NCBI RefSeq assembly: GCF_040546685.1
Contig: NZ_JBEPOH010000002.1
Coordinates: forward strand, 1-64,000
Source: Variovorax sp. OAS795
GTDB lineage: Bacteria > Pseudomonadota > Gammaproteobacteria > Burkholderiales > Burkholderiaceae_C
Direction of reading: 5' to 3'
Length of the DNA stretch: 64,000 nucleotides
Position numbers and translations under genes: made by a program. This document shows positions 1 through 64,000 of this stretch, in pieces (the stretch's first letter is position 1; every line of letters begins with the position of its first letter). The notes under the pieces are model-generated. The model saw only the letters and a program-made list of their open reading frames with translations. It was not told where the DNA came from and searched no databases.

Positions 1-1017
1 GGGCGACAGCCCGGCGCCGAGCCGCATCGCGTCGGCGTGCCGCGCCAGGCGGTCGACGGCTTCGTCGTGGATGCGCCGGTCCACGTACAGCCGCGAACCC
101 GCCACGCACACCTGTCCGGAGTTGAGGAAGATGCTGCCGGCAATGCCCGGGATGGCCCGGTCCAGGTCGGCGTCCGCAAACAGGATCTGCGGCGACTTGC
201 CACCCAGTTCGAGCGTGGCCCTGGTGACATTGCGCGCGGCGGCCTGCGCCACCTGCAGGCCGGTGCGGGTCGAGCCGGTGAAGGTGATCTTGTCCAGCCC
301 CGGATGCGCCGCGAGCGCCGCGCCGGCCTCGGGGCCGGTGCCGGTGACCACGTTGACCACGCCTGCGGGGAAGCCGGCCTCGCGCACGAGCCCCGCAAGG
401 TGCAGCACGCTCAGCGAGGCTTCCTCGGACGGCTTGAGCACCACGGTGCAGCCGGCCGCGAGCGCGGGCGCGAGCTTCCACACCGACATCATCAGCGGCA
501 CGTTCCACGGGATGATCGCGCCGACCACGCCCAGCGCTTCTTTCTGCGTGTAGCCGAAGAAGGCCGAGTCCGGAATCGGCACGCCGACCTGCACCGTGCG
601 GCCGTTCGCGCGGCCCGCGAATCCGGCCATGTAGCGCAGCACGCCGATCGCGCCGCCGACGTTCAGGTCGCGCGCCATCCAGATCGGCATGCCGACGTCG
701 AGCACCTCCAGTTCGGCCAGCGTCTGGCGGTCGCGTTCGACCAGGTCGGCGAGCCGGCGCAGAAGGGCTTCGCGCCCGGCGCCGTGCATGCGCGGCCAGG
801 GCCCGGCTTCGAAGGCGGTGCGTGCGGCGCGCACGGCCGCATCGACCTGCGCCGCACCCGCTGCGGCGATGCGGGAGACCGGCATCGCGCTGCTCGGGTC
901 CACCGCCGGCAGGCTGTTGGCGACCGGCTGCCATTCGCCACCGATGAAGACGCGCGGCGCGTGGTCGAGTGCGGCGCGGGTGGCCGCGCCCAGCAGCCCC
1001 AGGTTGTTCTGAAGCAT
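1..1017 (-). CDS. Aldehyde dehydrogenase, NAD(P)-dependent (C-terminus beyond window)
   Basis: Oxidises an aldehyde to the carboxylic acid in the cytoplasm. Only the first 339 codons lie in the window; the family is about 480-500 residues long. Seen: Rossmann-domain stretch with IPWNVPLMM, the general-base motif LELGGKSP, and the nucleophile in GQVCVAGSR near residue 304. The start is ATG at 1017, only two bases after the stop of the GMC oxidoreductase gene, so it is the last visible gene of the operon that begins with the binding protein at 7263. An alcohol-oxidising flavoenzyme followed by an aldehyde dehydrogenase suggests alcohol to aldehyde to acid conversion of the imported compound (inference). 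The substrate cannot be read from sequence. Confidence 0.93.
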   Translation of the reverse strand, partial: MLQNNLGLLGAATRAALDHAPRVFIGGEWQPVANSLPAVDPSSAMPVSRIAAAGAAQVDAAVRAARTAFEAGPWPRMHGAGREALLRRLADLVERDRQTLAELEVLDVGMPIWMARDLNVGGAIGVLRYMAGFAGRANGRTVQVGVPIPDSAFFGYTQKEALGVVGAIIPWNVPLMMSVWKLAPALAAGCTVVLKPSEEASLSVLHLAGLVREAGFPAGVVNVVTGTGPEAGAALAAHPGLDKITFTGSTRTGLQVAQAAARNVTRATLELGGKSPQILFADADLDRAIPGIAGSIFLNSGQVCVAGSRLYVDRRIHDEAVDRLARHADAMRLGAGLSP

Positions 1018-1019
1018 GC

Positions 1020-2630
1020 TCAGGCCCTTTCGGATTGGAGGAAGTCGGCGGCCCGCTCGGCGATCATGATCGTGCCGGCGTTGGTGTTGCCGCGCGGGAT
1101 GGCGGGCATGACGGACACGTCGGCGACGCGCAGCCCCTGCAGGCCGTGCACGCGCAATTGCGGGTCGACCACCGCCATGGCATCGGTCCCCATCTTGCAA
1201 GTGCCGCCGGGGTGGTAGACGGTCTTGGCGTAGTGGCGTACCCGGGCGTCGATGGCGGCGTCGTCGTCGCCGGCGAATTCGGGCAGGGGCTCGATCTCCC
1301 GGCTCACCAGCGCCGCGAGCGACGGCGCGGCAAGGATCCGGCGTGCCAGCCGCACGCCTTCGCGCAGCACGCGCACGTCGTCCTCGTCGGCCAGCGCGCC
1401 GGCGTCCAGCCACGGCAGGTCGAGCGGGTCGTTGCTGCGCAGGCGCAATTCGCCGCGCGACCTGGGTGCGAGCTGGCAGGGGTTGAGCGTGATGCCGTGC
1501 ACCATCGGCGGCGCGCGGTCCGCATCGCCGACCAGCACCGGCAGCACGTGGAACTGGATGTCCGCGCGACCGTCGCCATCGGTGTCGAAGAAGCCGCCCG
1601 ACTCGACCACGTTCGAGGTCATCAGGCCGCTCTTGAAGAGAACCCACTGCGCGCCGTGCCGCAGGGCCGACAGGCCGCGGTCGTGTCCGAACAGGCTGAT
1701 CGGCTCGCGCGTCTGGCCATACACGGGCACTTCGAGGTGGTCCTGGTAGTTGCGGCCGACGCCGGCCAGCTCCTTCACCTGCGGAACCCCGACCGCCTGC
1801 AGCTGTGCGCCCGGCCCGACCCCCGACTGCAGCAGGATCTTGGCGCTGCCCAGGCCGCCCGCGCAGAGGACCACCTCGCGCCTGGCGCGGAAGGCGACGC
1901 TGGCGTGATGCCCCTTGCTCTCCAGGCACTCGATGCCGGTGGCGCGCGTGCCGTCGAACTGCACGCGCGCGGCGGTCAGGTCGGTGCGCACCTCGAGGTT
2001 CGGGCGTCCCATCGCGGGCCGCAGGAAGAAGCGCGCGGTGTTGCCGCGCTCGCCCTCGAAGGACGTGATCTGGTAGAACCCCGCGCCCAGCTGGGAGGCG
2101 CCGTTGAAGTCGTGGTTGAACGGCAGGCCGATCTCCTGCGCGGAGCGCACGAACGCGGCGTTGAGTGCATGGCGGTACGGCGTGTCGATGACCTTGAGGG
2201 GCCCGGCGGCACCGTGGTATGCGTCGGACAGGCGCTGGTTTCCCTCGGACTTGCGAAACCACGGCAGCACGTCGTCGTAGCCCCAGCCGGTGCAGCCGCC
2301 GTCGCGCCAGTCGTCGTAGTCCTGGCGATCGCCGCGGATGTAGATCATGCCGTTCATGGAGCCGCTGCCGCCCAGCGTGCGGCCCTGCGGCACGAACGCG
2401 GTCCGGCCGCCCAGGCCGGCCTGCGGCTCGGATTGGTAGTCCCACATCCGGTGCGTGCCGAACACGCGGCTGAAGCCGGCCGGCATGCGGATGAAGATGC
2501 TGTTGTCGCGCGCGCCGGCCTCGATCAGCAGCACGCGCTGCGACGGGTCGGCGGACAGGCGGTTGGCCAGCAGGCAGCCGGCGGAGCCGCCGCCCACCAC
2601 GATGTAGTCATAGTCTTGCGACGTGTTCAC
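1020..2630 (-). CDS. GMC-family FAD oxidoreductase (choline/alcohol dehydrogenase type)
   Basis: A 536-residue flavoenzyme of the glucose-methanol-choline family, which oxidises primary alcohols using FAD. Seen: N-terminal FAD-binding YIVVGGGSAGCLLANRL, the GMC signature GRTLGGSGSMNGMIY, and at the C-terminus the active-site pair His in YHPGGTCKMG and Asn in PRGNTNAGT. Length is normal. The frame is open far upstream, but the family N-terminus (NTSQDYDYIVVGGG) places the start at GTG 2630, whose GTGA overlaps the stop of the upstream livF gene by four bases, so the two are probably translationally coupled. Its position between an importer and an aldehyde dehydrogenase suggests that it oxidises the imported alcohol. 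Confidence 0.93.
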   Translation of the reverse strand: MNTSQDYDYIVVGGGSAGCLLANRLSADPSQRVLLIEAGARDNSIFIRMPAGFSRVFGTHRMWDYQSEPQAGLGGRTAFVPQGRTLGGSGSMNGMIYIRGDRQDYDDWRDGGCTGWGYDDVLPWFRKSEGNQRLSDAYHGAAGPLKVIDTPYRHALNAAFVRSAQEIGLPFNHDFNGASQLGAGFYQITSFEGERGNTARFFLRPAMGRPNLEVRTDLTAARVQFDGTRATGIECLESKGHHASVAFRARREVVLCAGGLGSAKILLQSGVGPGAQLQAVGVPQVKELAGVGRNYQDHLEVPVYGQTREPISLFGHDRGLSALRHGAQWVLFKSGLMTSNVVESGGFFDTDGDGRADIQFHVLPVLVGDADRAPPMVHGITLNPCQLAPRSRGELRLRSNDPLDLPWLDAGALADEDDVRVLREGVRLARRILAAPSLAALVSREIEPLPEFAGDDDAAIDARVRHYAKTVYHPGGTCKMGTDAMAVVDPQLRVHGLQGLRVADVSVMPAIPRGNTNAGTIMIAERAADFLQSERA

Positions 2631-3310
2631 GGAAGAGCCTCTGGGTTGTGATGGAGGGAGTCGTCCAGCCGCACGCGGCCGCGTTCGATGGTGAAGCGCC
2701 GGTCGCACAGGCCCTCGAGGTTCGCGCCCTCGGAGTCGGTGACCAGGATGGTCGGGCCCTGGCGCCGAAGGGCGCGCAGCACTTCGACCAGGCGCTGCAC
2801 GAGCGCCGGCGCAACGCCCTCGAAGGGCTCGTCGAGCAACAGCAGGCGCTGGCCCTGGCAGATGGCGCGTGCCAGCGCGGCCAGCTTCTGCTGCCCGCCG
2901 GACAGCTGGTTGCCGCGCCGCTGGATCAGCGGTGCGAGCTCCGGGATCATGTCGAGCGCGCCGCTCACGCGGCGGTTGCGCTCGGCGCCCGCGAGCCCGG
3001 CAACTTCCAGCGGCAGCTCGATGTTGGCGCGCACCGTCAGCTCGGGAATCAGCCGCCGGTCTTCGGGCATGTAGCCGATGCCCAGCCGCGCGCGCTGCCG
3101 GCTGGGCCAGCCGGTGACGTCGATGCCGTCGAGCCGGACTTCGCCCGAGGCGGCCGGCAGCGCGCCGATCAGCGTGCGCATCAGCGTGGTCTTGCCCGCG
3201 CCGTTGTGGCCGACCACGCCCAGCACCGCGCCAGGGGGCGCATCCAGGTCGACCTGCTCCAGGATCGATACGGGCCCGAAGGCCACGCAAAGCTTGCGCG
3301 TCTCGATCAT
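2627..3310 (-). CDS. livF: Branched-chain-type ABC importer, ATPase LivF
   Basis: A 227-residue nucleotide-binding subunit of a LivFGHM-type importer, acting on the inner face of the cytoplasmic membrane. Seen: Walker A GHNGAGKTT, signature QLSGGQQKLAALARA, Walker B LLLLDEPFEG. The usual EQN segment after Walker B is replaced by TDSEGAN, a deviation from typical LivF. Start ATG 3310 overlaps the livG stop by four bases (ATGA), and its own stop overlaps the GMC start in the same way. Substrate is unknown: this transporter class carries branched-chain amino acids, but also aromatics, amides and urea. Linkage to oxidoreductases argues against simple leucine import. Confidence 0.93.
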   Translation of the reverse strand: MIETRKLCVAFGPVSILEQVDLDAPPGAVLGVVGHNGAGKTTLMRTLIGALPAASGEVRLDGIDVTGWPSRQRARLGIGYMPEDRRLIPELTVRANIELPLEVAGLAGAERNRRVSGALDMIPELAPLIQRRGNQLSGGQQKLAALARAICQGQRLLLLDEPFEGVAPALVQRLVEVLRALRRQGPTILVTDSEGANLEGLCDRRFTIERGRVRLDDSLHHNPEALP

Positions 3311-4092
3311 GCGGCACCTGCCTTTGCGAGGGCGGCGGGCGCCCTGCCGCGCAGCACCGCGGAAGCCACCTGCGCGTCGCGCATGACGTCGCCGGGGGCG
3401 CCGTCGGCAATCATCGATCCGTCGCGGAAGGCGAGGATGCGCGTCACGTAGCGGCGCACCACGTCCATGTCGTGCTCCACGAAGAGCACGGTGACGCCGC
3501 TCGCGCGGATGACGTCGAACACGACCTCCATCAACGGCATCTTCTCGGCGGAGGACACGCCGCTGGTGGGCTCGTCGAGCAACAGCAGCCTGGGCTTCAG
3601 CGACAGGGCCATGGCGATATCGATCAGCTTGCGCTGCCCCTGGGGAACAAGGTTGACCGGCCGCTCGCCGATGGCCTGCAGGCCGAAACGCCCGAGCACC
3701 TCGTCGGCGCGCGCCTGGCGCTGTGCGGAATGCAGCGGTTTCAGCAGGCCGCCGGCGGAGCCGTCGGCCAGCGCCAGGGCGAAGAGAAGGTGCTCGCGCA
3801 CCGTCATTGCGGGGAAGAGCTGCGGAACCTGGAACGAACGCGCCATGCCGTGCGCAACGAGTTCGCGCGGGCTGCGCCCCAGCGTGCTGCGGCCCCCGAG
3901 CAGGATCTCGCCGCCGGTCGGGCGCAGGTAGCCGGTCACCATGTTGAGGAAGGTGGTCTTGCCGGCGCCGTTGGTTCCGATCAGGCCCACGACATCGCCC
4001 CTGTCGATGCGCACGCTGACCTTGTTCACGGCCACGACGGCACCGAAGCGGACGGTGAGGCCGCGCGTTTCGAGCAGCGGTGCCGAGCTCAT
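3307..4092 (-). CDS. livG: Branched-chain-type ABC importer, ATPase LivG
   Basis: A 261-residue ATPase partner of LivF. Seen: Walker A GTNGAGKTTFL, Walker B LLLLDEPTSG, H-loop VEHDMDVV. The signature segment reads LVPQGQRKLIDIAMAL rather than the common LSYGxQR form, so it belongs to a divergent LivG subgroup. The frame continues upstream through livM, but MSSAPLLETRGL is the natural LivG N-terminus and gives ATG 4092, overlapping the livM stop by four bases. Third-from-last transport gene in the tightly packed operon 7263-1. Confidence 0.93.
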   Translation of the reverse strand: MSSAPLLETRGLTVRFGAVVAVNKVSVRIDRGDVVGLIGTNGAGKTTFLNMVTGYLRPTGGEILLGGRSTLGRSPRELVAHGMARSFQVPQLFPAMTVREHLLFALALADGSAGGLLKPLHSAQRQARADEVLGRFGLQAIGERPVNLVPQGQRKLIDIAMALSLKPRLLLLDEPTSGVSSAEKMPLMEVVFDVIRASGVTVLFVEHDMDVVRRYVTRILAFRDGSMIADGAPGDVMRDAQVASAVLRGRAPAALAKAGAA

Positions 4093-5033
4093 GAACGGGC
4101 CCCCGCGCGATTCGCCAGCATGCTGGACAGCCCGCTCGGGAAGCGAACGATCAGCAGCAGCAGGGTCGCACCGAGCACGAATTTCCAGTATTGCGGTGCG
4201 TACTCGAAGGCCAGCGCATGGATGCCTTCGAGCACGAAGGCCGCGGCCAGCGATCCCCAGATGCCGCCCGCACCGGCGAGGATCGCGATGAACACGAACT
4301 CGCCGGAGGTCATCCAGAAGCCCATGCCCGGGTCGACCTGGCCGACCAGGATGGCGACGAGCGCGCCCGCGCCGCCGGCCAGCGCACCGGAGGCCGTGTA
4401 CTCCCTGTGGATCACGCGGCTGGGCGAACAGCCGAGGTATTCCACGCGAACCTCGTTCTCGCGGATGGCGGGGCCGACATGGCCCATGGCCGTCGTCAGG
4501 TAGCGCGAAACGCCCCAGGCCGCGAGCAGCGTGACCACCGCCGTGAGCAGGTAGACGGAGCGGATCGCGCCCACGCCCGCGGTCTGCATCGCGAAGAAGG
4601 ACGCACGCGCCACCGTGAAGCCGTCGGACGAACCCAGGCTCTGCGACTTGAGCAGCACGCCGTACAGGATCATCGACAGCGCCATCGACAGCATCGCGAA
4701 GAAGATGCCGCGGTAGCGCCGCATCAGGAAGCCCGCGGCGAAGGCCACCGCGCCAGAGAGCAGGCTGGCCAGCGCAAGCAGCAACAGCGTGTCGCGGATG
4801 CCGAGCCAGGGCGTGCCCAGGCCGGCGACATAGCCGCCCAGGCAGTAGTAGAGCGCGTGGCCGAAGGGCACCAGCCCGGCGCGCAGCAGCAGCAGCAGCC
4901 CGAGTGCGACGAGCCCCTTGGCAAGTGCCACGGCCAGCAGGCTCATCAGCCAGCTCGGTGCGATGAAGGCGGCTGCGCACAGCACGGCCAGCAGCCCGAG
5001 CAGGGATGCGTCGGTTCGGCGAAGGGAGTTCAT
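4089..5033 (-). CDS. livM: Branched-chain-type ABC importer, permease LivM
   Basis: A 314-residue inner-membrane permease with about nine hydrophobic segments. The conserved permease loop region is visible as YRGIFFAMLSMALSM and, towards the C-terminus, AGGIWGSLAAAFVLEG. The start ATG 5033 (MNSLRRTDASL) overlaps the livH stop by four bases. It forms the translocation path together with LivH. Confidence 0.92.
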   Translation of the reverse strand: MNSLRRTDASLLGLLAVLCAAAFIAPSWLMSLLAVALAKGLVALGLLLLLRAGLVPFGHALYYCLGGYVAGLGTPWLGIRDTLLLLALASLLSGAVAFAAGFLMRRYRGIFFAMLSMALSMILYGVLLKSQSLGSSDGFTVARASFFAMQTAGVGAIRSVYLLTAVVTLLAAWGVSRYLTTAMGHVGPAIRENEVRVEYLGCSPSRVIHREYTASGALAGGAGALVAILVGQVDPGMGFWMTSGEFVFIAILAGAGGIWGSLAAAFVLEGIHALAFEYAPQYWKFVLGATLLLLIVRFPSGLSSMLANRAGARS

Positions 5034-5926
5034 ATCTTTCTCAGCGCGGCTTGGGGGAACAGGCCTTCGGGCCGGACGGCAAGCACGAGGGCCATCACCG
5101 CATAGACGATGAACACCTCGGCAAACGGAAACAGATGGATGGTTGCGGCGCGCGCCAGCCCGACGACCAGCGCACCGACGGCGGCGCCCGGGATGCTGCC
5201 CATGCCGCCGATCACGATCACCGCGAAGGTCACGACGATGACCTCGGCACCGAGCCCCGGCGCCACCTGGATCATGGGCGCGGTCAGTGCCCCGCCCAGC
5301 GCCGCGAGCACCGCGCCGAGCATGAAGGTCGCCAGGTACAGCCGCTCGACATCGATGCCCATCGCGCCCGACATCTCGGGATCTCGGATGATGGCCGCGA
5401 GACAGCGCCCGGTGCGCGTGCGCTGCAGCAGCCACCACAGCAGCAGCCCCACCGCGGCGGCGGCCGCGAGCAATACGAACTCGTAGTTGTTGAAGCGCAG
5501 GCCATTGATCTCCGAACTGCCCAGGAGACCGTAGGGCGCGCTGGCCGGATAGGCCGAGGTGCCCCAGATGAACTGGATCACGTCGTCCAGCACCAGCAGC
5601 AGCGCATAGGTCGCGAGCGCCAGCGACACTTCGTCGCGCCCCCGCAGGCGGCGCAGCACGCCGCGATCCAGCGCCAGGCCCAGCGCCGTGCCGGCGACCA
5701 CGGCCGTGCCGAGCTGGATCGCAAAGGCGGCGAAGGAGGGCGGCCGGTCGGCGAACCAGTAGCCCATGGCCGTGGCGGCGACATACGCGCCAATGGCATA
5801 GAGGTTGCCGTGCGCGATGTTCAGGACCTTCATCACGCCGAAGATCAGGGTCAGCCCGGCCGCCACGAGAAAGAGCCAGGCGCCGTAGATCAGGCCGTCG
5901 ATGAGGATGGTGAGGAGTGTCGACAT
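5030..5926 (-). CDS. livH: Branched-chain-type ABC importer, permease LivH
   Basis: A 298-residue inner-membrane permease. Seen: the LivH hallmark LTLIFGVMKVLNIAHGNLY near the N-terminus and VIVIGGMGSIPGAAVGALV in the C-terminal half. Start ATG 5926, 23 bases after the stop of the upstream binding-protein gene, which is the only noticeable gap within the transport part of this operon. Confidence 0.93.
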   Translation of the reverse strand: MSTLLTILIDGLIYGAWLFLVAAGLTLIFGVMKVLNIAHGNLYAIGAYVAATAMGYWFADRPPSFAAFAIQLGTAVVAGTALGLALDRGVLRRLRGRDEVSLALATYALLLVLDDVIQFIWGTSAYPASAPYGLLGSSEINGLRFNNYEFVLLAAAAAVGLLLWWLLQRTRTGRCLAAIIRDPEMSGAMGIDVERLYLATFMLGAVLAALGGALTAPMIQVAPGLGAEVIVVTFAVIVIGGMGSIPGAAVGALVVGLARAATIHLFPFAEVFIVYAVMALVLAVRPEGLFPQAALRKI

Positions 5927-5949
5927 GGTCGGTCAGCCAGGGCCCCGGA

Positions 5950-7263
5950 TCACTTGGCGGCGACCGTGCCTTCGCACTTGCGCCCCGCCATGCCGCCCGC
6001 CAGCCAGGCCTCGCTCTTGATCCCCTCGGGCGGGTTCACGCATTCGGCAGGGAAGCGCATGGCGTTGCGCACCGACACCGTCTTCTTCTCGGCGTCGTAG
6101 AAGGCCTCGCCGACGGCCATGTCCTGGATCGCCTGGTGGCCGTTGCCCAGCGCGAGGCGGATGGTGCCGCTCGGGGTCTCGATGCTGCGGCCCTTGAGCG
6201 CCTTGATCAGGGCCGGCGTGCCGGTGTCGCCCGCCTTGGCGGCGCTGTCGTAGGCGGCCTTGAGCGCGAGCAGCGTGTTGGTGTACTGGTAGGCGGTGTA
6301 CACCGGCGCGTCCTTGTAGCGGCCCTGGTAGGCGGCGGTGAACCAGTCGTTGAGCGCCGACTTGGGCGCGAACAGCCCGTTGGTGCCGCGTGCGGTGAAC
6401 ACCACGCCGTCCGGAACCTGTGCACCCATCCGGTACATGGACAGTTCGAGCAGCGGCGCGTAGATCTTCGAGCGCTCATGCAGGCCGCGCGGGCGCATCT
6501 GGGTGAAGAACGCCTCCAGGTCGGCGCCGGCCATCGAGGTGTGGATGATGTCGGGCCGCTTGGTCGCGAGCGCCGAGATCTCCGCCGCGTATTGGCCAGA
6601 ACCCGGTGTCGGCCATTGCTCGGCGACCACCTCGATGCCGGGCTTCACCGACTTGAGCGCGGCGCTGAAGTCGCGCCATGCATCCTGCCCCAGCGCGTAG
6701 TTCGGGTTGATGTGGCCCACCGTCTTTGCGGCCGGCATGCGGGCCTGCGCATAGAGCGCGAGCGCAACGCTGTCCATCGTGGTGGAACCCGTCGTGCGGA
6801 ACACGTACTCGTACTTGCCGTCCTCGAAGATGCGCGGCGTGGCGCAGGTGGACATCACCGTGAGGACCTTGAGTTCCTCGGCCACCGGCGCGATCGCCAC
6901 GCAGGTGGCGGCCGACCCGAAACCCATCACCGCGTCGGCGCCTTGCCGTTCCACCAGCCCGCGGAACTCCGCCACCTGCTTGGCGTTGCCGCCGTTCTCG
7001 TCGAGGAAGATCAGTTCGACTTCCTTGCCGCCCATTCCCTTGCCCGTGTTGTACGGCGCCGGCAGCTCGCCCTTGTTGATGGCGTCGGCCAGCATGCGCG
7101 CGGCATTCTGGCCCGGGCCGTTCACCACCGACAGCGGGCCGGTCAATGGCGTGACGACCGCGATGCGCACCTTGCCGCCCTGCGCAATGGCGCCCGCGGC
7201 GCCGAACAGGGAGGCCGCGCCGAGCGCGGCGGCGATCCAGCGGAAGCTGCTTTGGAATTTCAT
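5950..7263 (-). CDS. Periplasmic substrate-binding protein of the Liv-type importer
   Basis: A 437-residue periplasmic binding protein of the Peripla_BP_6 (LivK-like) class. It starts with a Sec signal peptide (MKFQSSFRWIAAALGAASLF, cleavage probably after GAIAQ). The mature part begins GKVRIAVVTPLTGPLS, typical of type I binding folds. ATG 7263 is preceded by GGAGACAAC (AGGAG-like ribosome site). At about 410 mature residues it is longer than classical LivK, as in paralogues that bind aromatic or amide ligands. First gene of the operon running to the window start; it faces the IclR gene across 150 bp holding two inverted repeats. Confidence 0.93.
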   Translation of the reverse strand: MKFQSSFRWIAAALGAASLFGAAGAIAQGGKVRIAVVTPLTGPLSVVNGPGQNAARMLADAINKGELPAPYNTGKGMGGKEVELIFLDENGGNAKQVAEFRGLVERQGADAVMGFGSAATCVAIAPVAEELKVLTVMSTCATPRIFEDGKYEYVFRTTGSTTMDSVALALYAQARMPAAKTVGHINPNYALGQDAWRDFSAALKSVKPGIEVVAEQWPTPGSGQYAAEISALATKRPDIIHTSMAGADLEAFFTQMRPRGLHERSKIYAPLLELSMYRMGAQVPDGVVFTARGTNGLFAPKSALNDWFTAAYQGRYKDAPVYTAYQYTNTLLALKAAYDSAAKAGDTGTPALIKALKGRSIETPSGTIRLALGNGHQAIQDMAVGEAFYDAEKKTVSVRNAMRFPAECVNPPEGIKSEAWLAGGMAGRKCEGTVAAK

Positions 7264-7331
7264 GTCGTTGTCTCCTGGTGGGTCGTTCGGACCGAAGCTC
7301 GTCGAGGCTTGGCAGCGCTCCCGTGCTTGTG

Positions 7332-7344
7332 TCCGTTTATCGGA
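7332..7344. promoter_or_regulatory. Inverted repeat, candidate IclR operator 1
   Basis: TCCG-TTTAT-CGGA, an exact 4-bp inverted repeat in the divergent spacer between the binding-protein operon and the IclR gene. A partial second copy (TCCGATAGA) lies just before the IclR start. Short, so weak on its own; location is the main support. Confidence 0.35.
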
Positions 7345-7370
7345 ACGGCTATGTGCGCTGCTGGGCGGAT

Positions 7371-7392
7371 TGTTTTCTAATAGCTGAAAACA
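7371..7392. promoter_or_regulatory. Inverted repeat, candidate IclR operator 2
   Basis: TGTTTTC, eight bases, GAAAACA: a perfect 7-bp inverted repeat in an AT-rich patch 21 bp before the IclR start. IclR-family regulators bind palindromes of about this size in divergent promoters, so this is the likelier operator of the two in this spacer. Confidence 0.5.
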
Positions 7393-7413
7393 AAATAGGC
7401 ATCTGTCCGATAG

Positions 7414-8196
7414 ATGAACACGAAAACGACTTCCGATGCAGGCTCCCTCAAGCGGGGTGTCGCATTGCTCAAGCTGCTGGCCACAGCCGGCCGCAAGGGC
7501 CTGGCGCTGACCGAGCTGGCGGCCAAGGCGCAGTTGCCGCATCCCTCGGCGCACCGCGTGCTCGCGCAGCTGATTGCCGAGAACCTGGCCGTGCACGACG
7601 CATTGACGCGCCGCTACCGGCTCGGCCCGCTGGCCTTCGAACTCGGCGTGGCCGGGTCGACCATGCACGACATCCGCGACCTGTGCGATGGCGCGATGAA
7701 TTCGCTCGCGAAGGAGACCGGCGACACGGTCTACCTGGTGGTGCGCAGCGGTTTCGACGCCGTGTGCATGCACCGGCGCGAAGGCGAGTTTCCGATCCGG
7801 GCGCTGGTGCTCGAGGTCGGCAGCCGGCGGCCGCTGGGCGTCGGCGCGGGCGGGCTTGCGATCCTCTCCGCGATCGAGGAGGAGGAGCGCATGGAAATCA
7901 TCGAACGCGTGGCACCGACCCTGCCGGCCTTCGGCAAGCTGACGGCACAGGACCTGGCAGAGGCCTGCATCCAGACGCGCGCCGAAGGCGCCGCCGTGAT
8001 CCAGAACCGCGTGAGCCTCGGCGTGCGCGCGGTGGGCGTCGCGTTCCGCAATTCGATGTCGCACGCGGTGGGCGCACTCAGCGTGGCCGCCTTGACCCAG
8101 CGCCTCAACCAGCGGCGCACGCAGCAGATCAGCGAGATGCTGCGCAAGGCGACGCAGGAGGTCGAAGTGCTCCTGCGCAAGCGCAGCGGGCCGTGA
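7414..8196 (+). CDS. IclR-family transcriptional regulator
   Basis: A 260-residue DNA-binding regulator. N-terminal winged helix at about residues 12-75 (LKLLATAGRKGLALTELAAKA, then PHPSAHRVLAQL as the recognition region) and a C-terminal ligand-binding domain (SRRPLGVGAGGLAIL at about 130-145, typical of IclR effector domains). It is divergent from the Liv/GMC/ALDH operon and probably senses its substrate or an intermediate. No clear Shine-Dalgarno sequence precedes the ATG. Confidence 0.93.
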   Translation: MNTKTTSDAGSLKRGVALLKLLATAGRKGLALTELAAKAQLPHPSAHRVLAQLIAENLAVHDALTRRYRLGPLAFELGVAGSTMHDIRDLCDGAMNSLAKETGDTVYLVVRSGFDAVCMHRREGEFPIRALVLEVGSRRPLGVGAGGLAILSAIEEEERMEIIERVAPTLPAFGKLTAQDLAEACIQTRAEGAAVIQNRVSLGVRAVGVAFRNSMSHAVGALSVAALTQRLNQRRTQQISEMLRKATQEVEVLLRKRSGP

Positions 8197-8221
8197 TAAG
8201 CCGGCCGGCCGGCGCGGCCCC

Positions 8222-9427
8222 TCAGAACGAATGCCGCATGCCCAGCATGGTCCCCATCTGGGAGCCGCCCGGAGCGGGATTGCTCCCGGTGGCCCCGGAA
8301 CTCACGGACAACGCCAGGTTGCCATCGTTGGAAATGTGCCCCACCGTCGCGTACAGCGCAGTGCGTTTGGACAGGTTGTAGGTGGCGCGCACGGCAGCCA
8401 GGGTCGCGCCGTTCCTGCTGTTCCTGTAGCCGAGCCGGAAGAGCTGTGCATCGAGCGTGAGGGCGGGCAGCACCGGGTAGCTTCCGCCCACGTACCAGAG
8501 ATCGCTCCGGGGCGTGAGCGGGCTGGCGTCGTTGTTCCGCCGGATCACGCCGGCGGAGAGTTGTCCCTCGCCCAGCTTCACATAGCCATTGGCCGAGATT
8601 CGCCGGTCCTTGAGCCTGCTGCTCACCAGGCCCGCGAACGCACCGGGACCGCCGCGGATTTCATCGACGGCGAGGGCTGCGCCCCAGCGTGCGGCGTCGT
8701 ACTTCATCAGCACGGACCATTCCTGGCAGGCCTTGCTGTCGGTGGCGCTTTCGCCGGGGCAGTTGGTGCCTGCCGGACTTGGCCCGGCGTTGACCACGTC
8801 GCGGCCCAGGCTGTAGGAGGCTCCCATCGTGAAGCCGCCGAACGTGCCGCGGTAGACGATGGCGTTGTCGGCGCGTGCATTCGGGATGTAGGCGTCGAGC
8901 GAGCCGCTGCCATAGACGTTGGGCCCGAGCACGTCGGCGTCCAGCAGCGACCAGAACAGCATCGTGTACTGGCGCCCTAGCGTCACAGTGCCCCAGCCGC
9001 CGGACAGCCCCACGAAGGCCTGCCGCCCGAAGCTGCGGCCTCCCTGGTTCAGGCTGCCGGTGTCCGGCCCGAAGCCCGATTCCAGCACGAAGACGCTGCG
9101 CAGGCCGTCGCCCAGATCCTCCACGCCGCGAACGCCCCAACGCGACGGCAGGCTGCCCGTCAGCGACGGCATGCGGATCAGGCGGTTGCTGCCGGGCCCG
9201 ACATTGCTGAGGTACTCGACGCCGGTGTCGACCAGACCGTAGAGCGAGATGCTGGAAGCCGATGGCGCCCGTGCGCGCGATTGCGCCTCCGACTCGACGC
9301 GCCGCGCGTCCTGGTCGGGGGCCGTGGCGGGACCGCTGACGCTGGGCGACTGCGCCCAGGCGCCTGCCGCAAGCAGGCAGGCCATCGCGGCCGCGATCGA
9401 TATCTTCTTCGAGAACTGTCTTTTCAT
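8222..9427 (-). CDS. Gram-negative trimeric porin (OmpC/PhoE-like)
   Basis: A 401-residue outer-membrane beta-barrel that forms a general diffusion channel. Seen: signal peptide ending GAWAQ; SISLYGLVDTGVEYLSN, the first strand of Burkholderiales porins; RWGVRGVEDLGDGL and GLSGGWGTVTLGRQYTML, both classic for this family; and a C-terminal phenylalanine (GMRHSF), the assembly signal. ATG 9427 is chosen because the signal peptide begins there. A stretch of about 35 residues between signal and first strand (PSVSGPATAPDQDARRVESE onward) is charged and longer than usual. Monocistronic, convergent with IclR. Confidence 0.94.
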   Translation of the reverse strand: MKRQFSKKISIAAAMACLLAAGAWAQSPSVSGPATAPDQDARRVESEAQSRARAPSASSISLYGLVDTGVEYLSNVGPGSNRLIRMPSLTGSLPSRWGVRGVEDLGDGLRSVFVLESGFGPDTGSLNQGGRSFGRQAFVGLSGGWGTVTLGRQYTMLFWSLLDADVLGPNVYGSGSLDAYIPNARADNAIVYRGTFGGFTMGASYSLGRDVVNAGPSPAGTNCPGESATDSKACQEWSVLMKYDAARWGAALAVDEIRGGPGAFAGLVSSRLKDRRISANGYVKLGEGQLSAGVIRRNNDASPLTPRSDLWYVGGSYPVLPALTLDAQLFRLGYRNSRNGATLAAVRATYNLSKRTALYATVGHISNDGNLALSVSSGATGSNPAPGGSQMGTMLGMRHSF

Positions 9428-9595
9428 GGTCTTTGTCTCCAGGTGTTGTTGCGAAAAAAGGCGAGCGCCGTCCACACCGGTGCCTCGCATCGGTTGCGTC
9501 AGAAAGAGGAAGAAAGAGGAGGGGAACCGCCGGCGCCGGGCGCCCTGCGAGTTCAGCGGATCGCCTGGACCGCTGGCAGCGCTCGAACTACTGAA

Positions 9596-10765
9596 CTACT
9601 TGGCTATGCACTTCGATGCATAGGCGTCCGCATGCGACTGCAGGACGTTTTCCGCCAGCAAGCGGAATTCGGCCTTGTCCGCTGCCCCCTTGGCGATCTC
9701 GAACACGTGATAGTTCTGGATCGGGAAATTGTTGGCGCCGAAGCGGAAGGCACCGCGCACGGACTTGAAAGGCGTGGTCGCAATTGCCCGCGCCAGCGCC
9801 TTGCGGTCGGAGGCATCGCCCTTGCGCCTTGCCAGCGCCGCATCGAGCACCATCGCGGCGTCGTAGCTGAACGCCGCATAGGCGGAAGGCATGCGCGCGT
9901 ACTTCTTCTCGAAGGCTGCAACGAACTGGCGCGACTCGGCCCCCGGGCTGCCCGGCGACCAGGCATCGGCGGTGATGACGCCGAAGGCGGCCCTGCCCAT
10001 GGCGGCCACCGAGGTGCCCTCGACCGTGTTGGTGGTGTAGAGCGGGATCTTTCCCTGCAGCCCAGCCTGCTGGTACTGCCGCACGAAGGTCACGCCGAGC
10101 CCGCCCGGGTAGAAGGCGAACACGGCCTCGGGCCGGGATGCGCCCAGGCGCGTGAGCTCGGCGGAGAAATCCAGCTGGTTCAGCGGCGTGTACACCTCGT
10201 CGACGATCTCGCCCTTGTAGAAGCGCTTGAGACCTGCGATCTTGTCCTTGCCGCCGACGAAGTTCGGCGTCATCACGCTGATGCGCTTGATGCCCTTGTC
10301 CGTGAGGTACTTGCCCATGGCCTCCGCAGGCACATCGCTTTGCCACGAGGTCACGAAGAGGTTCGGCTTGCACTGCGCGCCCGCCGCGGCCGAGACGCCG
10401 GCGACCGACCCGAGGAACGGCACGTCCGTCGCGGCGATCTTGTTCTGCAGCGCCATCATGATGTTGGCAAAGGTCAGGCCCGTGACCACGTCGACCTTCT
10501 CCTTGTCGAGCAGCTTGGAAAGGGCGTCCAGCGCCACTTCGGGCTTCTGCTGGTCGTCCTCCTTGAAAAGCACGGCCGGCGCGCCGCCGAGCTTGCCGCC
10601 CAGTTGCTCGAGCGCGAGATTGAAGCCGTCGAGCTGGTCGCGTCCGACATCGGCGGAGGGGCCGCTCAGCGTGGCGAGAAAGCCCACCTTCACGTCAGCG
10701 TGGGATGCCGACGCGAGCAAGGCGATGCACAGGGCGAGGGCGTTGTGCCCGATGGTCTTGTTCAT
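9596..10765 (-). CDS. LivK-like periplasmic substrate-binding protein
   Basis: A 389-residue binding protein of the Peripla_BP_6 class: signal peptide MNKTIGHNALALCIALLASA with cleavage after SHA, then DVKVGFLATLSGPSADVGRD. No permease or ATPase is adjacent. It lies 60 bp downstream of the NIPSNAP/dioxygenase/YCII operon on the same strand and could be its last gene. It may supply the livHMGF operon at 18926-22419, which lacks a binding protein (inference). A ribosome site (CGGAGACACC) precedes ATG 10765. Confidence 0.92.
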   Translation of the reverse strand: MNKTIGHNALALCIALLASASHADVKVGFLATLSGPSADVGRDQLDGFNLALEQLGGKLGGAPAVLFKEDDQQKPEVALDALSKLLDKEKVDVVTGLTFANIMMALQNKIAATDVPFLGSVAGVSAAAGAQCKPNLFVTSWQSDVPAEAMGKYLTDKGIKRISVMTPNFVGGKDKIAGLKRFYKGEIVDEVYTPLNQLDFSAELTRLGASRPEAVFAFYPGGLGVTFVRQYQQAGLQGKIPLYTTNTVEGTSVAAMGRAAFGVITADAWSPGSPGAESRQFVAAFEKKYARMPSAYAAFSYDAAMVLDAALARRKGDASDRKALARAIATTPFKSVRGAFRFGANNFPIQNYHVFEIAKGAADKAEFRLLAENVLQSHADAYASKCIAK

Positions 10766-10825
10766 GGTGTCTCCGGAAAGGTGGGCCCTGTTCGAGCCGG
10801 GTCTGCGGGCTTCTTCGGCCCGGCG

Positions 10826-11206
10826 CTAGAAAAGACGGGCGGACTGGTCCGACAACCGCACAGCGACGGAGAAGCCGCCCTCCATCAGCAGCCACTTCTT
10901 CACGTTGATCGTCACGACGCCTTCCTTCACGAACGGGTCGCAGGACAGCAGCTCCCGTGCATGCGCCAGCGATGCGGCCCGCACGATCGACAGGCCGCCG
11001 AGCGAACCCGGCGCGCTGGTGTCGTCGGTGAAAGGCCCGGAGGCGAACAGCTCGCCCCTGCGTTCCGCGCCGATCATCCAGCGCAGGTGCGGCTCGAGGA
11101 ACTGCGCCATGCGCGCGAGGTCGGCGGGCTTTCGCAGCGCCACATAGAGCGGCTTGTTGAGCATCGCGCGCAGCAGCTCCTGCGCGCTTTCCTGCGGCGC
11201 GGCCAT
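10826..11206 (-). CDS. YCII-domain protein
   Basis: A 126-residue protein of the YciI-like alpha/beta (dimeric ferredoxin-like) fold. Seen: PLYVALRKPADLARMAQFLEPHLRWM, GPFTDD and SIVRAASLAHARELLSCDPF, the DP/F pattern of the family. These proteins accompany aromatic-degradation operons, where some relatives are muconolactone isomerase-like; no activity can be assigned. Start ATG 11206 shares one base with the stop of the dioxygenase gene (TGATG), so it is coupled to it. Confidence 0.82.
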   Translation of the reverse strand: MAAPQESAQELLRAMLNKPLYVALRKPADLARMAQFLEPHLRWMIGAERRGELFASGPFTDDTSAPGSLGGLSIVRAASLAHARELLSCDPFVKEGVVTINVKKWLLMEGGFSVAVRLSDQSARLF

Positions 11207-12132
11207 CACTCTTCGCGTTCTTCGAAGTTCATGGGGAACTCCGGCGGCGGCGGTGTCGCCGCCCAGACCGCGGTCAGCTCCTGCGGCGTGACGTTCAGGG
11301 CTTCCCATGCGCTGTCGTCCTCGGGGATGACGTCGATGTCCCAGAAGTATTCGACCAGGCTGTTCCACGGATCGCGGATGTAGTGGAAGTAGTTGGAGCC
11401 TCCCACATGGCGCCCCAGCCCGAAGCCGTCCTTGTAGCCCGCGCGCAGCAGGGTCTGTGCGCCGATCTCGATCTCGTCGATGTCGCCGACTTCGAAGCTG
11501 ATGTGGTGCAGCCCCGTGTGCGTGCTGTGGGCAAAGGCCACGATGTGGTGGTCGCCGCCCGCACTGCCGCGCAGGAAGGCCAGGATGTCGCCCGCACGGT
11601 CCGACACCTTCATGCCGAGCACCTCGGTATAGAACGCGACCGAGCGGTCCACGTCGGGAGAGAACTTGATGAGGTGGCCCATGCGCCGCGGCCTGGCCCT
11701 CTTCTGCTGGGAGGAGGGGTCGCATGCACGCGTGCCGATGCGGCGGTAGCGTCCCGGCGCGTTGATCTCGGCCGCCGCTGGCGCGCTCGATGGCTGCGCC
11801 TCGGCCACCTGCACGTTGAGCCAGTCGCCGTGCGGATCGCGAACCCAGATGCCCGGCATCGGCCCGAAAGGGCTGTCGGCCAGCCCCACGCCATGGCGCT
11901 GGAGATTGGCCATCAGCGCGTCCATGCCGGCCGCATTCGTGCCGAGCGAGACGTAGCTCAACTTCTTGCGCGCGCCGGGCATCAGTCGAAGCAGGTCCTG
12001 GGCACTGCCCTCGCAGTGGAAGAGCAGGTCGGCGCCCGAGACCCGCGCCTCCAGTCCGAAGAGTTCGTAGAAGGCGCGGCCGACCTCGAGTTCCGGGACG
12101 GTCATGCCCACTTGCAGCAGCGATCGGATCAT
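11206..12132 (-). CDS. Extradiol ring-cleavage dioxygenase-like protein (two VOC modules)
   Basis: A 308-residue protein with two vicinal-oxygen-chelate modules joined by a linker at about residues 110-150, the plan of type I extradiol dioxygenases (catechol 2,3-dioxygenase, dihydroxybiphenyl dioxygenase). The Fe(II) ligands of the C-terminal module are all present: H153 (MGHLIKF), H210 (GLHHISFEV) and E261 (SLVEYFWD). It would insert O2 next to a diol to open an aromatic ring. It sits between a NIPSNAP and a YCII gene, both frequent companions of ring-cleavage enzymes. The N-terminal module lacks the metal ligands, as is normal. Length matches the family. Confidence 0.85.
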   Translation of the reverse strand: MIRSLLQVGMTVPELEVGRAFYELFGLEARVSGADLLFHCEGSAQDLLRLMPGARKKLSYVSLGTNAAGMDALMANLQRHGVGLADSPFGPMPGIWVRDPHGDWLNVQVAEAQPSSAPAAAEINAPGRYRRIGTRACDPSSQQKRARPRRMGHLIKFSPDVDRSVAFYTEVLGMKVSDRAGDILAFLRGSAGGDHHIVAFAHSTHTGLHHISFEVGDIDEIEIGAQTLLRAGYKDGFGLGRHVGGSNYFHYIRDPWNSLVEYFWDIDVIPEDDSAWEALNVTPQELTAVWAATPPPPEFPMNFEEREE

Positions 12133-12141
12133 CGTTCTCTC

Positions 12142-12504
12142 CTAGCGGATCGGCGAGAAGCTCGCCGGGGCCAGCAGTTCGCTGCGCTGCCGCACCACGT
12201 GGCCGGCCGACTTTCCGAGGAAGCTGCGCCACTGTGGATTGGCCGAGAGCGCGGCGCGGCGCGACAGGCGGTCTTCGTAGGAGTCGAAGCCCCACAGCTG
12301 CACGATGCGGTTCAGCTCGCCAATCTCGGCGACGAAGTACCCGATGAGCCGGCCCAGCGCCTCGCGCTGCAGCGGGAGCCCCTCGGCCTCGTAGCCCGCG
12401 AGGAATTCAGGCAGCGAGCCGGGCTTCAGCTCATAGGTGCGTTGTTCGATGATCATGGCCAGTCTGGAGAGATCGTGCCCTCGGCAGAGGCCGGGTGCAG
12501 TCAC
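12142..12504 (-). CDS. NIPSNAP-family protein
   Basis: A small dimeric ferredoxin-fold protein of the NIPSNAP family (EQRTYELKPGSLPEFLAGYE, then GELNRIVQLWGFDSYEDR). The family start would be ATG 12456 (MIIEQRTY, 104 residues). However, that ATG has no ribosome site, whereas GTG 12504 follows a strong AGGAGACA site in exactly the position used by the sister operon at 13672. The longer 120-residue form is therefore chosen; the extra 16 residues would be an unconserved tail. First gene of the operon with the dioxygenase and YCII genes. Function is unknown; relatives accompany aromatic and organohalogen degradation genes. Confidence 0.8.
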   Translation of the reverse strand: MTAPGLCRGHDLSRLAMIIEQRTYELKPGSLPEFLAGYEAEGLPLQREALGRLIGYFVAEIGELNRIVQLWGFDSYEDRLSRRAALSANPQWRSFLGKSAGHVVRQRSELLAPASFSPIR

Positions 12505-12506
12505 TC

Positions 12507-12584
12507 TGTCTCCTTGTTGATGTGACTGGATTCTGCGTTTTGGCGATCGATCGATCCATACCGGATGAATGATTCATTCATATA
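12507..12584 (-). promoter_or_regulatory. Twin promoter region, copy A (NIPSNAP/dioxygenase operon)
   Basis: Read on the minus strand, this region aligns without a single gap to 13591-13668 on the plus strand, with 57 of 78 positions identical by hand count. Shared blocks in order: GAATGAATCAT, CCGGT, TGG, TCGATCG, CGCAGAATCC and AGGAGACA (ribosome site). It also contains a perfect 17-bp palindrome, ATGAATGA-T-TCATTCAT, at 12565-12581. Both copies drive genes away from the LysR gene at 12676-13569. Confidence 0.7.
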
Positions 12585-12675
12585 AACGCGATTTGTGGAG
12601 GGGGCGGCCGAGCGACAACTGCAAGTGCTGCGCGCAAGGCCGGGGAGGCGCACTCTCCCGAGCGCACAGCCGGCG

Positions 12676-13569
12676 TCAGTCGGAAGCCAGCCGCTGCACG
12701 ACGAAGTCGCGCATCCACTTGTTCGCGGGGTCCTGGTGGTAGCGGTCGTGCCAGTACAGGAAAATCTCGAAGCTGGGCAGGTCCAGGGGGATCGGCTTGA
12801 TGACAAGCGGGTAGTGCTTCGCGAGCGTCTCGGCAAGAATGGCCGGCGCCGACCACAGCAGGTCGGAACTCACCACGAAGTGCGGCGCCGCCAGATACTG
12901 GGGCAGCCGAATCTTGATGCGGTTGCGCGCGCCCGCGTCGATCAGCGCGCGTTCCAGCTGGATGTGGCCGCTGCCGGAGTACTCCACCAGCAAGTGTTCG
13001 CTTTCGCTGAAGCGTTCCAGCGTCATCTTCTTGTCGGCGAGCGGATGGCCGGTGCGCATGACGCACACGTAGTGCTGGGTGTGGATCAGCCGGCGGTGGA
13101 TTCCCGCCTCGAGCGACGGCAGGAACCCCAGCGCGAAGTCGAGCTGCCCGGCCGCCAGGCCGCTGACGGTTTCCGGGATCGTTCGAAAGACCGTTCGCAG
13201 CCGGATGCCCGGCGCGCACTGCGCAAGGGCCGCCATGATCGGCGGAAAGGAAACCGCTTCGCCGATGTCGCGGGTGCGCACGGTGAACATCCGCTTGGCC
13301 GTGGCCGGGTCGAAGCCCCGGCGCTCCACCTGCGTCTTGCGGACCATGGAAAGCACGTCCAGCAGCATCGGCGCCAGGTCCGAAGCCAGCGGCGTCGGCT
13401 CCATCTTCCGGCCGACGGGCGTGAACAGCTTGTCCTCGTATTCCTCGCGCAGGCGCTTCAGCGAGGCGCTCACCGCAGCCTGAGTCAGGCCGAGGCTCTC
13501 GGCGGCGCCGGTCACGGAGCGGTCGCGCCAGATGGCCTCGAAGGTATAGAGCAGGTTGAGGTCTTTCAC
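12676..13569 (-). CDS. LysR-family regulator (NahR/PcpR-like)
   Basis: A 297-residue LysR-type regulator: winged helix-turn-helix at residues 1-60 (VTGAAESLGLTQAAVSASLK) and a PBP-like effector domain. MKDLNLLYTFEAIWRDRSV and FDPATAKRMFTVRTRDIGE resemble the NahR/PcpR/LinR group, which respond to aromatic ligands. It stands between two operons whose promoters are near-duplicates, so it probably activates both. An inverted repeat lies 8 bp before its own start. Confidence 0.93.
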   Translation of the reverse strand: MKDLNLLYTFEAIWRDRSVTGAAESLGLTQAAVSASLKRLREEYEDKLFTPVGRKMEPTPLASDLAPMLLDVLSMVRKTQVERRGFDPATAKRMFTVRTRDIGEAVSFPPIMAALAQCAPGIRLRTVFRTIPETVSGLAAGQLDFALGFLPSLEAGIHRRLIHTQHYVCVMRTGHPLADKKMTLERFSESEHLLVEYSGSGHIQLERALIDAGARNRIKIRLPQYLAAPHFVVSSDLLWSAPAILAETLAKHYPLVIKPIPLDLPSFEIFLYWHDRYHQDPANKWMRDFVVQRLASD

Positions 13570-13576
13570 GCGCGAA

Positions 13577-13595
13577 GTATAGAAGTGATCTATAC
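13577..13595. promoter_or_regulatory. LysR-type operator
   Basis: GTATAGA, five bases, TCTATAC: a perfect 7-bp inverted repeat containing a T-N11-A core, between the LysR start (13569) and the divergent operon. Such sites serve as the high-affinity recognition site of LysR proteins and give both autoregulation and activation of the divergent promoter. Confidence 0.6.
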
Positions 13596-13668
13596 GAATG
13601 AATCATCGAACCGGTCTGGTTCGATCGTCCTCTGGCCCGCAGAATCCGCTCCCAATTACCAGGAGACA
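13591..13668 (+). promoter_or_regulatory. Twin promoter region, copy B (dehydrogenase/FAH operon)
   Basis: Plus-strand counterpart of 12507-12584, with the same conserved blocks at the same spacings: GAATGAATCAT 15 bases before CCGGT, 25 before TCGATCG, 42 before CGCAGAATCC and 65 before AGGAGACA. It overlaps the LysR inverted repeat at 13577-13595 by five bases and ends at the ribosome site of the gene starting at 13672. Copy A has no equivalent of that perfect inverted repeat, only the TATA half. Confidence 0.7.
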
Positions 13669-13671
13669 CAG

Positions 13672-14586
13672 GTGGAACGAACTCGACAAGTCATCGGCAT
13701 GGTCGGCATTGGCCAACTCGGATTGCCCATTGCCGTCAATCTCATGCAAGCGGGATTTAGGGTCGTCGGATTCCGGCGCACGGACCGGGAAGCGTTCTTG
13801 CGCGCCGGCGGCGAGGCGGTGCAATCGCCGGCCGAAGTGGCGCGCGCGGCCGACGTGCTGTTGCTGTGCCTGCCCGGCGAAGAAGCGCAGGCCGCGGTGC
13901 TGGACGGCCCGGACGGCGTCATCGGCGCACTCGCGCCAGGCAAGATCGTCATCGAGATGGGCACTTACACGCGGGAGTGCAAGGTGCAGCAGGCACTGCG
14001 CGTCGAGCGCGCCGGCGCCCGCATGCTTGAAGCCGAGGTGAGCGGATCGCCTCCCATGGTGGCCGAGCGCCGCGCGGCCCTGTATGTGGGTGGCGACGAG
14101 GCGTTGTTCCAGGCCTGCAAGCCCGTGCTGGATGCCATCACCGAACACCATTTCCACCTGGGCGAACTCGGCTCGGCGGTGGCGATGAAGCTGATCGCCA
14201 ATACGCTCGTCGCCATCCACACACTCGCGGCGGCCGAAGCCATGAACATGGGCGTTCGCGCGGGCTTCGCACCCGAGCGCGTCGCGCAAGTGATCCGACA
14301 GGGTGCGGGCAACTCCGCCATGTTCACGATCCGCGCGCCGATGATGGCGGCGCGGGCCTTCACGCCGGCACCCGGCTCGTTCAACACCTTGCACAAGTAC
14401 CTGCGGCTCGGGGCCGGGATGGCCCGCGAGCTGGGTTGCGCCACACCCCTCTTTACTGCCGCCGCGCCGTACTTCCTCCGGGCACTGGAAGGCGGCATGG
14501 GCGAAGAGGACATCTCCGCCGTGATCAAGCTGCTGGAAGCCGAGTCGTTTTCACCCAGGCAAGACGGCAACTTCCCTCTCGAATGA
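13672..14586 (+). CDS. 3-Hydroxyisobutyrate dehydrogenase-like NAD(P) oxidoreductase
   Basis: A 304-residue beta-hydroxyacid dehydrogenase. Seen: dinucleotide-binding GMVGIGQLGLPIAVNLMQAG at the N-terminus and the catalytic lysine in GSAVAMKLIANTL (near residue 170). The substrate loop that is usually D-x-PVSGG reads EAEVSGSPP, a departure suggesting an unusual substrate. GTG 13672 is the start: AGGAGACA lies at the right distance and the Rossmann fold begins eight residues later. The stop overlaps the FAH gene start by four bases (ATGA). It may oxidise a hydroxyacid formed after ring cleavage (inference). Confidence 0.9.
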   Translation: MERTRQVIGMVGIGQLGLPIAVNLMQAGFRVVGFRRTDREAFLRAGGEAVQSPAEVARAADVLLLCLPGEEAQAAVLDGPDGVIGALAPGKIVIEMGTYTRECKVQQALRVERAGARMLEAEVSGSPPMVAERRAALYVGGDEALFQACKPVLDAITEHHFHLGELGSAVAMKLIANTLVAIHTLAAAEAMNMGVRAGFAPERVAQVIRQGAGNSAMFTIRAPMMAARAFTPAPGSFNTLHKYLRLGAGMARELGCATPLFTAAAPYFLRALEGGMGEEDISAVIKLLEAESFSPRQDGNFPLE

Positions 14587-15548
14587 CCGCCATGAAGTAT
14601 CAACTGTTCACCTATGAAAAAACGGAACGCGTGGCGCGGTCCGGCATCGCGGTCGGCACTGCGTGGTTCGACTTGGGCGACGCGGCAAGCGTTGCCGGTT
14701 GCGCGGACCTGGCAGCGGCCAGCCTCGATGAAGTCGTCGGCCGCTGGGCATCGTGCGTTCCCGAACTCGACGCGCTGGCCGCAGGCCTTGCCGCCGACCC
14801 TGACCGGTACGCGTCCGCTGCGCTCGATGCAGCCAGCATCGTCTTGCGGTCTCCGTTCGCCCGGCCCGGCGCGATCTACGCGGCCGGCGCCAACTACCGC
14901 GACCACGTGGAAGCCATGGGCCGCGCGCTGAACCAGAAACTCGTGCTCGACCCGAAGAAGGAGGGTGTGCCGCCCTGGCACTTCCTCAAGTCCGGAGCTG
15001 CAACCCTCTCCGGCCACCGGGGCGAGGTGACATACCCGGCGAACACCGAGCGGCTGGACTGGGAGGCCGAACTCGCCGTGGTGATCGGGCGGCGCGCCGC
15101 GCAGGTCGGCGTCGGCAGTGCCTTGGATCACGTGGCGGGCTACATGTGTGCCAACGACCTCTCGGCGCGCGATCACCTGGTGCGGCACGGCGTCGACCCT
15201 TCGTCGCCGTTTCGCTTCGACTGGATAGGGCACAAGTGCTTCAACGGCTCGTGCCCGCTGGGGCCGGTGTTCACGCCGGCCCAGTTCGTCCGCACGCCGG
15301 AAAACCTGGCCATCAAGCTCTGGGTTAACGGCGAGCTGCGGCAGGACTCGAACACCAGCAACCATCTCTACGGCGTGGCCGAGCAGATCGCCTACCTGAG
15401 CGAGCGCGTCGACCTGCTTCCCGGCGATGTGATCCTGACCGGCACGCCGGCCGGCGTCGGCATGGAGACGGGCACATTCCTGCAGCGCGGCGACGTGACG
15501 CGGGTATGGATCGAGACGCTTGGCGAGCTCGAGACGCGCATCGTGTAG
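14583..15548 (+). CDS. Fumarylacetoacetate hydrolase (FAH)-family protein
   Basis: A 321-residue metal-dependent C-C hydrolase, decarboxylase or isomerase of the FAH superfamily. Seen: GAIYAAGANYRDHVEAMG, the acidic metal-site region ERLDWEAELAVVIG, NDLSARD and GDVILTGTPAGVG. ATG 14583 overlaps the dehydrogenase stop; a second ATG three codons on is also possible. In meta-cleavage pathways this family hydrolyses or decarboxylates ring-fission products, consistent with the extradiol dioxygenase encoded by the sister operon. Confidence 0.92.
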   Translation: MTAMKYQLFTYEKTERVARSGIAVGTAWFDLGDAASVAGCADLAAASLDEVVGRWASCVPELDALAAGLAADPDRYASAALDAASIVLRSPFARPGAIYAAGANYRDHVEAMGRALNQKLVLDPKKEGVPPWHFLKSGAATLSGHRGEVTYPANTERLDWEAELAVVIGRRAAQVGVGSALDHVAGYMCANDLSARDHLVRHGVDPSSPFRFDWIGHKCFNGSCPLGPVFTPAQFVRTPENLAIKLWVNGELRQDSNTSNHLYGVAEQIAYLSERVDLLPGDVILTGTPAGVGMETGTFLQRGDVTRVWIETLGELETRIV

Positions 15549-15584
15549 CAGCGGCTGCATCGCACAAAAAGACGGAAGTTGTCA

Positions 15585-16625
15585 GTGAAGCAGATGTTGA
15601 AACAGGCGTCCATGTTCATCCGGTTTTTCATTGTTCCGCTGCTGGCCACGCTGATCGCGGGATGCGCTGGCAACACCCATGTGGTGGCGGAAGCTCCGCC
15701 GCCGCTGCGCGTCATCGTGTTTCCCGGTGCCTTCAACTGGCCGCTGTGGGCGGCCGAGGACAAGGGGTTCTTTGCCAGCGAGCGGTTGGCTGTCGCGATC
15801 ACACCGACGCCGAACTCCACGTTCCAGATGAAGGGCCTGATCCAGGGCGAGTTCGACCTCGCCATGACGGCCATGGACAACGTCATCGCCTACCGGGAAG
15901 GGCAGGGCGAAGCGGGCGTGGACGGGCCGGATCTCCTGGCCGTCATGGGTTCGGACGCGGGCTTTCTGCGGCTGGTCGCGTCGCCAGAGAGCCGCGGCTA
16001 TGCCGATCTGCGCGGCAAGACCCTGTCGGTGGATGCCCTGACCACCGGCTATGCCTTCGTGCTGCTTGAGCTTCTGGAGCGCCACGGCCTGGCGCTGGGC
16101 CGCGACTACAGTACCGAGCGGGCCGGTGGCGTGTTGCAACGCTACCAGGCGCTGCTGGAGCGCAAGCACGCGGCGACCATCCTGGTGGCGCCGTTCGATG
16201 CAATGGCCGAAGCGCAGGGCTTCCATCGCCTGGCCAATGCGACGGACGAGCTAGGCCACTACCAGGGCGTCGTCGCCGCGGTGCGCCAGGGCTGGGCGCG
16301 TGCCCATCCGGACCGCGTGCAAGGCTACATCCGTGCCCATGCGCGCGCCGTCGACTGGCTGCGCGAGCCCCGCAACAAGGACGAGGCGCTCAGGATCTTC
16401 CTGGCCCACATGCCGCCGGGCACACCGCCGCAGGCGGCGGACGGCGCCTACCGCGCGTTGCTGTCCGGCTCCGAAAGCTTCCAGCGCCGGGGGCAGATCG
16501 ACCTTGCAGGCGTCGAGACGGTCGTGAAACTGCGCGCCAAGTTCGGCCGGCCTGGCGCCAGGTTGCACGATGCCAGGACCTACTACGACCCGAGCTTCCA
16601 CGAAGCCGCTTTTCACAACCACTGA
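15585..16625 (+). CDS. NitT/TauT-type substrate-binding lipoprotein, orphan
   Basis: A periplasmic binding protein of the SsuA/THI5-like class (LRVIVFPGAFNWPLWAAEDKG, QMKGLIQGEFDLAMTAMDN). The signal peptide ends in a lipobox, LLATLIAGC, so it is probably a lipoprotein rather than a free periplasmic protein. GTG 15585 is preferred because GGAAG lies six bases upstream; TTG 15579 and ATG 15594 are alternatives. No matching permease or ATPase gene is nearby. It follows the FAH gene by 36 bp and precedes the amidohydrolase gene by 15 bp, so it belongs to that operon. Confidence 0.87.
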   Translation: MKQMLKQASMFIRFFIVPLLATLIAGCAGNTHVVAEAPPPLRVIVFPGAFNWPLWAAEDKGFFASERLAVAITPTPNSTFQMKGLIQGEFDLAMTAMDNVIAYREGQGEAGVDGPDLLAVMGSDAGFLRLVASPESRGYADLRGKTLSVDALTTGYAFVLLELLERHGLALGRDYSTERAGGVLQRYQALLERKHAATILVAPFDAMAEAQGFHRLANATDELGHYQGVVAAVRQGWARAHPDRVQGYIRAHARAVDWLREPRNKDEALRIFLAHMPPGTPPQAADGAYRALLSGSESFQRRGQIDLAGVETVVKLRAKFGRPGARLHDARTYYDPSFHEAAFHNH

Positions 16626-16640
16626 ACCGGGGAGCCCGAC

Positions 16641-18563
16641 ATGGACCGCAGAACCCTCCTCCAGGGAGCCGCCGGTGCGGCCGCCGTCATGGGCTTGCCT
16701 GGCTGTGCCGCCGCGCCGGGCAGGGCGCAGGCCGATCTGATCCTTCGGGGCGGAAGGATCCACACGCTGGATGCACGCAACCGAGTGGTGTCGTCCGCCG
16801 CCGTGCGTGACGGCAAGATCCTGGCGGTCGGCTCCGACGCGGAAACCGCGGCATTCCAAGGGCCCGGCACGACGCTGGTCGAACTGGCCGGCCGCGTGGT
16901 GATTCCGGGCCTAAACGACTCGCACATCCACCTGATCAACGGCGGACTCCAATACAACCTGGAGGTGCGCTGGGACGAGGTCGAGTCGCTGGCCGATGCG
17001 TTGCGGCTCTTGCGGAAGCAGGTGCAGCGCACACCGCCCGGCCAGTGGGTGCGCGTGCTGGGCGGCTGGTCGGAGTTCCAGTTCGCCGAAAAGCGCATGC
17101 CTACCCTCGAGGAGATCAACGCCGTCTCGAGCGACGTGCCGGTGATGCTGCTGCACTTCTACGACACTGCGCTGCTGAACAAGGCCGCGCTGCGGGCGCT
17201 GGGCTACACGAAGGACACGCCGCAGCCCGCCGGCGGCGAGATCGTGCGCGACGCGCTCGGCCACCCCACGGGCCTGATTCTCGCCAAGCCCAGCATGTTC
17301 TCGGTGTACTCGGCCATGCGCCGCGCACCGCAGCTGGACCATGCGGCGCGGCTGAACTCGATGCGTCAGTTCATGAGCGAACTCAATCGCGTGGGCGTCA
17401 CGAGCGTGAGCGACGGCGGCGCCGACAACAACCTGGCCGACTACGCATTGATGAGCGAACTGGCCGGTGGCAGGCACCTCACGGTGCGCGTGGCCTGCAG
17501 CATGTTCAGCTTTTCGCCGGGCAAGGAGTATGAGGATTTCGCGTCCTGGATCCGCCAGGTGAAACTGACCGACGATCCAATCTACAAGATCCGCGGTGCC
17601 GGAGAAATCCTCACCTTCTCGGCCTTCGATTCGGCCAACTTCCTGCTGCCGCGGCCCAACCTGCAGCCCACGGCGGAGCCAGAGTTCGAGAAAGTCATCC
17701 GCCTGTTCGTCGAGCACGGTTGGCCGTTCCAGTTTCACGCTTCCTATGACGAATCCATCACGCCGCTCCTGGGCGTGCTGGAGCGCGTGCAGCGCGATGC
17801 GCCGCTCGACCGCGTGCGCTGGTTTCTCGATCATGCCGAAACGATCTCGCCGCGCAACATCAACCGCGTGAAGGCGCTGGGCGGCGGCATCGCCGTGCAG
17901 AACCGCATGACCTTCCAGGGCGAGAGCTTCTTGCGCCACTACGGCGTTGGCGTGGCCGACCGTGCGCCGCCGGTGGGCGAGATGCTGCGTGCCGGTGTTC
18001 CGGTCGGACTGGGCACCGATGCGACGCGCATCGCGAGCTACAACCCGTGGATCTCGCTGCAGTGGTTCGTGACCGGGCGCACCGCCGGTGGCCTGCGCCT
18101 TGTGGGTGCCCCCAACCGGCTCGACCGGCAGCAGGCGCTGCGGCTGTACACCCAGGGCAGCGCCTGGTTCTCCGGCGACGAGGCGGCCAAGGGATCGCTG
18201 GAACCGGGCAAGCTGGCCGACCTTGCCGTGCTGTCGGACGACTACTTCGCGGTGCCCGAGGATCAGATCCGGAAGATCGAATCGGTGCTGACGGTGATGG
18301 GCGGGCAGATCGTGCATGCCAAGGGGCCCTACCGTTCCATGGCGCCGGCGCCGCTGCCGGTGAACCCGGACTGGTCGCCTGTCGCCTCGGCCCGCGCGGC
18401 CGAGGAGGAGGGCCGCTACCTCGCCCAGGCGATGCGCGGGCCGCACGCCTGCGGACACGCGCACGCAGATGGCGACAACTGCGCCGGCATCGCCCATGCG
18501 CACAGCTGGATCGCCGGCGAGGGCGGCATGTGGTCGCTTAGCTGCAATTGCATGGTTGCATGA
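16641..18563 (+). CDS. Amidohydrolase (YtcJ-like, amidohydrolase 3 type), probably exported lipoprotein
   Basis: A 640-residue metal-dependent hydrolase. Seen: GRVVIPGLNDSHIHL with the HxH metal motif near residues 95-97, HASYDES, LDHAETISP, and GTDATRIASYNPW with the final metal Asp. The N-terminus MDRRTLLQGAAGAAAVMGLPGC has a twin-arginine-like start and a lipobox, so export by Tat and lipid anchoring are likely. The last 55 residues are odd: HACGHAHADGDNC and LSCNC form a Cys/His-rich tail not usual for the family. The reaction is probably hydrolysis of an amide or ester outside the cytoplasm; the substrate is unknown. Confidence 0.9.
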   Translation: MDRRTLLQGAAGAAAVMGLPGCAAAPGRAQADLILRGGRIHTLDARNRVVSSAAVRDGKILAVGSDAETAAFQGPGTTLVELAGRVVIPGLNDSHIHLINGGLQYNLEVRWDEVESLADALRLLRKQVQRTPPGQWVRVLGGWSEFQFAEKRMPTLEEINAVSSDVPVMLLHFYDTALLNKAALRALGYTKDTPQPAGGEIVRDALGHPTGLILAKPSMFSVYSAMRRAPQLDHAARLNSMRQFMSELNRVGVTSVSDGGADNNLADYALMSELAGGRHLTVRVACSMFSFSPGKEYEDFASWIRQVKLTDDPIYKIRGAGEILTFSAFDSANFLLPRPNLQPTAEPEFEKVIRLFVEHGWPFQFHASYDESITPLLGVLERVQRDAPLDRVRWFLDHAETISPRNINRVKALGGGIAVQNRMTFQGESFLRHYGVGVADRAPPVGEMLRAGVPVGLGTDATRIASYNPWISLQWFVTGRTAGGLRLVGAPNRLDRQQALRLYTQGSAWFSGDEAAKGSLEPGKLADLAVLSDDYFAVPEDQIRKIESVLTVMGGQIVHAKGPYRSMAPAPLPVNPDWSPVASARAAEEEGRYLAQAMRGPHACGHAHADGDNCAGIAHAHSWIAGEGGMWSLSCNCMVA

Positions 18564-18680
18564 GGAAAGCGCGGCGCCAGGGTGGGCGCCGTGGCGTTCA
18601 AGGCAAGGGCGGATCGCCCTCGTAGGCGCGCTGCAACATCGCGCGCAGAGTGGCCTTCGCTTCGCGGCGGTGCCGATCCC

Positions 18681-18925
18681 ATGCGGCCCATGTCCATGAC
18701 CTACCCCACCCATACGATGACGGAGTTGATCGACCAGTGCGAATCGATCGGGCTCGTCGAGTGGATGGCTGATCCTTCGGACAGGCGCGTGCGCATCGTA
18801 CGGTTCACCGCCGCCGGCGAAGACTGGCTGAAGGACTTCGGCCGTGCGGTGGGCCAGGCGCAGCGCGAGATGTCGAAGGAAGTTGGCGAGGAGCAGTTGG
18901 CCGTGGTGCTGGCTGCGCTGGCAAG

Positions 18926-18953
<28 letters not shown>
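18681..18953 (+). pseudogene. MarR-family regulator remnant (N-terminus missing)
   Basis: Encodes the recognition helix, wing and C-terminal helix of a MarR protein: TMTELIDQCESIGLV, MADPSDRRVRIVRFTAAGEDWL and a closing helix. The N-terminal dimerisation helix and first half of the winged helix (about 50 residues) are absent, and none of the three upstream plus frames resembles them. Its 3' end overlaps the livF gene on the other strand by 28 bp. Most likely a decaying fragment; a short functional protein is less likely. Confidence 0.6.
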
Positions 18954-20462
<1,509 letters not shown>

Positions 20463-20466
<4 letters not shown>

Positions 20467-21497
20467 GAGGAAGATCCCTCGGCCGCGGAGAGCGTGTTGG
20501 CCGCAGTGCCGGCATGTTCGAAAGACGCGGACGGCCCAGCCACCTTCGGCACATGCGCATCGAGTCGCTCGAGCAGCCCGACGATGCCCCGCTTGCCGAG
20601 CAGCGCAACGAGCACGATCAGCGGCCCGAAGACCACCATCCAGTGCTCCGTGAAGCCCTTCAGCACTTCTTCCAGTCCGAGAAAGACCAGTGCGCCCATG
20701 AGGGGTCCGAACACGGTGCCCAGGCCGCCGATCACGACGATGACGATCAGCTCGCCCGAGACGGACCACGCAAGCGTTCCGGGCGAGGCAAAGGCGTTGA
20801 GGTTGGCCAGCAGCAGGCCTGCGACGCCGCACAGCATGCCGGACATCACATAGGCCAGCAGCTGGTAGCGCACGACCGGAATGCCGGCGGCGCTCACGCG
20901 CCGCGCGTTCTGCCGGGCGCCGCGGATCACCATGCCGAACGGCGCCACGCGCAGGCGCGCCAGCCACCAGATCGAGAGCACCAGCACGATGAACGCCACG
21001 GCATAGACGCTGGCCGGAGAGGAAAGGTCGACCGGGCCGAAGCGGCTGCCGAGGGCGATCGGCAGGCCATCGTCGCCGCCATAGTTCTTCAGGCTCACGA
21101 AGAGGAAGTAGCCCATCTGCGCGAAGGCCAGGGTGATCATGATGAATGCGATCCCGCGGGTGCGAAGGCTGATGGCACCGGTGACCAGCGCGACCGTGGC
21201 GCAGGCAGCCAGGCACAGCGCAAGGTGGACCCATCCGCTGCCGACGCCGTGGAAGGAAGCCAGGCCGACCGCGTAGGCGCCGAGCCCGAGGAACAGCGAG
21301 TGGCCGAAGCTCACGAGGCCGCCGTAGCCCAGCGCGATGTTGAGCGCGCAGGCGGCAATCGCATAGATGATGATGCGCGCGAAGAACCCGATGTAGAAGG
21401 TCTGCCCGGTGGCCAGCGCGATGAAGGGCACGCCTGCCAGCAGCAGCAGGGCGAGCAGCGGCACCCAGGTGCTCGGGCGTGAAGGAAGATGCATCAT
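20463..21497 (-). CDS. livM: Branched-chain-type ABC importer, permease LivM
   Basis: A 344-residue inner-membrane permease. Seen: GYGGLVSFGHSLFLGLGAYA, TRGIAFIMITLAFAQM and VIGGLGTVFGPLMGALVF. The C-terminal extension after the last membrane segment (about 40 residues, ending AAEGSSS) is polar and probably cytoplasmic. Two adjacent ATG codons (21497 and 21494) are possible starts; the first is given. Four bases separate it from the livH stop. Confidence 0.92.
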
Positions 21498-21501
21498 GGG
21501 G

Positions 21502-22419
21502 TTACCGGTGGGCTGGAAAAAGGCCTTGCGGGCGCCAGGCGAGCACAACGGCCATGAGCAGGTAGACCAGCATCGAGGCCAGCGCCGGTCCTGCGGCATC
21601 GGCAAAGGAGCGTTCGGCCACCTGGCGCAGCACGACCGGCAGGAACACGCGGCCCATGGTGTCGACGGTGCCGACGATCAGTGCGGCATGGAAGGCCCCG
21701 GTGACCGACCCGATGCCGCCGATGACGATGACCACCAGCGTCGTGATGAGGACCGACTCGCCCATGCCCGATTGAACCGACAGGATCGGCCCCGCCATTG
21801 CACCGGCCAGGCCGGCCAGCATCGCACCGACGGCGAACAGCATGGCGTTCAGCAGGCGGATGTTGACGCCGAGCGCGGCCACCATCGCAGGGTTGACGGC
21901 ACCGGCGCGGATCAGCATGCCGACCTTGGTCTTGTTGATCAGCAGCCAGGAGCCCACCGCGACGGCGAGCCCCACTGCGAGGATGACGATCCGGTAGGAG
22001 GGGTAGCTGAAGCCGCCGATATCGATGGCACCGCTCAGGAACTCGGGCACCTGGAGGAAAACGGGCTGCGATCCCCAGACGATGCGAACCAGCTCGTTGA
22101 AGAACAGCACGAGCCCGAAGGTGGCCAGCACCTGGTCGAGATGGTCTCGCCCGTAGAGCCGCGACACGGCCACGAACTCCAGCGCCAGGCCCAGCAGCAG
22201 CGAGCCGCCCGTCGCCGCGGCGACGGCCCATGCGAAGGAGCCCGTGTACTGGAACGCCGAGGCCGCGAAGTAGGCCCCCATCATGTACAGCGAGCCATGC
22301 GCCAGGTTCACGAAGCTCATGATGCCGAAGACCAGCGTCAAGCCCGCGGCCAGCAGGAACAACAGCACCCCGTACTGGAGCCCGTTGAGCAGTTGGGCAA
22401 GAACAACCGTGCCGCTCAT
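21502..22419 (-). CDS. livH: Branched-chain-type ABC importer, permease LivH
   Basis: A 305-residue permease with the LivH hallmark LTLVFGIMSFVNLAHGSLY and VIVIGGIGSVTGAFHAALI. First gene of a livHMGF operon lacking a binding-protein gene. Its 207-bp upstream spacer holds a 16-bp palindrome and a strong hairpin and follows the LacI gene on the same strand. Confidence 0.93.
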   Translation of the reverse strand: MSGTVVLAQLLNGLQYGVLLFLLAAGLTLVFGIMSFVNLAHGSLYMMGAYFAASAFQYTGSFAWAVAAATGGSLLLGLALEFVAVSRLYGRDHLDQVLATFGLVLFFNELVRIVWGSQPVFLQVPEFLSGAIDIGGFSYPSYRIVILAVGLAVAVGSWLLINKTKVGMLIRAGAVNPAMVAALGVNIRLLNAMLFAVGAMLAGLAGAMAGPILSVQSGMGESVLITTLVVIVIGGIGSVTGAFHAALIVGTVDTMGRVFLPVVLRQVAERSFADAAGPALASMLVYLLMAVVLAWRPQGLFPAHR

Positions 22420-22489
22420 GGGATCGCTTCATGGCGTGGGCTGCGCGCACTGTGCGCGGATGTGTCGATCATGCTTGTCTCCTGTTAGC

Positions 22490-22505
22490 GGCCGTGTACA
22501 CGGCC
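22490..22505. promoter_or_regulatory. 16-bp perfect palindrome upstream of livH
   Basis: GGCCGTGTACACGGCC, a perfect palindrome 71 bp before the livH start. It has the size and position of an operator for a dimeric repressor. Which regulator would bind it is not evident, and it does not match the LacI operators found at 23744-23962. Confidence 0.45.
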
Positions 22506-22539
22506 TGCGCCTCGCGGTGCGCCGATGATCGGGAGTTCC

Positions 22540-22564
22540 GGCCCACCGTTCAATACGGTGGGCC
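22540..22564. terminator. Stem-loop between the LacI gene and livH
   Basis: GGCCCACCGT, loop TCAAT, ACGGTGGGCC: a perfect 10-bp GC-rich stem 63 bp downstream of the LacI stop on the minus strand. No U-tract follows, so it is a candidate terminator by stem strength and position only. It could instead be an operator or an mRNA-stabilising hairpin. Confidence 0.45.
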
Positions 22565-22626
22565 GAATAGCTCATATAGATCGCGCGAATAGGAGACGCC
22601 GAGGTCTTCGGCGCAGCAGGGTCCCG

Positions 22627-23676
22627 CTAGCGCGCCCGGGCTGTGCGGCGAACGGCGGGCGCCTGGCCCAGGCTTTCACGCAGGACGACTTCATGCCCCA
22701 GCGCGGGGGTTTCGCCCAGGTCGCGGTCCTCGATCAGGCCGACCAGCCGCCGCGCGGAATAGGTGCCGATCTGCGCCGTCGGAATATGCACGGTCGCGAG
22801 CGGCGGAACCGTGAGGCTGGCGAGCACGATGTCGTCATAGCCGGTGACGGACATTTCGTCGGGCACGGCGACGCCATGCACGCGGCACTCGTGCAGCGCA
22901 CCGATCGCCAGGGTGTCGGTGTTGCACATGACGGCTGTCGGGCGCGGGTCCATCGCCAGGATGCGGCGCATGGCGATCTTGCCGCCCTCCACGGACAGGG
23001 GCTGCTCGATGATGCGGTCCTCGCGCAGCGCCAGGCCATGGTCGGCCATGGCCTGGGCGGTTCCGCCCACCCGCTGGCGTGCGCGCTCGTTGTGCTGGCG
23101 CGAGCCGCAGACGACCGCAATGTCCTTGTGTCCCTTCGCCAGCACTGCGCGCGTGAGGTCGTAGGCCGCACGCTGGTTCGAGAAGCCGACGGTATGGCCG
23201 TAGGACGGCTGGTCGATCGACCACGTCAGCACCAACGGAAGCTTGCGGTGGCGCACCAGGTCGATCACCTGCTGGTCATGCTCGACGCCCACGAGGATGA
23301 GGCCGTCCACGCCGCGCTCCACGATGGAGCGCACCACTTCGTATTCGCGCTCCTCGACGTATTCGTGGCTCGCCACCACCAGCTGGTAGCCGAACCCCCA
23401 GAGCGTCTGCTGGAGCGCGTGGATCGAGTCGGCGAACGCAGGGTTGTGCAAGGTCGGATAGACCGCACCCACCGAGAAGGTACGGCGCGACGCGAGCGCC
23501 CGTGCCGCGCCGTTGCGCACGTAGCCCAGTTGCTCCACCGCCTGCATGACGCGCTGCAGCGTCTTGGGTTTGACGAGGCCCGGGTCCGACAGCGCACGCG
23601 AGGCGCTGCCCAATGAAACGTCGGCGAGTCGGGCAACGTCCTCGAGGGTGGGTCTGCCAGTGGGCGTTTGGGGCAT
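22627..23676 (-). CDS. LacI-family transcriptional repressor
   Basis: A 349-residue repressor. N-terminal helix-turn-helix and hinge: TLEDVARLADVSLGSASRAL, then AVEQLGYVRNGAARALASRR. The ligand domain follows from GAVYPTLHNPAFADSIHALQ. ATG 23676 begins MPQTPTGRPTLEDVA, the usual short lead into the HTH. The frame stays open 100 codons further upstream, but that part is unlike the family. Three palindromes typical of LacI operators lie in the 387-bp spacer to the divergent cyclase/ABC operon, so it most likely represses that operon and itself until a sugar-like ligand binds. Confidence 0.95.
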   Translation of the reverse strand: MPQTPTGRPTLEDVARLADVSLGSASRALSDPGLVKPKTLQRVMQAVEQLGYVRNGAARALASRRTFSVGAVYPTLHNPAFADSIHALQQTLWGFGYQLVVASHEYVEEREYEVVRSIVERGVDGLILVGVEHDQQVIDLVRHRKLPLVLTWSIDQPSYGHTVGFSNQRAAYDLTRAVLAKGHKDIAVVCGSRQHNERARQRVGGTAQAMADHGLALREDRIIEQPLSVEGGKIAMRRILAMDPRPTAVMCNTDTLAIGALHECRVHGVAVPDEMSVTGYDDIVLASLTVPPLATVHIPTAQIGTYSARRLVGLIEDRDLGETPALGHEVVLRESLGQAPAVRRTARAR

Positions 23677-23743
23677 CGGGAGAAATCCTGGAAGGCGATG
23701 TGGCGGGTGCCGGACCTTGCGAACCGGCCCGCACGCGCTGCGT

Positions 23744-23757
23744 ATGAAGCGCTTCAT
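23744..23757. promoter_or_regulatory. LacI-type operator O1
   Basis: ATGAAGCGCTTCAT, a perfect 14-bp palindrome with the central CG of LacI/GalR-family operators, 67 bp before the repressor start. Probably the autoregulatory site. Confidence 0.75.
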
Positions 23758-23884
23758 GATACGAGAAACAAGAGGGCTGCGAGCACGCGCGCTCCGGCTG
23801 CGGCGCCTCCGGGTGGGGCGAGGCGAGTTTTCAGTCGGGCATTCGGGAAAACACCATGCACGTGCTGATGAGCGAAGTGCAAAA

Positions 23885-23896
23885 TGAAGCGCTTCC
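23885..23896. promoter_or_regulatory. LacI-type operator O2
   Basis: TGAAGCGCTTCC, one mismatch from the palindrome of the other two sites; preceded by AAAA as in O3. It lies 140 bp from O1 and 66 bp from O3, centre to centre. Confidence 0.7.
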
Positions 23897-23950
23897 AAAG
23901 TAGTAAATGTCCTCTTGCACCTTGCAACACGAACAAACGTCGCCAGAAAA

Positions 23951-23962
23951 TGAAGCGCTTCA
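23951..23962. promoter_or_regulatory. LacI-type operator O3
   Basis: TGAAGCGCTTCA, a perfect palindrome about 100 bp before the cyclase start, the site best placed to block the operon promoter. O2 and O3 share the flanks AAAATGAAGCGCTTC. Confidence 0.75.
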
Positions 23963-24063
23963 AAACAGATCTGCAAAGCGCCTCGGTTTTCTCATCGATG
24001 GGTGGGGACTGGATCCGTGATGTTCGAGCGCCTTTTTTAACGAGAACCTGACCAAGGAGTCCT

Positions 24064-25026
24064 ATGGAATCGAAGAACGTGCCTCATGTGCGAGAGCTTC
24101 TGGAAGGCTCTCCCAAGAACTGGGGAAAGTGGGGCAAGGACGACGAGGTCGGCTCGCTCAATTACCTGACGCCGGTGGAAATCCTCCGCGGCATCGCGAC
24201 GGTGAAGCAGGGAAAGACTTTCACGCTGCAGGTCCGCATGGGCGACCCTGGCGGCGACCCGGTGTGGCCCGGACGGCAATCCGCCAAGCGGATGAACGTG
24301 ATGGACCGCGGCCACTACCTGTGCGGCAAGGGTCCGCGGTTTCCGGGGCAATACGAATATGCCGACGACGTGATGTTCATGTACCTGCAAGGCTCCACGC
24401 AGTACGACGCACTGGGCCATGTCTGGTACGACGACCAGATCTGGAACGGCTACGACGCGGACACCACCATCGGCGGACTGGCCAAGGCCAGCGTGCTGCC
24501 CATCGGTGAACGTGGCGTCGTGGGCCGCGGCATTTTGATCGACATGGCGCGCCACCGCGGCAAGGAAGTCCTCGGTCCCGGGGAAACCTTCACGCACGCC
24601 GACCTGCTCGAGGCGGCGCAAAGGCAGGGCGTGGTCATCGAGAAGCGCGACATCCTGATCATCCGCACGGGCTGGGTCGGCTCCTTCTACAAGCGCGAGC
24701 ACGCCGAGTTCTACAAGGACTTCAAGGAGCCGGGCCTCACCTACAGCCCCGAGCTGGTCCAGTGGTTCCAGGACATGGAGATTCCCAACCTGGTGACCGA
24801 CACGATGGCCAACGAGGTCACCGTCGATCCGGTCTCCGGCGTCGAGCTCCCGTTGCACAACGCGCTGATGAGAAACCTCGGCGTCGCACTGACGGAGATC
24901 GCGCAACTCGACCTGCTGGCCGAGGACTGCGCCAACGACGGCCAGTGGACTTTTCTCTATGCAGCAGCCCCTTTGAAGATCGTCGGCGGTTCGGGTGCGC
25001 CTGTGAACCCCATCGTCATCAAGTAG
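24064..25026 (+). CDS. Cyclase-family metal-dependent hydrolase (kynurenine-formamidase-like)
   Basis: A 320-residue protein of the cyclase family (PF04199 type), which contains arylformamidases, isatin hydrolases and related amide- or lactone-opening enzymes. The metal motif HxGTHxDxxxH appears as QGSTQYDALGHV (about residues 107-118): both His of the HxGTH part are Gln, while the Asp and last His remain, a variant I recall from a subgroup of this family. N-terminus NWGKWGKDDEVGSLNYLTP is typical of that subgroup. Strong AAGGAG site before ATG. First gene of the LacI-controlled operon, so it probably acts on the imported compound. Confidence 0.88.
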   Translation: MESKNVPHVRELLEGSPKNWGKWGKDDEVGSLNYLTPVEILRGIATVKQGKTFTLQVRMGDPGGDPVWPGRQSAKRMNVMDRGHYLCGKGPRFPGQYEYADDVMFMYLQGSTQYDALGHVWYDDQIWNGYDADTTIGGLAKASVLPIGERGVVGRGILIDMARHRGKEVLGPGETFTHADLLEAAQRQGVVIEKRDILIIRTGWVGSFYKREHAEFYKDFKEPGLTYSPELVQWFQDMEIPNLVTDTMANEVTVDPVSGVELPLHNALMRNLGVALTEIAQLDLLAEDCANDGQWTFLYAAAPLKIVGGSGAPVNPIVIK

Positions 25027-25089
25027 TTTTTTTCCGTCCCTTCCTGTCCATCGCCCCTCGGGCATTCATTTCTATAACTGGAGACTTCG

Positions 25090-26211
25090 ATGATCAAGAG
25101 CTATTCCATCGCCGCCCGCGCGGTGCTCGCATTGAGCGCCGCCCTTGCTTTCTCAGGTGCGGCCGTTGCGAAGGACAAGGTCTTTCTCAGCATGAGCTAC
25201 ATCGGCAACGACTGGCAGGGCGAGGCGGCCTCGATGCAGCGTGCCATGGCATCGCACCCGAGCAACAAGGACAAGATCGACTTCGAAGTCCAGGTCGCCG
25301 GCCCCAATGCGCAAAAGCAGATCCAGCAGATCAACGCCATGGTGCAGGCAGGCGCCAAGGCGATCGTGATCTATCCGATTTCGCCGACCGCGCTGAACCA
25401 GGCCGTGAAGGCCGCGTGCGACAAGGGGGTGCATGTCTTCGCCTACGACGCGGAGATCACCGAGCCCTGCGCCCACAACGTGCACATCGACCAGCTCCTC
25501 GCAGGCAAGGTCGCGGCCGAGTGGCTGGTCAAGGCCATGGGCGGCAAGGGCAACGTGGTGTACCTCACCGGCGTGCCCGGCACGTCGACCGACACGCAGC
25601 GCACCAAGGCCTCGATGGAAGTCTTCGCCAAGTATCCGGATGTGAAGGTGGTTGCCCAGGGCGTCGGCATGTGGAGCCAGGCCGTGGCGCGCACCGAGAT
25701 GACCAAGATCCTGGCCTCGCATCCGTGGGACAAGGTCGACGGCATGCTGGTCCAGGTGGGCTGCTACACGATGTTTTCGATGCAGGACGAGGCCGGCATC
25801 CCGGACGCCAAGAAGAAGCCGTGTGCGGGCGAGGGTGCCAACGGCCACCGGATCCAGATGCTGCCGGTGTCCAACAAGGAAGTCGAAGGCGCCAACGGAA
25901 CCTATCGGCCGATGGGCGCGCCGAGCTTCTCCTATTCGTCCCCGCCGGTGTCCGGTGCCTATGCGCTCAAGCTCGCCATCCAGGCGCTGGGCGGCAAGAA
26001 GTTCCCCCACGACGTCATCGTGCCGCTGCCGCAAGTGACCAACGACACCGTGAAGCTTTGCAAGGAAGGCTCCTGGAAGGAGATGAAGGAAGGCTGCAAT
26101 GTGTTCCAGCCCTCCGTGGTCACCAACCCGGGCTGGTTCGCGGACGTCTTCAATCCGGAAACGCCCGAGGTCGCGCTCAATGCCGCGCTCACGGGCCAGG
26201 CCGAGAAGTAA
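25090..26211 (+). CDS. Sugar-type ABC importer, periplasmic binding protein (RbsB-like)
   Basis: A 373-residue binding protein of the Peripla_BP_4 class: signal peptide ending SGAAVAKDK, then KVFLSMSYIGNDWQGEAAS, ISPTALNQAVKAACDKGVHV and YLTGVPGTSTDTQR. It has several cysteines (CAHNV, GCYTM, PCAGEG, LCKEG, GCNVF), an even-numbered set that could form disulfides in the periplasm. GGAGAC precedes ATG. It delivers the ligand to the fused permease encoded downstream. Confidence 0.94.
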   Translation: MIKSYSIAARAVLALSAALAFSGAAVAKDKVFLSMSYIGNDWQGEAASMQRAMASHPSNKDKIDFEVQVAGPNAQKQIQQINAMVQAGAKAIVIYPISPTALNQAVKAACDKGVHVFAYDAEITEPCAHNVHIDQLLAGKVAAEWLVKAMGGKGNVVYLTGVPGTSTDTQRTKASMEVFAKYPDVKVVAQGVGMWSQAVARTEMTKILASHPWDKVDGMLVQVGCYTMFSMQDEAGIPDAKKKPCAGEGANGHRIQMLPVSNKEVEGANGTYRPMGAPSFSYSSPPVSGAYALKLAIQALGGKKFPHDVIVPLPQVTNDTVKLCKEGSWKEMKEGCNVFQPSVVTNPGWFADVFNPETPEVALNAALTGQAEK

Positions 26212-26242
26212 TCCGGCATTCACGACCTGATCAGGAGCTGGC

Positions 26243-27802
26243 ATGTCCCAACCAACGCAAGCCATCAGCGTCGAGCAGGTACGCAAGGCCTTCGGGCCGA
26301 CCGTGGCGCTCGAAAGCGTGACGTACAGCATCGCTGCCGGTAAGGTTCATGCGCTCCTGGGGGAGAACGGGGCGGGCAAGTCCACCTCGGTCAAGATCCT
26401 CAGCGGCCTGGTGCGCCCGGACAGCGGCGTGATCCGGCTGTTCGGCGACGAGGTGCGCATGAACAGCCCGCGCGATGCGCACAGGCTGGGCGTGCAGACA
26501 GCCTTCCAGGAGCTCACGCTGATCCCGGATCTCAGCGTGGCCGAGAACCTGCTGCTGCCCTACCAGCCGACCGGCCTTGGCGGCTTGCTGAACAAGAAGG
26601 CAGCGGAGGAGCGCGTGGCGGAAAGCCTCGCGAAGATGGGGCTGCACATGATCTCGCCGCGCGCCGAGGTGCGCTCGCTGGACTTGCCGCTGCGCCAGAA
26701 GATCGAGATCGCCAAGGCGGCGCTGCGCGAGCCCAAGGTCCTGCTGCTCGACGAGCCGACCTCGGCGCTGTCGGGTGAAGACATCGCGTGGCTGGGACAG
26801 ATCATCGCCCAGCAGAAGGCACGCGGCACGACGATCATCTTCATCACCCACCGCATGCCCGAGGTGCGCATGTTCTGCGACAGCCTCACCATCCTGCGCA
26901 ACGGCTGCAGCGTGGGCACCTTCGGCATCGACGAGATCTCGGACGAGGAGGTGATCGAGCAGATCATCGGCCGCTCGCTGGAGAAGACCTTCCCGCCCAA
27001 GCCGCCGGTGGACCGGAGCGCGCCGCCGGTGCTGGCGGTGCGCGAGCTGTCCGCGGGGCGGCTGCGCAACGCGTCGTTGTCGCTGCAGCCCGGCGAGGTG
27101 CTGGGCGTGGCAGGCCTCGCGGGGATGGGGCAGCTGGAGCTGTTCCTCTCGCTCTTCGGCGACGTGCCGGCCTGCGCGGGCACCATCACGGTGGACGGGC
27201 GCGAGGTGAAGATCGAATCGCCGCGCGATGCCATCGACGCCAGGCTGGGCATCACGCTCGTGCCCGAGGAACGCAAGACGGAGGCACTGTTCCTGCGCCT
27301 GGACGGACGGCAGAACACCGCGCTGCCGGTGCTCGACCGCTACACGCGCTTCGGGCTCATCGACAGCGAGGCCGAGGGCCTTGCCGTGGCCGGTGCCCTG
27401 GCGAAGGTGCAGGTCGCCGAACGCGCGTTGCACATGCCGGCCAGCGCCTTCAGCGGAGGCAACCAGCAGAAGATCGTCATGGCGAAGTGGCTGTTGGCAG
27501 GCGGGCGCGTGCTGCTGCTGTTCGACCCCACGCGCGGCGTCGACGTGGGGACCAAGCACGAGATCTACCTGCTCATCAACGAGTACGTGCGGGCGGGCGG
27601 TTCGGTCATCCTGTATTCGACCGAAATCGAGGAGGTGGTGCACCTGAGCCACCGCGTCGTCGTGTTCTACGGCGGCAGCATCGTGCGCGAGATCGACGGT
27701 GCGGTGGAGGCCATCTCGGAATCGGAAATCATGCGTGCGGCCCTCGGGAGCGCGCACACACACGGGGCCGAAACGGCGACCCGGAAGGCAGTTCAATCAT
27801 GA
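26243..27802 (+). CDS. Sugar-type ABC importer, double ATPase (RbsA/MglA-like)
   Basis: A 519-residue protein with two nucleotide-binding domains in tandem. N-domain: Walker A GENGAGKSTSVKIL, Walker B VLLLDEPTSALS, H-loop ITHRMPEVR; its signature is weak (SLDLPLRQKIEIA). C-domain: Walker A lost (GLAGMGQLELFL), as normal for RbsA, but signature FSGGNQQKIVMAKWLL and LFDPTRGVDVGTKHEI kept. Its last four bases (ATGA) overlap the permease start. It powers the one-chain permease. Confidence 0.95.
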   Translation: MSQPTQAISVEQVRKAFGPTVALESVTYSIAAGKVHALLGENGAGKSTSVKILSGLVRPDSGVIRLFGDEVRMNSPRDAHRLGVQTAFQELTLIPDLSVAENLLLPYQPTGLGGLLNKKAAEERVAESLAKMGLHMISPRAEVRSLDLPLRQKIEIAKAALREPKVLLLDEPTSALSGEDIAWLGQIIAQQKARGTTIIFITHRMPEVRMFCDSLTILRNGCSVGTFGIDEISDEEVIEQIIGRSLEKTFPPKPPVDRSAPPVLAVRELSAGRLRNASLSLQPGEVLGVAGLAGMGQLELFLSLFGDVPACAGTITVDGREVKIESPRDAIDARLGITLVPEERKTEALFLRLDGRQNTALPVLDRYTRFGLIDSEAEGLAVAGALAKVQVAERALHMPASAFSGGNQQKIVMAKWLLAGGRVLLLFDPTRGVDVGTKHEIYLLINEYVRAGGSVILYSTEIEEVVHLSHRVVVFYGGSIVREIDGAVEAISESEIMRAALGSAHTHGAETATRKAVQS

Positions 27803-29838
27803 GCAACACCGCAGTTGTTTCGTACGCCCAGCCGGCGGAATCGCCGCTGGCCCGATGGGCGCCGGGCCGGGCCAAGGGGCTCCTGATCGCGATCGCCGTG
27901 CTGGCGGTGCTGTTCGCGCTGGTCAATTTCCTGTCGGCCACGCGGCTCGCGTATCCCGACCTGCTCTATCTCTCGGCGGGCGGACTGACGCTCGCTGTGG
28001 CGGCGGTCGGCGCAACCATCGTCATCCTCACCGGCGGCTTCGACCTGAGTGCGGGCGCCGTGATCTCGCTGGTGAACGTGCTGGTGGCGGCCTACCTCAA
28101 CGATCACCCGGCTGCGCAAGGCACGGCGGTGCTCATCGGCCTGGGCGTGGGCGCGCTGGTGGGGGCGTTCAACGGATTCTTCGTGGCCGTGCTGCGCCTG
28201 CAGTCGATCGTGGTCACGCTGTCCACGATGTTCATCCTCACCGGTATCACGCTGGTGGTGATGGACAAGCCGGGTGGCATGGTGCCCGAGTCGTTCACCC
28301 GCTTCTTCACGGGCAGCGCGATCGAAGGGGTGCTGCCCGCGCCGGTCCTGGTGCTCGGGTTCGTGGTGCTGGCCTGGCTCGCCATCAAGAAGACGCGCTT
28401 CGGCACCGCACTCTATGCGGTCGGCAGCGACCAGGAGGCGGCCACGTACTCGGGCATCAACGTCGTGATGACGAAGCTCGGCGCCTACACGCTGGCCGGC
28501 CTGGCCTACGGCGCCGCCGGCGTGCTCGTCACGGCGCAGACCGCGACGGGAGACCCGCTGGTGGGCACGCCCCTGCTGCTGCAGATCTTCACCGCGGTGG
28601 TGCTGGGGGGCACGGTGCTGGGCGGCGGACGGGGCGGCTGCGTGGGCTCCGTGGTCGGCGCCTACAGCCTCATGCTGATCGTCAACATCCTGCTGGTGCT
28701 GAACGTGCCGGCCTACTACGGCACCATCGTGGAAGGCCTGGTCCTGATCGCCGCCGCACTCGGTACGACCGGTGTGTCGCGCGCGGATCTTGCGCACTGG
28801 TGGCGCCAGGCCTTCAAGCGTCGCCTCGCCCACTCGGCACGCTCGCGGCCGGTGGTGCGCCTGGTGGAGTCCGCGCGGCAGCTGCCTGCCGGCGCAAGCT
28901 GGCTCAAGACCAACGGCGTGGCGCTTCGCTACGTGCTGCCGGCCTATGTGTGCCTGCTGCTGATCATGCTCGCGACGCTCCTGCTCGGCCGCCCGATCGA
29001 CATCGGCTACCTGAACACCCTGATCCTGCTGGGGTCCTTCCTGGTGGTGCTGGCCCTGGGCCAGGGCACGGTCATCCTGACCGGCGGGCTGGACCTGTCG
29101 CTGCCCTGGACCATCGGGCTCTGCGGCATCCTGCTCGGCGGCTTTGCGCGCGGCAGCAATGAGGCCGCGCTGTGGGCCGTGCCATTGGTGCTTGCCATCG
29201 GGGTTGTGATCGGACTCGTCAACGGCCTGGCCATCGTGCTGTTCAAGCTTCCGCCGATCGTGGCCACCCTGGCGATGAACGGGCTCCTGCAGGGCATTGC
29301 GCTGCTCTACAGCAACGGCACGCCCGATGGCTTCGCGCCGCCCGCGCTCAAGTGGCTGATGAATGCGCGGATCGGGTCTTTCACACCGGTGGTGTTTGCC
29401 GTGATCCTGTTCGCGGCGGTAGGCATCGTGCTGCTGTCGCGCACGGTGTTCGGGCGGCATGTCTATGCGGTGGGCAACAGCCCCCGGGTGGCGCACCTGT
29501 CGGGCGTCAACGTCGGGCGCGTGACCATGAGCGTCTATGCCTTGAGCGGACTGTGCTCGGCGCTCGTCGGGGTGATGCTCACGGGTTTCGGTGGCCAGGC
29601 CAGCCTCGGCATGGGCGATCCCTACCTGCTGCCATCGATCGCCGTGGTCGTCATCGGCGGCACGCTCATCACCGGCGGGCGCGGCAAGTACGTCGGGATG
29701 ATCGGCGGCGTGCTGCTGCTCACGGCCCTCCAGACCTTGCTGGCCGGCACGATGATCCCGCCCTCAATCCGGGACGTGATCTACGGCGTGGTCATCCTGT
29801 GCGCGGTGGTGATGCTGCGCGAGCGGTCGACGCACTGA
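27799..29838 (+). CDS. Sugar-type ABC importer, two RbsC-like permeases fused in one chain
   Basis: A 679-residue inner-membrane protein made of two full BPD_transp_2 permease units. First unit, about residues 25-335: GATIVILTGGFDLSAGAVIS and VVLGGTVLGGGRGGCVGSVVG. Second unit, about 385-675: GQGTVILTGGLDLSLPWTIG and VVVIGGTLITGGRGKYVGMIG. The linker between them (about 338-383) is basic and polar. Usual RbsC proteins have about 320 residues and work as two chains; here the pair is covalent. There is no stop or frameshift between the halves. Start ATG 27799 overlaps the ATPase stop. Confidence 0.94.
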   Translation: MSNTAVVSYAQPAESPLARWAPGRAKGLLIAIAVLAVLFALVNFLSATRLAYPDLLYLSAGGLTLAVAAVGATIVILTGGFDLSAGAVISLVNVLVAAYLNDHPAAQGTAVLIGLGVGALVGAFNGFFVAVLRLQSIVVTLSTMFILTGITLVVMDKPGGMVPESFTRFFTGSAIEGVLPAPVLVLGFVVLAWLAIKKTRFGTALYAVGSDQEAATYSGINVVMTKLGAYTLAGLAYGAAGVLVTAQTATGDPLVGTPLLLQIFTAVVLGGTVLGGGRGGCVGSVVGAYSLMLIVNILLVLNVPAYYGTIVEGLVLIAAALGTTGVSRADLAHWWRQAFKRRLAHSARSRPVVRLVESARQLPAGASWLKTNGVALRYVLPAYVCLLLIMLATLLLGRPIDIGYLNTLILLGSFLVVLALGQGTVILTGGLDLSLPWTIGLCGILLGGFARGSNEAALWAVPLVLAIGVVIGLVNGLAIVLFKLPPIVATLAMNGLLQGIALLYSNGTPDGFAPPALKWLMNARIGSFTPVVFAVILFAAVGIVLLSRTVFGRHVYAVGNSPRVAHLSGVNVGRVTMSVYALSGLCSALVGVMLTGFGGQASLGMGDPYLLPSIAVVVIGGTLITGGRGKYVGMIGGVLLLTALQTLLAGTMIPPSIRDVIYGVVILCAVVMLRERSTH

Positions 29839-29973
29839 GCGGTTGCCCTACTCGAAGTATCAAGGCGCATCTCGGCGCACCCTCGAAGGGTTGCCGGCGA
29901 TGCGGGCAAGCGGGACCTGGATCTCCCCGCTGCCATCCGGTCGGTTGACGATCCCATAACTCGGAGACACATC

Positions 29974-31188
29974 ATGTTCAAACTTTCAGACAAGGCCTGG
30001 TGGGAACGGTACATCGCGGAACTCAACGCCGATCGCCACTGGACCCAGGCCGCCAAGTATTTCAGCGGGCAGATCCAGTTCAATCACGACAAGGGCCATT
30101 CGACCTTGTCCGTCGTCGCCGGCCGCGCGGTCGCGGCGTTTCCGGAAGGGATTCCGCTCGGCGCAGAGATCGAGGTCGGCGGGCCCGACGAGGAATGGCA
30201 GCGCGTGCTCGACGGCAAGATCGATTGGTTCGAGGCGCTCTCACCGGGCCTCGGCCGCCTGGCGCTGTCGGGCAACACGGTCGCCGCCTGGCGCTATGTC
30301 GATGTGATGGCCCGGGCCTTCGATGCCATGAAGCGGGTCGACAAGCCCGTGCCCGGCGAGGCGCCCTCGTACTCGCCGGCGGGCAAAGTCTCGGGCAAGG
30401 AGATCACGGGCCACTACGTCGTCGTCGATGGCATCCGCGTCTACTACGAAGAAGCGGGCGAGGGCGATCCGATCATCTGCTTCCACGCGGCATCGCAGGA
30501 CACGCTGATGTACCGGCATGTGCTCGAAGGCCTGTCCGACAGCTATCGCGTCATCGCCGTCGATGCGCCGGGCCACTCCAAGTCGGAGCTGCCCGCGGAG
30601 GGCCCGTTCCAGAGCCTCACGCGCCATGCCGAGTTCAACGAGAAGCTCATGGACAAGCTCGGCCTCGTGAAGCCCGCGATCATCGGTTGCTCCATGGGCG
30701 GCAACCTGGTGCTGGAGCTGGGCGCGCGCCGGCCCGACGCCTACAGCGCGATCGTCTCGGCCGAAGGCGCGGACTACACGCCGACGGTTTCCGAGTTCTT
30801 CCTCGACATGCTCTTGATGAACGGCACCGACATCATCGGCGCCTGGTCGCGCTCCATGACCGGCCATCGCACGCCGCCGGACCGCGCACGCGACGTGGTG
30901 TGGCAGATCTCCCGCACCACGCCCGAAGTGATGCGCGGCGACCTGACCGGCTATGGCAATTTCGACAAGCGCGGCGAGGTCGGAAAGATCAAGGCGCCTG
31001 TGCTGCTGCTGCGCGGCGATGCCGATTGGCTGGTCTACCAGAGCAAGGTCGAGGAGACCGCGTCGCGCATTCCCGGCAGCCGGATCGCCGTGCTCGCGGG
31101 CACCGGGCACTACCCGATGACCGAGAACCCGCTCGAGTTCTGCGAGACGGTGCGGGCCTTTCTCCAGAAGGCCGGCGCCGGCCATTGA
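29974..31188 (+). CDS. Alpha/beta-hydrolase with N-terminal SCP2-like domain
   Basis: A 404-residue protein. Residues about 10-120 look like an SCP2/lipid-carrier-type domain (YFSGQIQFNHDKGHSTLSVV, GPDEEWQRVLDGKIDWFEAL). Residues about 145-400 form an alpha/beta-hydrolase with nucleophile Ser240 in GCSMGGNL, an acid residue around LLRGDADWL, and the catalytic His in GTGHYPMTE. The combination would hold a lipophilic ligand and hydrolyse its ester or C-C bond; the substrate is unknown. It follows the permease by 135 bp and starts a run of three hydrolase genes. Confidence 0.88.
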   Translation: MFKLSDKAWWERYIAELNADRHWTQAAKYFSGQIQFNHDKGHSTLSVVAGRAVAAFPEGIPLGAEIEVGGPDEEWQRVLDGKIDWFEALSPGLGRLALSGNTVAAWRYVDVMARAFDAMKRVDKPVPGEAPSYSPAGKVSGKEITGHYVVVDGIRVYYEEAGEGDPIICFHAASQDTLMYRHVLEGLSDSYRVIAVDAPGHSKSELPAEGPFQSLTRHAEFNEKLMDKLGLVKPAIIGCSMGGNLVLELGARRPDAYSAIVSAEGADYTPTVSEFFLDMLLMNGTDIIGAWSRSMTGHRTPPDRARDVVWQISRTTPEVMRGDLTGYGNFDKRGEVGKIKAPVLLLRGDADWLVYQSKVEETASRIPGSRIAVLAGTGHYPMTENPLEFCETVRAFLQKAGAGH

Positions 31189-31214
31189 ACCCATCGGAAA
31201 ACGGAGAAATCTTC

Positions 31215-32036
31215 ATGGCACAAGGCACTCGCAAAGAAATCAACGGCACGACACTCTGGGTCGAGGACACGGGGGAGAGCGATCTTCCCGTCATCCTCTG
31301 CCTGCACTCCTGCTTCCTGGACGGCACCATGTTCGACGGCCTGGTCAAGGCGGCCGAAGGCAAGTTCAGGGTCGTTCGCCCCGACTTCCGCGGCCAGGGC
31401 AAGAGCGCGATCGAGGACGTGGACATCATCAGCATGGACCAGTGCGCGGACGACATGCAGGCGCTGATCGACGCCATGGGGCTCCAATCGATCAACGTGA
31501 TGGCCCAGTCGATGGGCGGGGACGTTGCATTCCGCCTCATCGCGCGGCGGCAGGACCTGTTCCGTTCGCTGGTGGTCGCCGGCTCGTCGGCGTGCGGCGA
31601 ACCGCCCGATCAGGGCGCACTCTTCGCGCAGTGGGTGGTCGATGCCGGCCGGCAAGGCTTCACGGGCGAGATCCTGGAGATGACGATGCGCGTGATGTTC
31701 GGCGAAACCACCCGCCAGGACCCCGCCAAGCAGGAGATGGTGGCTTACTGGCGCGAGCGCATCGCGGCCCTGCCGAAGTCGCTGCGTCCTGCGATGAAGG
31801 GCGTCATGCATCGGGAGAGCTCGGTCGACTTGCTGCCGTCCATCCAGATCCCGGTGCTGATCATCAACGGCGAAGAAGACATGCCGCGTCCGCCCGCGTG
31901 GTCGGACCAGATGAAGGCCGAGCTGCCGAATGCGAAGCTGATCCGGCTGAAGAAGATCGGCCACAGCCCCACGCTGGAAGCCCCGGAGATCGTGCTGCCC
32001 GAGATCGTCGGCTTCTTCTCCGATCCGCGGGTCTGA
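31215..32036 (+). CDS. Alpha/beta-hydrolase (esterase/C-C hydrolase type)
   Basis: A 273-residue hydrolase: oxyanion region CLHSCFLDGTMF, nucleophile Ser in AQSMGGDVAFR, acid Asp near INGEEDMPRPP, His in KIGHSPTLEAPE. It starts 26 bp after the preceding hydrolase gene with GGAGAAAT ahead of ATG 31215. Belongs to the proline-iminopeptidase, haloperoxidase and meta-cleavage-hydrolase type superfamily. Probably acts in sequence with its neighbours on the same ester or lactone substrate (inference). Confidence 0.92.
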   Translation: MAQGTRKEINGTTLWVEDTGESDLPVILCLHSCFLDGTMFDGLVKAAEGKFRVVRPDFRGQGKSAIEDVDIISMDQCADDMQALIDAMGLQSINVMAQSMGGDVAFRLIARRQDLFRSLVVAGSSACGEPPDQGALFAQWVVDAGRQGFTGEILEMTMRVMFGETTRQDPAKQEMVAYWRERIAALPKSLRPAMKGVMHRESSVDLLPSIQIPVLIINGEEDMPRPPAWSDQMKAELPNAKLIRLKKIGHSPTLEAPEIVLPEIVGFFSDPRV

Positions 32037-32074
32037 GGCCCGGCCTTGTTTTTCCACCCAACCGGAGAGTATCG

Positions 32075-33010
32075 ATGCTGACCCAGGAAGCGCGGGCATT
32101 CGTGAAGCAATGGAGCGAGAGCCTGCAGGACCTCGGACCTATGCTGACAGGCGAGAACAAGACGGTGTCGCTGGACCAGATCCGGGCCGCCTACAACGGC
32201 ATGCTGGCGCAGAACCCTGCTCCGCCGGGCATCACGTTCGAGCATGTCGTGATGGGCGGGGTGCCGGGCCAGGTCGCGATCCCCGACGTCGTCGGGACCG
32301 ACGCGATCGTTGTCTACATCCATGGGGGCGCCTACATCGTGGGCGGGCCGGACGGCTACCACGGCATCGGCGGCCACCTGGCGAAGATGCTGGGCGCCAA
32401 GGTGTTCCTGCCGGACTACCGGCTCGCGCCCGAGCACCCGTTCCCGGTCCCCATCGACGACACCCTGCGGTTCTACAAGGGCCTGCTCGATGCGGGGCAT
32501 CCGGCCCGCAGCATCGTCTTTGCCGGCGAGTCCGCCGGGGGCGCAATGACCGTGACGGTGATGGTGGCGGCCCGCAACGCCGGCTTGCCGTTGCCGGCGG
32601 GTGGCGTGGCGATTTCGCCCTGGGCCAACCTGGAGCACACGGGCATCTCGATGACGAACCGGGAAACCATCGACCCCTTGAACAGCAAGGCCGGCCTCGT
32701 GTTCCTGGCCAACGTGTTCCTGCATGGCGCCTTGCCGAATCATCCGATGGCATCGCCCGTCTTTGCCGATGTGACGGGCCTGCCGCCCATCATGGTGCAG
32801 ATGGGCGAGGCGGAACTGATGCTCACCGACGGCATGCGCCTGGCGACGCACCTTGCCGAGAACCGTGTGCGCATGACGCTCGAAGTCTGGCCCCACATGT
32901 TCCATGCCTGGCACTTCGTTGCAAGCTTGCAGCCTGAAGCGCGGCAGGCCCTGGAGAGCGCCGCATCGTTCATGCAGCAGTGCCTGCGCGATGCCGGCAA
33001 GCCGTCCTGA
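32075..33010 (+). CDS. Alpha/beta-hydrolase, hormone-sensitive-lipase family
   Basis: A 311-residue esterase of the HSL group: oxyanion motif YIHGGAYIVGGPDG, YRLAPEHPFP, nucleophile Ser in GESAGGAMT and His in HMFHAWHF. Start ATG 32075 (MLTQEARAFVKQW) follows GGAGAG. Third hydrolase in a row, and of a different family branch from the first two, so the operon supplies three distinct hydrolytic activities. Confidence 0.93.
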   Translation: MLTQEARAFVKQWSESLQDLGPMLTGENKTVSLDQIRAAYNGMLAQNPAPPGITFEHVVMGGVPGQVAIPDVVGTDAIVVYIHGGAYIVGGPDGYHGIGGHLAKMLGAKVFLPDYRLAPEHPFPVPIDDTLRFYKGLLDAGHPARSIVFAGESAGGAMTVTVMVAARNAGLPLPAGGVAISPWANLEHTGISMTNRETIDPLNSKAGLVFLANVFLHGALPNHPMASPVFADVTGLPPIMVQMGEAELMLTDGMRLATHLAENRVRMTLEVWPHMFHAWHFVASLQPEARQALESAASFMQQCLRDAGKPS

Positions 33011-33053
33011 CCGCCGGCCGGCAAGGCGGGCACCTCGCCGGCTGGCGCAAGGC

Positions 33054-35048
33054 CTAGCGTGAGAAGTCGGCCACGACCTTGCCGATGCGCGGGCCGGTGC
33101 GGTTGCGCTCGATGGCGGCGGGAAGGTCGTTGAAGCCCACCACTTCGGCCAACTTCGGGCGCAGCGAGCCTTGGGCGATCTCCGCCACCAGCCGTTCGAG
33201 CAGGGGCGCATCCGCCTTGTTCATGAACCACAGCCCGCGGCGGCCGGGCGGCGTGCGCGCCAGGATGTCGGGCGACGACGTGCCGACGATCGCGCCGTCC
33301 TTCGAGAGCACCTGCCACGAGCGGTCGAGCACGTCGCCACCGACGTAGTCGAGCACCAGGTCGATGTCCCGCGCCACCGATTCGAAGCGTTCGCTCCGGT
33401 AGTCGATGACGTGGGCCGCGCCGAGGCTTCGAACGTAGCCGATGTGCGCCGTCGACGCGGTGGCGAAGACCTCGGCGCCCGCGCGCCTGGCGTACTGCAC
33501 GGCATAGCCGCCCAGCCCTCCGGCCGCGCCGTGGATCAGGATGCGCTGGCCCGCGGCAATCGGCCCCGCATGGTGCAGGCTCTGCCAGGCGGCCACGGCC
33601 GCGACGGGAATGCCGGCCGCCTGGACGTCGTCCAGGCTGTGCGGCGTGCGCACCAGGTTCGCCTCGTCGACGGCCACGAAATCGGCATAGGCACCGAGCC
33701 CGCCGAGCGGCCCCATCACGCGATCGCCCACGCGAAAGCGCGAAGCACCCGGGCCGAGCGCTTCGACGACGCCCGCAAGCTCGATGCCCAGCACGGCGGG
33801 CAGTTGAAGCGGGAAAGCCTCCCGCACGAAGCCTTCGCGAACTTTCCAGTCGAGGCCGTTGATGCCGGCGGCTCGCACGCGGACCAGGACCTGGCCCGGT
33901 CCGGCTGCGGGCCGCGCAATCTCGGCGACTTCGGCGGAAGCGGCACTGCCATAGGCGCGGAAGAGCACAGCGCGTTGAAGCGGGTCCGCTGCACCCAGCG
34001 CCGGGTAGTCGGTGTAGCCCTCTGCGCCGCCGCCATAGAAGGTGGCGGGATCCGCTTCGTTCATCGGTGCATTGGTCTTCAGGCGTTCGACGAAATCCGG
34101 GTTGGCGAGCACCCCCTGCCCGTACGACTCCAGTTCGGCCAGGCCCGAGGCCACGTCGGCGCCGATCTGTTCGCGCGCGCGTCCCGGCCGGTTCACGATG
34201 AGCGCACCGCGCCAGAGCCGGCGGATGTCCGCGAGCATCGCCTCGTCGCCCGTGTGCATCACATGCACGTAGGCCAGGCCCAGCTTGTCCAGCTCGGCCA
34301 CCAGGTAGCGGTACAGCGCGGGCCCTTGGGGACCCTCGTCGATGCCCCCGAGCCTTGCGCCGGGCGACAGGCGAATGGCGGTCCGGTCCGCGCCGATCTC
34401 CTCTGCGATGGCCGCGGCCACCTCGATGGCAAAGCGTGCCCGGTTCTCGATCGGTCCGCCGTAGGCGTCGGCACGGTCGTTGGCGCTCGGGGCGAAGAAC
34501 TGCTGGACCAGGTAGCCATTGGCACCGTGGATCTCGACGCCGTCGGCACCGGCTTCGATAGCCCGGCGCGCGGCATGCCGGAAGTCCGCCACGGTCTGGC
34601 GGATCTCGTCGGTCGTCAGCGCGCGCGGCGCGGGAATGGGCTGCATGCCGGTCATGGTGAACATCTGTGTGTCGGGTGCGATGGCGGAGGGCGCCACGGC
34701 CTGCCGATGGTGCGGCGTGTTGTCGGGGTGGGACATGCGCCCCGCGTGCATCAGCTGGATGAAGAGATGCGCGCCCTTGTCATGAACGGCCTGCGTGACG
34801 GCCTTCCAGCCTGCGACGTGGGCGTCGGTGTAGATGCCGGGCGTGGCGAGGTAGCCCTGCGCGTCGTCGGAAGGCTGCGTGCCCTCGGTGACGATCAGGC
34901 CGACACCGGCACGCTGGGCGTAGTAGGTGGCGGCGGCGAGGCCGGGCGTGCCGTCGGGCCGGGCGCGCGAACGCGTCATCGGTGCCATGGCGAGGCGGTT
35001 GGACAGTGTGTAGCGTCCGAGGCTGAAGGGGCTGAACAGGGGTTGCAT
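33054..35048 (-). CDS. Old Yellow Enzyme fused to MDR-type quinone oxidoreductase
   Basis: A 664-residue fusion. Residues 1 to about 360: FMN-dependent ene-reductase of the OYE/NemA type (LAMAPMTRSRA, QLMHAGRMSHP, and EIHGANGYLVQQFFAPSAND with the His/Asn pair that binds the activating carbonyl, then YGGPIENRARF). Residues about 385-664: zinc-free medium-chain reductase (RVRAAGINGLDWKVREG, HGAAGGLGGYAVQYARRAGA as NADPH site). Each half is full length. The frame extends upstream, but MQPLFSPFSLG at ATG 35048 is the OYE start. Both halves reduce activated C=C bonds or quinones. Divergent from a LysR gene that probably controls it. Confidence 0.93.
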   Translation of the reverse strand: MQPLFSPFSLGRYTLSNRLAMAPMTRSRARPDGTPGLAAATYYAQRAGVGLIVTEGTQPSDDAQGYLATPGIYTDAHVAGWKAVTQAVHDKGAHLFIQLMHAGRMSHPDNTPHHRQAVAPSAIAPDTQMFTMTGMQPIPAPRALTTDEIRQTVADFRHAARRAIEAGADGVEIHGANGYLVQQFFAPSANDRADAYGGPIENRARFAIEVAAAIAEEIGADRTAIRLSPGARLGGIDEGPQGPALYRYLVAELDKLGLAYVHVMHTGDEAMLADIRRLWRGALIVNRPGRAREQIGADVASGLAELESYGQGVLANPDFVERLKTNAPMNEADPATFYGGGAEGYTDYPALGAADPLQRAVLFRAYGSAASAEVAEIARPAAGPGQVLVRVRAAGINGLDWKVREGFVREAFPLQLPAVLGIELAGVVEALGPGASRFRVGDRVMGPLGGLGAYADFVAVDEANLVRTPHSLDDVQAAGIPVAAVAAWQSLHHAGPIAAGQRILIHGAAGGLGGYAVQYARRAGAEVFATASTAHIGYVRSLGAAHVIDYRSERFESVARDIDLVLDYVGGDVLDRSWQVLSKDGAIVGTSSPDILARTPPGRRGLWFMNKADAPLLERLVAEIAQGSLRPKLAEVVGFNDLPAAIERNRTGPRIGKVVADFSR

Positions 35049-35158
35049 GAGGGGTCTCTTGTCGGGTTGGGGAATCAGGAAACCCGATCTTGGATTAGGC
35101 CAACTGTGAGATAAAGATGGTCTCGTGAGAATCATTGATCCACATATGGCGCAATAGC

Positions 35159-36034
35159 ATGGAATATCTCAACGACATGGCCCTCTTCGTGGAGGTCGTG
35201 AAAGCCAGGAGCTTTCGCGGTGCGGCGGAGGTGACGGGCGTGCCCAACTCGACCTTGTCGCGCAGGGTCGGGGCGCTGGAAAAATCGATCGGCCTGCGCC
35301 TCCTGCACCGCACGACACGCAGGATCGAGCTCACGGAGGCGGGGCAGATCTACTACGAGCGATGCCGGCGCATCGTCGACGAGGCGCGGATCGCGCACGA
35401 GCAACTGGGCCAGATGCTGGCGCAGCCCACCGGCGTGCTGCGCGCTTCGTTGCCGGTGGACTTTGCGACCATCTACATGGCGCCGCTGATCGCGGAGTTC
35501 GCACGCCGCTATCCGGGCATCGCGTTCGACCTGGACCTCACGCCGCGCAGGGTGGACCTGGTGACCGAGCCTTTCGACGTCGCGATCCGCATGGGCGAAC
35601 AACCCAGCTCGACGCTGATCGCGCGGCAGCTCGCGCGCCTCACGACCTACCTCTATGCGTCGCCGCGCTACCTGAAGAATTCAGGCGAGCCGACCGATCC
35701 GGCCGAGCTGCTGCAGCATGAATGCATCGGCTATCCGAAATTCGGTCCTTGGGTCTTGCACAAGGGCGATGCAAGCTGCGAGGTGGCGATCGGCCGGCGC
35801 TTCACGGTCAACAGCGTCGGCATGTACCGCAGCCTCGCGGTGCTCGACCAGGGCATCGCGCTGCTGGCCGAGCGCGTGGCGGCCGACGACGTGGCCGAGG
35901 GGCGCCTCTGCCGCATCCTGCCGGCCTGGCATGGAAAGCCCGTGCCGGTGTACGCATTGACCGAGACGCGGCTGCTGCCGGCCAAGACGCTGCGGTTCAT
36001 CGAGTTCCTGCAGGAGCGCCTGGCCGATCGATAG
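35159..36034 (+). CDS. LysR-family regulator (CrgA/AaeR-like)
   Basis: A 291-residue LysR regulator: HTH at residues 1-60 (FRGAAEVTGVPNSTLSRRVG, with LHRTTRRIELTEAG). The effector domain contains EPFDVAIRMGEQPSSTLIARQ, of the CrgA/AaeR-type subgroup. ATG 35159 (MEYLNDMALFVEVVKA) is preferred to an upstream TTG. It faces the OYE fusion gene across 110 bp and likely regulates it in response to electrophiles or quinones (inference). The 3' end overlaps the convergent nucleotidyltransferase gene by 38 bp. Confidence 0.93.
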   Translation: MEYLNDMALFVEVVKARSFRGAAEVTGVPNSTLSRRVGALEKSIGLRLLHRTTRRIELTEAGQIYYERCRRIVDEARIAHEQLGQMLAQPTGVLRASLPVDFATIYMAPLIAEFARRYPGIAFDLDLTPRRVDLVTEPFDVAIRMGEQPSSTLIARQLARLTTYLYASPRYLKNSGEPTDPAELLQHECIGYPKFGPWVLHKGDASCEVAIGRRFTVNSVGMYRSLAVLDQGIALLAERVAADDVAEGRLCRILPAWHGKPVPVYALTETRLLPAKTLRFIEFLQERLADR

Positions 36035-36596
36035 CGAGCGCATTCGCTTCGCTACCGCCGACACTGAGCCACGGCCAGCGCGATCGATAGGACGCGACCT
36101 TGCGGTCGAACAGTTCGCGATGGGGCGTCATCGGGTTCAGTGTGAGCACCCCTTCGTACACCAGGTGCAGGCCGTTCGGTGCATAGACCTCGCCGGGCCG
36201 GATGCCGACGCAAGTGGCCGGCACAAGGAAGCGGTCGATGCCGTCCTTGGCACTTTGCAGTGCGCCGCAAGGCCGCCCGAAATACGATTCGTACCAGAGG
36301 TGCACGCGCGCCTGGTTCGAGGCCTCCACCTGGACGCCCAAGTCTTCGAGCACCTGCTCCGTTCGCGCCTGCACCGCCTGTTCGCCTGCTTCGCTCGTGT
36401 CCGCGGGATCGAAATAGAAGAGGTCGTAGTCCTTGATGTCGGCCTCGGGCGCGCGGCCTGACTGGATGTTCCAGACGGTCTGGAAAAGGCAGCCCGCGAC
36501 CAGCCAGCCGTCCGGCAGCGCAAGCGCGCGCCAGCGTTCGAGGATGGCACGGTTGTGGGTGTTCCGGAGGATGTCGGCGAGGAAGCGGTCTTGCAT
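35997..36596 (-). CDS. Nucleotidyltransferase-fold family protein (DUF925-like)
   Basis: A 199-residue protein of the NTP_transf_6 (formerly DUF925) family: DGWLVAGCLFQTVWNIQSG followed by IKDYDLFYFD, with the acidic pair of nucleotidyltransferases, and HLWYESYFGRPCG. Biochemical role unknown. ATG 36596 gives a normal family N-terminus (MQDRFLADILRNTHNRAILE). Monocistronic. Confidence 0.88.
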   Translation of the reverse strand: MQDRFLADILRNTHNRAILERWRALALPDGWLVAGCLFQTVWNIQSGRAPEADIKDYDLFYFDPADTSEAGEQAVQARTEQVLEDLGVQVEASNQARVHLWYESYFGRPCGALQSAKDGIDRFLVPATCVGIRPGEVYAPNGLHLVYEGVLTLNPMTPHRELFDRKVASYRSRWPWLSVGGSEANALAIDRPGAPAGTR

Positions 36597-36777
36597 GTCG
36601 ACGGGTGGCGCGCACGTGAAGCAGGCATCGATGGTCCCACAGAAAAACGCGCCGGCCCGCGCGCCGGAACCGCTCGCTCCAGCTCGCTGCGATGACCCGG
36701 GCAACCGTAGCGCACCGCGCATGACCGCGACCTGACTCTGTGATGGGAAGACAACGCCGCGTGCAGTTTGCTCATGC

Positions 36778-36800
36778 GCATGAGTGATTCTCGTTACTAT
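36778..36800 (+). promoter_or_regulatory. Possible Fur box upstream of the flavin/heme operon
   Basis: The segment GCATGAGTGATTCTCGTTAC resembles beta-proteobacterial Fur boxes (consensus core TGATAATCATTA); by hand it agrees at about 10 of 19 consensus positions. It overlaps a perfect palindrome, CTCATGCGCATGAG, at 36771-36784, and lies 37 bp before the first gene of the operon. Moderate match only. Confidence 0.45.
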
Positions 36801-36836
36801 TTTTGGATTGGATCTCCATTGAATGAAAGCGCCGTC

Positions 36837-37754
36837 ATGCCTCGCCTGTCTCGCCTCCTGGGCTGCCTCATCGTGCTCGCCCTGGGCTGCGGATTGAATG
36901 CTTCCGCGTCTGCCGAAGAAAGCCAGTTCGGATACGTCTACACCACGGACTTGCTGCCCAAGGGGGCGAAGGAAATCGAGCAGTGGGTGACCTGGCGCAA
37001 CAAGAAGATCGCGGGCGTGTACGACCAGCTCGAGGGCCGCACGGAGTTCGAGTACGGCGTGTCCGACCGGCTCCAGGTGGCGCTCTACGCCAACTATGCG
37101 TGGGCCCGCGCGTACCGCAACGGACCCGACGGCGCGACGACGCCGCCCGAACAGTTTGCCGACAAGAGCGTGGGTGCCGATGCGCGCTGGAGCGCCTCGC
37201 GCTTCGTCGGCGTGTCCGGCGAGGCGATCTACAGGGTGCTGAGCCCCTACACCGATGGCGTGGGCCTGGCGTTCTACGTGGAGCCCACGGTGGGTCCTTC
37301 GTTCAGGGAGCTGGAGACCAAGATCATCCTGCAGAAGAACTTCCTGGACGACCGGCTGATCACGGCGTTCAACTTCACCTATGCGCCCGAATGGCGATAC
37401 CTCGAAGACGACGGCACGCCCTCGGGGCGGAGCTGGCAGCACGAGACCGACATCAACTTCAACGCGGCAGCGTCCTACCGCTTCGCACCCAACTGGTCGG
37501 CCGGCTTCGAGTTCGTCAATGAACACGAATACAACAGCTACCTCTTCAAGAACCAGTCGAACAGCGGCTACTACGTGGGCCCGGCCATCCACTACGGCGG
37601 CAGGAACTTCTTCATCACGGCAACGTTCCTGGAGCAGCTTCCCTGGGCCAAGGCGCACTCGGACACCGTGGCAGGTTCCCTCATCGGAGGCCGGGTCTTC
37701 GACAACGACTTCGAGCGCTACCGACTCCGTGTCAAGGCCGGCTACTACTTCTGA
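36837..37754 (+). CDS. Outer-membrane beta-barrel-like protein (DUF6662-like)
   Basis: A 305-residue exported protein: signal peptide MPRLSRLLGCLIVLALGCG with cleavage near ASAEES, then alternating-hydrophobicity strands (FEYGVSDRLQVALYANYAWA) and a terminal aromatic, KAGYYF, as in outer-membrane barrels. It begins FGYVYTTDLLPKGAKEIEQW, which I recognise as the DUF6662-type opening. First gene of the operon with the FMN-binding, ApbE and membrane proteins, so it may be the outer-membrane component of that system. No enzymatic motif seen. Confidence 0.85.
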   Translation: MPRLSRLLGCLIVLALGCGLNASASAEESQFGYVYTTDLLPKGAKEIEQWVTWRNKKIAGVYDQLEGRTEFEYGVSDRLQVALYANYAWARAYRNGPDGATTPPEQFADKSVGADARWSASRFVGVSGEAIYRVLSPYTDGVGLAFYVEPTVGPSFRELETKIILQKNFLDDRLITAFNFTYAPEWRYLEDDGTPSGRSWQHETDINFNAAASYRFAPNWSAGFEFVNEHEYNSYLFKNQSNSGYYVGPAIHYGGRNFFITATFLEQLPWAKAHSDTVAGSLIGGRVFDNDFERYRLRVKAGYYF

Positions 37755-37766
37755 AAGGGACCTGGC

Positions 37767-38282
37767 ATGAAGCTCGATCATTGGGTGTGGCTGCCGGTGG
37801 CCGCGATCTCCACGTCGGTCTACGCGACGACGTATTTCAGCACCGAGGAAGCGCAGCAGGCGATCTTTCCCGGCGAGAAGCTCACGCCGGCGTTCTTCAC
37901 GCTGAGCGACGCGCAGGCAAGGAAGATCGAGGACACCACCGACGTCAACGTGCGCCACAAGGACATCAAGGCCTGGAAGGCCAGCGGCGGCGGATGGTTC
38001 ATCCTCGACGAAGTGGTGGGCAAGCACGAGTTCATCACCTATGCCGTGGGTCTCCATGCCGACGGCAGCGTGAAGCAGATCGAGATCGTCGACTACCGCG
38101 AGTCCTACGGCTACGAGGTCCGCAACCCCGACTGGCGCAGGCAGTTCATCGGCAAGACCGCCGCGGCCCCTCTCAAGCTGGAGCAGGACATCCACAACAT
38201 CAGCGGCGCCACGCTCTCGGCCAGGCACGTGACCGACGGCGTCAAGCGCGTGCTTGCCACGTATGCCATCGCCTTCAAGTAG
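37767..38282 (+). CDS. FMN-binding-domain protein, exported
   Basis: A 171-residue protein with an N-terminal signal or anchor (MKLDHWVWLPVAAISTSVYA) and a C-terminal FMN_bind domain. The flavin attachment motif is HNISGATLSA near residues 142-151: the Thr that would carry FMN through a phosphoester is present, but the Asp usually three residues before the Ser is His. The gene for ApbE, which attaches FMN to such threonines, follows immediately and overlaps by 20 bases. Likely an extracytoplasmic one-electron carrier. Confidence 0.88.
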   Translation: MKLDHWVWLPVAAISTSVYATTYFSTEEAQQAIFPGEKLTPAFFTLSDAQARKIEDTTDVNVRHKDIKAWKASGGGWFILDEVVGKHEFITYAVGLHADGSVKQIEIVDYRESYGYEVRNPDWRRQFIGKTAAAPLKLEQDIHNISGATLSARHVTDGVKRVLATYAIAFK

Positions 38283-39168
38283 CCTGCGCCGCGCGCGGCC
38301 GCTGCTCGGGACGCTGGTCGAAATCTCCGCGGCGGGCGGCCCGGCCGGCCTGCAGGCGGCGCTCGATGCGGCCTTCGCGTCCATCGAAACGATCGACCGG
38401 CTGATGAGTTTCCATGCGCCCGCGAGCGATGTTTCCAGGATCAATGCGGCCGGCGCCGACTGCGAGGTCTGCGTCGATCCGCAGACCTTCCGCGTGCTGC
38501 AGTTCGCGCGCGAACTGGGCGAAATCTCGGGCGGCGCGTTCGACATCACGATCGCCGATGTACTGATGCGCGGTGGCTTGCTGCCCCGGCATGCAGCCTT
38601 GGGGCTCTCCAATGCCGCGGCAGCAGACTTTCAGGACTTGGTGCTGCGGCCCGGCGACCGCGTGCGCTGGCGCCGCAAAGGATGGATCGACCTGGGCGGC
38701 ATCGCCAAGGGGTATGCCGTCGATTGCGCCATCGGCGCGCTGCGCGCCCATGGCGTGGCCAGCGGCGTCGTCAACGCGGGCGGCGACCTGCGCTTCTTCG
38801 GCGAGCCGCAGCCGGTTGATGTGCGCCACCCCGATGCGCCAGGCGCGCGCGTGCGGCTCGGCGTCTTCCGCGATGGCGCCGTGGCCACGTCCAGCGGCTA
38901 TTTCTCGGACCGGACAGGGACAGCCGAGGGCAGCGCGGCGGAGCCGCTGGTCGATCCGGTGCGCCGCGCGTGTGTGCGCTGGCGGCAAAGCGTCACGGTG
39001 GTGGCGGCCGACGGCATGACGGCCGACGCGCTGACCAAGGTCGTGCGGCTCGCACCGGAAGGCGCGCCGCGCATCCTCGAGCGCTTCGGCGCGCAGGCGA
39101 TCGTGATCGACGGCCGCGGGGTGCGCCGATGCGGGAGCGCCATGCCGACGGCGGCGGCTGCCGCATGA
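38263..39168 (+). CDS. apbE: FAD:protein FMN transferase ApbE
   Basis: A 301-residue ApbE: it transfers FMN from FAD to a Thr in target proteins. Seen: RARPLLGTLVEISA, IDRLMSFHAPASDVSRIN, WIDLGGIAKGYAVD, SGVVNAGGDLRFFG, SSGYFSD and ADGMTADALTKV, all diagnostic. ATG 38263 starts inside the FMN-binding gene. No obvious signal peptide is seen, so the transfer may occur before export of its target, or the N-terminus is atypical. Its natural substrate is surely the neighbouring FMN-binding protein (inference). Confidence 0.94.
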   Translation: MPSPSSSLRRARPLLGTLVEISAAGGPAGLQAALDAAFASIETIDRLMSFHAPASDVSRINAAGADCEVCVDPQTFRVLQFARELGEISGGAFDITIADVLMRGGLLPRHAALGLSNAAAADFQDLVLRPGDRVRWRRKGWIDLGGIAKGYAVDCAIGALRAHGVASGVVNAGGDLRFFGEPQPVDVRHPDAPGARVRLGVFRDGAVATSSGYFSDRTGTAEGSAAEPLVDPVRRACVRWRQSVTVVAADGMTADALTKVVRLAPEGAPRILERFGAQAIVIDGRGVRRCGSAMPTAAAAA

Positions 39169-39626
39169 GGCCGCATCTTCACCACGCCGGGCCACAGCCC
39201 GTCCGGCTGGGCCGCAGGCACCAGCACTGGGTCTACGGCATGGCCGGGCTGCTGTTGCTCTCGGGCGCGGGCTGGCTGGTCGCCCACTACCTCCTGGCCG
39301 TGCCGACCGGGTTCGGCGACCTGCACCAGGCGTCGGAGCCCTGGTGGCTGCGCCTGCACGGCGCGGCGGCCATGGGCTTCCTCGTGATGATCGGCACGGT
39401 GCTGCTGAACCATGTCGCGCGCGCGTGGCACCTGCGCAAGAACCATCGAAGCGGGCTGGTCTTCCTCTGCCTCCTGGCCGCGCTGGTGCTGACGGGCTAC
39501 GCGCTCTACTATTTCGGCGGCGAAGAAGCGCGGCCCTGGATCAGCAAGATCCACTGGATCGCGGGGCTTGTGTCGGCCGCGGCCTTGCCGGTCCACGCGG
39601 TGCTGGGGCGCCGCCGCAACAAGTGA
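39165..39626 (+). CDS. Small His-rich membrane protein (cytochrome-b-like, DUF4405-type)
   Basis: A 153-residue protein with four hydrophobic segments (YGMAGLLLLSGAGWLVAHYL; AAAMGFLVMIGTVLL; GLVFLCLLAALVLTGYALYY; IAGLVSAAALPVHAVLG). Histidines sit at helix ends in the way of b-type heme ligands (LRLHGAAA, LLNHVARAWHL, KIHWIAG, LPVHAVL). It would pass electrons from the cytoplasmic membrane to the flavoprotein (inference). ATG 39165 overlaps the apbE stop by four bases; an in-frame ATG at 39129 is less likely. Confidence 0.83.
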   Translation: MRPHLHHAGPQPVRLGRRHQHWVYGMAGLLLLSGAGWLVAHYLLAVPTGFGDLHQASEPWWLRLHGAAAMGFLVMIGTVLLNHVARAWHLRKNHRSGLVFLCLLAALVLTGYALYYFGGEEARPWISKIHWIAGLVSAAALPVHAVLGRRRNK

Positions 39627-39642
39627 GCGGGGGCGCGAGGCT

Positions 39643-41103
39643 TCAATCGCGCCGCCGCTCGTTCGGGCTCTCGCGGTAGTGCCTGGCCTTGTCCGCGTAC
39701 ATCGCGTGGTCCGCGCGCTGCAGTGCCAGGTCGAGCGATTCGCCGGCCTCGCAGGTGGCCAGCCCGATGGCAAGGTTCAGCACCCGCCCGCTCTGGCCCG
39801 CATAGAACTGGTTGTTGAGTTCGAGCATCGAGACGATGCGGTCGCGCACCGCCTCGGCGCCGCGCTCGTCGGTCTTGGGCAGCACCACGGCAAACTCGTC
39901 GCCGCCGATGCGCGCGGGCCAGCCCGGTTCGTCGATGGCCTTGCCCAGCACCTCGCCCACGCGCCGCAGCAGCGCGTCGCCGGCGGCGTGGCCTTCCTCG
40001 TCGTTGACGGGCTTGAGGCCGTTCATGTCGATCACCAGCACCGACACCGGCCACGGGCCCTTGCGAGAGAGCCGGTTCAGCTCTTCCGAGAAGAAGGTGC
40101 GGTTGCGCAGCTGCGTCAGCACGTCGTGCTTGCCGAGGTATTCGAGGTACGCCTCGGCCTTTTTCCGGGCCGTGATGTCGATGAGCGACACCAGCACCAG
40201 GTCCCAGGTGGCGAGCCGGTCGTCGAGCACCGCGAACTGCATGTGGATGTTCAGCAGGTCGCCCGAGAGCGCGTAGTTGATGACCTCGCGCTGCTGCAGC
40301 ATCTTGCCGTTCCAGAGGTCCAGCAGCTGTTCGGCGAAGGAGTCGTGCATCTCGTCGCGAAAGACGCCCGAGAGGTTGTCGAGCAGCTCGCTCTTGTCGG
40401 CTGCACCGAACATGCGCAGCGTCTCGCGGTTGACGTCGATCACGCGGATCTCGCGCATGCAGCGAGTGATGAACTCCGGATGCACCTTGATGAAGGTGGT
40501 GAAGTCGGTGATGCCCCGCTTGCGTATGTCGTCCAGCAGCGTCTTGACCGCGCTGAAGTCTTCCACCCACAGCGACACCGGCGAGCGCTCGAACAGCTCG
40601 CGCGCATAGCGCTCGCTTTCCAGCCGCAGCTGCTCCGCGCGCACGCGCTCGGTGATGTCGTCCAGAGACACCAGCACGCGGTCCCACGTGGCCTCGTATC
40701 CCGGCAGCACCTGCACGCGCACATGCACGTCGAGCCTGCGGCCGTCGAGCGCGTAGTTGACGGTCTGGTTGTCGAAGCAGAGCTTGCCGCGCCAGAGCTG
40801 GTCCAGCTCGTAGATCACGGGCGCGGTCATGTCGTCCCTGAAGACGTTGTGGAGCCGGGACAGCAGCTCGGCCTGGTCGGCAGCGCCGTAGAGGGCCAGG
40901 GTGCTCTGGTTGACGCGCAGCACCCGCAGCTGCGCCATGCATTCGCGCACGTGCGCAGGCTCGGCCTGGAGGTGCGCCACCAGGTCCACGATGCCGGCGC
41001 TGCGCCACGACTCGAACAACCGGTGCAGCCCGCTGTAGTCCTCCAGCCAGAGCGACAACGGGGCAAACTCGAACATCGATTCGTAGTCGGTGGCAGGCAG
41101 CAT
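39643..41103 (-). CDS. Diguanylate cyclase with two PAS domains
   Basis: A 486-residue cytoplasmic signalling protein. Two homologous PAS-type units, about residues 5-155 and 165-315, share internal patterns (APLSLWLEDYSG versus SPVSLWVEDFSA; VLVSLDDIT versus VLVSLIDIT). The C-terminal GGDEF domain (about 320-480) has the intact active site ARIGGDEFAVVLP and should make cyclic di-GMP. The RxxD inhibitory site usually just before GGDEF is absent (EPGWPARIGGDEF). ATG 41103 is used; no transmembrane segment is seen. Confidence 0.93.
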   Translation of the reverse strand: MLPATDYESMFEFAPLSLWLEDYSGLHRLFESWRSAGIVDLVAHLQAEPAHVRECMAQLRVLRVNQSTLALYGAADQAELLSRLHNVFRDDMTAPVIYELDQLWRGKLCFDNQTVNYALDGRRLDVHVRVQVLPGYEATWDRVLVSLDDITERVRAEQLRLESERYARELFERSPVSLWVEDFSAVKTLLDDIRKRGITDFTTFIKVHPEFITRCMREIRVIDVNRETLRMFGAADKSELLDNLSGVFRDEMHDSFAEQLLDLWNGKMLQQREVINYALSGDLLNIHMQFAVLDDRLATWDLVLVSLIDITARKKAEAYLEYLGKHDVLTQLRNRTFFSEELNRLSRKGPWPVSVLVIDMNGLKPVNDEEGHAAGDALLRRVGEVLGKAIDEPGWPARIGGDEFAVVLPKTDERGAEAVRDRIVSMLELNNQFYAGQSGRVLNLAIGLATCEAGESLDLALQRADHAMYADKARHYRESPNERRRD

Positions 41104-41195
41104 GGATTCTTTCCCGGGCACGAGGGTGGTGCCCGCAATGATGCACCCTCCGGCGCACCGCGGCGCTGCCGCGGCCGGGGGAGCGTTGCGCCGAT

Positions 41196-42014
41196 TCAAC
41201 GCGTGAAGTAGAGGCCGCTGTACACCGGCACGCAATGCTCGGGAAACCCCGGCAGTTCGACCGAGCGCTCGGGCACCTGCCACTGCTCGCGCAGCGTGTA
41301 GCCCAGCGCCTCGACCTCCTTCACGAAACGCCGCCGGTTGTACACGTGCATCGGTGCAAAGCAGCCGGCGCCGATGTTCTGGGTCGTCACGTAGTCTTCG
41401 CCGCCGTAGAGCGGAACCTTGTTCAGGAGGATGTGCCGGGGACGTTCCTCGCACTGCTGGAGCAGCTGCGCGGGGCGCGCATTGTCCAGGTAGTGCAGGG
41501 CCCCGGCGGAGATCCAGATGTCGTTGCCGGACAGGGCCTGCGAGAGGTCGTCGGCAAAGCTCAGCGCACCGGCCTCGGCATCGGGCTGGCTGGCCATCTC
41601 GCGGCCCAGTGCGGCAATGGCCGGCACCTCGACCACGCGCCAGGAGAGGTCCCTGGGCATCTCGAAGTAACGGCGGTACGCATAGAAATGCACCCCCACC
41701 GAGCCCCCGATGTCGAGCACCCTGGTGGCGCCATCGCGGAACGCGCGTTCGAGCCACCACATCACCGGATAGTCGTACGCAAAGATCTTCTTGGTGCGCA
41801 CGTCCACGTACTCGGCCGCCAGCGCGGCATGGTCGAATTCAGGACTCGGAGGCAGGGAACTGCGCGCCTCGGCAAAGCTCTTGAACAGGCCGAAGCAGCC
41901 CGCGAAGCCCGCCTCCGAAAAGAACCGCCGGCGCCGCCAGCGCTGAAGCGCGGGCCGTGTGACGGGCCCTTCCAGGATTCGTTGGACGATTTGCGGAGCA
42001 CCGGAATAAGCCAT
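41196..42014 (-). CDS. Putative SAM methyltransferase (TIGR04325-like)
   Basis: A 272-residue protein with a methyltransferase core: ATRVLDIGGSVGVHFYAYRR as the SAM-binding loop at about residues 95-115, followed by ISAGALHYLDNARP. It resembles the TIGR04325 group of putative methyltransferases that occur with surface-polysaccharide genes. None are next to it here; the closest is the glycosyltransferase at 54099. Substrate unknown. Confidence 0.82.
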   Translation of the reverse strand: MAYSGAPQIVQRILEGPVTRPALQRWRRRRFFSEAGFAGCFGLFKSFAEARSSLPPSPEFDHAALAAEYVDVRTKKIFAYDYPVMWWLERAFRDGATRVLDIGGSVGVHFYAYRRYFEMPRDLSWRVVEVPAIAALGREMASQPDAEAGALSFADDLSQALSGNDIWISAGALHYLDNARPAQLLQQCEERPRHILLNKVPLYGGEDYVTTQNIGAGCFAPMHVYNRRRFVKEVEALGYTLREQWQVPERSVELPGFPEHCVPVYSGLYFTR

Positions 42015-42280
42015 GCGTGGGTCCCTCCTCTTGACGATCTTCGCCTGGCGCCAGCATACGGCGAAAGTAGTAATGACACATCACCTTTTTTAGCGATCCG
42101 GATGGCCCGGGGCGCGGCAGCACCCGGTTCCACCGCGGCAGATGGGTAACCAGGGGCAGTGTGAAGCGCGGCCCGATTCGTATGAAATTCTCGCGCTGCC
42201 GTCCGACAAACCGCCAGCCGGCGGCCTCCGTATTCAAGCTGGGTCTCTTCCACAACCAGCTCCTACCGAGGGTGACAGCA

Positions 42281-43765
42281 ATGAATTTCATTCGAATTCC
42301 CCTGCATGCCTGCGTTCTCGCGGCATGCGCGATGACCGCACCCGGCGCTTTCGCCTCCAGCCACCGCGAGGCGCCCTCGATTGCCGGCATGCCGAAGGTG
42401 GACGCCACCGATTTCTACATGTTCCGCAGCTACGAGCCGGGCCGGCAAGACTACGTCACGCTCATCGCCAACTACCAGCCCGACCAGAGCCCGTACGGCG
42501 GCCCGAACTACTTCGCGATGGACCCCAACGCGCTCTACGAGATCCACCTGGACACCGACGGCGATGCGGTCGAGAACATCACCTTCCAGTTCCGCTTCAA
42601 GAACACGCTGCGCGACATCCAGCTGCCGATCGCGGGCAAGCAGGTCTCCATTCCGCTCGTGCAGGCCGGCGGTATCACGGGCCCGAACCAGGCCACCAGC
42701 AACCTGCGCGAGACCTTCACGCTGAATATCGTGCGCGGCGACCGCCGCACCGGCGCCAGCGAGGCCATCGCCGCAGCCGGCGGCAGCAGGGAATTCGACA
42801 AGCCGACCGACAACATCGGCGACAAGACCTTCGGCGGGCCTGCCGGCTATGCCGCCTATGCGGCCCAGCATCTGTACAACGTCAACATCCCGGGCTGCGC
42901 GGCGCCAGGCCGCGTGTTCGTGGGGCAGCGCAAGGATCCGTTCAGCGTGGCACTTGGCCAGGTGTTCGATCTGATCAACCTGAACCCGCTCGGCGCGGCG
43001 AACGGCAACCCCGACGCACTGGCCGGCAAGAACGTCACCACCATGGCGCTCGAAGTGCCCATCGCTTGCGTCACCACGGCTGGCAAGCCGATCATCGGCG
43101 GCTGGACCACCGCGAGCGTGCGCCAGGGCCAACTGGTCGCCAGCCCGCCCAAGCGCGGCCATGGCACCACCGTGCTGGCCGGAGGTGCCTGGGCGCAGGT
43201 CTCGCGGCTGGGAATGCCGCTGGTCAACGAGGTGGTCATCGGCCTGAAGGACAAGGACCGCTTCAACAGCTCCAGGCCGAAGGACGACGGCCAGTTCATC
43301 GACTACGTGACCCACCCGACGCTGCCCGCGCTCGTGCAGACGCTGTTCCCCTCGGCGCCGGCACCGACGAACTTTCCGCGCACCGACCTCGTGGCCGCGT
43401 TCCTGACCGGCGTCGAAGGCGTCAACAAGCCCGCGAACGTGACCGCCTCGGAAATGCTGCGGCTGAACACCAGCACGGCGCCGACACCCAAGGCCGGCCA
43501 GAACAACCTGGGCGTGCTGGGCGGCGATTCAGCGGGCTTCCCGAACGGCCGTCGCCCAGGTGACGACGTGGTCGATGCCGAACTGCGCGTGGCCATGGGC
43601 GTGCTGTGCGTGGCCACCGGCGACAAAGACGCGCTCAAGGTCGGCTGCAAGCCGTCCGATGCGCCGGCCGGCTCCGCGGCGATCACCGACGGCGCCATGC
43701 AGAGCGCGGCGCAGTTCCCGGACACCTTTCCGTACCTGAACACGCCGCTGCCAGGTGCGCAGTAA
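42281..43765 (+). CDS. DUF4331-family exported protein
   Basis: A 494-residue exported protein: signal peptide MNFIRIPLHACVLAACAMTA with cleavage near GAFASSHREAPS, and the DUF4331 opening SHREAPSIAGMPKVDATDFYMF. Later motifs include LFSAP-like LFPSAPAPTNFPRTDLVAAF and GVEGVNKP. The frame stays open upstream, but ATG 42281 starts a clean signal peptide. Function of DUF4331 is unknown. It heads a cluster with a small lipoprotein, a repeat protein and a HupE/UreJ membrane protein, and is probably periplasmic or at the cell surface. Confidence 0.92.
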   Translation: MNFIRIPLHACVLAACAMTAPGAFASSHREAPSIAGMPKVDATDFYMFRSYEPGRQDYVTLIANYQPDQSPYGGPNYFAMDPNALYEIHLDTDGDAVENITFQFRFKNTLRDIQLPIAGKQVSIPLVQAGGITGPNQATSNLRETFTLNIVRGDRRTGASEAIAAAGGSREFDKPTDNIGDKTFGGPAGYAAYAAQHLYNVNIPGCAAPGRVFVGQRKDPFSVALGQVFDLINLNPLGAANGNPDALAGKNVTTMALEVPIACVTTAGKPIIGGWTTASVRQGQLVASPPKRGHGTTVLAGGAWAQVSRLGMPLVNEVVIGLKDKDRFNSSRPKDDGQFIDYVTHPTLPALVQTLFPSAPAPTNFPRTDLVAAFLTGVEGVNKPANVTASEMLRLNTSTAPTPKAGQNNLGVLGGDSAGFPNGRRPGDDVVDAELRVAMGVLCVATGDKDALKVGCKPSDAPAGSAAITDGAMQSAAQFPDTFPYLNTPLPGAQ

Positions 43766-43775
43766 GGAGAACGCC

Positions 43776-44075
43776 ATGAACATCACGTTCCATCGCATCG
43801 CCGGCCCGCTCCTGGTCGCCGCCACGCTCGCCGGCTGCGGCGGGGGTGGAGGGGGGGGCGGGGGCTTCAGCTTCCATCCGTTTCCACCCGCCGGAGGGGG
43901 CCAGCAGCCGCCGCCGACGGCGCCCCCGCCGCAAGCGGATGCCTACGACACGTTCATTGCCTACGTGAAGACGCTGGTGGACGGCGGTGGGCTCGACACG
44001 GCCGAAGCCGTCGACGTGGCGACCTTCGATCCGCCGCCGGGCTCCGAGACCAAGGACCCCATTTCCACCGAGTGA
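43776..44075 (+). CDS. Small lipoprotein with polyglycine stretch
   Basis: A 99-residue protein: signal peptide MNITFHRIAGPLLVAAT with lipobox LAGC, followed by about nine consecutive glycines, a proline-rich spacer (PPPTAPPPQ) and a short acidic, conserved-looking end (AYDTFIAYVKTLVDGGGLDT). The glycine stretch is encoded by G-runs at 43842-43864. It lies 10 bp after the DUF4331 gene and its stop overlaps the next start (TGATG). Role unknown; probably an accessory of the DUF4331/HupE cluster. Confidence 0.82.
   Translation: MNITFHRIAGPLLVAATLAGCGGGGGGGGGFSFHPFPPAGGGQQPPPTAPPPQADAYDTFIAYVKTLVDGGGLDTAEAVDVATFDPPPGSETKDPISTE
43842..43864 (+). repeat. G-rich tract with an 8-G homopolymer inside the lipoprotein gene
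   Basis: Runs of five, two, eight and five G separated by single other bases. The 8-G run (43851-43858) is long enough to slip in replication and shift the lipoprotein frame. The whole tract also satisfies the usual G-quadruplex pattern, the long run counting twice. Confidence 0.7.
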
Positions 44076-45268
44076 TGACCGTGCGCCGACGCCTGCCGCC
44101 CCCGTCCGCACTGCGTGCAGGTGCCGCCGCCCTGGCCATGGCCGGGGCGATGGCGTGGGCCGGCGCCGCGCCGCGCGTTCCCACCGACGACAACGAGGTC
44201 GTCGAATCGTTGCCGTCGGTGGCCGATTGGTCGCGCGAGGCACGCGCGATGCGCCGGGAACTGCAGCAACGGCCGACCGACGCGGCCGTGGCCATCGGGG
44301 CGGCCACCCGCTACCTCGAGCTTGCGAGATCGCAGGGCGACGCGCGCTACGCCGGCCATGCCATGGGCGCCCTTTCCCACTGGGCCGCCGCAGCACCCGG
44401 CGATACGCCCCCACCCGTGCTGGTGATGCGCGCCGGCATTGCGCAGTTCCTGCACGATTTCGACGGTGCACAGGCGCTCCTGAAGGCCGCGCTCGCACGA
44501 CAGCCGTCCAATGCACAGGCCTGGATCACGCTGGCCACTGTCCTGCGGGTACGCGGCCGCTACGGCGAATCGGACGCTGCCTGCCACGCGCTCGGCCGTG
44601 TCGGGCCGGCGCTCTACGGGCTGGCCTGCATCGCGGAGAACGCCGGCTTGCGCGGCAACCACGACGAAGCGCGCGGCACTTTCAAAGAACTGCTGCAAGA
44701 CCCCCGGCTCCAGGCCCGGGAGCAGGCCGGCACGCGCCAATGGCTGCTGACCAGCCTGGCCGAGACCGAGGAACTCGCGGGCCGCCCGGCCGAGGCCGAG
44801 GACGCGTATCGCCGCGCCTTGCAGGCCGAGCGCTCGGGCTATCTGCTGCTTGCCTACAGCGACTATCTTCAGCGCGCCGGGAGGCCGGAGGAGATTCCCG
44901 CATTGCTTCGGAACGAAGCGCGCAGCGACGCGGTGCTGCTTCGCCTGGCCATTGCCTCGCGCGGCCTCGAGGGCCCGCGCACCGACGCGGCCGAACTCAG
45001 GGCGCGCTTCGGGGCGGCGGCGGAGCGGCCGGGCACCACCGCGGTCCATGCGCGCGAAGAGGCGATGTTCGCGCTCGACGTCGATGGCAACGCCCGGCGT
45101 GCGCTCGAGCTCGCCAGGCTCAACGTCCAGCTGCAGCGCGAACCCGTCGACCTGCTGCTGTTCGCACGCGCGGCCGTTGCGGCGAAGGACGAGCCGGCGC
45201 GCGCCGAAGTCGGGGCGCTGGTGCGGCAGATCGGCCTTCGCGACGCGCGCGTCGATGCGCTGCTCTGA
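44075..45268 (+). CDS. Exported tetratricopeptide-like repeat protein
   Basis: A 397-residue protein: signal peptide ending around AGAAPRVP, then TPR-like helical hairpins (DGAQALLKAALARQPSNAQAW, RPAEAEDAYRRALQAER, NARRALELARLNVQLQREPV). It would be a periplasmic scaffold or adaptor. Start ATG 44075 shares a base with the lipoprotein stop. It is 10 bp upstream of the HupE/UreJ gene; this order (DUF4331, lipoprotein, TPR, HupE) looks like one transcription unit. Confidence 0.88.
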   Translation: MTVRRRLPPPSALRAGAAALAMAGAMAWAGAAPRVPTDDNEVVESLPSVADWSREARAMRRELQQRPTDAAVAIGAATRYLELARSQGDARYAGHAMGALSHWAAAAPGDTPPPVLVMRAGIAQFLHDFDGAQALLKAALARQPSNAQAWITLATVLRVRGRYGESDAACHALGRVGPALYGLACIAENAGLRGNHDEARGTFKELLQDPRLQAREQAGTRQWLLTSLAETEELAGRPAEAEDAYRRALQAERSGYLLLAYSDYLQRAGRPEEIPALLRNEARSDAVLLRLAIASRGLEGPRTDAAELRARFGAAAERPGTTAVHAREEAMFALDVDGNARRALELARLNVQLQREPVDLLLFARAAVAAKDEPARAEVGALVRQIGLRDARVDALL

Positions 45269-45278
45269 GCGCCGCGCC

Positions 45279-46430
45279 ATGACCTTGCACCACCGTCGCC
45301 CGCTGCTGGCTGCGCTGTTCTTCTGGATGCTCGCCTTGCTCATGCTTCCGGCGCATGCGCACAAGGCCAGCGACGCCTATCTCCAGTTCTCGCGCGACGG
45401 CGACCGGATCGACCTGCGCTGGGACATCGCGCTGCGCGACCTCGATGCGGTGCTGGACCTCGACGCCAACGCCGACCAGAAACTTTCCTGGGGCGAGGTG
45501 CGCACCCGCCTGGATGACATCAAGGCCTATGCGCTGGGCCGCCTGCGCCTGCAGGGCGGCCGATGCGTACCCGCCGAAACCCAGGCGCCCGCCATCGAGA
45601 ACCGCATCGACGGCGCCTACCTGGTGCTGCAGATGCGGGCGCCGTGCAGCGCGGCCGATGCGCTGTCGATCGACTACCGCCTGTTCCAGGAAGTGGACCC
45701 GACGCACCGTGGCCTGCTGCGCGCCGAAGCCAAGGGCGCGGCCGCGCCGGTGCTGCGCTCGCTGGACCCCTCGGCCGGGCCCGTCTCCATCGACTGGGCG
45801 GGCGCCCAGGGTGCGGCGCCACCCCCCAGCTTCTTCGCCGATGGCATCCACCACATCCTGATCGGCTACGACCACATCCTGTTCCTGGTCTGCCTGCTGC
45901 TGCCCGCCGTGCTCCGGCGCAGGGATGGCGGCTGGACGCCCGTGCGCGCATGGAGGGACGCCGCCTGGCCCATGCTCGGCATCGTGACGATGTTCACCAT
46001 CGCGCACTCGATCACGCTGGCGCTCGCGGGATCGAAGATCGTGACGATCTCGTCGCACATCATCGAGCCCGCCATCGCGGCCACCATCATCGTGGCGGCG
46101 CTGGACAACATCCGGCCCGTGCTGCGCGGACGCCGCAAGCTTTTCAGCTTCCTGTTCGGGCTCATCCATGGCTTCGGCTTTGCGGGCGCTCTGGGCGAAC
46201 TCGAATTGCCGACGCGGCAGTTCGTGCTCGCGCTGCTTCAATTCAACCTGGGGGTGGAGGCCGGCCAGCTGGCCGTGGTGGCGGTGGTGCTCACGGTGCT
46301 GCTGGCGCTGCGCAGCTGGCGGCGCTATCCGCCGCTGGTGCTGCACGGCGGCTCGATGGCCGCGGTGGTCCTCGCCACGGTGTGGCTGTGCGAACGCGTG
46401 CTGGACGTGAAGGTGCTGCCGTTCTCCTGA
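45279..46430 (+). CDS. HupE/UreJ-type membrane protein with periplasmic EF-hand-like loop
   Basis: A 383-residue protein. Signal peptide to about AHAHKAS; periplasmic domain about 30-175 carrying a perfect 12-residue EF-hand loop, D62-A-N64-A-D66-Q-K-L-S70-W-G-E73; then about six or seven membrane helices from residue 190. The helical part has HHILIGYDHILFL, GIVTMFTIAHSITLALA and LFGLIHGFGFAGALGEL, with His/Asp pairs suitable for binding a transition metal. HupE/UreJ relatives move nickel or cobalt; the metal here is unproven. Confidence 0.92.
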   Translation: MTLHHRRPLLAALFFWMLALLMLPAHAHKASDAYLQFSRDGDRIDLRWDIALRDLDAVLDLDANADQKLSWGEVRTRLDDIKAYALGRLRLQGGRCVPAETQAPAIENRIDGAYLVLQMRAPCSAADALSIDYRLFQEVDPTHRGLLRAEAKGAAAPVLRSLDPSAGPVSIDWAGAQGAAPPPSFFADGIHHILIGYDHILFLVCLLLPAVLRRRDGGWTPVRAWRDAAWPMLGIVTMFTIAHSITLALAGSKIVTISSHIIEPAIAATIIVAALDNIRPVLRGRRKLFSFLFGLIHGFGFAGALGELELPTRQFVLALLQFNLGVEAGQLAVVAVVLTVLLALRSWRRYPPLVLHGGSMAAVVLATVWLCERVLDVKVLPFS

Positions 46431-46509
46431 GAAGAGAAAAAAGACGGGATGGGAAGCTGCGCGGTGAATCCGGTGGGCGGCAGGCTGCGTACTTGTGGGC
46501 AGACCGCCG

Positions 46510-46992
46510 ATGAACCGCTTCACCATTTCCCTCGATGAGCAACTCGCGCGCCAGTTCGAGATGCTCATCGCCCAGAAACGCTACACGAGCCGTTCCGAGG
46601 CCGTGCGCGACCTCATCCGCTACGGGCTCGGCCGCGCCGGACTCCGGGGCATGCAGTTCGATGCCGTGGTCTCGTCGTGCATCGCCAGCGTCAGCTATGT
46701 GTACGACACCCGCGAAGGCGCACTGGTGACGCGGCTGCAGGCGCTGCGGCATGCACACCACGGCATGGTGACCGCGTGCAACCAGACGCCGCTGGACCTA
46801 GGCAGTTGCCTGGAGTGCGTGGTACTGCGCGGTTCGATTGCCGCCGTTCACGACGTGGCCGACCAGCTGATGTCCATGCGCGGCGTTCGCCACGGCCAGG
46901 CGAACGTGGTGGCGCTGACGGACGGCGCGGCCATGCCCGCCCACGCGCATCCGCCGGTACCCACGCACTCGCACCTCACACCTTTGAACTGA
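46510..46992 (+). CDS. NikR-like ribbon-helix-helix regulator with altered metal site
   Basis: A 160-residue regulator: ribbon-helix-helix DNA-binding part RFTISLDEQLARQFEMLI, KRYTSRSEAVRDLIRYGL, then an ACT-type domain. Compared with E. coli NikR from memory, the high-affinity Ni ligands H76 (RHAHHG) and C95 (SCLECVV) are kept, but H87 and H89 are replaced by Gln and Pro (ACNQTPLDLG). New cysteines appear nearby (TACN, LEC), and the C-terminus is His-rich (HAHPPVPTHSH). It may sense another metal or a different state. It lies 79 bp after the HupE/UreJ gene on the same strand. Confidence 0.9.
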   Translation: MNRFTISLDEQLARQFEMLIAQKRYTSRSEAVRDLIRYGLGRAGLRGMQFDAVVSSCIASVSYVYDTREGALVTRLQALRHAHHGMVTACNQTPLDLGSCLECVVLRGSIAAVHDVADQLMSMRGVRHGQANVVALTDGAAMPAHAHPPVPTHSHLTPLN

Positions 46993-47037
46993 CGCCCGGG
47001 GCGTGAGCGAGGATTGGAGCGCCGCTGTCCGATGTAT

Positions 47038-47733
47038 TCAGTTTCCGGGGGCGATGAAATCCGGATGCCGCGCGCAGATTTCCGGGAGCGAACTCAGGGT
47101 GCCCGAGAGGTGCTCGCGCAGCGCCTTCTGGGCCGCCGCGCCGTCGCCCCTCGCAATGGCGCGCACGATGGCGCGGTGGTCGCGCAGGATCGCCTCCGTC
47201 TTGCCCGCCGTGGGCAGGTGCAGGCGCCGCAGCCGGTCCACATGGCCCGACACGCGGCTCACCAGGTCCCACAGGCTCGGCACGTTGGCGGCTTCGTACA
47301 TCAGGTGATGGAACTTGCGGTCGGCGCCGACGAACTCGCCGTACTGCCGCGCCGCCGCCAGCGTGGCCTGCAGCGCGACCTGCGCCTCCAGTTGGGCCAC
47401 CAGGCCCGGCGGCGCTTCGCCGGCCAGCTGGTGGACGATCTCCAGCTCGATGGAGCGGCGCAGGAAGTGCGCCTGCCGCGCGGCATCGACGTCGATGCGG
47501 CTCACCAGCGTGGCGTGCTGCGGGAACACGTCGACCAGGCCTTCCTCGCTCAGCCGCAGCAAGGCTTCGCGCACCGGTGTCTGGCTCACGCCGAAGCGGT
47601 CGGCGAGCTCCTGCCGCACCAGCACAGTGCCGGGCACGAGGTCCAGGGAGAGGATGGCATCGCGCAGTTTTTCGAGCACCTGCGGCGCGGCCAGGCGGGT
47701 GCGGTCGAGTCGGATCCGGGGGAGGGCGGTCAT
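47038..47733 (-). CDS. GntR-family regulator (FCD subfamily)
   Basis: A 231-residue regulator: winged HTH LRDAILSLDLVPGTVLVRQE, LADRFGVSQTPVREALLRL at the N-terminus, and an all-helical FCD domain with metal/ligand histidines (DRKFHHLMYEAANV, DHRAIVRAIARGD, LREHLSG). ATG 47733 is taken because an earlier start would extend into AT-rich promoter DNA. Divergent from the sugar-acid dehydratase operon, which it probably represses. Confidence 0.93.
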   Translation of the reverse strand: MTALPRIRLDRTRLAAPQVLEKLRDAILSLDLVPGTVLVRQELADRFGVSQTPVREALLRLSEEGLVDVFPQHATLVSRIDVDAARQAHFLRRSIELEIVHQLAGEAPPGLVAQLEAQVALQATLAAARQYGEFVGADRKFHHLMYEAANVPSLWDLVSRVSGHVDRLRRLHLPTAGKTEAILRDHRAIVRAIARGDGAAAQKALREHLSGTLSSLPEICARHPDFIAPGN

Positions 47734-47758
47734 TCGCTGGAATTCTCGTTTGCCAAGG

Positions 47759-47768
47759 TAATATATTA
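47759..47768. promoter_or_regulatory. AT-rich palindrome, candidate GntR operator
   Basis: TAATATATTA, a perfect 10-bp palindrome in the 82-bp divergent spacer between the GntR gene and the dehydratase gene, followed by TTTTAAT. It may be an operator, a -10 element, or both. Confidence 0.4.
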
Positions 47769-47815
47769 GTGTTTTAATCGCGCGGTCCATTCAAGAATCC
47801 AGTTCAGCCTCCTCG

Positions 47816-49543
47816 ATGCCACGCTCCTACGACACCCTGCGCAGCGCCCGCTGGTTCGCGCCCGACGACTTCCGCTCCTTCGGCCACCGCTCGCGCGTGA
47901 TGCAGATGGGCTATGCGCCCACCGACTGGGTGGGCAAGCCGGTCATCGCGATCGTCAACACCTGGAGCGACGCCAACCAGTGCCATTCGCATTTCAAGCA
48001 GCGCGTGGAGGACGTCAAGCGCGGCATCTTCCAGGCCGGCGGCTTTCCGCTCGAGCTCCCGGCCATCTCGCTGTCCGAGAGCATGGTCAAGCCGACGACC
48101 ATGCTCTACCGCAACTTCCTCGCGATGGAAACGGAAGAGTTGTTGCGCAGCCATCCGATCGATGGCGCGGTGCTGATGGGCGGCTGCGACAAGACCACGC
48201 CGGGCCTCACGATGGGCGCGCTGAGCATGGGCCTGCCATTCATCTACCTGCCCGCCGGCCCCATGCTGCGCGGCAACTGGCGCGGCAAGGTGCTGGGCTC
48301 GGGCTCGGACGCCTTCAAGTACTGGGACCAGCGCCGCGCCGGGCAGCTCAGCGACCAGGCCTGGCAGGAGATGGAGGCCGGCATTGCGCGCAGCCACGGC
48401 ACCTGCATGACCATGGGCACCGCGGCCACCATGATGGGCATCGCCGAGGCCGTGGGCTTCACGCTGCCGGGTGCCTCGAGCATTCCGGCGGCCGACGCCA
48501 ACCACGTGCGCATGAGCGCCGAATGCGGCCGCCGCATCGTCGAGATGGTGTGGGACGACCTGACGCCCGCGAAGATGCTCACGCGCGCCAACTTCGAGAA
48601 CGGCATCGCCTGTGCCATGGCCATGGGATGCAGCACCAACGCCATCGTGCACCTGATCGCCATGTCGCGGCGCGCCGGCCATCCGGTCACGCTGGACGAC
48701 TTCGACGCCGCGAGCCGGCGCGTGCCGGTGGTGGCCAACATCCGGCCGAGCGGCGACACCTACCTGATGGAAGACTTCTTCTATGCCGGCGGGCTGCCCG
48801 CGCTGCTGGCGCGCATCCGCGGCCACCTGGACACCGGGGCGCGCACCGTCAACGGCCGCACCATCGGCCAGAACATCGAGGGCGCCGAGGTGTTCGACGA
48901 CGACGTGATCCGGCCGCTGGACAACCCGATCTATGCCGAAGGCGCGCTGGCCGTGCTGCGCGGCAACCTCGCACCCGACGGCGTGGTGATCAAGCCCAGC
49001 GCCTGTGCGCCGCACCTGCTGCAGCACACCGGCCGCGCGCTGGTTTTCGACGACTACCCGAGCCTCAAGAAGGCGGTGGACGATCCCGCGCTGGACGTGA
49101 CCGGCGACGACATCCTGGTGCTGCGCAATGCCGGCCCGCGCGGTGCCGGCATGCCCGAATGGGGCATGCTGCCGATCCCGACCAAGCTGTTGAAAGAGGG
49201 CGTGACCGACATGCTGCGCCTGTCGGATGCGCGCATGAGCGGCACCAGCTACGGCGGTTGCCTCCTGCACTGCTCGCCAGAGTCGGCCGTGGGCGGACCG
49301 CTGGCGCTGGTGCGCACCGGCGACCGCATCCGCGTCGACGTGCCGAAGCGGCTCATCCACCTGGAAGTGAGCGACGAGGAGCTGGCGCGCCGCAGGGCCG
49401 CATGGACGCCGCCCCCGCCGCGCTACGAGCGCGGCTACGGCTGGATGTTCGGCCGCCACATCCTGCAGGCCAACGAGGGCTGCGACTTCGACTTTCTCGA
49501 AACCACCTTCGGCCGGCCGGTGCCCGAGCCGGACATCTTCTGA
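47816..49543 (+). CDS. Sugar-acid dehydratase, IlvD/Edd family (L-arabonate dehydratase-like)
   Basis: A 575-residue Fe-S dehydratase that removes water from an aldonic acid to give a 2-keto-3-deoxy acid. Seen: cluster cysteines in NQCHSHF, GGCDKTTPG and HGTCMTMGT; ANFENGIACAMAMGCSTNA; and near the C-terminus LSDARMSGTSYGGCLLH with the conserved catalytic Ser region. Similar in length and motifs to L-arabonate and D-xylonate dehydratases more than to IlvD proper. First gene of a GntR-controlled operon. Confidence 0.92.
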   Translation: MPRSYDTLRSARWFAPDDFRSFGHRSRVMQMGYAPTDWVGKPVIAIVNTWSDANQCHSHFKQRVEDVKRGIFQAGGFPLELPAISLSESMVKPTTMLYRNFLAMETEELLRSHPIDGAVLMGGCDKTTPGLTMGALSMGLPFIYLPAGPMLRGNWRGKVLGSGSDAFKYWDQRRAGQLSDQAWQEMEAGIARSHGTCMTMGTAATMMGIAEAVGFTLPGASSIPAADANHVRMSAECGRRIVEMVWDDLTPAKMLTRANFENGIACAMAMGCSTNAIVHLIAMSRRAGHPVTLDDFDAASRRVPVVANIRPSGDTYLMEDFFYAGGLPALLARIRGHLDTGARTVNGRTIGQNIEGAEVFDDDVIRPLDNPIYAEGALAVLRGNLAPDGVVIKPSACAPHLLQHTGRALVFDDYPSLKKAVDDPALDVTGDDILVLRNAGPRGAGMPEWGMLPIPTKLLKEGVTDMLRLSDARMSGTSYGGCLLHCSPESAVGGPLALVRTGDRIRVDVPKRLIHLEVSDEELARRRAAWTPPPPRYERGYGWMFGRHILQANEGCDFDFLETTFGRPVPEPDIF

Positions 49544-49563
49544 AGAATCCAACGGAGACCCAT

Positions 49564-50274
49564 GTGAATCCCCAGACCCGCGACAGGCTGATGAAGGTCA
49601 GCACCGCCACCCTGTGCACCGCGCTGTTCAAGCGCGGGCTGCGCAACCAGTTCATCCAGGACGTGCATCCGCTCAACCCGGCCCTCGCCAACATGGTGGG
49701 CGAGGCCTTCACGCTGCGCTACATGCCCGCGCGCGAAGACCTGAACCCGATCACTGTGTTCAACGACCGCAACCATCCGCAGCGCCAGGCCGTGGAGCAG
49801 TGCCCCGAGGGCGCGGTGCTGCTGATGGACAGCCGCAAGGACGCGCGCGCCGCATCGGCGGGCGGCATCCTGGTGAGCCGGCTCATGAAGCGCGGCGTGG
49901 CCGGCGTGGTCACCGACGGCGGATTTCGCGACAGCCCCGACATCGCAAAGCTGGGCTTCCCTGCGTATCACCAGCGCCCCAGCGCACCGACCAACCTGAC
50001 CTTGCACCAGGCCATCGACATCAACGTGCCCATCGGCTGCGGCGACGTGGCGGTGTGGCCGGGCGACGTGGTGGTGGGCGATGCCGAAGGCGTCATCGTG
50101 ATCCCGAAGGACATCGCGGACGAGGTTGCGGCCGAGGCCACGGAGATGACCGTGTTCGAGGACTTCGTGCAGGAGAAGGTGCTCGAAGGCCGCTCCATCC
50201 TCGGCCTCTATCCGCCGACCGAGGCGCAAAGCCGCACCGAGTTCGCCGAATGGCGGCAGGCGCGCGGCCGCTGA
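49564..50274 (+). CDS. RraA-like protein (HMG aldolase / decarboxylase type)
   Basis: A 236-residue protein of the RraA/MenG-like fold. Seen: AGGILVSRLMKRGVAGVVTD, then GGFRDSPDIAKLGFPAYHQ with the Arg-Asp pair that binds metal and substrate in pyruvate aldolases, and IGCGDVAVWPGDVVVGDAEG. In sugar-acid operons these proteins act more plausibly as aldolase or oxaloacetate-type decarboxylase than as RNase E regulators (inference). Start GTG 49564 follows CGGAGA; the nearby ATG at 49562 would hit a stop at once. Confidence 0.88.
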   Translation: MNPQTRDRLMKVSTATLCTALFKRGLRNQFIQDVHPLNPALANMVGEAFTLRYMPAREDLNPITVFNDRNHPQRQAVEQCPEGAVLLMDSRKDARAASAGGILVSRLMKRGVAGVVTDGGFRDSPDIAKLGFPAYHQRPSAPTNLTLHQAIDINVPIGCGDVAVWPGDVVVGDAEGVIVIPKDIADEVAAEATEMTVFEDFVQEKVLEGRSILGLYPPTEAQSRTEFAEWRQARGR

Positions 50275-50315
50275 GGCCCCGCTTCATCCGACACACGACA
50301 AAGAGAGACAAGACC

Positions 50316-51311
50316 ATGCCCTTCCTCCAGCGCGCCGCGCAGCTGCCGTTCGCCTTCTTTGCCTTCGCCTTCGCACTGGCGCCTGCTGCGGTGCTCGCGC
50401 AGGCCGAATGGCCCGCCGCCAAGGCCATCACCTACGTCGTGCCCTTCACGGCCGGCGGCTCGACCGACATCGTGGGCCGTGTGCTGGCCAACAAGCTGCA
50501 GGAGAGCCTGCACCAGTCGGTCGTGGTCGACAACAAGCCGGGCCAGGCCGGCGGCATCGGCGCGGCCTACGTGGCCAAGGCCGCGCCCGACGGCTACACG
50601 CTGTTCGGCGGCACCATCAGCACGCACGCCATCAACGCGAGCCTGTACAAGAAGCTGCCCTACGACCCGATGAAGGACTTCGAGCCCGTGTCGCTGGTCG
50701 GCCGGCTGCCCAACGTGCTGATCGTCAACAGCCAGCTCGGCGTGAACTCGGTGGCCGAGCTGATCGCATTGCTGAAGAAGGACGAATCCAAGCGCACCTT
50801 CGCGTCGTCGGGCGCCGGCACCTCGACGCACCTGGCCGGCGAGATGTTCGCCGACATGATCGGCGTCAAGCTCACGCACGTGCCCTACAAGGGCACGCCG
50901 CCGGCCATGACCGACGTGGCATCGGGCCTCGTGCCCTTCATGTTCGACCAGGTGACCGCGGCGCTGCCGCTGGTCAAGAGCGGCAAGCTCAAGCTGCTCG
51001 CCGTGACCACCGGCAAGCGCATCGCGCTGGTGCCCGAGCTGCCGACCATGATCGAGTCGGGCGTGCCCGGTTTCGAGATGTCGTCTTGGCAGGCCGTCTA
51101 TGCGCCCAAGGGCACGCCCAGGCCGATCATCCAGCGCCTCAATGCCGAGATCGTGAAGGCCCTGAAGCAGCCCGACGTGCAGGCCAAGCTCTCCGGCCAG
51201 CTGGCCATGGACATCGCGGCCAGCACGCCGGAGGAACTGCGCGACCACATGGCGCGGGAGATCCCCCGCTGGGCCGAGCTGGTGAAGAAGTCGGGCGCTA
51301 CCGCGGATTGA
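50316..51311 (+). CDS. Bug-family (TctC) periplasmic binding protein
   Basis: A 331-residue binding protein of the tripartite tricarboxylate transporter class, greatly expanded in Burkholderiales: signal peptide ending VLAQAEWP, then ITYVVPFTAGGSTDIVGRVL, VVDNKPGQAGGIGAAYVAK, GAGTSTHLAGEMF and HVPYKGTPPAMTDVASG. No TctA/TctB membrane genes are adjacent, as is usual. Probably captures the sugar acid or dicarboxylate used by the operon. Confidence 0.94.
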   Translation: MPFLQRAAQLPFAFFAFAFALAPAAVLAQAEWPAAKAITYVVPFTAGGSTDIVGRVLANKLQESLHQSVVVDNKPGQAGGIGAAYVAKAAPDGYTLFGGTISTHAINASLYKKLPYDPMKDFEPVSLVGRLPNVLIVNSQLGVNSVAELIALLKKDESKRTFASSGAGTSTHLAGEMFADMIGVKLTHVPYKGTPPAMTDVASGLVPFMFDQVTAALPLVKSGKLKLLAVTTGKRIALVPELPTMIESGVPGFEMSSWQAVYAPKGTPRPIIQRLNAEIVKALKQPDVQAKLSGQLAMDIAASTPEELRDHMAREIPRWAELVKKSGATAD

Positions 51312-51358
51312 ATGGGCTGCGTCGTGGCCGATGGAGGCGTCGGATATCTGTTGCCGTG

Positions 51359-52276
51359 CTATCCGCCAAGCCGTTCCGCCAGCAGCGCGTATTGCCGATC
51401 GAACATCTTTGGTTTTGATGCTTTCAGCTTCTCCAGATTCAGCAACTTCCATTTGAGCGCGGGGAGGTCCTGAAGCACAGGGAACGGCATGAGGTCCCAT
51501 TCGGGCGCTGCCCTGACCAATGACAGCAGGAAGTCCTTGTGCTCGCGCGTCAGGGCATTCGGCAGTTCGGCTTTCAGGGTGGCTCGTGTTTCGAGCAGGG
51601 TCTCGAGGGATACCTCGCCCATGGTCATCCCCTTGAAGTGATTCTCGTAGATGGCATCGAACGGCGCGTCGACGCTGAACAGCACCTCATGCACCGGTCG
51701 GTTGTGTCCCGCCAGATAGGCAACGAAGCAGTCGACAAAGCCGGCCGCAAGGCCGAACTTTTCATACATCTTCATGACATCGAAGATGTCGCGCGGGTGC
51801 TGGCGATCCATTGCCGCCACCAGCTTGCTCCCGTAGAGTTCTGCTTCATCCAGCATCGGAACGGTCAGTCCCGAGGTGAACATGTCTTGCGCCGCAAGTG
51901 ACAGCGGCATTGTCTTGGTCGGCAGCAAGGCGCCGCGAAAGACATGGTTGACTTCCACCTTGACTTCGATGTTTCCGTTGCGGACGAAGAGCTTCAGGTC
52001 TTCGCCGGTCGGCTTCTTCGGAATCGCGACGGAAAGCCCTCTGGCCTGGAGAATGGCGGCCGCCTGTCCGAGGTCGGATCCGATCACGGCAAGGGCTTCC
52101 TCGCGCGACATCGCGGGATCGGTGAAGACCACGTCGATGTCGACGGAGAGGCGCGGCATGTCTTGCACGAAGAGGTTCAGGGCCGTCCCTCCCTTGATCG
52201 CAAAGCGCGGCGAAGCGAGCACCGCCGGGGCGATGTCGATGAGTAGCCGGACCGTGTCGATGTATTCCTGCTTCAT
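51359..52276 (-). CDS. abiEii: AbiEii-type nucleotidyltransferase toxin
   Basis: A 305-residue toxin of the type IV AbiE system, a DNA-polymerase-beta-like nucleotidyltransferase. Seen: IKGGTALNLF, followed by the acidic motif RLSVDIDVVF with the DxD metal pair, the basic/acidic TGEDLKLFVRNG region, and HPRDIFDVMKMYEKFG. ATG 52276 overlaps the antitoxin stop by four bases. Base composition is visibly lower in G+C than neighbouring genes, consistent with horizontal gain. AbiEii proteins target nucleotide or tRNA substrates and arrest growth or phage multiplication. Confidence 0.9.
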   Translation of the reverse strand: MKQEYIDTVRLLIDIAPAVLASPRFAIKGGTALNLFVQDMPRLSVDIDVVFTDPAMSREEALAVIGSDLGQAAAILQARGLSVAIPKKPTGEDLKLFVRNGNIEVKVEVNHVFRGALLPTKTMPLSLAAQDMFTSGLTVPMLDEAELYGSKLVAAMDRQHPRDIFDVMKMYEKFGLAAGFVDCFVAYLAGHNRPVHEVLFSVDAPFDAIYENHFKGMTMGEVSLETLLETRATLKAELPNALTREHKDFLLSLVRAAPEWDLMPFPVLQDLPALKWKLLNLEKLKASKPKMFDRQYALLAERLGG

Positions 52277-53016
52277 GCCTTGAGGTCCAATCGTTCGCCG
52301 CTTTTGGATACCGCGATCCAGCGCGCCGCCCCGCCTTTTTTGTCGCTGTAGGTTTTCGCGAGTGCCGCCCAGGGAAGGTCGAGCTCTTCTGCAAGAGTGC
52401 GCGCCAGGCGGACCACCTTGATGCGCGTCGTTCGGGCAAGCAGGGTTTCCAGGACTGGCAGGCGCAGGCTGCGCGTGCCCTCGACGAGGTCGCGCGACTC
52501 TTGCAATGACTCCGTCTTGCCGATGTCGCTCAGGTGCTCCAGCAGGGCACGCTCGGGGGTCGAGACAAGAACGTCCGGATGCCCGCCGGGCAAGGACTGG
52601 AGCGCAAAGCCCTTCGGCAATCCGCTATCGAACAGCTGCGTGCTCTGGTACCTGCACTCGAAGCGGCTCGTGAACCAGGCAGGGAGGCGGACCTGCTGCT
52701 CGCCCCAGAGTGCGATGCTTTCCCGGAAGCTCACATGGTGGCGTATCCCCCGCCAGTGGAGCGCTGTCTTTCCGCCCACATGCATGCCCTCATGACGACG
52801 GATCAGGTAGGCAAGGCATGCATCCCGGCTGAGCGTATCGCCGGGCAGCATGTACACGCCGCGCCCCAGATGTTCGAGCCAGCCGGCCTTTGCGAGGTGC
52901 GAGGCGTGATCGGCACTGAGGCCGTGCTCCTTCAAGAAAGCCACGTCCAGAGGGGTGCCGCGCGGGACAACTGCCAACAGCTTCTTGAATGAAAAAGACT
53001 CTCCAGCTGGTCTCAT
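52273..53016 (-). CDS. abiEi: AbiEi-type antitoxin
   Basis: A 247-residue antitoxin: N-terminal winged helix (PLDVAFLKEHGLSADHASHL, KAGWLEHLGRGVYML) that binds the operon's own promoter, then the C-terminal antitoxin domain (HVGGKTALHWRGIRH, STPERALLEHLSDI). The gene precedes and overlaps the toxin gene, the usual AbiE order. Its start is six bases downstream of an inverted repeat that fits autoregulation. Confidence 0.9.
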   Translation of the reverse strand: MRPAGESFSFKKLLAVVPRGTPLDVAFLKEHGLSADHASHLAKAGWLEHLGRGVYMLPGDTLSRDACLAYLIRRHEGMHVGGKTALHWRGIRHHVSFRESIALWGEQQVRLPAWFTSRFECRYQSTQLFDSGLPKGFALQSLPGGHPDVLVSTPERALLEHLSDIGKTESLQESRDLVEGTRSLRLPVLETLLARTTRIKVVRLARTLAEELDLPWAALAKTYSDKKGGAARWIAVSKSGERLDLKA

Positions 53017-53021
53017 GGATC

Positions 53022-53036
53022 AACTATTCCATAGTT
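53022..53036. promoter_or_regulatory. Inverted repeat in the AbiE promoter
   Basis: AACTAT, three bases TCC, ATAGTT: a perfect 6-bp inverted repeat immediately before the antitoxin gene. AbiEi proteins repress their promoter through inverted repeats, so this is the likely operator. The DNA from here to 53115 is distinctly AT-rich. Confidence 0.6.
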
Positions 53037-53119
53037 TTCATTCGAACTCAAGGAAAGTGATTCAAAAATACCCAGCAATTGGTCAGATAAATCAATTACT
53101 GCACAAAAAACATTCGCAG

Positions 53120-53902
53120 CTAGGCGGCGCCCGCAATCGCGAGCCACGCGCTCGCGAGCAGCGTGCTGCCCGCGGCCGCCAGCAGGGCGCCGACCACCCA
53201 TTGGAGGATGCGCGGCGGCAGCTTGCTCGGTAGCCGGTGGTGCACGCGCGTCACGCCCCAGACCACCGGCATCGCGCATGCGGCCAGGAGCGCCGAATGC
53301 CACGAGAAGTGCCCCGTCGGCACGACGATCACCAGCCGCACCAGCGAGTTGAACGCGAACATCAGCAGCAGCGCGCGCCGCACCAGTTCGCGCTCCAGCG
53401 GCTGGCGGTACAGATGGAACACGATGGGCGGCCCCGAGCTCGAGAACAGCCCGCCCAGCACGCCCGAGAGCGCGCCGATGACTGCAAAGCTCGCGCGGCC
53501 CGACACGGCCGCGAGCGGCCGGCCCTGCATCACCAGCAGCACCGCGCAGACCAGGATCGAGGCGCCGAGCAGGCCCCGCAGCCAGTCGACCGCGCCGCCG
53601 CTCAGCCATGTGAGCAGCATGAGACCGACGATCACGCCCACGGTGCTGCCGTTGAGTGCCGGTTTCATGAGCTGCCACGGCACCACGCCGGGGCGCGCCC
53701 GGAAGTAGGTCCAGGCATTGATCAGGCTCAGCACCGTGGCGGCGTTGGCCGTGTCGCTCACGCTGGCGATGTGGAACACCGACACCAGCCCGAGCAGGAT
53801 CAGGCTGAACGCGAAGCCGGTAAGGTTCTGGGCGTAGGTGGCCAGCGCCACGCAGGCCATGAAGACCAGCACTGGGCCGGCTTCGGAAATCAATGCTTGC
53901 AC
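53120..53902 (-). CDS. TSUP-family (TauE/SafE) membrane permease
   Basis: A 260-residue protein with about eight membrane segments, of the sulfite exporter TauE/SafE family. Seen: two repeat-like halves, NLTGFAFSLILLGLVSVFHI near the start and GALSGVLGGLFSSSGPPIVF in the middle, the latter being the typical TSUP motif. Exports or imports small organic or sulfur anions; no sulfur genes are nearby to narrow this down. Monocistronic, divergent from the glycosyltransferase. Confidence 0.9.
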   Translation of the reverse strand: MQALISEAGPVLVFMACVALATYAQNLTGFAFSLILLGLVSVFHIASVSDTANAATVLSLINAWTYFRARPGVVPWQLMKPALNGSTVGVIVGLMLLTWLSGGAVDWLRGLLGASILVCAVLLVMQGRPLAAVSGRASFAVIGALSGVLGGLFSSSGPPIVFHLYRQPLERELVRRALLLMFAFNSLVRLVIVVPTGHFSWHSALLAACAMPVVWGVTRVHHRLPSKLPPRILQWVVGALLAAAGSTLLASAWLAIAGAA

Positions 53903-54098
53903 CGGATGGGAGATGGGTCGGTACGCTGCGCTCCGGAGAGCCGGGCGGTGTGCAAGGCGGCGGCAAGCCGCTCTGCGAGCGTTGAAAAAAGAAAGCGCTG
54001 AAACCGAAATTCAGCGGCGCGGAACCGGCCCGCATTGTCCTTGAAAATGAAATGTCCCGCCGCGCCAGCGCGGCCAGAGGATTGCAGGCCGTCGCGAC

Positions 54099-54983
54099 AT
54101 GAACCCGGTCTTTCTCTTGCTTGTCCATGCGGATCCGCAGCAGGTACAACGCCTGTTGCGGCGGCTCGTTCTGCACGGCCGGTGCTTCGTGCATGTCGAT
54201 GCCAAGTCCGAGCTTTCGGAATTCTGGATCGACGATCCCCGCGTGGTCTACCTGGACGACCGGGTCGACGTGCACTGGGGGGCCATCTCCCAGGTCGATG
54301 CCACCTTGCGGCTCATGCGTGGCGCGCTCGAAGGCTGCGACGTACCGCAGGTCAGCCATTTCGTGCTGCTCTCGGGCAACTGCTATCCCGTGCGTCCGGT
54401 GGAGGAGTTCGGCGCCTTTTCGCGCGCGCATGCCGCCACCAACTTCATCCGGCTGATTCCCCTGGCCAGCACGCGCAAGCTGCATCAGCGCGTGCGCCAC
54501 TTCTGGTTCTACGAAGACCTGCCGGTGAATGGGCGCAAGTTCTCGCCGGTACGGTTCATGCGCGGATTCATGCAACTCATCGGCAAGCTCGGCCGCCGCT
54601 CGTTCCCGCTCTTTCCGCGGTGGCACTTCGGTTCGCAGTGGTGGGCGCTGACGCCGCAGGCCGTGAGATACCTGGTGTCGCATCCCCATGAAGCATCCGT
54701 GAAGCGCTTCCTGCGCTTCTCCAAGGCACCGGACGAGATCTACTTTCATACGCTGCTTGCCAATTCGCCGCTGCAGCACACCGTGGAGCCCGTCGACGGA
54801 TCGGGCGTCTGGGACGCCGCGAACCTGCACCTCATCGATCCCTCGCTCTCGCGCTGGTACCAGGCATCGGACTACGAGGAGGTGGTCGCGTCCGGCAAGT
54901 GGTTCGTGCGCAAGGTGGGCAGCGGCATGTCGGGCGATCTTTGCGACAGGCTGGACGGCAACCCTCGTGTCGCCCGGCCCTGA
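54099..54983 (+). CDS. Core-2/I-branching-type glycosyltransferase (GT14-like)
   Basis: A 294-residue glycosyltransferase of the branching N-acetylglucosaminyltransferase type. Seen: FLLLVHADPQQVQRLLRRL, CFVHVDAKS, VHWGAISQVDATLRLM, HFVLLSGNCYPVRP, FGSQWWALTPQAVRYL and APDEIYFHTLLANSP, which are the usual landmarks. Probably decorates a surface glycan. It stands alone, with no polysaccharide cluster around it. ATG 54099 is preceded by GCGACATG without a strong ribosome site. Confidence 0.9.
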   Translation: MNPVFLLLVHADPQQVQRLLRRLVLHGRCFVHVDAKSELSEFWIDDPRVVYLDDRVDVHWGAISQVDATLRLMRGALEGCDVPQVSHFVLLSGNCYPVRPVEEFGAFSRAHAATNFIRLIPLASTRKLHQRVRHFWFYEDLPVNGRKFSPVRFMRGFMQLIGKLGRRSFPLFPRWHFGSQWWALTPQAVRYLVSHPHEASVKRFLRFSKAPDEIYFHTLLANSPLQHTVEPVDGSGVWDAANLHLIDPSLSRWYQASDYEEVVASGKWFVRKVGSGMSGDLCDRLDGNPRVARP

Positions 54984-55006
54984 CCGGCGAGATCGAATGC
55001 AGGGCG

Positions 55007-55022
55007 GCGCCGATGCCGGCGC
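55007..55022. terminator. Short GC hairpin between convergent genes
   Basis: GCGCCG, loop ATGC, CGGCGC, in the 45-bp gap between the glycosyltransferase and the convergent LysR gene. The stem is only six pairs and no U-tract follows, so it is a weak candidate bidirectional terminator. Confidence 0.3.
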
Positions 55023-55028
55023 GCTCCT

Positions 55029-55916
55029 TCAGGGCAGATGAGGACCGAGCCGGCCGAACTGCGCCATCAGCCACTCGGCCAGTTCGAGCTCCACACCCTG
55101 CAGTTCGCCAGCGCCCAGCCAGATCAATCCATAGTGGCTGCCGTCGGGATCGAAGCCGGCGGGTGCCGCCAGGCTTCCACGTTCCACATCGTCGATCGCG
55201 AGCACGAGCGGGCTCAGCGCCACGCCCAGGCCCGCGGACGCAGCCTCGACGATCAGGGAGTGATGGTCGTAGTAGCGGACCTCCGTGGGCCGGCGCGCCG
55301 ACGGATGGGTCTTCAGCCATTGCGCCCACGCGTCGGGCCGCGTCTTCGATCCGAGAGCCAGATAGTCGCCTCGTTCGAACCGCGGCACCCATTCCGGCCG
55401 CATGACAGGCCCGACCTTTTCGGGGAAAAGAGTCCGCACGTTCCACGTCTCGGGCACCGCGAAGTCCAGCCGCCGGATGGCGAGATCGACATGGTTCTTG
55501 CGGAAGTCCACAAGCCCTCCACCCACGGAGAGATGGAGGGCAAGGTCCGGATGCGCCGCTTGAAAACCGCCCAGCCGCGGAATCAGCCATCGCATGGCCA
55601 CCGAAGGCTCGCAGGAGAGCACCAGGGCGGTCTTCACGGCGCCGGTGGCGCGCAGGCTTTGCACCGTGGCGGCCAACTCGCCGAAGAACCGGCCGAGCGT
55701 GAGGTTCAGCGTCTCGCCGGCCGGCGTGAGGCGCAGGCCTCGCCCGTTCCTTTCGAACAAGCTGACGCCGATGTCATTGGCGAGCTTGGTGATCCGGCGG
55801 CTGACGGCGCCGTGCGTGAGGGCCAGCGAGTCTGCGGCGTGGCGAACGGAGCCCAGCCTTGCGGTGGCTTCGAACGCCCGCAGGTCGTCGAGCGAAGGGA
55901 TGTCTGATCGATCCAT
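55029..55916 (-). CDS. LysR-family regulator (GcvA-like)
   Basis: A 295-residue LysR regulator of the GcvA/AmpR-like subgroup: SLDDLRAFEATARLGSVRHA, LTHGAVSRRITKLANDIG and LFERNGRGLRLTPAG in the DNA-binding part, with LSCEPSVAMRWLIPRL and DLAIRRLDF in the effector domain. ATG 55916 is chosen over an upstream TTG (55940), because the longer form would run through a perfect operator. Divergent from the four-carbon acid-sugar operon, which it very likely controls. Confidence 0.93.
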   Translation of the reverse strand: MDRSDIPSLDDLRAFEATARLGSVRHAADSLALTHGAVSRRITKLANDIGVSLFERNGRGLRLTPAGETLNLTLGRFFGELAATVQSLRATGAVKTALVLSCEPSVAMRWLIPRLGGFQAAHPDLALHLSVGGGLVDFRKNHVDLAIRRLDFAVPETWNVRTLFPEKVGPVMRPEWVPRFERGDYLALGSKTRPDAWAQWLKTHPSARRPTEVRYYDHHSLIVEAASAGLGVALSPLVLAIDDVERGSLAAPAGFDPDGSHYGLIWLGAGELQGVELELAEWLMAQFGRLGPHLP

Positions 55917-55937
55917 TGGTGACAATATATCACCAAT
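55915..55937. promoter_or_regulatory. LysR-type operator, perfect 8-bp inverted repeat
   Basis: ATTGGTGA, seven bases CAATATA, TCACCAAT. It is adjacent to, and overlaps by two bases, the LysR start codon and lies 55 bp before the divergent kinase gene. It contains T-N11-A cores. One of the strongest operators in the window. Confidence 0.7.
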
Positions 55938-55979
55938 CAACGTCAGAAACTATCGCTTTTCCTTGTTTGAACTAGTTTT

Positions 55980-55985
55980 GATAAT
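55980..55985 (+). promoter_or_regulatory. Possible -10 element giving a leaderless kinase transcript
   Basis: GATAAT ends only six bases before the kinase ATG (55992), and no Shine-Dalgarno sequence precedes that ATG. A -35-like TTTTCC lies 17 bp upstream (55957-55962). If this is the -10, transcription would begin at or very near the start codon. Suggestive only. Confidence 0.35.
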
Positions 55986-55991
55986 TGATGC

Positions 55992-57059
55992 ATGCGCACC
56001 AATCATCAGCCCAGCATCGCCGTCCTCGCCGACGACCTGACGAGTGCGGCAGACGGGGCCGCACCCTTTGTCGCGCGCGGCCTCACGGCGTCGATCGGGA
56101 GGGGCCGGTTTCCGGGCAATGCGGCGGCGGTGGTCGCGGTCGACAGCGCTTCGCGGTCTGCGACGCCAATGCAAGCCATCGAGCGGGTGGCTCGATTGAC
56201 GACGCGGCTTGCCGGCAGTGCCGTGCTCTACAAGACCGTGGACTCCACGCTGCGCGGCCACATCGCGCAGGAGCTCGAAGCGTGCTTTGCGGCCAGCGGC
56301 CGCAGATCGCTGGTGTTTGCGCCGGCGTTCCCCGAGGCCGGGCGCACGACGGTCGGAGGCATTCAGCGCGTGGACGGCATCCCGGTTGCGGAGAGCGTGT
56401 ATGGGCAGGACCCGGTGCATCCCGCGCGGCACTCGGCGCTGGCCGACCTGGTTCCGCGCAGCATCAGGCATGTCACCTTGCTCGACGCGGTCACGCAGCA
56501 AGAACTCGACTCGCAAATTGCCTCCATCGAGGAGCCGGAGTCGGTGTTGTGGGTCGGCTCTCCCGGAATGGCGGCCGCCCTGTCGCGGCGTTTCGTGCCC
56601 GAGAAAACCCGGCCGCCGGCGGTGGATGGCATCGGCAACGAGGTCCTGGTCGCCGTTGGAAGCGCGAACCCGCGCAGTCACATCCAGGCCGATCACGTGC
56701 AGGAGGCCCTCGGCGTCATGCTGCTGCGCGGCCCCAAGGCGCGAGAGCAGGATCCCGCGGCGGTGCTGCGCCGCATTGCAGAAGCCGCAGCGCGAGAGCT
56801 CCAGGACCCACGCTTCGGCGCGTTGATCGCCACCGGCGGCGACACGATGGAAGCGATCCTGGATCTTCTCGGCGTGCGGGAGTTCGAGATCCTGCAAGAA
56901 CTCGAGTCCGGACTCCCCCTCGGCCGCGCCAGGCTCGGCGGTGGACGCCTGCTCCTGCTCGCCATGAAGGCCGGCGGCTTCGGCAGCGACGACGCCCTGG
57001 TGCGCGCCGTCTCCCGCCTACGCGGAACAACCCCAACCTTGCGAACGGATTCACAGTGA
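55992..57059 (+). CDS. Four-carbon acid sugar kinase (DUF1537 family)
   Basis: A 355-residue kinase of the OtnK/DtnK (DUF1537) family, which phosphorylates threonate or erythronate at C4. Seen: N-terminal IAVLADDLTSAADGAAPF with the DD(L/F)TGA-type substrate motif (here DDLTSAA), YKTVDSTLRGHIAQEL, FAPAFPEAGRTTVGG, and the C-terminal nucleotide site GALIATGGDTMEAIL and KAGGFGSDDAL. It is slightly short of the usual about 420 residues. Its last bases (GTGA) overlap the PdxA2 start. Together the pair would convert D-threonate-type acids to dihydroxyacetone phosphate. Confidence 0.92.
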   Translation: MRTNHQPSIAVLADDLTSAADGAAPFVARGLTASIGRGRFPGNAAAVVAVDSASRSATPMQAIERVARLTTRLAGSAVLYKTVDSTLRGHIAQELEACFAASGRRSLVFAPAFPEAGRTTVGGIQRVDGIPVAESVYGQDPVHPARHSALADLVPRSIRHVTLLDAVTQQELDSQIASIEEPESVLWVGSPGMAAALSRRFVPEKTRPPAVDGIGNEVLVAVGSANPRSHIQADHVQEALGVMLLRGPKAREQDPAAVLRRIAEAAARELQDPRFGALIATGGDTMEAILDLLGVREFEILQELESGLPLGRARLGGGRLLLLAMKAGGFGSDDALVRAVSRLRGTTPTLRTDSQ

Positions 57060-58051
57060 AGAACATCTCCTCCCCGCTTGCCCTCACCATGGGCGACGCA
57101 TCCGGCATCGGGCCGGAGATCGTGGCAAAGGTCCTCGCGAAGGGCGGCGAACGCGTCGTCGTGTTCGGCAGCCATGCCGTCATGCAGGACATCGTTCGCA
57201 GGCTGGGGATGAACATCGAGGTGCGGCGCATCGATGCACCCGCTGCAGCCCGGTTCCAGCCGCGGACGATCGAAGTCATCGAGACCACCGGGATCGCCGA
57301 GCTTCCGCCCCTCGGGCAGATCAGCGCCGTCTCGGGCCAGGCGGCCTTCGATGCCATCGTTGCAGCGATCGCAGCGGCGAAATCCGGGGAAGTGAGCGGC
57401 ATCGTCACGGCGCCGATCAACAAGGAGGCGATGGCCAGCGCGGGCATCCGCTACCCCGGCCATACGGAAATCCTGGCCGACTTCGGCGGCGCCACGCGCG
57501 TGGCAATGATGCTGGCGAACGACGACATGCGGACGGTGCTCGTCACCATCCACACGTCGCTGCGCAAAGCCATCGAGCAGGGCGATTTCGACGCCCAGAT
57601 GTCCGCCATCCGGCTTGCGCACGAGGGCGGGAAGGCCCTGGGCTTCGCGGCGCCGCGTGTGGCCGTCGCAGGCCTCAACCCGCACGCCGGTGAGGGCGGC
57701 CTCTTCGGCGATGAGGAAATCCGGATCATCCGGCCGGCCATCGAAGCGGCGCGGGCCGAAGGCATCGATGCCAGCGGACCTTATCCCGGCGATACGGTGT
57801 TCATGCAGGCACGCATGGGCCGGTTCGACGTTGTCGTGGCCCAGTACCACGATCAGGGCCTCATCCCGGTGAAGTATCTCGGGCTGGAAAAGGGCGTGAA
57901 CATCACGCTGGGCCTTCCGTTCGTGCGCACCAGCCCGGACCACGGCACGGCATTCGACATCGCCGGCCGCGGGATCGCAGACCACGCCAGCCTGGAAACG
58001 GCGCTTGCCTATGCAAAGCGCCTCGTCGCTGCGCAAACCCACACACACTGA
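57056..58051 (+). CDS. pdxA2: 4-Phospho-threonate/erythronate dehydrogenase, PdxA2 type
   Basis: A 331-residue PdxA-family NAD-dependent oxidative decarboxylase. Seen: LALTMGDASGIGPEIVAKVL, GIVTAPINKEAMASAGIRYP with the catalytic Lys, GHTEILADF metal region, AGLNPHAGEGGLFGDEE, and QYHDQGLIPVKYLG. Next to a DUF1537 kinase, PdxA2 proteins act on 4-phospho-D-threonate or erythronate, giving DHAP and CO2, rather than in vitamin B6 synthesis. GTG 57056 is the start (coupled to the kinase stop). Confidence 0.93.
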   Translation: MKNISSPLALTMGDASGIGPEIVAKVLAKGGERVVVFGSHAVMQDIVRRLGMNIEVRRIDAPAAARFQPRTIEVIETTGIAELPPLGQISAVSGQAAFDAIVAAIAAAKSGEVSGIVTAPINKEAMASAGIRYPGHTEILADFGGATRVAMMLANDDMRTVLVTIHTSLRKAIEQGDFDAQMSAIRLAHEGGKALGFAAPRVAVAGLNPHAGEGGLFGDEEIRIIRPAIEAARAEGIDASGPYPGDTVFMQARMGRFDVVVAQYHDQGLIPVKYLGLEKGVNITLGLPFVRTSPDHGTAFDIAGRGIADHASLETALAYAKRLVAAQTHTH

Positions 58052-58073
58052 CTTCGAAAAAGGAACCACCATC

Positions 58074-59054
58074 ATGGGTCTACGTTTCATCTTCATGCTC
58101 ACGCGCAACGACCGCACGGTTGCGGATGCGTCGCAGCAGCTCCAGACGGCCCTCGGCCTCGGGGTGCGGCACATCGGGTTCAAGGACATCGGCTTGCCGC
58201 TCGAGCAGCTGAAGGGGCTGAATGCGGCGATCAAGGCCGGCGGCGCAACGTCCTACCTGGAAGTGGTGTCGCTCGACCGCGAAAGCGAAATCGTTTCGGC
58301 AAAGGCAGCCGCCGAGATCGGTGTCGACGTTCTACTGGGGGGCACGCGGGTCGATGACGTGCTGCCGATCCTCGAGGACACCGGCATCCGGTACTTCCCG
58401 TTCCCGGGCCGGATCACCGGGCACCCGAGCGTGCTGGAAGGCACCATCGAGGAAATCGTTGAAAGTGCCCGGGCGATTGCGGCGCGGGATGGCGTGCATG
58501 GCCTGGACCTGTTGGCCTATCGTTCGGCCCAAAACGTGCCCGCGTTGATGGCGGCCGTCTGCGCCGCGGTCTCCAAGCCCGTCTACGTTGCGGGCTCGAT
58601 CGCCACCCCTGAACGGATTGCAGTCGTCCAGGGCGCAGGGGCAGCGGGCTTCACGATCGGGACGGCGGCACTGGACGGCAAATACCCGGCCAGCGGGAAT
58701 GACGTGCCGAGCCAGCTCGCCGCCATCATTCGCGACGTCGCTGCACTGAACAAGCATCTTTCGACCATTCCGAAGAAGAATTTGTCGACGGCCTTTGCCG
58801 GACGGGCCGAGGGGCAGGGCGACAACCTGCGAATCAAGGTCGCCAGGTTCGAGGGAGCCCCCTGCTGGTCATTCAGGCAGCACGGCGATGAGCTGTTCTT
58901 CGTTCATCGGGGGCGCCTGCTAATGAAGTTCCGTGACCGCGAGGAGATCGTCGAGGCCGGCGAGTTCATCGTCGTACCGCATGGGGTCGAGCATTGTGCG
59001 GTGGCCCTGGACGGGGAACCGTCGGAGGTGTTGCTGGCAACTGCGGCTGCCTAG
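58074..59054 (+). CDS. TIM-barrel protein fused to a C-terminal cupin
   Basis: A 326-residue protein of unassigned function. Residues 1 to about 225 form a (beta/alpha)8-like barrel with HisA/TrpC-like strand ends (VRHIGFKDIGLPLEQLKGLN, VDVLLGGTRVDDVL, VYVAGSIATPERI, GAAGFTIGTAALDGKYP). Residues about 245-326 form a cupin with both motifs: QHGDELFFVHRGRLLMKF and VPHGVEHCAVAL, whose His/Glu residues fit a metal site. ATG 58074 follows AAGGAACC. Third gene of the kinase/PdxA2 operon. Known threonate pathways need no further barrel enzyme, so its role (an epimerase, isomerase or aldolase?) is open. Confidence 0.87.
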   Translation: MGLRFIFMLTRNDRTVADASQQLQTALGLGVRHIGFKDIGLPLEQLKGLNAAIKAGGATSYLEVVSLDRESEIVSAKAAAEIGVDVLLGGTRVDDVLPILEDTGIRYFPFPGRITGHPSVLEGTIEEIVESARAIAARDGVHGLDLLAYRSAQNVPALMAAVCAAVSKPVYVAGSIATPERIAVVQGAGAAGFTIGTAALDGKYPASGNDVPSQLAAIIRDVAALNKHLSTIPKKNLSTAFAGRAEGQGDNLRIKVARFEGAPCWSFRQHGDELFFVHRGRLLMKFRDREEIVEAGEFIVVPHGVEHCAVALDGEPSEVLLATAAA

Positions 59055-59104
59055 CTTGCGTCGGGCGGTGCTCTCACACGGCGCAGTCCTGGCGAGCACC
59101 CGCG

Positions 59105-59135
59105 GTATCGGTCCGCGGCTTTATGCGGTCAAATA
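59105..59135 (+). promoter_or_regulatory. 31-bp regulon element, copy 1 (before the LysR gene)
   Basis: GTATCGG, 11 bases, ATGCGGTCAAATA. The same arrangement recurs at 60958-60988 and, inverted, at 61120-61150. By hand, 25 of 31 bases equal copy 3 and 21 of 31 equal copy 2. It ends 31 bp before the LysR start. Confidence 0.65.
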
Positions 59136-59152
59136 GCGGATCTGACGCTATT
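59132..59152. promoter_or_regulatory. Inverted repeat before the LysR gene
   Basis: AATAGCG, seven bases, CGCTATT: a perfect 7-bp inverted repeat with T-N11-A spacing, overlapping the end of copy 1 of the 31-bp element and 14 bp before the LysR start. Likely the autoregulation site. Confidence 0.55.
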
Positions 59153-59166
59153 GATGCAAGACCGAT

Positions 59167-60084
59167 ATGAACTACCGCCAGATCGAGTGCTTCCGCGCCG
59201 TCATGCACACCGGCTCGATGACGCTTGCCGCTGCGCAGCTGCACACCTCGCAGCCGAACGTGAGCCGTGCCATCGCGCTGCTGCAGGGCGAGACGCAGCT
59301 GAAGCTCTTCGAGCGCGTCGGGCAGCGCGTGGTTCCCACGCCCGAAGCGCACGCACTGCTGAAGGAAGTGGACCGCGTCTACGTCGGCCTGCAGTCCATC
59401 GGCGACGCGGCGGACCGCATCCGCACGCTGGGGGTCGAAGGCTTGCGCATCGCGGTATCACCGGGCATCGGCGTCAGTCCGGTGCCGCGCATCCTGCAAG
59501 TCTTTCGCGGCATGCGCCCGCGCGTTCCGGTCGTGGTCCACACGGCCGATTCCGCGACCATCTGCAAGTGGGTGTCGTCCGGGTACTACGAGCTCGGCCT
59601 GGTCGGCTATGTCGCGCTGCCGCAGGAGGTCGACACCACGCTCGTGCATTCGGACCGCGCGGTATGCATCGTGCCGCGGGGGCACCGCCTCGCGCGCAAG
59701 CGCAAGGTCGTTCCCTCGGACCTGGCCGGCGAGTCGTTCATATCGCATGCGTCTCCGGACGTGGTGCGTGCGGCCACCGACCGCGTCTTCAATCCCGAGG
59801 TGCGCCGGCTCGAGATCGAGACGACCCTGGGCACCACCATCTGCGCAATGGTGGCGCGCGGGCTGGGCGTGAGCATCGTGAATCCCGCGATGCTCAGCGA
59901 GCTTGCGCTCACGGGCGTGCATTCGCTGGCGTTCGAGCCTGCGATCCATATCGAATGCCACCTGGTGCTTGCACGCCAGCAGCCGGCGCAGGCGCTCGTG
60001 GCTGATTTTCTCGAGGCCATACGCGTCGTGACGCGCAGCCCCGAGCACACAGGGCGCAAGAAGGTCAGCCGATCGCCTGCGTGA
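59167..60084 (+). CDS. LysR-family regulator (OccR/NocR-like)
   Basis: A 305-residue LysR regulator: MNYRQIECFRAVMHTGSMTL and LHTSQPNVSRAIALLQ form the DNA-binding region, with LFERVGQRVVPTPEA after it. The sequence style (IECFRAVM, SMTLAAAQLHTSQP) resembles OccR/NocR-type regulators of opine and amino-acid catabolism. It is preceded by copy 1 of a 31-bp element that also occurs before the GNAT gene and the dehydrogenase operon, so it probably controls all three. The last 20 bases overlap the convergent GNAT gene. Confidence 0.93.
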   Translation: MNYRQIECFRAVMHTGSMTLAAAQLHTSQPNVSRAIALLQGETQLKLFERVGQRVVPTPEAHALLKEVDRVYVGLQSIGDAADRIRTLGVEGLRIAVSPGIGVSPVPRILQVFRGMRPRVPVVVHTADSATICKWVSSGYYELGLVGYVALPQEVDTTLVHSDRAVCIVPRGHRLARKRKVVPSDLAGESFISHASPDVVRAATDRVFNPEVRRLEIETTLGTTICAMVARGLGVSIVNPAMLSELALTGVHSLAFEPAIHIECHLVLARQQPAQALVADFLEAIRVVTRSPEHTGRKKVSRSPA

Positions 60085-60949
60085 CCAGCGCCCAGCCGCC
60101 GTGGGCGGGCCCGCGCTCCGGTACGCGGCCGCGGACCATGACGGACCCTCCGCCGGCGCGTGGCAGCCCCAGGCTCTCCAGCCATGGGGCCAGGCCGCCC
60201 GAGGCGTAGACATCGACGCGCACGAAGCCTTCGGCCTGACGGCAGCATTCGGCGATCAGCAGGCGTGCGGCATCGAGATCCGGCGCTGCCACCGGTCCTA
60301 CGGCATGGCCTCCGCCATGGCGGCGAAGCACCGCGAAGCCGGCGACATGGCCGCGTCGCTCGAGGACCACTGTTTTCTCCTCCGAGAACAACCGGCCAAG
60401 CAGCTCGACGCGGGCCATGCCCGCACCCCGCGCGTCCATCGCGATCAAGGATTCGACGTCCGCGGCGGCCAGCGGGCGCAGGCGGTCGCCCGCACGCTCC
60501 GCCAGCGCCGGCAAGGCCGCAAGCACGCCCTGGTGCTGGTCGATCTCCCCTGTGGCGACGAATCCCAGGCGCTCATACAGGCCGCGGCCTGCTGCCGTCG
60601 CAATCAACAGCACATCCCGCGTGGCCAGGGCGTCGAGCAGCGCCTCCATCATGCGGTTGCCGATGCGCTGGCCCTGCAGCTCGGGCGCGACGATCACGAG
60701 GCCGATGGTGGCGTGGTTCGCGCCAAAGTGCCACGACAGCGCGGTGCCCAGCACTTTGCCGTTGCGTTCGGCGACCACGCCTTGCCCGAGCGACAGCGCG
60801 AATTGCCAGTCTTCGAGCCGGTGCGGCCAACCCAAGGTGCTGGACAACGCGTGCGCCGACGGCAAGTCGCCGGGCTCGAACGGACGCAGTGCGGCATCGG
60901 CCGTGGCCGCCGTGGGCTCGACTGCGATTGCGGTGGAGGAGAGCTTCAT
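60065..60949 (-). CDS. GNAT-family acetyltransferase, two-domain
   Basis: A 294-residue protein. The N-terminal GNAT domain (about 20-150) has the acetyl-CoA loop VAPELQGQRIGNRMMEALLD (QxxGxG/A pattern), and GRGLYERLGFVATGE after it. The C-terminal half is a second, degenerate GNAT-like domain (LRPLAAADVESLIAMDARGA; VYASGGLAPWLESLGLPR). It is probably an N-acetyltransferase acting on an amine or amino-acid-type substrate of the neighbouring pathway (inference). ATG 60949 (MKLSSTAIA) has GGAGGAGAGC-like sequence just upstream in the transcript. Confidence 0.88.
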   Translation of the reverse strand: MKLSSTAIAVEPTAATADAALRPFEPGDLPSAHALSSTLGWPHRLEDWQFALSLGQGVVAERNGKVLGTALSWHFGANHATIGLVIVAPELQGQRIGNRMMEALLDALATRDVLLIATAAGRGLYERLGFVATGEIDQHQGVLAALPALAERAGDRLRPLAAADVESLIAMDARGAGMARVELLGRLFSEEKTVVLERRGHVAGFAVLRRHGGGHAVGPVAAPDLDAARLLIAECCRQAEGFVRVDVYASGGLAPWLESLGLPRAGGGSVMVRGRVPERGPAHGGWALVTQAIG

Positions 60950-60957
60950 GCAGTCGA

Positions 60958-60988
60958 GTATGGAGACACGGACCCATGCGGTCGAATA
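60958..60988 (+). promoter_or_regulatory. 31-bp regulon element, copy 2 (before the GNAT gene)
   Basis: GTATGGA, 11 bases, ATGCGGTCGAATA, beginning 9 bp upstream of the GNAT start. The 13-base half differs from the other copies at one base. It lies on the opposite strand relative to the GNAT gene. Confidence 0.55.
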
Positions 60989-61119
60989 AAGATTCGGAGA
61001 TCTTTCATTCGAATTTGATATGCAAGCCAACCCGCCTCCGACCCAGGGCGGACGCCGTCAGGGCCTTCGATCCGCAAGCACGGTTCATATCAACACTGCA
61101 TAGCTACCGCAAAAACTTG

Positions 61120-61150
61120 TATTTGACCGCATGTATCGGCGTTCCGATAC
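61120..61150 (-). promoter_or_regulatory. 31-bp regulon element, copy 3 (before the dehydrogenase operon)
   Basis: Read on the minus strand: GTATCGG, 11 bases, ATGCGGTCAAATA. The left part also forms a perfect inverted repeat on its own, GTATCGG-CGTT-CCGATAC, at 61133-61150. It ends 26 bp before the aldehyde dehydrogenase start. Confidence 0.65.
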
Positions 61151-61176
61151 TTCACGCACCAACTCGACTCGCAGCC

Positions 61177-62685
61177 ATGACTTCACCATCGCCCACGCCT
61201 GCCGCCCCAGTGGAAGGGGGCTCGATCATCGAAAGCCTCAGGCGCGCCGGCCGCCTGGACCGCATCTTCGTGGACGGCGAGTGGGTGCTGCCCGACACCC
61301 AGGCGCGCAGCGCCGTCATCGACCCCTCCACCGAGGAGCCCGTCGCCGAGATCGCTCTCGGCAGTGCACGCGATGTCGCCGCCGCCGTCGTGGCCGCACG
61401 GCGCGCGTTCGCCACCTGGTCCGTGAGTTCCCCCCACAGCCGCGCCCAGCTGCTGGACCGCGTCCACGCCCTCATCCTGGAGCGCGCAGAGCTCTTCGCC
61501 CAGGCCATCTCGCTGGAGATGGGCGCGGCCATCGGCTTCGCGCGCCTCACCCAGGTGCCCTCGGCGGCCGAGCACATCCGCGTGGCCCGCGACAACGCGC
61601 GCAGCTACCCCTTCGTCACCCACCGCGGCGACATGGCCCTGGTGCGCGAGGCCATCGGCGTGTGCGCCCTGATCACCCCGTGGAACTGGCCGCTCTACCA
61701 GATCACCGCCAAGGTCGGCGCCGCATTGGCCGCCGGCTGCACCGTGGTCCTCAAGCCCAGCGAACTCTCCCCCCTGAGCGCCCTGCTCTTTGCCGACGTG
61801 ATGCACGACGCGGGCACCCCGGCCGGGGTGTTCAACCTGGTGAACGGCAGCGGCGCGGAAGTCGGCGCCGCGCTGGCCGAACATCCCGACGTGGACATGG
61901 TCTCGTTCACCGGCTCGACAAGGGCCGGCGTGCTGGTGGCCCAGGCAGCCGCCCCGACGGTCAAGCGCGTGGCGCAGGAGCTCGGCGGCAAGTCGCCCAA
62001 CCTGATCCTGCCGGACGCGGACCTTTCCGTGGCCGTGCCCAAGGGCGTGGCGACCGCGTTCCGCAATGTCGGCCAGTCGTGCAGCGCCCCCACGCGCATG
62101 ATCGTGCCGCGCAGCCGGCTGCAGGAAGTGGAGCGGCTCGCGCTCGAGGCGGCATCGGCTTTCGTGGTGGGCGATCCGCGTTCGCAGCAGACCACGCACG
62201 GCCCGGTGGCCAACCGGGCGCAGTTCAACCGGGTGCAGGAAATGATCGGCGTGGGCCTGGCCGAAGGCGCACAGCTTTTGTGCGGCGGCCCCGGACGGCC
62301 CGAGGGCCTGGACCGGGGCTTCTACTGCCGCCCGACCATCTTCAGCGCGGTGCACTCCCGCATGCAGATCGCGCAGGAGGAGATCTTCGGGCCGGTGCTG
62401 GCGATCCTTCCCTACGACAGCATGGACGAGGCGGTGGAGATCGCCAACGACACGGTCTACGGCCTGGGCGCGCATGTGCAGGGCCAGGACCTGGGTGCGG
62501 CGCGCGCGGTGGCGGCGCGCATCCGCTCGGGGCAAGTGCACATCAACTACCCGGCGTGGAACCCCGAGGCCCCGTTCGGTGGCTACAAGCGCTCGGGCAA
62601 TGGGCGCGAGTACGGGGTCGAGGGGTTCGAGGAATATTTGGAAACCAAAGCCATTCTTGGCTTCAATGCTCAGGAGAAGAAATGA
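61177..62685 (+). CDS. Aldehyde dehydrogenase, NAD(P)-dependent
   Basis: A 502-residue full-length aldehyde dehydrogenase: oxyanion Asn in ITPWNWPLYQ, general base Glu in QELGGKSPNL, nucleophile Cys in GQSCSAPTRM, and C-terminal APFGGYKRSGNGREYG. Start ATG 61177 (MTSPSPTPAAPVEGG). The stop overlaps the bicupin gene by four bases. With an FAD amine/amino-acid-type oxidase two genes on, the plausible sequence is amine to aldehyde to acid (inference). The LysR-linked element lies just upstream. Confidence 0.94.
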   Translation: MTSPSPTPAAPVEGGSIIESLRRAGRLDRIFVDGEWVLPDTQARSAVIDPSTEEPVAEIALGSARDVAAAVVAARRAFATWSVSSPHSRAQLLDRVHALILERAELFAQAISLEMGAAIGFARLTQVPSAAEHIRVARDNARSYPFVTHRGDMALVREAIGVCALITPWNWPLYQITAKVGAALAAGCTVVLKPSELSPLSALLFADVMHDAGTPAGVFNLVNGSGAEVGAALAEHPDVDMVSFTGSTRAGVLVAQAAAPTVKRVAQELGGKSPNLILPDADLSVAVPKGVATAFRNVGQSCSAPTRMIVPRSRLQEVERLALEAASAFVVGDPRSQQTTHGPVANRAQFNRVQEMIGVGLAEGAQLLCGGPGRPEGLDRGFYCRPTIFSAVHSRMQIAQEEIFGPVLAILPYDSMDEAVEIANDTVYGLGAHVQGQDLGAARAVAARIRSGQVHINYPAWNPEAPFGGYKRSGNGREYGVEGFEEYLETKAILGFNAQEKK

Positions 62686-63401
62686 CCGTGGCCATCGTGC
62701 TGCACCGTGCCAACGGCGCACCAGTATCAACCGCCTTCCGCCGCGCGCCGTTCGGCAAGGACGACCCCTTTGCGCGGCATCGCGAGATCGCGTGGGAAGG
62801 ACCCCGATCGATGATCGCGGGCCGCACCAGCTTCATCGGCGAGCTCGACATCGCAAGCTATCCGCACATCGAAACCATCGTGGTGGCGGAAGGCGAGCTG
62901 ACGCTGACCGCGGCCGGAGCGGAACCACTGGTGCTCGGCCCGCAAGCGGGTGCCGTCATCGGATGCGGCACCTCGCTTCGCATCGCGGCTGGATCGCGCG
63001 TGCAGTTTTCCTTTTGCGCGGCCGCCTGCGACAAGCCGACGCAGCGCGGACTTGTCCCCCTTCGCGCCGACGCCGACTTCAAGCCGTCGGCAACTTTGCC
63101 GGCGGAGGCGCTCCTCGGCCCGGCCCCGCAATGCCGCAGCGACAACGTCTTCACGGACGACGCCGCGCAGTACAGCGCCGGCACCTGGGACTCGACCCCT
63201 TACCACCGCATCGTTCGCCCGCATCGCCAGAACGAGTTCATGCATCTCGTCGCGGGAAGCGTGCGCTTCGCAGCCCCCGATGGGAGCATGCTGTCGATGG
63301 GCACGGGCGATGCGCTCTTCGTGCCGCAGGGCGCATCGATCGGGTGGGAGAGCAGCGATCGCGTGGCGAAGTTCTACGTGGTCCAGGCCGTCCCGGCTTG
63401 A
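62682..63401 (+). CDS. Bicupin protein
   Basis: A 239-residue protein with two cupin halves: ELDIASYPHIETIVVAEGEL (first) and VRPHRQNEFMHLVAGSVRF followed by GDALFVPQGASIGW (second). The second half has the His/Glu pattern of a metal-binding cupin; the first is less complete. ATG 62682 overlaps the dehydrogenase stop. Comparable proteins accompany FAD-dependent amine oxidases in Burkholderiales, but their function is not known to me. Confidence 0.86.
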   Translation: MTVAIVLHRANGAPVSTAFRRAPFGKDDPFARHREIAWEGPRSMIAGRTSFIGELDIASYPHIETIVVAEGELTLTAAGAEPLVLGPQAGAVIGCGTSLRIAAGSRVQFSFCAAACDKPTQRGLVPLRADADFKPSATLPAEALLGPAPQCRSDNVFTDDAAQYSAGTWDSTPYHRIVRPHRQNEFMHLVAGSVRFAAPDGSMLSMGTGDALFVPQGASIGWESSDRVAKFYVVQAVPA

Positions 63402-63421
63402 ACGCGCGAGCGAGATCCATC

Positions 63422-64000
63422 ATGTCGCCTCCGCTGCAACACATCCAAACTTCTCCCACGCTGCCGGCTTCGGCGGACGTCGTCGTGATCGGCGGCGGCA
63501 TCATCGGCGTCTTCACCGCCTACTACCTGGCCAAGCGCGGCATGTCCGTCGCCTTGGTGGAAAAAGGCAGGATCGGCGCCGAGCAGTCAAGCCGCAACTG
63601 GGGCTGGTGCCGGCAGCAGAACCGCGACGCGCGCGAACTGCCGTTGGCGACCAAGAGCCTGGACCTGTGGGAACAGTTTGCCGCGGAGACCGGCGAAGAC
63701 ACGGGCTTCAAACGCTGCGGTCTGCTGTATCTCAGCAACGACGAGGCCGAATTGTCCCAGTGGGCCGGCTGGCGTGATTTTGCGAAGACCGCGGGCGTGA
63801 CGACCCACGTGCTGAGCAGCCGGGAGGCTGCCGAGCGTGGACAGGCGACCGGCCGCGCCTGGAAGGGCGGCGTCTTCTCGCCCAGCGACGGCACGGCCGA
63901 TCCCGCCAAGGCTGCGCCGGCCGTGGCCGTTGCGCTCATCAAGCTCGGCGGCAGCGTGCACCAGAACTGCGCCGCGCGCGGCATCGAGACCGAAGCCGGG
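63422..64000 (+). CDS. FAD-dependent oxidoreductase, DAO family (C-terminus beyond window)
   Basis: First 193 residues of a D-amino-acid-oxidase/glycine-oxidase type flavoprotein. Seen: FAD-binding DVVVIGGGIIGVFTAYYLAK, EKGRIGAEQSSRNWGWCRQQ, a motif common in the PuuB/putrescine-oxidase-like branch, and GTADPAKAAPAVAVALIKLG. It starts 20 bp after the bicupin gene. Oxidises an amine or amino acid to an imine/aldehyde, which the upstream aldehyde dehydrogenase could take further (inference). Confidence 0.92.
   Translation, partial: MSPPLQHIQTSPTLPASADVVVIGGGIIGVFTAYYLAKRGMSVALVEKGRIGAEQSSRNWGWCRQQNRDARELPLATKSLDLWEQFAAETGEDTGFKRCGLLYLSNDEAELSQWAGWRDFAKTAGVTTHVLSSREAAERGQATGRAWKGGVFSPSDGTADPAKAAPAVAVALIKLGGSVHQNCAARGIETEAG

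Follow-up and report, generated by a model that had tools for sequence, protein, structure and literature searches.

A conserved DUF4331, lipoprotein, TPR and HupE/UreJ-2 gene module with a candidate role in envelope copper/nickel handling, joined by a NikR-type regulator in Variovorax

Introduction

What does DUF4331, an exported protein family that lacks an assigned function, do at the head of a packed gene cluster that ends in a putative metal permease? The question is raised by a locus of Variovorax sp. OAS795, contained in a stretch of 64,000 nucleotides from contig NZ_JBEPOH010000002.1 (the window). A sequence-only reading of this DNA had proposed that DUF4331, a lipoprotein, a repeat protein, a HupE/UreJ membrane protein and a NikR-type regulator make up a metal-handling system. 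No mention of DUF4331 (PF14224), alone or with HupE, was found in the open-access literature searched; supplementary neighbour lists may name it. The accessible parts of PMC12452194, PMC9973294 and PMC10142276 have no direct bearing on the module.

HupE/UreJ proteins have been described as nickel permeases (PMC12537917). The same work, published in 2025 and the sole source of the term in the literature searched, introduced the anglerases and measured copper and nickel binding for their Ang domain. Most neighbour genes of Ang-1 are functionally undefined, with DUF4198 among the known ones (PMC12537917).

The gene cluster and its conservation

All features of the locus lie on the plus strand. 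The exported DUF4331 protein of 494 aa is encoded at 42281-43765 and matches PF14224 over the whole profile (1-421 of 421; 492.5 bits against a cut-off of 27). It is followed by a gene for a small lipoprotein (43776-44075) with an LAGC lipobox, a Gly/Pro-rich linker and acidic C-terminal motifs, which has no Pfam match, and by one for an exported TPR protein (44072-45268, with an alternative ATG at 44075) that scores slightly above the cut-offs of the Pfam models TPR_14 and TPR_17. The last of the four, at 45279-46430, encodes a protein with a strong HupE_UreJ_2 match (PF13795; 161.7 bits against 24.5). The tight packing noted earlier is indeed present: the gaps on either side of the lipoprotein-TPR pair are 10 bp each as read from the sequence, and the two genes of the pair overlap by 4 bases, or by 1 if TPR begins at the alternative ATG. 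The NikR-type gene (46510-46992) lies a further 79 bp downstream and is followed by a GntR/FCD gene. The gene before DUF4331 has no Pfam match, and a Pfam scan of the window found no TonB receptor gene adjoining the module. Scans for sigma-70 promoters and terminators gave nothing exceeding shuffled sequence.

A lack of conserved linkage in other genomes had been set beforehand as the refuting outcome; for the four envelope genes, linkage was found. In the phylum draw, TPR and HupE genes adjoin DUF4331 in 14/17 full-length loci, all 14 of them in the window's own class; the two full-length loci outside that class (L125 and L126) carry DUF4198. In a family draw of 150 genomes, 40 of the 54 places with full-length DUF4331 have a strong same-strand HupE_UreJ_2 match no more than 6 kb away, and 38 of these matches are 1.9-2.4 kb downstream. 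The remaining 14 DUF4331 genes have no adjacent HupE, and most of them are without any metal gene that the models recognise. This count used the best 88 HupE matches, those from E 4.2e-9 on being left out, and also left out the partial or divergent DUF4331 sequences G128:C2, G146, G091:C194 and G028:C12. DUF4331 and HupE thus cluster far beyond chance by a Fisher test, which ignores relatedness. The lipoprotein occupies the slot after DUF4331 in 67/73 loci, compared with 117/800 random pieces, and a TPR homologue fills the matching slot in 56 of the 69 named loci with room for one. Named and unnamed sets may share species, as the draws overlap, and L121, which shares its genome with L031, added no locus to the tally.

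By these comparisons, DUF4331, lipoprotein, TPR protein and HupE form a conserved module. It is very improbable, given the linkage counts (14/17 and 40/54) and the survey of named loci, that the five genes stand together by chance or only locally and share no function. The order and spacing of the first four genes are fixed across distantly related genomes; what such a reading has in its favour is the fifth, since a NikR-type gene stands beside DUF4331 in only 4/80 named loci.

A permease of the anglerase type

The HupE/UreJ-2 protein is predicted to be cut by signal peptidase at AHA|HKASDAYL, so that the mature chain would begin with a histidine (codon 45360-45362, directly after AHA). A histidine directly follows a signal-peptide-type site, by predicted cleavage, in 74/77 HupE HMM matches, under a pattern that also demands K, Q, E or A after the histidine. 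The three misses are L054, L111 and, in L060, a second HupE-like ORF that differs from the first. A crude cleavage predictor placed HK or HQ first in 28/36 HupE proteins.

In the structure model, the permease domain is preceded by the Ang-1 beta-sandwich fold, and the best VIA fold match of this domain is the Ang-1 structure 9GCE (RbAng-1a, PMC12537917). The window protein is 19% identical to this Ang-1-HupE/UreJ-2 anglerase over the aligned part, and the link to 9GCE is by fold alone. Foldseek placed the zinc protein ZrgA of Vibrio cholerae just above 9GCE. ZrgA and PA4063 of Pseudomonas aeruginosa, both periplasmic and zinc-binding, match at 13-16% identity; they are soluble, however, and the matched chains have no HupE domain. 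A single-sequence search for solved relatives of HupE found none, and a profile search of solved structures gave six weak rows (E at least 0.046), from Hsc70-interacting protein and EF-hand proteins. Judged by its modelled Ang-1 fold and predicted N-terminal histidine, the window permease appears to be an anglerase of the Ang-1 type. The proposal of metal handling is strengthened to the extent that the permease has the fold and predicted N-terminal residue of a kind for which copper and nickel binding was measured.

The complete EF-hand-type loop reported for the periplasmic part was also confirmed. It is encoded at 45462-45497 (DANADQKLSWGE) and sits between helices 25-32 and 44-49 of the model. 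In an alignment of 40 relatives, its first Asp and last Glu (D35 and E46 of the mature protein) are invariant and D39 is almost so. The window anglerase differs in this loop from the published account of Ang-1, as EF-hand and calcium are absent from the main text of PMC12537917, and its partners are DUF4331, the lipoprotein and the TPR protein.

The predicted N-terminus of DUF4331

A second predicted metal-binding end is found on DUF4331 itself. Cleavage directly after AFA would expose Ser1-Ser2-His3 (codons 42356-42364), and the PF14224 match begins exactly at the predicted mature Ser. This would be an ATCUN-type end, by the criterion of a free N-terminus with His as the third residue and a residue other than Pro as the second. 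All of the 81 DUF4331 loci read, the window included, have A|SSH. A clade about 33% identical has the signal-peptidase site directly before Ala-Asn-His, and X-X-H is kept in 120/120 of its members; among 120 other homologues it is present at the motif in 116, the remaining four being incomplete sequences. His3 is thus constant, while positions 1 and 2 vary. The crude predictor cut before SSH in 56/71 DUF4331 proteins and elsewhere in 15; in its control set, 160 further exported ORFs, His stood at +1 to +6 in 5, 3, 2, 7, 0 and 1 cases, but this set was drawn from related loci and was not independent. Two alignments (A1 and A2) were chosen by motifs containing SSH or ANH and an N-terminal H, so that the invariance of these residues in them is by construction; the counts to rely on are those from the 81 loci, the 77 HupE matches, the two sets of 120 homologues and the predictor runs.

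The family comprises at least 7998 homologues. Among very weak relatives, four have a His near the predicted N-terminus (L129, SHH; L130, SSHH; L152, SSH; L153, SDH), two are lipoprotein-like without an N-terminal His (L128 and L155), and in L154 an HMM search found no DUF4331. The structure model has a pLDDT of 77 and a pTM of 0.84. Solved relatives were limited to one chance-level row by sequence (E 0.58) and none by profile search. As a new prediction of this analysis, the Ser-Ser-His (or Ala-Asn-His) end of DUF4331 would be of the ATCUN type and bind copper or nickel.

The alignment also shows many invariant Asp and Glu residues in DUF4331 besides His3, and together with D35 and E46 of the permease these could bind calcium. 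DUF4331, lipoprotein and TPR protein would then form an envelope structure in which Ser-Ser-His is maintained by the needs of folding or of binding a partner, and the link to copper and nickel is incidental. The DUF4331 genes without adjacent HupE would fit such a calcium or structural role. We consider it improbable: His3 is kept while its two predecessors vary, even in some of the very weak relatives, and a second exported module protein, HupE, is predicted to begin with His, in a domain fold with measured copper and nickel binding. The neighbours DUF4198, ECF-NrsF and NikR-type genes also argue against it.

A NikR-type regulator and other neighbours

The regulator scores above the cut-offs of NikR_C (63.9 bits) and RHH_1 (32 bits) and passes NCBIfam NF002815 (123.7 against 83), but falls below the cut-off of TIGR02793 (101.5 against 175.45). 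It is the sole NikR_C match in the genome and has a His-rich tail. H76 and C95 are kept from the four canonical nickel ligands, but H87 is replaced by Q and H89 by P; all four are present in 96/120 of its nearest homologues. It was put forward as a metal sensor of the NikR type, and it does have the RHH and NikR_C domains. However, nickel sensing is not to be assumed because two of the four ligands are replaced, and the alignment points to a NikR-type protein with an altered metal site.

E. coli NikR is a repressor of nickel import and binds the operator GTATGA-N16-TCATAC (PMC7055735). A palindrome of this type with two mismatches, GTATGA-N16-TCCGAC, is found at 42180-42207, 74 bp 5' of the DUF4331 start codon. 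The pattern is not enriched across the whole window (4 sites with at most 3 mismatches, 5.2 expected), and the site stands out only because of the comparison between loci: an operator-like site with 1-2 mismatches precedes DUF4331 in 5/5 distinct loci with a NikR-type gene and in 0/91 without (all with at least 3 mismatches). Four of the five are closely related, with DUF4331 94-95% identical to that of the window; the more distant one is L051 (79%). The locus thus has in common with the E. coli NikR-NikABCDE system a NikR_C/RHH regulator and this type of site, but the proposed target is the DUF4331 module instead of an ABC importer.

A general part for NikR was rejected, given its presence in 4/80 named loci. 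The inclusion of NikR in the system therefore stands locally and not generally, and co-occurrence was found for DUF4331 with HupE/UreJ_2 but not, in general, with NikR. In other lineages, ECF sigma/anti-sigma genes, TonB receptors or DUF4198 are added to the module or replace parts of it. Pairs of the ECF sigma/RskA type adjoin the module in 12/17 loci of the phylum draw. A TonB receptor lies within 7 kb on the same strand in 10/80 named loci, and on the opposite strand in 9/80. DUF4198 (9GCB, PMC12537917), an exported nickel-binding protein with TonB receptor and NikR_C neighbours, is found beside DUF4331 in several loci; it belongs to another family, and a genome search found none in the Variovorax genome.

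In five Janthinobacterium loci, genes for an ECF sigma factor and NrsF immediately precede DUF4331; the pair is known from the SigF-NrsF regulon of Caulobacter (bufferins) and is absent from the Variovorax window. SigF/NrsF serves copper stress in Caulobacter, according to the accessible part of PMC8224329, and the accessible part of PMC5557971 describes a HupE/UreJ gene as the most up-regulated under excess nickel in Sphingobium ba1. Along with the ECF sigma/RskA-type pairs, these observations suggest periplasmic buffering or tolerance, whereby excess copper (or nickel) would be sequestered outside the cytoplasm and HupE would be a sensor, exporter or scaffold rather than an importer. Such a role is rather unlikely: the NikR-type regulator and its operator fit uptake genes, HupE/UreJ proteins are described as nickel permeases, and TonB receptor genes, an uptake feature, adjoin part of the loci.

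Discussion

Metal handling by the module is likely. On balance, we favour a conserved envelope module in which metal of the Cu(II)/Ni(II) type is bound outside the cytoplasm before being passed to an inner-membrane permease. DUF4331 would be exported, and signal-peptide cleavage would expose the ATCUN end, a potential chelator of Cu(II) or Ni(II). DUF4331 may be anchored or docked by the lipoprotein and TPR protein, and the periplasmic Ang domain of HupE/UreJ-2 would take the metal via its N-terminal His and supply the permease. In the Variovorax lineage, the NikR-type regulator would control the operon at 42180-42207. Other lineages have an ECF sigma/anti-sigma pair in that position, and a TonB receptor gene present in some of them would contribute an outer-membrane step. 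The conservation, the fold, the predicted N-termini and the joint occurrence of operator and regulator come from sequence and model; metal binding by DUF4331, the order of hand-over and the direction of import we infer.

Counted against this explanation are the 14/54 family DUF4331 genes without adjacent HupE, the acidic, calcium-type residues in DUF4331 and the Ang domain, the two replaced NikR ligands and the lack of a TonB receptor in the window. The rank of ZrgA above 9GCE and the 15/71 DUF4331 proteins with cleavage predicted elsewhere were counted likewise. The original interpretation is thus upheld in part, for a conserved four-gene module with a permease of the copper/nickel-type fold, with NikR as a local addition. 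More tentatively, DUF4331 could be a widespread ATCUN metalloprotein that hands metal over a lipoprotein-TPR platform to His1 of an EF-hand-bearing anglerase, under a NikR whose metal site is here re-wired.

If true, the module would represent a new, four-part route of metal acquisition in Gram-negative bacteria and would add a system to the recently described anglerase permeases and their mostly uncharacterised neighbours. His3 of DUF4331 and His1 of HupE are testable residues, and the regulator-operator pair is usable as a reporter. For the DUF4331 family, which has had no assigned function, being tied to an anglerase, a lipoprotein and a TPR protein provides a testable role.

A Conserved Four-Gene Module

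The sequence-only reading placed five genes on one strand, and gene coordinates and profile matches in the window bear this out, with all five on the forward strand: DUF4331 (42281-43765; PF14224, 492.5 bits), a lipoprotein (43776-44075), a TPR protein (44072-45268), a HupE_UreJ_2 permease (45279-46430; 161.7 bits) and a NikR-type gene (46510-46992). Profile search of the genome gave a single DUF4331 match, a single NikR_C match and none for DUF4198. Among the matches listed, the nearest DUF4331 relatives, from V. boronicumulans and Variovorax sp. 770b2, are 95% identical. A separate row of genes at 37767-39626, for an FMN-binding protein, an ApbE-type protein and a membrane protein, is possibly a flavin-linked redox unit.

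The first four genes form a real module. In a draw of 150 genomes from the family, 40 of 54 full-length DUF4331 places have a strong HupE_UreJ_2 match on their own strand no more than 6 kb away. For these four genes, the linkage on which the earlier reading was built is conserved. The match sits 1.9-2.4 kb downstream in 38 of these 40, which is the space taken by the lipoprotein and TPR genes. A strong match occurs anywhere in the genome in 47/49 genomes with full-length DUF4331 versus 18/101 others.

A draw of 397 genomes from the phylum gave any DUF4331 match in 25. TPR and HupE adjoin DUF4331 at 14 of the 17 full-length places read (all except the window genome and genome G082), and all 14 belong to the window's own class in the kinship listing. 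DUF4198 replaces TPR and HupE at two loci (L125, L126), neither was found within the stretch read at L117, and in G082 DUF4331 and TPR-HupE lie at separate places. The named set, the best 80 of 296 loci, is mostly from Burkholderiales, plus Agitococcus and a Steroidobacteraceae bin. Where at least 4.5 kb of downstream sequence was present, same-strand HupE was found in 54/69 loci and TPR in 56/69, including every locus with HupE.

At two further named loci, from two Massilia strains, HupE forms the beginning of a longer frame that continues into a TonB receptor (L105:13096-16236; L110:13064-16270). The 1046-residue L105 product matches Pfam HupE_UreJ_2, Plug and TonB barrel together, and the last HupE helix could also be the receptor's signal peptide. 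In three Massilia genomes, a PhoD-like phosphatase gene is convergent to the module (L061:14192-15946, reverse strand, with a Pfam check; similarly L062 and L063).

Of the 73 loci that carry DUF4331 and HupE on a single strand, 67 encode a lipoprotein in the second slot, versus 117 of 800 random pieces drawn from the named loci. A short motif, acidic and with [DE]-[PA] at its end, occurs at least twice in 45/64 of these lipoproteins (shuffle mean 4.3, largest 10). Three phylum-draw loci (L112, L119, L124) have instead a larger lipoprotein with repeat-like, Asp-rich sequence.

The family draw also included 14 DUF4331 places without linked HupE, so DUF4331 can function without the permease. One contig (L138) ends within a TPR homologue. 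A DUF4198-type match was present on the stretches of L131, L132 (both with a Pfam check) and L136, an ECF sigma and anti-sigma gene on those of L136 and L141, and a sigma gene on that of L131; the profile models used found nothing further at the rest. DUF4331 genes occur as a tandem pair at L132:6903-10480 and also at L011.

The DUF4331 N-Terminus

A protein that begins with X-X-H can bind Cu(II) and Ni(II) as a chelator, and DUF4331 probably carries such an ATCUN end after predicted cleavage. In the window protein the PF14224 match starts exactly at residue 26, directly after AFA. A|SSH is present in 81/81 loci (the 80 named and the window), and of the 79 loci carrying an exact HREAP motif, 68 have Ala at -3 as well. 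The motif is kept by 116 of the 120 best homologues and immediately follows an AxA-type site in 115; the remaining four sequences begin past the motif. The L127 protein is 33% identical to that of the window, and all 120 of its best homologues have X-X-H (A-N-H in 115), 116 after an AxA-type site. With a crude cleavage predictor, His at +3 was found in 2/160 other exported ORFs.

The structure model (pLDDT 77 overall) gave no convincing fold match to solved structures, and the direction of His3 is not readable from it because residues 1-10 reach only 53. The A-N-H clade includes, by source name, Methylomonas and Methylobacter (P0172, P0184, P0207, P0222, P0233), methane oxidisers with a high copper demand.

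Regulation

The operator of NikR is GTATGA-N16-TCATAC (PMC7055735). Five distinct loci have a NikR-type gene (the window, L031, L032, L051 and L053), and in each of them a similar site, differing at 1-2 positions, precedes DUF4331; no other site in any of these 17-22 kb stretches matches as well. In the 91 further DUF4331 loci whose upstream sequence was long enough, the best candidate has 3 mismatches, and simulated sequence gives an expectation of 0.0013 per 268 bp. In an upstream alignment of the four close relatives, both half-sites are retained within sequence that is otherwise different over much of its length. This co-occurrence and half-site conservation make the predicted regulator-operator link well supported.

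All four canonical nickel ligands are found in 96/120 best homologues of the window regulator, which itself keeps H76 and C95 and has Gln at H87 and Pro at H89, a change common to its nearest relatives. The window protein (46510-46992) and homologues P0241-P0246 form a small subgroup with HQPC rather than HHHC and a His-rich C-terminal tail; an L051 paralogue has lost the Cys too.

Other regulators adjoin the module elsewhere. An ECF sigma and RskA-type anti-sigma gene were found in 12/17 phylum-draw loci (Pfam check on L034 and L112), and five Janthinobacterium loci have an ECF sigma with NrsF (Pfam check on L096). The latter pair is shared with the Caulobacter SigF/NrsF system, the regulon of which is described as Cu-induced and the sigF mutant as Cu-sensitive (PMC8224329).

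A Proposed Metal Route

The HupE/UreJ-2 anglerase, NikR and DUF4198 are already known. Searches of an open-access library of papers, covering main texts, found neither the module of four genes nor a role for DUF4331.

A TonB receptor lies within 7 kb of the module on the same strand in 10/80 named loci and on the opposite strand in 9/80, although part of this linkage may be chance because such genes are common. Where linked, the receptor would add outer-membrane entry. Copper as the metal would be favoured by Ang-1 affinity and NrsF, and nickel by DUF4198 and the NikR origin. Most likely, the metal would be captured by the DUF4331 N-terminus, which would dock via the lipoprotein and TPR protein, and then be handed to His1 of the anglerase and passed through HupE, presumably in that direction.
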